This document shows, piece after piece, positions 1-10,000 of a stretch of 10,000 bases of DNA. The translations under genes were made by a program, and so were the position numbers. Source of the stretch: Flavobacterium sp. (GTDB lineage: Bacteria; Bacteroidota; Bacteroidia; Flavobacteriales; Flavobacteriaceae); NCBI RefSeq assembly GCF_020217025.1, contig NZ_JAIWOF010000221.1, positions 1 to 10,000 on the forward strand, in the 5' to 3' direction. The notes under the pieces were generated by a model. It worked only from the letters and a program-made list of their open reading frames with translations. It was not told where the DNA came from and ran no database searches. Each line of letters begins with the position of its first letter. Within the stretch, counting starts at the first letter, position 1.

Positions 1-116
1 AATTCATCATCTTTCTCCACACCATTAAAGCCATAACGGTAGCTATTGCTGCTTCCGTGTCGGTTAGGCACGAGCATTCCGAAAGGATAGTAGTCAAAAA
101 TTACTTCACACCAATA
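1..116 (-). pseudogene. RHS-repeat-associated core fragment (partial, runs off the left edge)
   Basis: Read on the minus strand from 116 down to 1, the frame encodes a stretch with YYPFGM, then PNRHGSSNSYRYGFNG, then EKDDE. This is the hallmark of the RHS-repeat-associated core domain found near the C-terminus of large RHS/YD-repeat surface or toxin-delivery proteins. The frame is closed on its 5' side by a TGA at 119-117, and nothing resembling YD repeats lies further upstream, so the large N-terminal part of such a protein is absent here. The first possible ATG is within the motif (77-75). It therefore looks like a displaced or decayed RHS 3' end, of the kind left by recombination between rhs cores. 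The downstream part, where a variable toxin tip would be, lies outside the window. The family assignment is firm from the motif. The pseudogene status is an inference, because the rest cannot be seen. Confidence 0.7.
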
Positions 117-250
117 TCAGAAATACTTAACAGTAATTCAAGAAAACCTAAAAAAGGTGAAATTTGGACAAAATCCACACTTTTTATTTGTAAGAACGTA
201 TTTCAAATATATAACTTTTTTACTTCTGCTTTTAAAAAGTCAGGTTTTTA
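117..250. other. Intergenic region without recognised features
   Basis: AT-rich DNA between the RHS fragment and the stop of the 247-aa hypothetical gene. I see no promoter, RNA or convincing terminator. A 7-bp A/T-only inverted repeat (ACTTTTT/AAAAAGT, about 214-240) is too weak to call. Confidence 0.5.
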
Positions 251-994
251 TTAATGTACTCCCACAATTTTTAATCCTCCGCCTTTTAGTTTTACAAAAC
301 TTCCGTTTACTTCTTGTAAAAAACACACCTCCAAAACAGCTACATAAAAATTAGAATCTTGAAGAGTAGGAGTAAATGATAAAACTAAATCATATATAGT
401 GGCGTCATTCAAGTCAATCAAAGCTATAGAACTTGTCTGAGTTATTGGTGTTGTAAAATGTTCAAAATCTAATTTCGCAACATGTAATTGTAGTTGTATT
501 TGGTCAGCACCTTTTGGGGTAATAAGAGTAGAAGCGCAAAAATCTAAAAACTTTAAACTACCGGCAGTAAAATCAACCTCCATTTTAAAAGGAAAGTAAC
601 GACTAAACTTTTGGGTTTTATCAAATTCAAAAGCCAAAAGCGCTTTTTTACCTTCCGCAGTAAGCATTCCATTTCTAACGGTTCTATTCCCTCTGTTTTG
701 TATCTCATCTAATTTTAAAATCTCTTGAAACAAACTCACAATATGGTTGTGCACATAGGGTATTCTTAGTGGTAACAAACAAGCAGCAATAGCGCTTCTA
801 AAATATTTCCCCACTTTAGCACAATGCGCAAATTCAGAACTATTTTCTCTAACACGAGCATAATTAGCACTATTCTTAAATTTCTCACCATCAAATCCAC
901 CCGTTTTCCGTATCACAATTTTACCATTCATCTCATAAAATGATAAACCATCAAATTTTCCTGTAAACTGTACAATTCCTTTTAACTTTCCCAT
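251..994 (-). CDS. Conserved-looking hypothetical protein, 247 aa
   Basis: I cannot assign a function. The protein has no signal peptide, no membrane segment and no catalytic motif I recognise, so it is probably cytoplasmic. The N-terminus (residues 1-35) has a Gly/aromatic pattern (GIVQFTGKFDGLSFYEMNG, then a basic stretch and GGFDGEK) that I recall from uncharacterised Bacteroidetes proteins, but I cannot name a family. The middle (about 45-115) is basic and helical in character, and the C-terminal half (130-247) looks beta-rich. I chose the ATG at 994: the TTG two codons upstream would add only two residues and gives an unlikely start. A good Bacteroidetes promoter lies about 100 bp upstream, with tandem repeats between it and the start. 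Its neighbour is an RHS fragment, so it may belong to an accessory region. Existence as a gene is well supported by length and composition; its role is unknown. Confidence 0.75.
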   Translation of the reverse strand: MGKLKGIVQFTGKFDGLSFYEMNGKIVIRKTGGFDGEKFKNSANYARVRENSSEFAHCAKVGKYFRSAIAACLLPLRIPYVHNHIVSLFQEILKLDEIQNRGNRTVRNGMLTAEGKKALLAFEFDKTQKFSRYFPFKMEVDFTAGSLKFLDFCASTLITPKGADQIQLQLHVAKLDFEHFTTPITQTSSIALIDLNDATIYDLVLSFTPTLQDSNFYVAVLEVCFLQEVNGSFVKLKGGGLKIVGVH

Positions 995-1039
995 GAACAA
1001 TTTATTGTAAATAGTTACTCATAATTTTATTTAAATATA

Positions 1040-1083
1040 TAGCACTGATATAGCATAGATATAGCACTAATAAAGCACTGATA
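1040..1083. repeat. Four tandem 11-bp repeats in a predicted 5' leader
   Basis: Four head-to-tail 11-bp units are visible: TAGCACTGATA (1040-1050), TAGCATAGATA (1051-1061), TAGCACTAATA (1062-1072) and AAGCACTGATA (1073-1083). They differ at one to three positions. The period is close to one DNA helical turn, so the same face would be presented each time. They lie between the predicted minus-strand promoter (1119-1091) and the start codon at 994, so they would be in the untranslated leader of that mRNA. They could be an operator array, an RNA-level element or simply a slipped microsatellite. Confidence 0.8.
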
Positions 1084-1090
1084 GTAGGTA

Positions 1091-1119
1091 CAAATTTAAC
1101 ACAAAAAGTACAATATCAA
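1091..1119 (-). promoter_or_regulatory. Predicted promoter of the 247-aa hypothetical gene
   Basis: On the minus strand a TTG (1119-1117) is followed after 18 bp by TAAATTTG (1098-1091). This matches the Bacteroidetes housekeeping promoter consensus TTG-N17-23-TAnnTTTG. Transcription would start near 1085, giving a leader of about 90 nt that begins with the 11-bp repeats. It is predicted from sequence alone. Confidence 0.5.
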
Positions 1120-1195
1120 TTACTTAAATTTAGGTAATAGATAAAGCATTTTTTAAAAAGGGTGTTTAATGAAAATAGATGTAAAATGTAGTAAT

Positions 1196-1227
1196 AAAAA
1201 AAGCAACTCCTAAAAGTTGCTTTTTTT
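1196..1227. terminator. Bidirectional rho-independent terminator after the FKBP gene
   Basis: An A-tract runs into AAGCAACT (1201-1208), a 6-nt loop and AGTTGCTT (1215-1222), followed by a T-tract to 1227. The stem is 8 bp, extended to 13 by the A/T tracts, and works on both strands. It lies about 30 bp past the stop codon of the minus-strand FKBP gene and would end that transcript before the accessory gene. Confidence 0.85.
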
Positions 1228-1258
1228 AGTATTTTCCAAACTAAATTGTTAGCATATT

Positions 1259-2359
1259 TTAATTTTGATAAGGTGGCTTGCATGTCTTATCTAAATGTCT
1301 TCTCAATCTAGCAACATCCGTAAAATCGGCTTCAATAGGTGAAGGTAATGTTGAAGGTGAAACAATTGGACCCGTGAATTTTCTTGGTATGCCTCTTCTA
1401 TCATCATATGGCGTTGATGGATCATCTGTTGTTGCTCCTTGAAATGGATAATAACTAGTTTTCGTCTGACCTCCATCTACATAGGTGAATTTTACTTCAG
1501 TTTTTGTTAAAAAACCATCTCCATCATCATCAATATCTAGGTAATCTGGTTGACCGTCTCCATCGGTATCTTTAGCTGTCTTTTTAAAATTTACAGTACC
1601 ATTTACATAATCAACAATATCGCCAACTTCTGGCTCTCTATACTCATCTTTTGTTAACACCTTATCACCATCATGGTCTCTGTATCGTAATCCTTTTAAT
1701 CCAAAAGTAAAAATTAATGGTGAATAAGCTGGAATCAACCCTTTTTCTTCATTAAAATAAGCTAAACCACTCGGCACAAACATTACTCCAGCTCCAAAAT
1801 TAGAGTAAGAAACGTCTCCATTAAGTGGATTTTCAGAAAAATCACCTGTTTTAAATAAAGGGAAAATTTCACTCCATCCAGAAATCACATCTTCTAATTT
1901 AAACCATGTTGGCGTCAAGGCTTGATCAAAAACTGTTTGTTTTGTATAAGTTGTTGAAACACTACCCACCACTTCAGTAACTTTTTCAAAAACAATTCCT
2001 TTATAAGATGCATATACCGAATCTAAAGGAGTTGGATTCAAATTTTGTCCTTCATTCATTTTTAAATAATATATCACATAATTTATATCATTTAACTTTC
2101 TTTGAATAGTGTCCAATTCTGTCATATCCCAAATGGCCTGTTGCGTTCCTCCTTCAGGAATTTCTGCAAATACCGTATTATAATCCGCATCAATTGTTAC
2201 ATAATGTGTATGTAAAAATTCTTCGATTTGGTCGATATTTTCATTATATACTTCAAGTTCATTTCTAACTACAATTGAAGTTCCACCATCATCAGAAGGA
2301 CAAGCGTAGAAAGCAAAAGCAACTGTTAATAAAAGGGCTATTTTTAAAAGACTTCTCAT
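1259..2359 (-). CDS. FKBP-type peptidyl-prolyl cis-trans isomerase lipoprotein with Asp-rich calcium-type repeats
   Basis: The protein (366 aa from the ATG at 2359) starts with a lipoprotein signal ending in a lipobox (FYA-C20), so it should be lipid-anchored in the envelope. The upstream TTG would put eight odd residues in front of the signal and was rejected. Residues about 112-222 look like an FKBP domain: VYASYKG, FD, FKLEDVISGW, a GAGVMFVPSGLAY segment and IPAYSPLIFTFGL, the family's usual order. FKBPs catalyse proline isomerisation and help fold exported proteins. Two Asp-rich segments follow, DHDGDKVLTKDEY (228-240) and DTDGDGQ...DDDGDG (264-282), which resemble EF-hand or thrombospondin-type-3 calcium loops. 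The N-terminal 25-110 region is probably helical. In Flavobacterium the gliding protein GldI is also an FKBP lipoprotein, but nothing here shows this is gldI. It is divergent from the S4-domain gene and ends in a clear terminator. Confidence 0.85.
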   Translation of the reverse strand: MRSLLKIALLLTVAFAFYACPSDDGGTSIVVRNELEVYNENIDQIEEFLHTHYVTIDADYNTVFAEIPEGGTQQAIWDMTELDTIQRKLNDINYVIYYLKMNEGQNLNPTPLDSVYASYKGIVFEKVTEVVGSVSTTYTKQTVFDQALTPTWFKLEDVISGWSEIFPLFKTGDFSENPLNGDVSYSNFGAGVMFVPSGLAYFNEEKGLIPAYSPLIFTFGLKGLRYRDHDGDKVLTKDEYREPEVGDIVDYVNGTVNFKKTAKDTDGDGQPDYLDIDDDGDGFLTKTEVKFTYVDGGQTKTSYYPFQGATTDDPSTPYDDRRGIPRKFTGPIVSPSTLPSPIEADFTDVARLRRHLDKTCKPPYQN

Positions 2360-2439
2360 TATTGTAAAATTTATAGGGCGCAAGATACAATTTTCATTTA
2401 TTTTTGTAGAAATATTAACATGGTTTTTTGAATTATATT

Positions 2440-2829
2440 ATGCGAATAGATAAACTTTTATGGTGTTTACGATATTATAAGACCCGAAGTATAGCTACTG
2501 AAGCTGTAAAAAAAGGACATATAACCGTTAATGGACAGGTGGCAAAGGCATCAAGAGAGGTTTTTGCTATGGATAAAATTACACTTCGAAAAGACCAAAT
2601 CAACTATAAATTAACCATTTTAGATGTCCCTCAAAATCGTTTGGGCGCTAAATTGTTAGACATGTATCGCAAAGACGAAACGCCAAAAGAAGCTTTTGAA
2701 CATTTAGAATTACTAAAATTATCTAAAGAACACTACAGAGCCAACGGAACGGGGCGTCCTACTAAAAAAGAACGTAGAGATATCGACGACTATTTAGATG
2801 ATAATATAGAAACTGAAGAAATTAAATAA
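2440..2829 (+). CDS. S4-domain RNA-binding protein, Hsp15 (HslR)-like
   Basis: The 129-aa protein opens with an S4 RNA-binding domain (residues 1-50): MRIDKLLWCLRYYKTRSIA, then KKGHITVNG and SREVFAMDKITLRK, the classic alpha-L pattern (R-x-D-K-x-L, TRS, GH-x-x-V-NG). In E. coli, Hsp15 binds stalled 50S subunits carrying nascent peptidyl-tRNA and helps recycle them. The charged C-terminal tail (GRPTKKERRDID) is typical of this group. I chose the ATG at 2440 because family members begin at M-R-I/L-D-K-L-L-W; a TTG at 2428 would add four residues. TATTTTTG at 2399-2406 may be a -7 box, but I see no good -33 partner. The gene is first in a tight operon, and only 1 nt separates its stop from the methyltransferase start. 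Confidence 0.85.
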   Translation: MRIDKLLWCLRYYKTRSIATEAVKKGHITVNGQVAKASREVFAMDKITLRKDQINYKLTILDVPQNRLGAKLLDMYRKDETPKEAFEHLELLKLSKEHYRANGTGRPTKKERRDIDDYLDDNIETEEIK

Positions 2830-2830
2830 G

Positions 2831-3397
2831 ATGAACTACTGGGAAGAACGCTATCAAAAAGGAGAAACGGGTTGGGATGCAGGTTCTATTACAACTCCTC
2901 TAAAAGAATACATCGATCAATTAACCGATAAAAATCTTAGAATTTTAATTCCAGGTGCCGGAAATGGTTATGAATTTGATTATTTAATTGAAAACGGATT
3001 TCAAAATGTTTATGTGGTTGATATTGCCGAAACTCCTTTAAATAATATCAAAATTAGAAAACCAGAATTTGTTTCTCATTTAATCCATTCCGATTTTTTT
3101 GCCTTGGATATGACTTTCGATTTAATCTTAGAACAAACGTTTTTCTGCGCTTTACCTCCTGAAATGCGTCCGCAATATGTTGAAAAAATGGCTTCACTTT
3201 TAAATCCGAAAGGAAAATTAGCGGGATTATTATTTGACTTTCCATTAACTACTGAAGGTCCGCCATTTGGAGGTTCTGTAACCGAATATTTGAATCTATT
3301 TTCAGATAAGTTTACCATTAAAACCTTAGAAAAAGCACATAATTCGATAAAGCCACGACAAAATAAGGAACTCTTTTTTATCTTTGAAGTCAAATAA
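2831..3397 (+). CDS. SAM-dependent methyltransferase, TPMT (thiopurine S-methyltransferase) family
   Basis: The 188-aa protein has the features of the TPMT/halide-thiol methyltransferase family. The N-terminus YWEERYQKGETGWDAG (3-18) is the typical substrate-side cap. Motif I for S-adenosylmethionine is ILIPGAGNGYEF (38-49), with the acidic end of strand 2 in VVDIA (D64). The family segment LEQTFFCALPPEMRPQYVEKM (about 100-120) follows, and then GKLAGLLFDFP. Such enzymes move a methyl group from SAM to thiols, halides or related small nucleophiles in the cytoplasm. The true substrate cannot be read from sequence. It sits between the S4-domain gene (1-nt gap) and the phosphoribosyltransferase (8-nt gap), so it is almost certainly co-transcribed and possibly translationally coupled to the upstream gene. 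Length is usual for compact bacterial members. Confidence 0.85.
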   Translation: MNYWEERYQKGETGWDAGSITTPLKEYIDQLTDKNLRILIPGAGNGYEFDYLIENGFQNVYVVDIAETPLNNIKIRKPEFVSHLIHSDFFALDMTFDLILEQTFFCALPPEMRPQYVEKMASLLNPKGKLAGLLFDFPLTTEGPPFGGSVTEYLNLFSDKFTIKTLEKAHNSIKPRQNKELFFIFEVK

Positions 3398-3405
3398 CAA
3401 CACAC

Positions 3406-3900
3406 ATGGAAAATATTATTTTAACGCACGAAGAAATCAAACACAAAACCAAACGAATTGCTTACCAAATTTACGAAACCTTTGTTAATGAAGAGGAAGT
3501 GATTTTGGCTGGAATTGCTAACAATGGCTTTATTTTTGCTGAAAAAATAGCTGCAGAATTAGCTTTAATTTCGGATTTGAATGTAACGCTTTGTGAAGTT
3601 AAAATCAACAAACAACAACCACAAGATGTTGTAACCACTTCTATAACTCCTGAAGATTATAAAAATAAAGCCTTAGTCTTAATTGACGATGTTTTGAGTT
3701 CTGGAACTACCTTAATTTATGGCGTAAAACATTTTTTAGAAGTACCATTAAGCAAATTCAAAACAGCAGTTTTAGTAGACAGAAATCACAAAAAATACCC
3801 TGTAAAGGCTGATTTTAAAGGGTTATCTTTATCCACTTCATTACAAGAACACATTCAAGTTGTTTTCGAAGAGAATAACTCATATGCCTACTTAAGCTAA
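3406..3900 (+). CDS. Phosphoribosyltransferase, PyrR-like
   Basis: The 164-aa protein has the type I phosphoribosyltransferase signature VLIDDVLSSGTTL (about 91-103), which binds PRPP. The C-terminal segment LVDRNHKKYPVKADFKGLSL (123-142) followed by EHIQV resembles PyrR (LVDRGHRELPIRPDFVGK), a pyrimidine regulator with uracil phosphoribosyltransferase activity. The early segment GIANNGFIFAEKIA (36-49) matches the region that contacts PRPP and base. A salvage or regulatory role is likely, but the mRNA-binding function of classical PyrR cannot be assumed, and there are no pyr genes nearby. It is the last gene of the three-gene operon. Its final 9 bp overlap the 3' end of aroK on the opposite strand, with no terminator between them. 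Confidence 0.8.
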   Translation: MENIILTHEEIKHKTKRIAYQIYETFVNEEEVILAGIANNGFIFAEKIAAELALISDLNVTLCEVKINKQQPQDVVTTSITPEDYKNKALVLIDDVLSSGTTLIYGVKHFLEVPLSKFKTAVLVDRNHKKYPVKADFKGLSLSTSLQEHIQVVFEENNSYAYLS

Positions 3901-4407
3901 CAAAGCCTTAATTTCATCTGCAATTTGCTCTACCGACTTGTCATCTACGGTAACGATTTTCGTGGCTTGATGATAATAAAAGTTTCGGTCGAATAAATGT
4001 TTATTGATAAAATCTTTCAAACTAACCTCATCTTGATTGTGAAGCAAAGGACGTTGGGCTTTCTCTTTTATCAATCGACTTACCAATGTATCAACTGAAG
4101 CTTTTAAATAAATAGAAAACACATCCTCTTGAAGCAATAATTCATGATTATTATAATAACAAGGTGTTCCTCCACCTAAACTTAAAACAAAGTCATTTTC
4201 TTTCGCTAAAAAAGTTTTCAGAATTTCATTTTCTTTTTTACGAAAATAAATTTCACCTTTGGTTTGAAACAATTCAGCAATTGAAATTTGAGTTTCTTTT
4301 TCTATTTCTTGGTCTAAATCATAAAAAGGAATTTGAAGCTTCTCTGCTAAAAAAGCACCTATTACCGACTTACCACAACCCATGTAACCTAATAATATTA
4401 TTTTCAT
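3892..4407 (-). CDS. aroK: Shikimate kinase
   Basis: This 171-aa cytoplasmic kinase phosphorylates shikimate at the 3-hydroxyl with ATP, the fifth step of the shikimate pathway to chorismate and aromatic amino acids. The family residues are all present: Walker A GYMGCGKS (7-14); the D-x-D pair in FYDLDQEI (D30, D32) for magnesium and shikimate; the arginine in IYFRKKE (R56); the shikimate-binding GGG (78-80) followed by TP; the lid arginine in AQRPLL (R119); and R141 in the DRNFYY segment. Length is typical. The start ATG at 4407 directly precedes the Walker A strand and there is no alternative. A minus-strand promoter lies about 55 bp upstream, adjacent to the divergent tRNA promoter. The stop overlaps the convergent PyrR-like gene by 9 bp. 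Confidence 0.95.
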   Translation of the reverse strand: MKIILLGYMGCGKSVIGAFLAEKLQIPFYDLDQEIEKETQISIAELFQTKGEIYFRKKENEILKTFLAKENDFVLSLGGGTPCYYNNHELLLQEDVFSIYLKASVDTLVSRLIKEKAQRPLLHNQDEVSLKDFINKHLFDRNFYYHQATKIVTVDDKSVEQIADEIKALLA

Positions 4408-4461
4408 AAATAAATAATCCCTTATAAATTAAAGGGTTAAGAAATTAATTGTAAAAAAAGA

Positions 4462-4488
4462 CAAATTTATAAGAAATTCCCATTGCAA
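4462..4488 (-). promoter_or_regulatory. Predicted aroK promoter
   Basis: On the minus strand a TTG (4488-4486, within TTTTG) lies 16 bp from TAAATTTG (4469-4462), which matches the Bacteroidetes -7 consensus TAnnTTTG. The spacer is slightly short. The expected leader is about 50 nt, and it includes a weak 5-bp CCCTT/AAGGG hairpin (4419-4436). Confidence 0.45.
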
Positions 4489-4512
4489 AATAAATAAATG
4501 TTTATATATTTG
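4483..4512 (+). promoter_or_regulatory. Promoter of the tRNA-Lys operon
   Basis: TTG (4483-4485) is followed after exactly 19 bp by TATATTTG (4505-4512), an excellent match to the Bacteroidetes housekeeping promoter. Transcription would start near 4518, about 19 nt before the first tRNA. The -33 TTG directly abuts the -33 of the divergent aroK promoter (4486-4488). Confidence 0.75.
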
Positions 4513-4536
4513 CACCCGCATTCAAGGAAATAAAAT

Positions 4537-4609
4537 GACTTGGTAGCTCAGCTGGTAGAGCACATCACTTTTAATGATGGGGTCCTGGGTTCGAATCCCA
4601 GCCAGGTCA
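4537..4609 (+). tRNA. tRNA-Lys (anticodon TTT), copy 1
   Basis: A complete cloverleaf is visible. The acceptor GACTTGG pairs with CCAGGTC (4602-4608) with one G-T pair, and the discriminator is A4609. The D arm is in AGCTCAGCTGGTAGAGC. The anticodon stem CATCA/TGATG encloses the loop CTTTTAA, giving anticodon TTT (lysine). The T arm is CTGGG TTCGAAT CCCAG. CCA is not encoded. It is identical over 73 nt to the copy at 4639, and its leader and trailer are complementary. Confidence 0.97.
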
Positions 4610-4638
4610 CTACATAAAACTTATTTCTTGAACGCACC

Positions 4639-4711
4639 GACTTGGTAGCTCAGCTGGTAGAGCACATCACTTTTAATGATGGGGTCCTGGGTTCGAATCC
4701 CAGCCAGGTCA
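4639..4711 (+). tRNA. tRNA-Lys (anticodon TTT), copy 2
   Basis: This copy is identical to the first over all 73 nt, with the same anticodon loop CTTTTAA (TTT) and no encoded CCA. It begins 29 nt after the end of copy 1 with no promoter between them, so the two are one transcript. The flanks are not duplicated, so the duplicated unit is little more than the tRNA itself. Confidence 0.97.
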
Positions 4712-4721
4712 CAAAAAAATT

Positions 4722-4746
4722 AAAGACGTTGCATTGCAACGTCTTT
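4722..4746. terminator. Strong hairpin between tRNA-Lys copy 2 and tRNA-Leu
   Basis: A perfect 11-bp stem, AAAGACGTTGC (4722-4732) and GCAACGTCTTT (4736-4746), closes a 3-nt loop. It is flanked by an A-tract and a T-rich stretch (GTTGTTTTA). It has the form of an intrinsic terminator for the tRNA-Lys pair. However, it ends only 10 nt before tRNA-Leu and leaves almost no room for a separate promoter, so partial read-through or a processing role is possible. Confidence 0.65.
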
Positions 4747-4756
4747 GTTGTTTTAT

Positions 4757-4839
4757 GGCCAAGTGGAGAAACGGTAGACTCGCCATCTTGAGGGGGTGGT
4801 GCTCGTAAGGGCGTGAGGGTTCAAATCCCTCCTTGGTCA
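4757..4839 (+). tRNA. tRNA-Leu (anticodon GAG)
   Basis: This is a class II tRNA of 83 nt. The acceptor GGCCAAG pairs with CTTGGTC (4832-4838), the discriminator is A4839, and CCA is not encoded. The anticodon stem CCATC/GGTGG has the loop TTGAGGG, giving anticodon GAG, which reads CUC and CUU leucine codons. A long variable arm (GCTC GTAA GGGC) and a T arm GAGGG TTCAAAT CCCTC are visible. It follows a hairpin by only 10 nt. Confidence 0.93.
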
Positions 4840-4880
4840 CTTTTGTTACAATTTATTCTCAATCCTATCCCCTATATTAT

Positions 4881-4914
4881 ATTTGTTTAACCAAATTTAG
4901 ACTATCGTTAAACA
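4881..4914. promoter_or_regulatory. Upstream operator-like sites before the regulator gene
   Basis: ATTTGTTTAACCAAAT (4881-4896) is a 16-bp palindrome with one mismatched pair, and CGTTAAACATT (4906-4916) carries a further half-site. Both share the GTTAAAC / GTTTAAC core with the perfect palindromes at 4955-4969 and 5912-5926. They lie upstream of the regulator promoter and could be auxiliary binding sites for the same protein. Confidence 0.45.
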
Positions 4915-4932
4915 TTTTTACCAAAATACTTT

Positions 4933-4970
4933 TTTTGTTCACTTTTTTTATTACTTTTGTTAAACAAAAT
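4933..4970 (+). promoter_or_regulatory. Regulator promoter with overlapping palindromic operator
   Basis: TACTTTTG (4952-4959) fits the -7 consensus TAnnTTTG. The position 19 bp upstream is TTT rather than TTG, and the nearest TTG (4935-4937) is only 14 bp away, so the promoter looks weak. A perfect palindrome TTTTGTTAAACAAAA (4955-4969) overlaps the -7 box and the expected start site, which is a classic repressor position. Over 4933-4970 the element matches the crtI promoter region 5890-5927 at 33 of 38 positions without gaps. Confidence 0.65.
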
Positions 4971-4980
4971 GAAATGAGAG

Positions 4981-5880
4981 ATGAACAACGTTAAAAATGT
5001 TTTCAGTATCAAAGATTTAGAAAATCTTTCAGGAATAAAAGCACACACGATTCGTATCTGGGAAAAACGCTATAATGTATTAGAGCCTATGCGTTCAGAT
5101 ACTAACATTCGTTCGTATGATATTAAGAATTTACAAAAGCTTTTAAATATCGTATTACTTCACAATTACGGCTATAAAATTTCAAAAATAGGCACGCTTA
5201 ATCAGGAGCAAATTAACAAGTTAGCCAACGACATTATTTCCGAAAAAAGTGCAAAAAATCACGCCATTAGTACTTTCAAAATGGCAATGATGAATTTTGA
5301 TCAATCTTTGTTTTTCAATACATACAATCAATTATTAAGTGAGAAATCATTTCGTGAAGTATTTTACACTGTTTTTATACCACTGATGCAAGAAATTGGA
5401 TTTCTTTGGCAAACCGAGACCATTTCTCCAGCACACGAACATTTCATTAGTTATTTAATCAAACAAAAACTTTTAATAAATACAGAAAAAGTACAAATAC
5501 TAGAACCAACAAGAACAGACAAAGTTTTTGTGTTATTTCTTCCATTAAATGAAGTTCACGAACTTGGATTAATGTATTTGAATTACGAAATCCTATTAAA
5601 AGGCTACCAAACCATCTATCTTGGAGAAAGTATTCCAACTGACAGCTTGTTAGATTTAATTAATTCTTACGAAAAAATATCTTTTGTAAGTTATTTAACC
5701 GTTGAACCAAATCAGGAAGAAATTGATAATTATATGATTGATATTCAAGCGAAACTTATTGAAAACACCAATCATGAATTGTTATTATTAGGCAGAATGA
5801 CACAATCGATATCATCCAAAGTCATCAAAAATAACGTACATGTATTTAATAGTATAGAAGAACTTTCAAATACTTTATAA
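4981..5880 (+). CDS. MerR-family regulator with a CarH/LitR-type cobalamin-binding module, probable light-responsive repressor of carotenoid genes
   Basis: The 299-aa protein has three parts. Residues 7-75 form a MerR-type winged helix (FSIKDLENLSGIKAHTIRIWEKRYNVLEP, then NIRSYD). Residues about 95-165 are a helical cap like that of methionine synthase, with the W-x9-E-H signature (W143, E153, H154). Residues 180-299 resemble the Rossmann-type B12-binding domain and carry E191-x-H193-x-x-G196, where the histidine ligates cobalt in CarH. CarH/LitR proteins repress carotenoid genes in the dark with adenosylcobalamin and release DNA on illumination. The later GG motif of classical B12 domains is degenerate (LLLGRM), so cofactor binding is not assured. 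The gene sits just upstream of crtIBZ and shares an operator with crtI, so it probably represses both promoters. The ATG at 4981 is preceded by a short leader with GAGAG. The family call is firm; light sensing is an inference. Confidence 0.88.
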   Translation: MNNVKNVFSIKDLENLSGIKAHTIRIWEKRYNVLEPMRSDTNIRSYDIKNLQKLLNIVLLHNYGYKISKIGTLNQEQINKLANDIISEKSAKNHAISTFKMAMMNFDQSLFFNTYNQLLSEKSFREVFYTVFIPLMQEIGFLWQTETISPAHEHFISYLIKQKLLINTEKVQILEPTRTDKVFVLFLPLNEVHELGLMYLNYEILLKGYQTIYLGESIPTDSLLDLINSYEKISFVSYLTVEPNQEEIDNYMIDIQAKLIENTNHELLLLGRMTQSISSKVIKNNVHVFNSIEELSNTL

Positions 5881-5885
5881 AAAGA

Positions 5886-5927
5886 TTTGTTTTGTTTAAC
5901 TTTTTTACTATTTTTGTTAAACAAAAT
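5886..5927 (+). promoter_or_regulatory. crtI promoter with overlapping palindromic operator
   Basis: TTTG (5886-5889) is followed after 19 bp by TATTTTTG (5909-5916), a full match to the Bacteroidetes promoter consensus. The perfect palindrome TTTTGTTAAACAAAA (5912-5926) overlaps the -7 box, and a half-site TTTTGTTTAAC (5890-5900) fills the spacer. The two sites are 22 bp apart, about two helical turns, the same spacing as in the regulator promoter. Expected start of transcription is near 5922. Confidence 0.75.
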
Positions 5928-5935
5928 AAAAACAA

Positions 5936-7396
5936 GTGAGTAAAAACATCGCCATAATCGGTTCAGGATTTTCTTCGTTAGCTGCAGCTTGCTATTTAGC
6001 AAAACAGGGTAACGATGTAACTGTTTACGAAAAAAATAGTACCATAGGAGGAAGAGCGCGTCAACTTAAAAAAGAAGGCTTTACATTCGATATTGGGCCA
6101 ACATGGTATTGGATGCCCGATGTATTTGAGCGTTTCTTTGCTGACTTTGGCAAAAAACCTTCAGATTATTATGAGTTAATTAAACTCTCACCAGCTTATC
6201 AAGTCTATTTTGGACATTTGGATTTTGTTACTATTGCCGATAACTTACCAGAAATTGTAAAAACTTTCGAATCTATAGAGAAAGGAAGCGGAAAGCAATT
6301 AGAGCAATTCATGGCGGAAGCTAAAAGCAATTATAATATCGCCATTAAAGATTTGGTATATCGTCCAGGAGAATCGCCTTTGGAGTTAATTACTTTAGAA
6401 ACAGCCAAAAAAGTGAATCAATTTTTCAGTAATATTAAAAAAGATGTTCGAAAACGATTCAAAAACATGAAATTGGTTCAAATTTTAGAGTTTCCCGTTT
6501 TATTTTTGGGAGCAAAACCAAGCGACACGCCTTCTTTTTACAACTTTATGAACTTTGCCGACTTTGGTTTGGGAACATGGCATCCAAAAAACGGAATGTA
6601 TTCGGTAATTTTAGCTATGGAAACATTGGCGAAAGAATTAGGAGTCAAAATAAAAACTAATGCTAATGTTCAAAAAATTGATGTTACCAACGGAAAAGCG
6701 ACTGGCTTATTAGTAAATAACAAAATCATTACAGCTGATATGGTTCTAAGTGGCGCCGATTATCATCATTCGGAAACTTTATTGGATGAGAAATATCGTC
6801 AGTATTCTGAGAAATATTGGGAAAACAAAACATTTGCTCCTTCTTCGCTCCTATTTTATGTTGGGTTTGATAAGAAAATTGAAAACGTAGAACATCATTC
6901 TTTATTCTTTGATGTAGATTTCAATATTCACGCCGAAGCCATTTACGACAATCCAAAATGGCCTGAAGAACCTTTGTTTTACGCAAGTTTTCCATCAAAA
7001 ACTGATAAAAACTCAGCTCCAGAAGGAAAAGAAGCTGGAATCTTTTTAATTCCTTTGGCACCAGGATTAGAAGATACAAACGAGTTAAGAGAATTATACT
7101 TTGAAAAAATAATCACCCGACTAGAACGACTAACTAATCAAAGTGTGAAAAATAATATTATCTTTAAAGAATCGTTTTGTGTAAATGATTTTGTTAAAGA
7201 ATATAATTCGTACAAAGGGAATGCATACGGTATGGCCAATACCTTATTGCAAACCGCTTTTTTAAGACCTAAATTGAAAAGTAAAAAAGTACAAAATTTG
7301 TATTTTACTGGACAGTTAACCGTACCAGGACCGGGAGTTCCACCGTCCTTAATTTCAGGAAAATTAGTTGCCGATTTAATAAAAAAGTATCAATAG
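5936..7396 (+). CDS. crtI: Phytoene desaturase
   Basis: The 486-aa enzyme is a membrane-associated FAD-dependent desaturase that converts phytoene to lycopene (or an intermediate) in carotenoid synthesis. The N-terminus has the dinucleotide fold AIIGSGFSSLAAACYLA (6-22), a glutamate at the end of strand 2 (YEKN), and IGGRARQ (37-43). The next segment, FTFDIGPTWYWMPD (49-62), is typical of CrtI. The C-terminal bacterial carotenoid desaturase motif is NLYFTGQLTVPGPGVPPS (about 454-471). Length is usual for the family. The start must be GTG at 5936: an in-frame stop lies at 5927-5929 and the FAD fold begins within five residues. The leader would be only about 14 nt with no Shine-Dalgarno sequence. 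The gene is first in the crtI-crtB-crtZ operon, and its promoter carries the palindromic operator. A gap of 1 nt separates it from crtB. Confidence 0.95.
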   Translation: MSKNIAIIGSGFSSLAAACYLAKQGNDVTVYEKNSTIGGRARQLKKEGFTFDIGPTWYWMPDVFERFFADFGKKPSDYYELIKLSPAYQVYFGHLDFVTIADNLPEIVKTFESIEKGSGKQLEQFMAEAKSNYNIAIKDLVYRPGESPLELITLETAKKVNQFFSNIKKDVRKRFKNMKLVQILEFPVLFLGAKPSDTPSFYNFMNFADFGLGTWHPKNGMYSVILAMETLAKELGVKIKTNANVQKIDVTNGKATGLLVNNKIITADMVLSGADYHHSETLLDEKYRQYSEKYWENKTFAPSSLLFYVGFDKKIENVEHHSLFFDVDFNIHAEAIYDNPKWPEEPLFYASFPSKTDKNSAPEGKEAGIFLIPLAPGLEDTNELRELYFEKIITRLERLTNQSVKNNIIFKESFCVNDFVKEYNSYKGNAYGMANTLLQTAFLRPKLKSKKVQNLYFTGQLTVPGPGVPPSLISGKLVADLIKKYQ

Positions 7397-7397
7397 T

Positions 7398-8237
7398 ATG
7401 AAGTCCATTTTTGATAACGTTTCATTTGATTGTAGCGTAAAAGTTACGAAAGCGTACAGCACATCATTTTCATCTGCTGTAAAAATGTTGGCTCCTAGTA
7501 TCCGACAAGACATCTATAACATTTATGGTTTTGTTCGCTTTGCGGATGAAATTGTAGATACTTTTCACGATTACGATAAAGAAGCCTTGTTTTCTCAGTT
7601 TGAAAATGAATTAAGTTTAGCGCTATCACAAAGAATTAGTTTAAATCCAATTTTAAATTCATTTCAACATACTGTGAATAAATATAATATTCCACAGGAA
7701 ATGATTGATGCCTTTATGAAAAGCATGAAACTTGATTTAAGCAAAAGTGAATACAAAACAACAGAAGAATATCAAGAATATATTTATGGTTCAGCTGATG
7801 TTGTGGGATTAATGTGCTTGAAAGTTTTCGTAAACGGAAATGATGAAAAGTACAATGAATTAAAAGATTCAGCTATGCGATTAGGATCAGCTTTTCAAAA
7901 AGTGAATTTCTTACGCGACTTAAAAGCAGATTTTGAAGAATTAAGTAGAACTTATTTCCCTAATACCGATTTGAATCATTTAGATGAAAAATCAAAACAA
8001 GAAATCATTGCTGATATTGAAAGTGATTTTGAAGCTGCTTATGAAGGAATTAAAAACTTACCTTTAGAAGCTAAATTTGGCGTTTATACGGCATACAGAT
8101 ATTATAAAAAATTATTGAAAAAGCTTCAAAAAACACCTTCTTTAGAAATCAAAAATACGCGTATACGAGTTTCTGATTATCAAAAAGTAGAATTATTGGC
8201 CAGATGTTACGTCAAATACAGATTAAATATAATTTAA
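7398..8237 (+). CDS. crtB: Phytoene synthase
   Basis: The 279-aa enzyme joins two geranylgeranyl diphosphates to give phytoene, the first committed carotenoid step. It belongs to the squalene/phytoene synthase family. Both aspartate-rich motifs for magnesium diphosphate are present: FADEIVD (D50, D54) and FLRDLKADF (D174, D178), the second within the family signature that continues to SRTYFP. The N-terminal SFSSAVKML segment also fits. The ATG at 7398 comes 1 nt after the crtI stop, so translation is probably coupled. Length is typical of compact Bacteroidetes members. It is placed between the desaturase and the hydroxylase, so the operon supplies consecutive steps of one pathway. I see no defect in the coding sequence. 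Confidence 0.95.
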   Translation: MKSIFDNVSFDCSVKVTKAYSTSFSSAVKMLAPSIRQDIYNIYGFVRFADEIVDTFHDYDKEALFSQFENELSLALSQRISLNPILNSFQHTVNKYNIPQEMIDAFMKSMKLDLSKSEYKTTEEYQEYIYGSADVVGLMCLKVFVNGNDEKYNELKDSAMRLGSAFQKVNFLRDLKADFEELSRTYFPNTDLNHLDEKSKQEIIADIESDFEAAYEGIKNLPLEAKFGVYTAYRYYKKLLKKLQKTPSLEIKNTRIRVSDYQKVELLARCYVKYRLNII

Positions 8238-8249
8238 AACTAATATAGT

Positions 8250-8693
8250 ATGTGGTTACACGTTTTAGTATTTTTCACAACCTTTTTCTTCATGGAATTC
8301 ATGGCTTGGTTTAGTCATAAATATATTATGCACGGATTCTTATGGAGTTTACATGCCGATCATCACAAGAAAGATCATGATTCATGGTTTGAACGTAATG
8401 ATGCTTTTTTCATTTTTTATGCTGTTGTGAGTATTGGCTGTTTTTTATTGTGGCAACACAATATCTTAGAAATAGGATTAGCAATTGGATTAGGAATTTT
8501 CGCTTACGGATTGGCCTATTTCTTAGTACATGATATTTTTATTCACCAACGATTTAAATTGTTTAGAAATGCAAACAATCGTTATGCTAAAGCTGTTAGA
8601 CGCGCTCACAAAATGCATCACAAACACATAGGAAAAGAACACGGAGAATGTTTTGGAATGTTAATCGTTCCTTTGAAATACTTCAAAAACTAA
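8250..8693 (+). CDS. crtZ: Beta-carotene hydroxylase (fatty acid hydroxylase superfamily)
   Basis: The 147-aa integral membrane protein is a non-haem di-iron hydroxylase that adds 3-hydroxyl groups to beta-carotene, giving cryptoxanthin and then zeaxanthin. The histidine clusters that bind iron are complete: HKYIMH (H23, H28), HADHH (H35, H38, H39), VHDIFIH (H94, H99) and HKMHHKH (H120, H123, H124). Hydrophobic segments at 4-20, 52-68 and 74-95 fit a membrane enzyme. The ATG at 8250 comes 12 nt after crtB, within the same operon. The coding region runs directly into a strong terminator, so the operon ends here. No lycopene cyclase, needed to make the substrate, is adjacent. Length is close to other bacterial CrtZ proteins. 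Confidence 0.93.
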   Translation: MWLHVLVFFTTFFFMEFMAWFSHKYIMHGFLWSLHADHHKKDHDSWFERNDAFFIFYAVVSIGCFLLWQHNILEIGLAIGLGIFAYGLAYFLVHDIFIHQRFKLFRNANNRYAKAVRRAHKMHHKHIGKEHGECFGMLIVPLKYFKN

Positions 8694-8720
8694 AAAATCC
8701 CGCAGTTGCGGGATTTTTTT
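8692..8720. terminator. Shared bidirectional terminator between the crt operon and the DUF4252 genes
   Basis: An A-tract leads into ATCCCGC (8697-8703), a 4-nt loop and GCGGGAT (8708-8714), followed by a T-tract. The A/T tracts extend the stem. It overlaps the crtZ stop codon on one side and touches the stop of the convergent lipoprotein gene (8720-8722) on the other, so one hairpin serves both operons. Confidence 0.92.
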
Positions 8721-9253
8721 TATTTCATAAGTTGTTGTAAGGATTTCAGTTGCTCCATATCGACTTGTGATTTTTGGAGTAAACTCAGCATATTCATTAT
8801 ATGCGTTGGATTCATATCGTTTCCTAAAACACGAACTACTGCAAAACCATTTTCTTTCTTTCCAGCTAAAACTACGAACTCTTCAATGTGTTCATCATCA
8901 TTCCCAACGAAATAAATAGCTGCTCCATCGTTTCCAGAACCTACTTTCATTAATTGCTGATAGCTTTCGTCTTTCAAAATAGCTTTTACTTCTTTGATTT
9001 CTTTATCATATCCTGATATATCAGTAGAATCAGCTCTGAAAGCTAAAATATTCATTTTATCAAACGATTCTAAAGCCGCTTTTTCAGTTTCAGACAAAGT
9101 AACTTTATCTGTTTTAATGATATTAGAAGCTAAGTCTAATGCAATGAACTTAGATGATTCCGTATTTTTTACAAAATACTTTTGAAGCGTTGGTTTTTCT
9201 TCACAACTCCAAAGTAAAATCACACTTGAAACAAGTAATAGAAACTTTTTCAT
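8720..9253 (-). CDS. DUF4252 lipoprotein
   Basis: The 177-aa protein begins with a lipoprotein signal (MKKFLLLVSSVILLWSC; lipidated Cys17) and should be anchored in the cell envelope. The rest resembles the DUF4252 family, small Bacteroidetes envelope proteins of unknown function: SKFIALDLASNIIK, an Asp/Glu-rich helix, then AFRAD, a KAILKDESYQQLMKVG segment and a beta strand pair ending in FAVVRVLGNDMNP. No catalytic motif is seen. It lies 3 nt downstream of another protein of the same family on the same strand, and the two share the core pattern (helix, then LKVF or LAF, then ELMRV or QLMKV, then a strand). They may act as a pair. It ends at the terminator shared with crtZ. Confidence 0.8.
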   Translation of the reverse strand: MKKFLLLVSSVILLWSCEEKPTLQKYFVKNTESSKFIALDLASNIIKTDKVTLSETEKAALESFDKMNILAFRADSTDISGYDKEIKEVKAILKDESYQQLMKVGSGNDGAAIYFVGNDDEHIEEFVVLAGKKENGFAVVRVLGNDMNPTHIMNMLSLLQKSQVDMEQLKSLQQLMK

Positions 9254-9256
9254 GGT

Positions 9257-9784
9257 TTATTTTTTTGAAGCTTTTTTCAAATCATCACCACCAGGTAAAT
9301 TCATTTTTTCGGTTAACATAGAAATTTCATCTAAACTAAAGTTTCCAGTTAATGATAAAACAATTGTACTAGCATCTTTCATATTAGCTCCTTCAATAAA
9401 CATTAAAAGTTCTTTTACAATGTTTTCGTTAGCACCTGATTTTACATAAATTTTCACATTTTTACCATCGCCATTTACACGCATCAATTCTTCTAAAGGA
9501 TTCGATTTTAAGTAACTATTTACAGTCGCTTTCATATCGGCACCTAATTTTGCATTACTCGTTGTAAACACTTTTAAGTTGTCTAATTTTTTAAGCAAGT
9601 TCATGTATTGTTGCATTTCTTTATCTTTTGCATCCACTTTAACTTTACTCATCATTTCAAACATCTTCTTATTCACAATAACAGATGCTACACCTTCTTT
9701 ATCTTCAAATTTATCAAAAGCGCCTTGTGCAAAAGAAACTGTTGATACCATTAAAAATGCTATAACTACTACTAAATTTTTCAT
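9257..9784 (-). CDS. DUF4252 secreted protein
   Basis: The 175-aa protein has a Sec signal peptide (MKNLVVVIAFLMVSTVSFA, cleavage likely before Q20), so it is exported rather than lipid-anchored. The mature part fits DUF4252: FDKFEDKEGVASVIVNKKMFEMM, then LDNLKVFTTSN, a conserved VNSYLKSNPLEELMRVNGDGKNVKIYVK stretch (split here by the mention only) and a final IVLSLTGNFSLDEISML. The function is unknown. It is followed after 3 nt by a lipoprotein of the same family and preceded after 8 nt by the end of a membrane-anchored protein, so the three form one minus-strand operon. Lysine-rich, with no cysteines in the mature part. Confidence 0.8.
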   Translation of the reverse strand: MKNLVVVIAFLMVSTVSFAQGAFDKFEDKEGVASVIVNKKMFEMMSKVKVDAKDKEMQQYMNLLKKLDNLKVFTTSNAKLGADMKATVNSYLKSNPLEELMRVNGDGKNVKIYVKSGANENIVKELLMFIEGANMKDASTIVLSLTGNFSLDEISMLTEKMNLPGGDDLKKASKK

Positions 9785-9792
9785 TTTTCTTA

Positions 9793-10000
9793 TTATTTAA
9801 AAATTGTTTTTTTTGTTTTTTCGTATTCTTCTAAATATACTACACTTTCCATGCCAATGTTAACTTGTTCTGAAACCATTAATAAGGCTTTCTGTGTAGC
9901 GGCAAAGGCTTCTTCTGGATTATCATATGTTCCTAAATCTTCTTTCTTAGGTTCGGATGGATAAAAATAGAAGGTTGCCAATCCAAAAAGTACAACAAAA
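9793..10000 (-). CDS. C-terminal part of a membrane-anchored protein (runs off the right edge)
   Basis: The open frame continues past the window edge, so the start is not seen. The visible 68 residues begin with the end of a hydrophobic segment (FVVLFGLATFYFY), followed by PSEPKKEDLGTYDNPEEAFAATQKALLMVSEQVN and a charged tail ending in TKKTIFK. An internal TTG at 9981 could be mistaken for a start, but it lies inside the hydrophobic segment. The layout (one membrane helix followed by a helical tail) and the position just before two DUF4252 genes fit a pattern I recall in Flavobacteriia, in which an ECF sigma factor and a small membrane protein, possibly an anti-sigma factor, precede the DUF4252 genes. 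That role is an inference. The coding evidence itself is good. Confidence 0.7.
   Translation of the reverse strand, partial: FVVLFGLATFYFYPSEPKKEDLGTYDNPEEAFAATQKALLMVSEQVNIGMESVVYLEEYEKTKKTIFK

Follow-up and report, generated by a model that had tools for sequence, protein, structure and literature searches.

The merR-crt locus

The window, meaning the whole stretch of 10,000 nucleotides analysed here, belongs to a Flavobacterium assembly of 2.5 Mb in 238 contigs that is 92.75% complete. Three tRNA genes are followed in it by merR, crtI, crtB, and a crtZ-like gene. The nearest named relatives of the merR product, 99% identical to it, come from F. sasangense and F. proteolyticum. The four protein-coding genes are as follows.

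4981..5880, + strand: merR, a CarH/LitR-like MerR regulator of 299 aa with MerR_1 and B12-binding_2 domains and the motifs W143-x9-E153-H154, E191-x-H193-xx-G and R25xWExRY
5936..7396, + strand: crtI, encoding phytoene desaturase (743 bits to NCBIfam CrtID, whose cut-off is 640)
7398..8237, + strand: crtB, phytoene synthase (SQS_PSY)
8250..8693, + strand: crtZ-like beta-carotene hydroxylase, named from His motifs by eye and without a Pfam or NCBIfam match

The tRNA genes lie within 4537-4840. Two of them are tRNA-Lys(TTT) genes, identical by eye and ~100 bp apart, and a tRNA-Leu(GAG) gene is located directly upstream of merR. An inverted repeat seen by eye between the tRNA genes (AAAGACGTTGCATTGCAACGTCTTT, 4722-4746) is probably a terminator. 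At the other end, two tandem DUF4252 genes (8720-9784, - strand) adjoin the crt operon, and another short ORF runs off the contig end.

The promoters of merR and crtI resemble each other closely. Positions 4933-4970 and 5890-5927 are identical at 33 of 38 bases without gaps, as a preliminary description of the window had claimed, and in dinucleotide shuffles (500 pairs) the best 38-bp match had a mean of 23 and a maximum of 29. The perfect 15-bp palindrome TTTTGTTAAACAAAA reported there is present exactly at 4955-4969 and 5912-5926, and these are its only two exact copies in the assembly. With one mismatch allowed, its genome-wide frequency equals that of a reversed control (9 versus 9). The sequence TTTTGTT, 22 bp upstream in both promoters, and the near-palindrome at 4881-4896 were likewise found as described. 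The same holds for the promoters themselves: the usual spacing between the -33 and -7 elements is 17-23 bp, merR lacks a TTG at this distance from its -7 box, and crtI has TTTG-N19-TATTTTTG. The consensus of the -7 box is TAnnTTTG, located at -12 to -5 according to a portion of PMC9723704.

4952..4959, + strand: merR -7 box TACTTTTG
5886..5916, + strand: crtI promoter, made up of TTTG (5886-5889), 19 bp, and TATTTTTG (5909-5916)

An inverted-repeat operator over both promoters

What is the conserved element within this similarity? Comparison of sequences across Flavobacteriaceae identifies it as a longer inverted repeat, TTGTTTA-N18(19)-TAAACAA, and not as the 15-bp palindrome. The palindrome is the right arm of the inverted repeat fused to the -7 box, and in the clade of this genome it arises from TTTG fused to TTAAACAAAA. 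The following elements, none assigned a strand, are present in the window.

4883..4915: TTGTTTA-N19-TAAACAT, the most distal of the operators that lie upstream of merR; it takes in most of the near-palindrome at 4881-4896, which supplies its left arm
4935..4967: operator A, TTGTTCA-N19-TAAACAA, covering the merR -7 box
4955..4969: 15-bp palindrome, in which the -7 TTTG is fused to operator A's right arm and operator B's left arm
4957..4988: operator B, TTGTTAA-N18-TGAACAA, with its left arm on the -7 box and its right arm within the merR start codon
5892..5924: crtI operator TTGTTTA-N19-TAAACAA, covering the -7 box and the predicted transcription start

With up to two mismatches allowed, four operator copies occur in the two promoter regions and none elsewhere in the 10 kb. 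None of 1000 shuffles of both promoter regions reached four copies (mean 0.13, maximum 3). The arms of the distal operator are visible by eye at a gap of 18-19 in close relatives (e.g. L058, L059, and L065-L067), and operator B is the copy that is conserved throughout the family. Placed by the -7 boxes, the crtI operator extends from approximately -29 to +4 and merR operator B from approximately -7 to +25. At crtI, the right arm comes after the -7 box (TAnnTTTGYTAAACAAA); at merR, the left arm overlaps the box. Both placements lie over the transcription start and suit a repressor of the roadblock kind better than an activator of the classical MerR kind.

Conservation and spacing in Flavobacterium

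The element was examined upstream of merR (113 distinct regions) and in merR-crtI regions (115 distinct), nearly all from Flavobacterium. These derive from 130 loci, from which 129 and 127 regions, respectively, were kept before those with identical last 80 bases were merged. The inverted repeat, with at most two mismatches and a gap of 18-19, occurred in 111 of the 113 merR regions and 79 of the 115 merR-crtI regions, compared to 25 and 18 at gaps of 22-23. With full seven-base arms and at most one mismatch, the counts were 100/113 and 76/115, and the control gaps of 22-23 gave 4 and 0. Exact GTTTA/TAAAC cores were found at gaps of 18 and 19 in 21 and 13 merR regions and in 43 and 25 merR-crtI regions, and each other gap up to 45 in no more than two. 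When one mismatch was tolerated in each half of TGTTTA/TAAACA, merR regions displayed gap 18 in 103/113 and gap 19 in 27 (other gaps up to 45, at most 29), and merR-crtI regions displayed gap 18 in 55/115 and gap 19 in 25/115 (other gaps, at most 26).

The palindrome, which the preliminary description had taken for the operator, was exact in just 12 of the 113 merR regions and 16 of the 115 merR-crtI regions. Its absence upstream of orthologous crt operons was offered there as a refutation, and by this test the proposal would mostly have failed, because the wrong element had been named. The accompanying half-site 22 bp away does exist in the window. It is, however, the left arm of the inverted repeat and not a direct half-site, and at crtI a distance of 21 bp (gap 18) is the commoner one in relatives (55 versus 25 of 115).

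No site with up to two mismatches was found in 36 of the 115 merR-crtI regions; in 11 of these, crtI begins no more than 30 bp after merR. The most conserved site among those examined is the merR site, even where crtI does not have a promoter site of its own.

The right arm of this site lies at the gene start, on ATGAACAA, in 96 of the 113 regions (up to two mismatches). Of 115 distinct merR genes, 110 encode Asn at the second codon, and 108 of these 110 use AAC. Elsewhere in merR, AAC accounts for 771 of 2372 Asn codons (32.5%), and at codon 3 for 29 of 94. Such a codon bias indicates that selection acts on the DNA word at the merR start, beyond the protein alone. In some relatives (L310, L312, and several Flavobacterium), merR apparently has a TTG start (TTGAACAA) or begins a codon further upstream (ATGATAAACAA). 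The operator arm is retained in relatives whose start codon context differs.

Co-occurrence with the regulator beyond the genus

A match to the regulator is encoded in 120 of 149 Flavobacteriaceae genomes representing 148 genera, although about a dozen of these matches show only 31-36% identity, which is weak, and could be paralogs. The operator was found with a gap of 18 in 26 of the 28 best-scoring merR orthologs of other genera, and it lies at the start codon in the rows inspected. In a phylum-wide draw of 198 genomes, all 16 Flavobacteriaceae loci (L298-L313, eight of them Flavobacterium) carry the operator upstream of merR with at most three mismatches, at the start codon in 15 and at -76 in one. 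Loci of other families in this draw (n = 12, 34-43% identity) had no operator at the start codon, and in two of them a match was located further upstream, at 2-3 mismatches.

The number of sites follows the regulator. The exact operator pattern occurred 226 times in 52 Flavobacterium genomes that encode the regulator, compared to 47 occurrences of the control pattern; in nine genomes that do not encode it, the two counts were 7 and 8. Site numbers differed between the two groups with a Mann-Whitney p of 5e-6 across the 61 genomes, a value not corrected for shared descent. Arms 20-21 bp apart numbered 33 across the same 61 genomes by a hand sum, against 32 for the control.

Putative target genes

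The preliminary description had limited the operator to merR and crtIBZ, which is too narrow: it also stands in front of the genes for proteorhodopsin, blh, and photolyase, among others. Gene families neighbouring the sites recur in a subset of genomes, and their Pfam names come from one member each. Proteorhodopsin (Bac_rhodopsin) and beta-carotene dioxygenase (blh) form a divergent pair among them. Further families are fasciclin, DUF2805, flavin reductase, SDR, TspO, GTP cyclohydrolase I (folE), and TetR_C_23. The largest group adjoining operators consists of fasciclin-type proteins, with 11 in one cluster of which one was named by Pfam (e.g. L140, L176, L181, L187, and L201).

In the genome of the window, another contig (C87) carries a site at 4756-4787 that is followed by an SRPBCC-like gene (4814-5281), an SDR gene, a photolyase gene (6056-7342), and a second photolyase/cryptochrome gene (7379-8839). 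The SRPBCC-like label was given by eye, without a Pfam or NCBIfam match. The photolyase matches fall under the NCBIfam equivalog cut-offs, and PF03441 is above its own cut-off. The two photolyases sit 1.3 and 2.6 kb into their operon. Only five of 30 PF03441 loci examined with ~1.5-kb flanks had a site with at most one mismatch. A wider distance was covered in 14 genomes, namely this genome and those 13 of the other 60 Flavobacterium genomes that have complete site lists. Of their 71 exact sites, 11 are located at merR or crtI and another 13 have a PF03441 gene within 4 kb. The remaining 47 include chance sites and the other gene families; the control suggests ~1 chance site per genome. Thus, 13 of the 60 sites away from merR and crtI are near a PF03441 gene, and 15 of the 33 PF03441 genes in these genomes have a site within 4 kb.

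A third photolyase-like family is present in this genome (C2:1424-1888) and several relatives. In-frame stops were counted in it in many genomes, which may reflect the counting of stops at frame ends.

Operators at proteorhodopsin genes

The genome of the window has no rhodopsin match. Bac_rhodopsin was found in 32 of 121 Flavobacterium genomes at 34 places, 30 of which were examined. A site with at most two mismatches is located within 270 bp upstream of the rhodopsin domain match in 27 of these 30 loci, and 22 of the 27 have at least two sites, mostly some 44 bp apart. Exact cores in the Flavobacterium loci had a gap of 18 in 18 cases and 19 in three, and every other gap between 5 and 39 occurred at most once. 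Likewise, among 28 proteorhodopsin loci of other genera, the exact core had gap 18 in 16 and any other gap at most once. At two mismatches, gap 8 was nearly as frequent as gap 18 in these 28 loci (15 versus 17).

At the family level, the presence of a proteorhodopsin site displayed no clear association with that of the regulator. A site was found in 16 of 22 genomes with the regulator, where one locus (L237) has no upstream sequence and was scored as a miss, and in three of six without it, four of these six genomes being less than 85% complete. One Flavobacterium genome in which the regulator was not detected (G042, locus L354) has a rhodopsin gene with operators at 1-2 mismatches, and these might be decaying after loss of the regulator.

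The regulator compared with CarH and other known systems

The merR product matches MerR_1 (1.1e-12) and B12-binding_2 (7.3e-09) in Pfam. In sequence as well as in predicted fold (pLDDT 88.3, pTM 0.68), its closest solved structures are those of CarH of Thermus. It scores 62.7 bits against the NCBIfam equivalog NF052513, below the cut-off of 400. In the recognition helix RxWExRY, the residues R25, W27, E28, R30, and Y31 are invariant in 37 aligned sequences. The helix agrees with the RxWERRY of CarH and class I LitR, with K29 replacing the first R of RRY in the protein of the window.

AdoCbl binding in CarH is defined by the motifs Wx9EH and ExHxxG, according to a portion of PMC9304148. ExHxxG, in CarH D/ExHxxG of the B12-binding domain, is present in all 119 distinct Flavobacterium sequences. 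Wx9EH is present in the same 119, and both motifs are intact in 29/29 sequences of a family draw (one of them Flavobacterium). Wx9EH is also present in 15 of 16 further Flavobacteriaceae sequences; Gln replaces its His in the remaining one. The His that follows the Trp as the upper cobalt ligand of the light state in many, not all, CarH proteins (His132 in Thermus) is absent here. At the position after Trp143, 117 of the 119 sequences have Gln (one has His, one Thr), as do 29/29 and 16/16 of the further sets. In the part of PMC10442372 that deals with it, Thermus CarH H132A is mostly tetrameric after light, and an earlier report differed. With Gln replacing His132, the release step must therefore differ if that account holds. 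CtMerR, which has Arg in place of His132, still converts from tetramer to monomer in light (PMC11796333, in part).

CarH operators are tandem 11-bp direct repeats with the half-site TnnACA, as described in a section of PMC9304148. Such repeats (nnnnTnnACAn) were not found at the sites, whose arms are inverted. A TnnACA at a distance of 11 bp from the right arm occurs in 6 of 54 crtI sites; among 106 merR and 73 other sites it is found in less than 8%. At 22 bp it is present in less than 8% of each of the three sets, and at 21 bp in 20 of the 106 merR sites. The possibility that the 22-bp spacing represents two CarH-type 11-bp repeats was ruled out by gap histograms and logos. The half-site TAAACA itself fits TnnACA and the RxWExRY helix is invariant; the protein therefore fits the half-site, as far as the half-site is described in that section.

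Overall, the system resembles CarH of Thermus thermophilus, Bacillus megaterium, and myxobacteria in domain order, fold, RxWExRY, Wx9EH, ExHxxG, adjoining crt genes, the half-site, and an operator lying over the promoter. It differs in having half-sites that are inverted 18-19 bp apart rather than in tandem, Gln for His132, an operator arm in its own start codon, and a wider predicted regulon. Pseudomonas, with LitR/PplR of class II, offers a likeness in the regulon: a photolyase, a cryptochrome-like protein, an SDR, and GTP cyclohydrolase I are light-induced and linked to MerR-type regulators there (PMC9758184, in part). However, class II LitR is without a full B12 domain and acts with a LOV protein, whereas the B12 domain is complete here. 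CtMerR of Chloracidobacterium (8jbs/8jbt) also combines MerR and cobalamin domains and responds to light without an equivalent of His132, with the difference that Arg occupies the position of Gln. The adenosyltransferase making AdoCbl is present in 58 of 61 genomes including that of the window, and for this reason its presence does not discriminate.

A proposed light switch and its alternatives

It is quite likely that the inverted repeat is the operator of a CarH-like AdoCbl photoreceptor-repressor, encoded between its own copies, which would run a family-wide light regulon. The operator in this model pairs inverted half-sites (TGTTTA ... TAAACA) at a distance of 18 or 19 bp and lies over a promoter. 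Without light, AdoCbl-bound protein would occupy it and block RNA polymerase at merR, giving autoregulation, and at crtIBZ. In light, the Co-C bond would be broken, the protein would be released, and the carotenoid genes would be expressed. The same switch may act on proteorhodopsin and the retinal-making blh, on photolyase/cryptochrome operons, and on folE, flavin reductase, and others. The repression scheme of the preliminary description thus survives in part: one operator is common to merR and crtIBZ and lies over both promoters, and the MerR protein is the likely repressor of both, although the palindrome is not that operator.

Is light on AdoCbl the signal? The MerR protein might bind the operator and respond to something else, either B12 supply or a partner as for CarA (CarS) and class II LitR (LOV protein). 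The Gln found where CarH has its light-state His is in keeping with this, and CarA and PmlR2 provide precedents (portions of PMC9304148 and PMC9758184). However, Wx9EH, which contacts the adenosyl group and is incomplete in CarA by these partial accounts, is intact in every Flavobacterium sequence. CtMerR responds to light without that His in the account cited above, and several of the putative targets are light genes. A signal other than light is rather unlikely on this balance.

It is also improbable that a different regulator of light or stress genes acts through the inverted repeat, with merR as just one of its targets. A TetR-like gene (TetR_C_23) adjoins sites as well, and binding by the MerR protein is itself deduced. 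The strong conservation of the merR site, even next to a crtI that has none, speaks against such a regulator, as does the dependence of site number on the MerR regulator and the agreement of the half-site with the TnnACA of CarH given in PMC9304148.

There is very little probability that the operator is the palindrome together with a direct half-site 22 bp upstream. The exact palindrome in both promoters of the window, and nowhere else in the assembly, speaks for this reading. Besides its rarity in relatives, many crtI promoters read TTTGCTAAACAAA, in which the left half of the palindrome is broken and the right half is kept. Furthermore, 51 sites that were picked by their outer arms and have no -7 box at the arm display no palindrome around either arm. 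Finally, although TAnnTTTG and T-rich runs occur in both promoters and account for part of the 38-bp match, the idea that the likeness comes merely from two strong Bacteroidota promoters with T-rich spacers has practically no chance of being correct, because it is ruled out by the codon-2 bias of an arm lying in coding sequence, by site numbers that fall to the control level in genomes without the regulator, and by operator sites whose arms have no -7 box, the arms also having a spacing of their own that differs from the -33/-7 spacing.

Implications for Flavobacteriaceae

Taking the CarH-like repressor as the preferred model, one B12-type light sensor probably turns on light-harvesting, DNA-repair, and pigment genes in light. 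What appears to be new is a regulator of CarH type whose operator is inverted and whose predicted light regulon takes in phototrophy. A literature search in which subscription papers were mostly outside the scope found no report of the operator, the regulator, or the proteorhodopsin link in the texts it covered, and no transcription factor named there for Flavobacteriaceae proteorhodopsin. Photolyase genes are enriched in proteorhodopsin-bearing Flavobacteriia according to part of a genome comparison (PMC5932025), and light-induced carotenoids are described for Chryseobacterium lacus in a portion of PMC7064467. Both observations fit the proposed regulon and are no test of it.

The analysis names a candidate transcription factor for Flavobacteriaceae proteorhodopsin together with its exact putative binding positions. 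A relative of CarH that seemingly recognizes the same half-site in a different geometry would need a different assembly on DNA, and it carries a natural Gln variant at a residue reported to be critical for light release. Among the bacteria of sunlit waters that carry proteorhodopsin, Flavobacteriaceae are a major group, and B12 is often scarce in the sea. The chances are about even for the full proposal, in which a CarH-type AdoCbl photoreceptor with an inverted-repeat operator and a light chemistry lacking the bis-His step would be the family-wide light switch of Flavobacteriaceae, with direct control over phototrophy by proteorhodopsin, retinal synthesis, photolyases, and carotenoids, and in which B12 supply would gate phototrophy. 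If true, it would link B12 to the use of light in this family.
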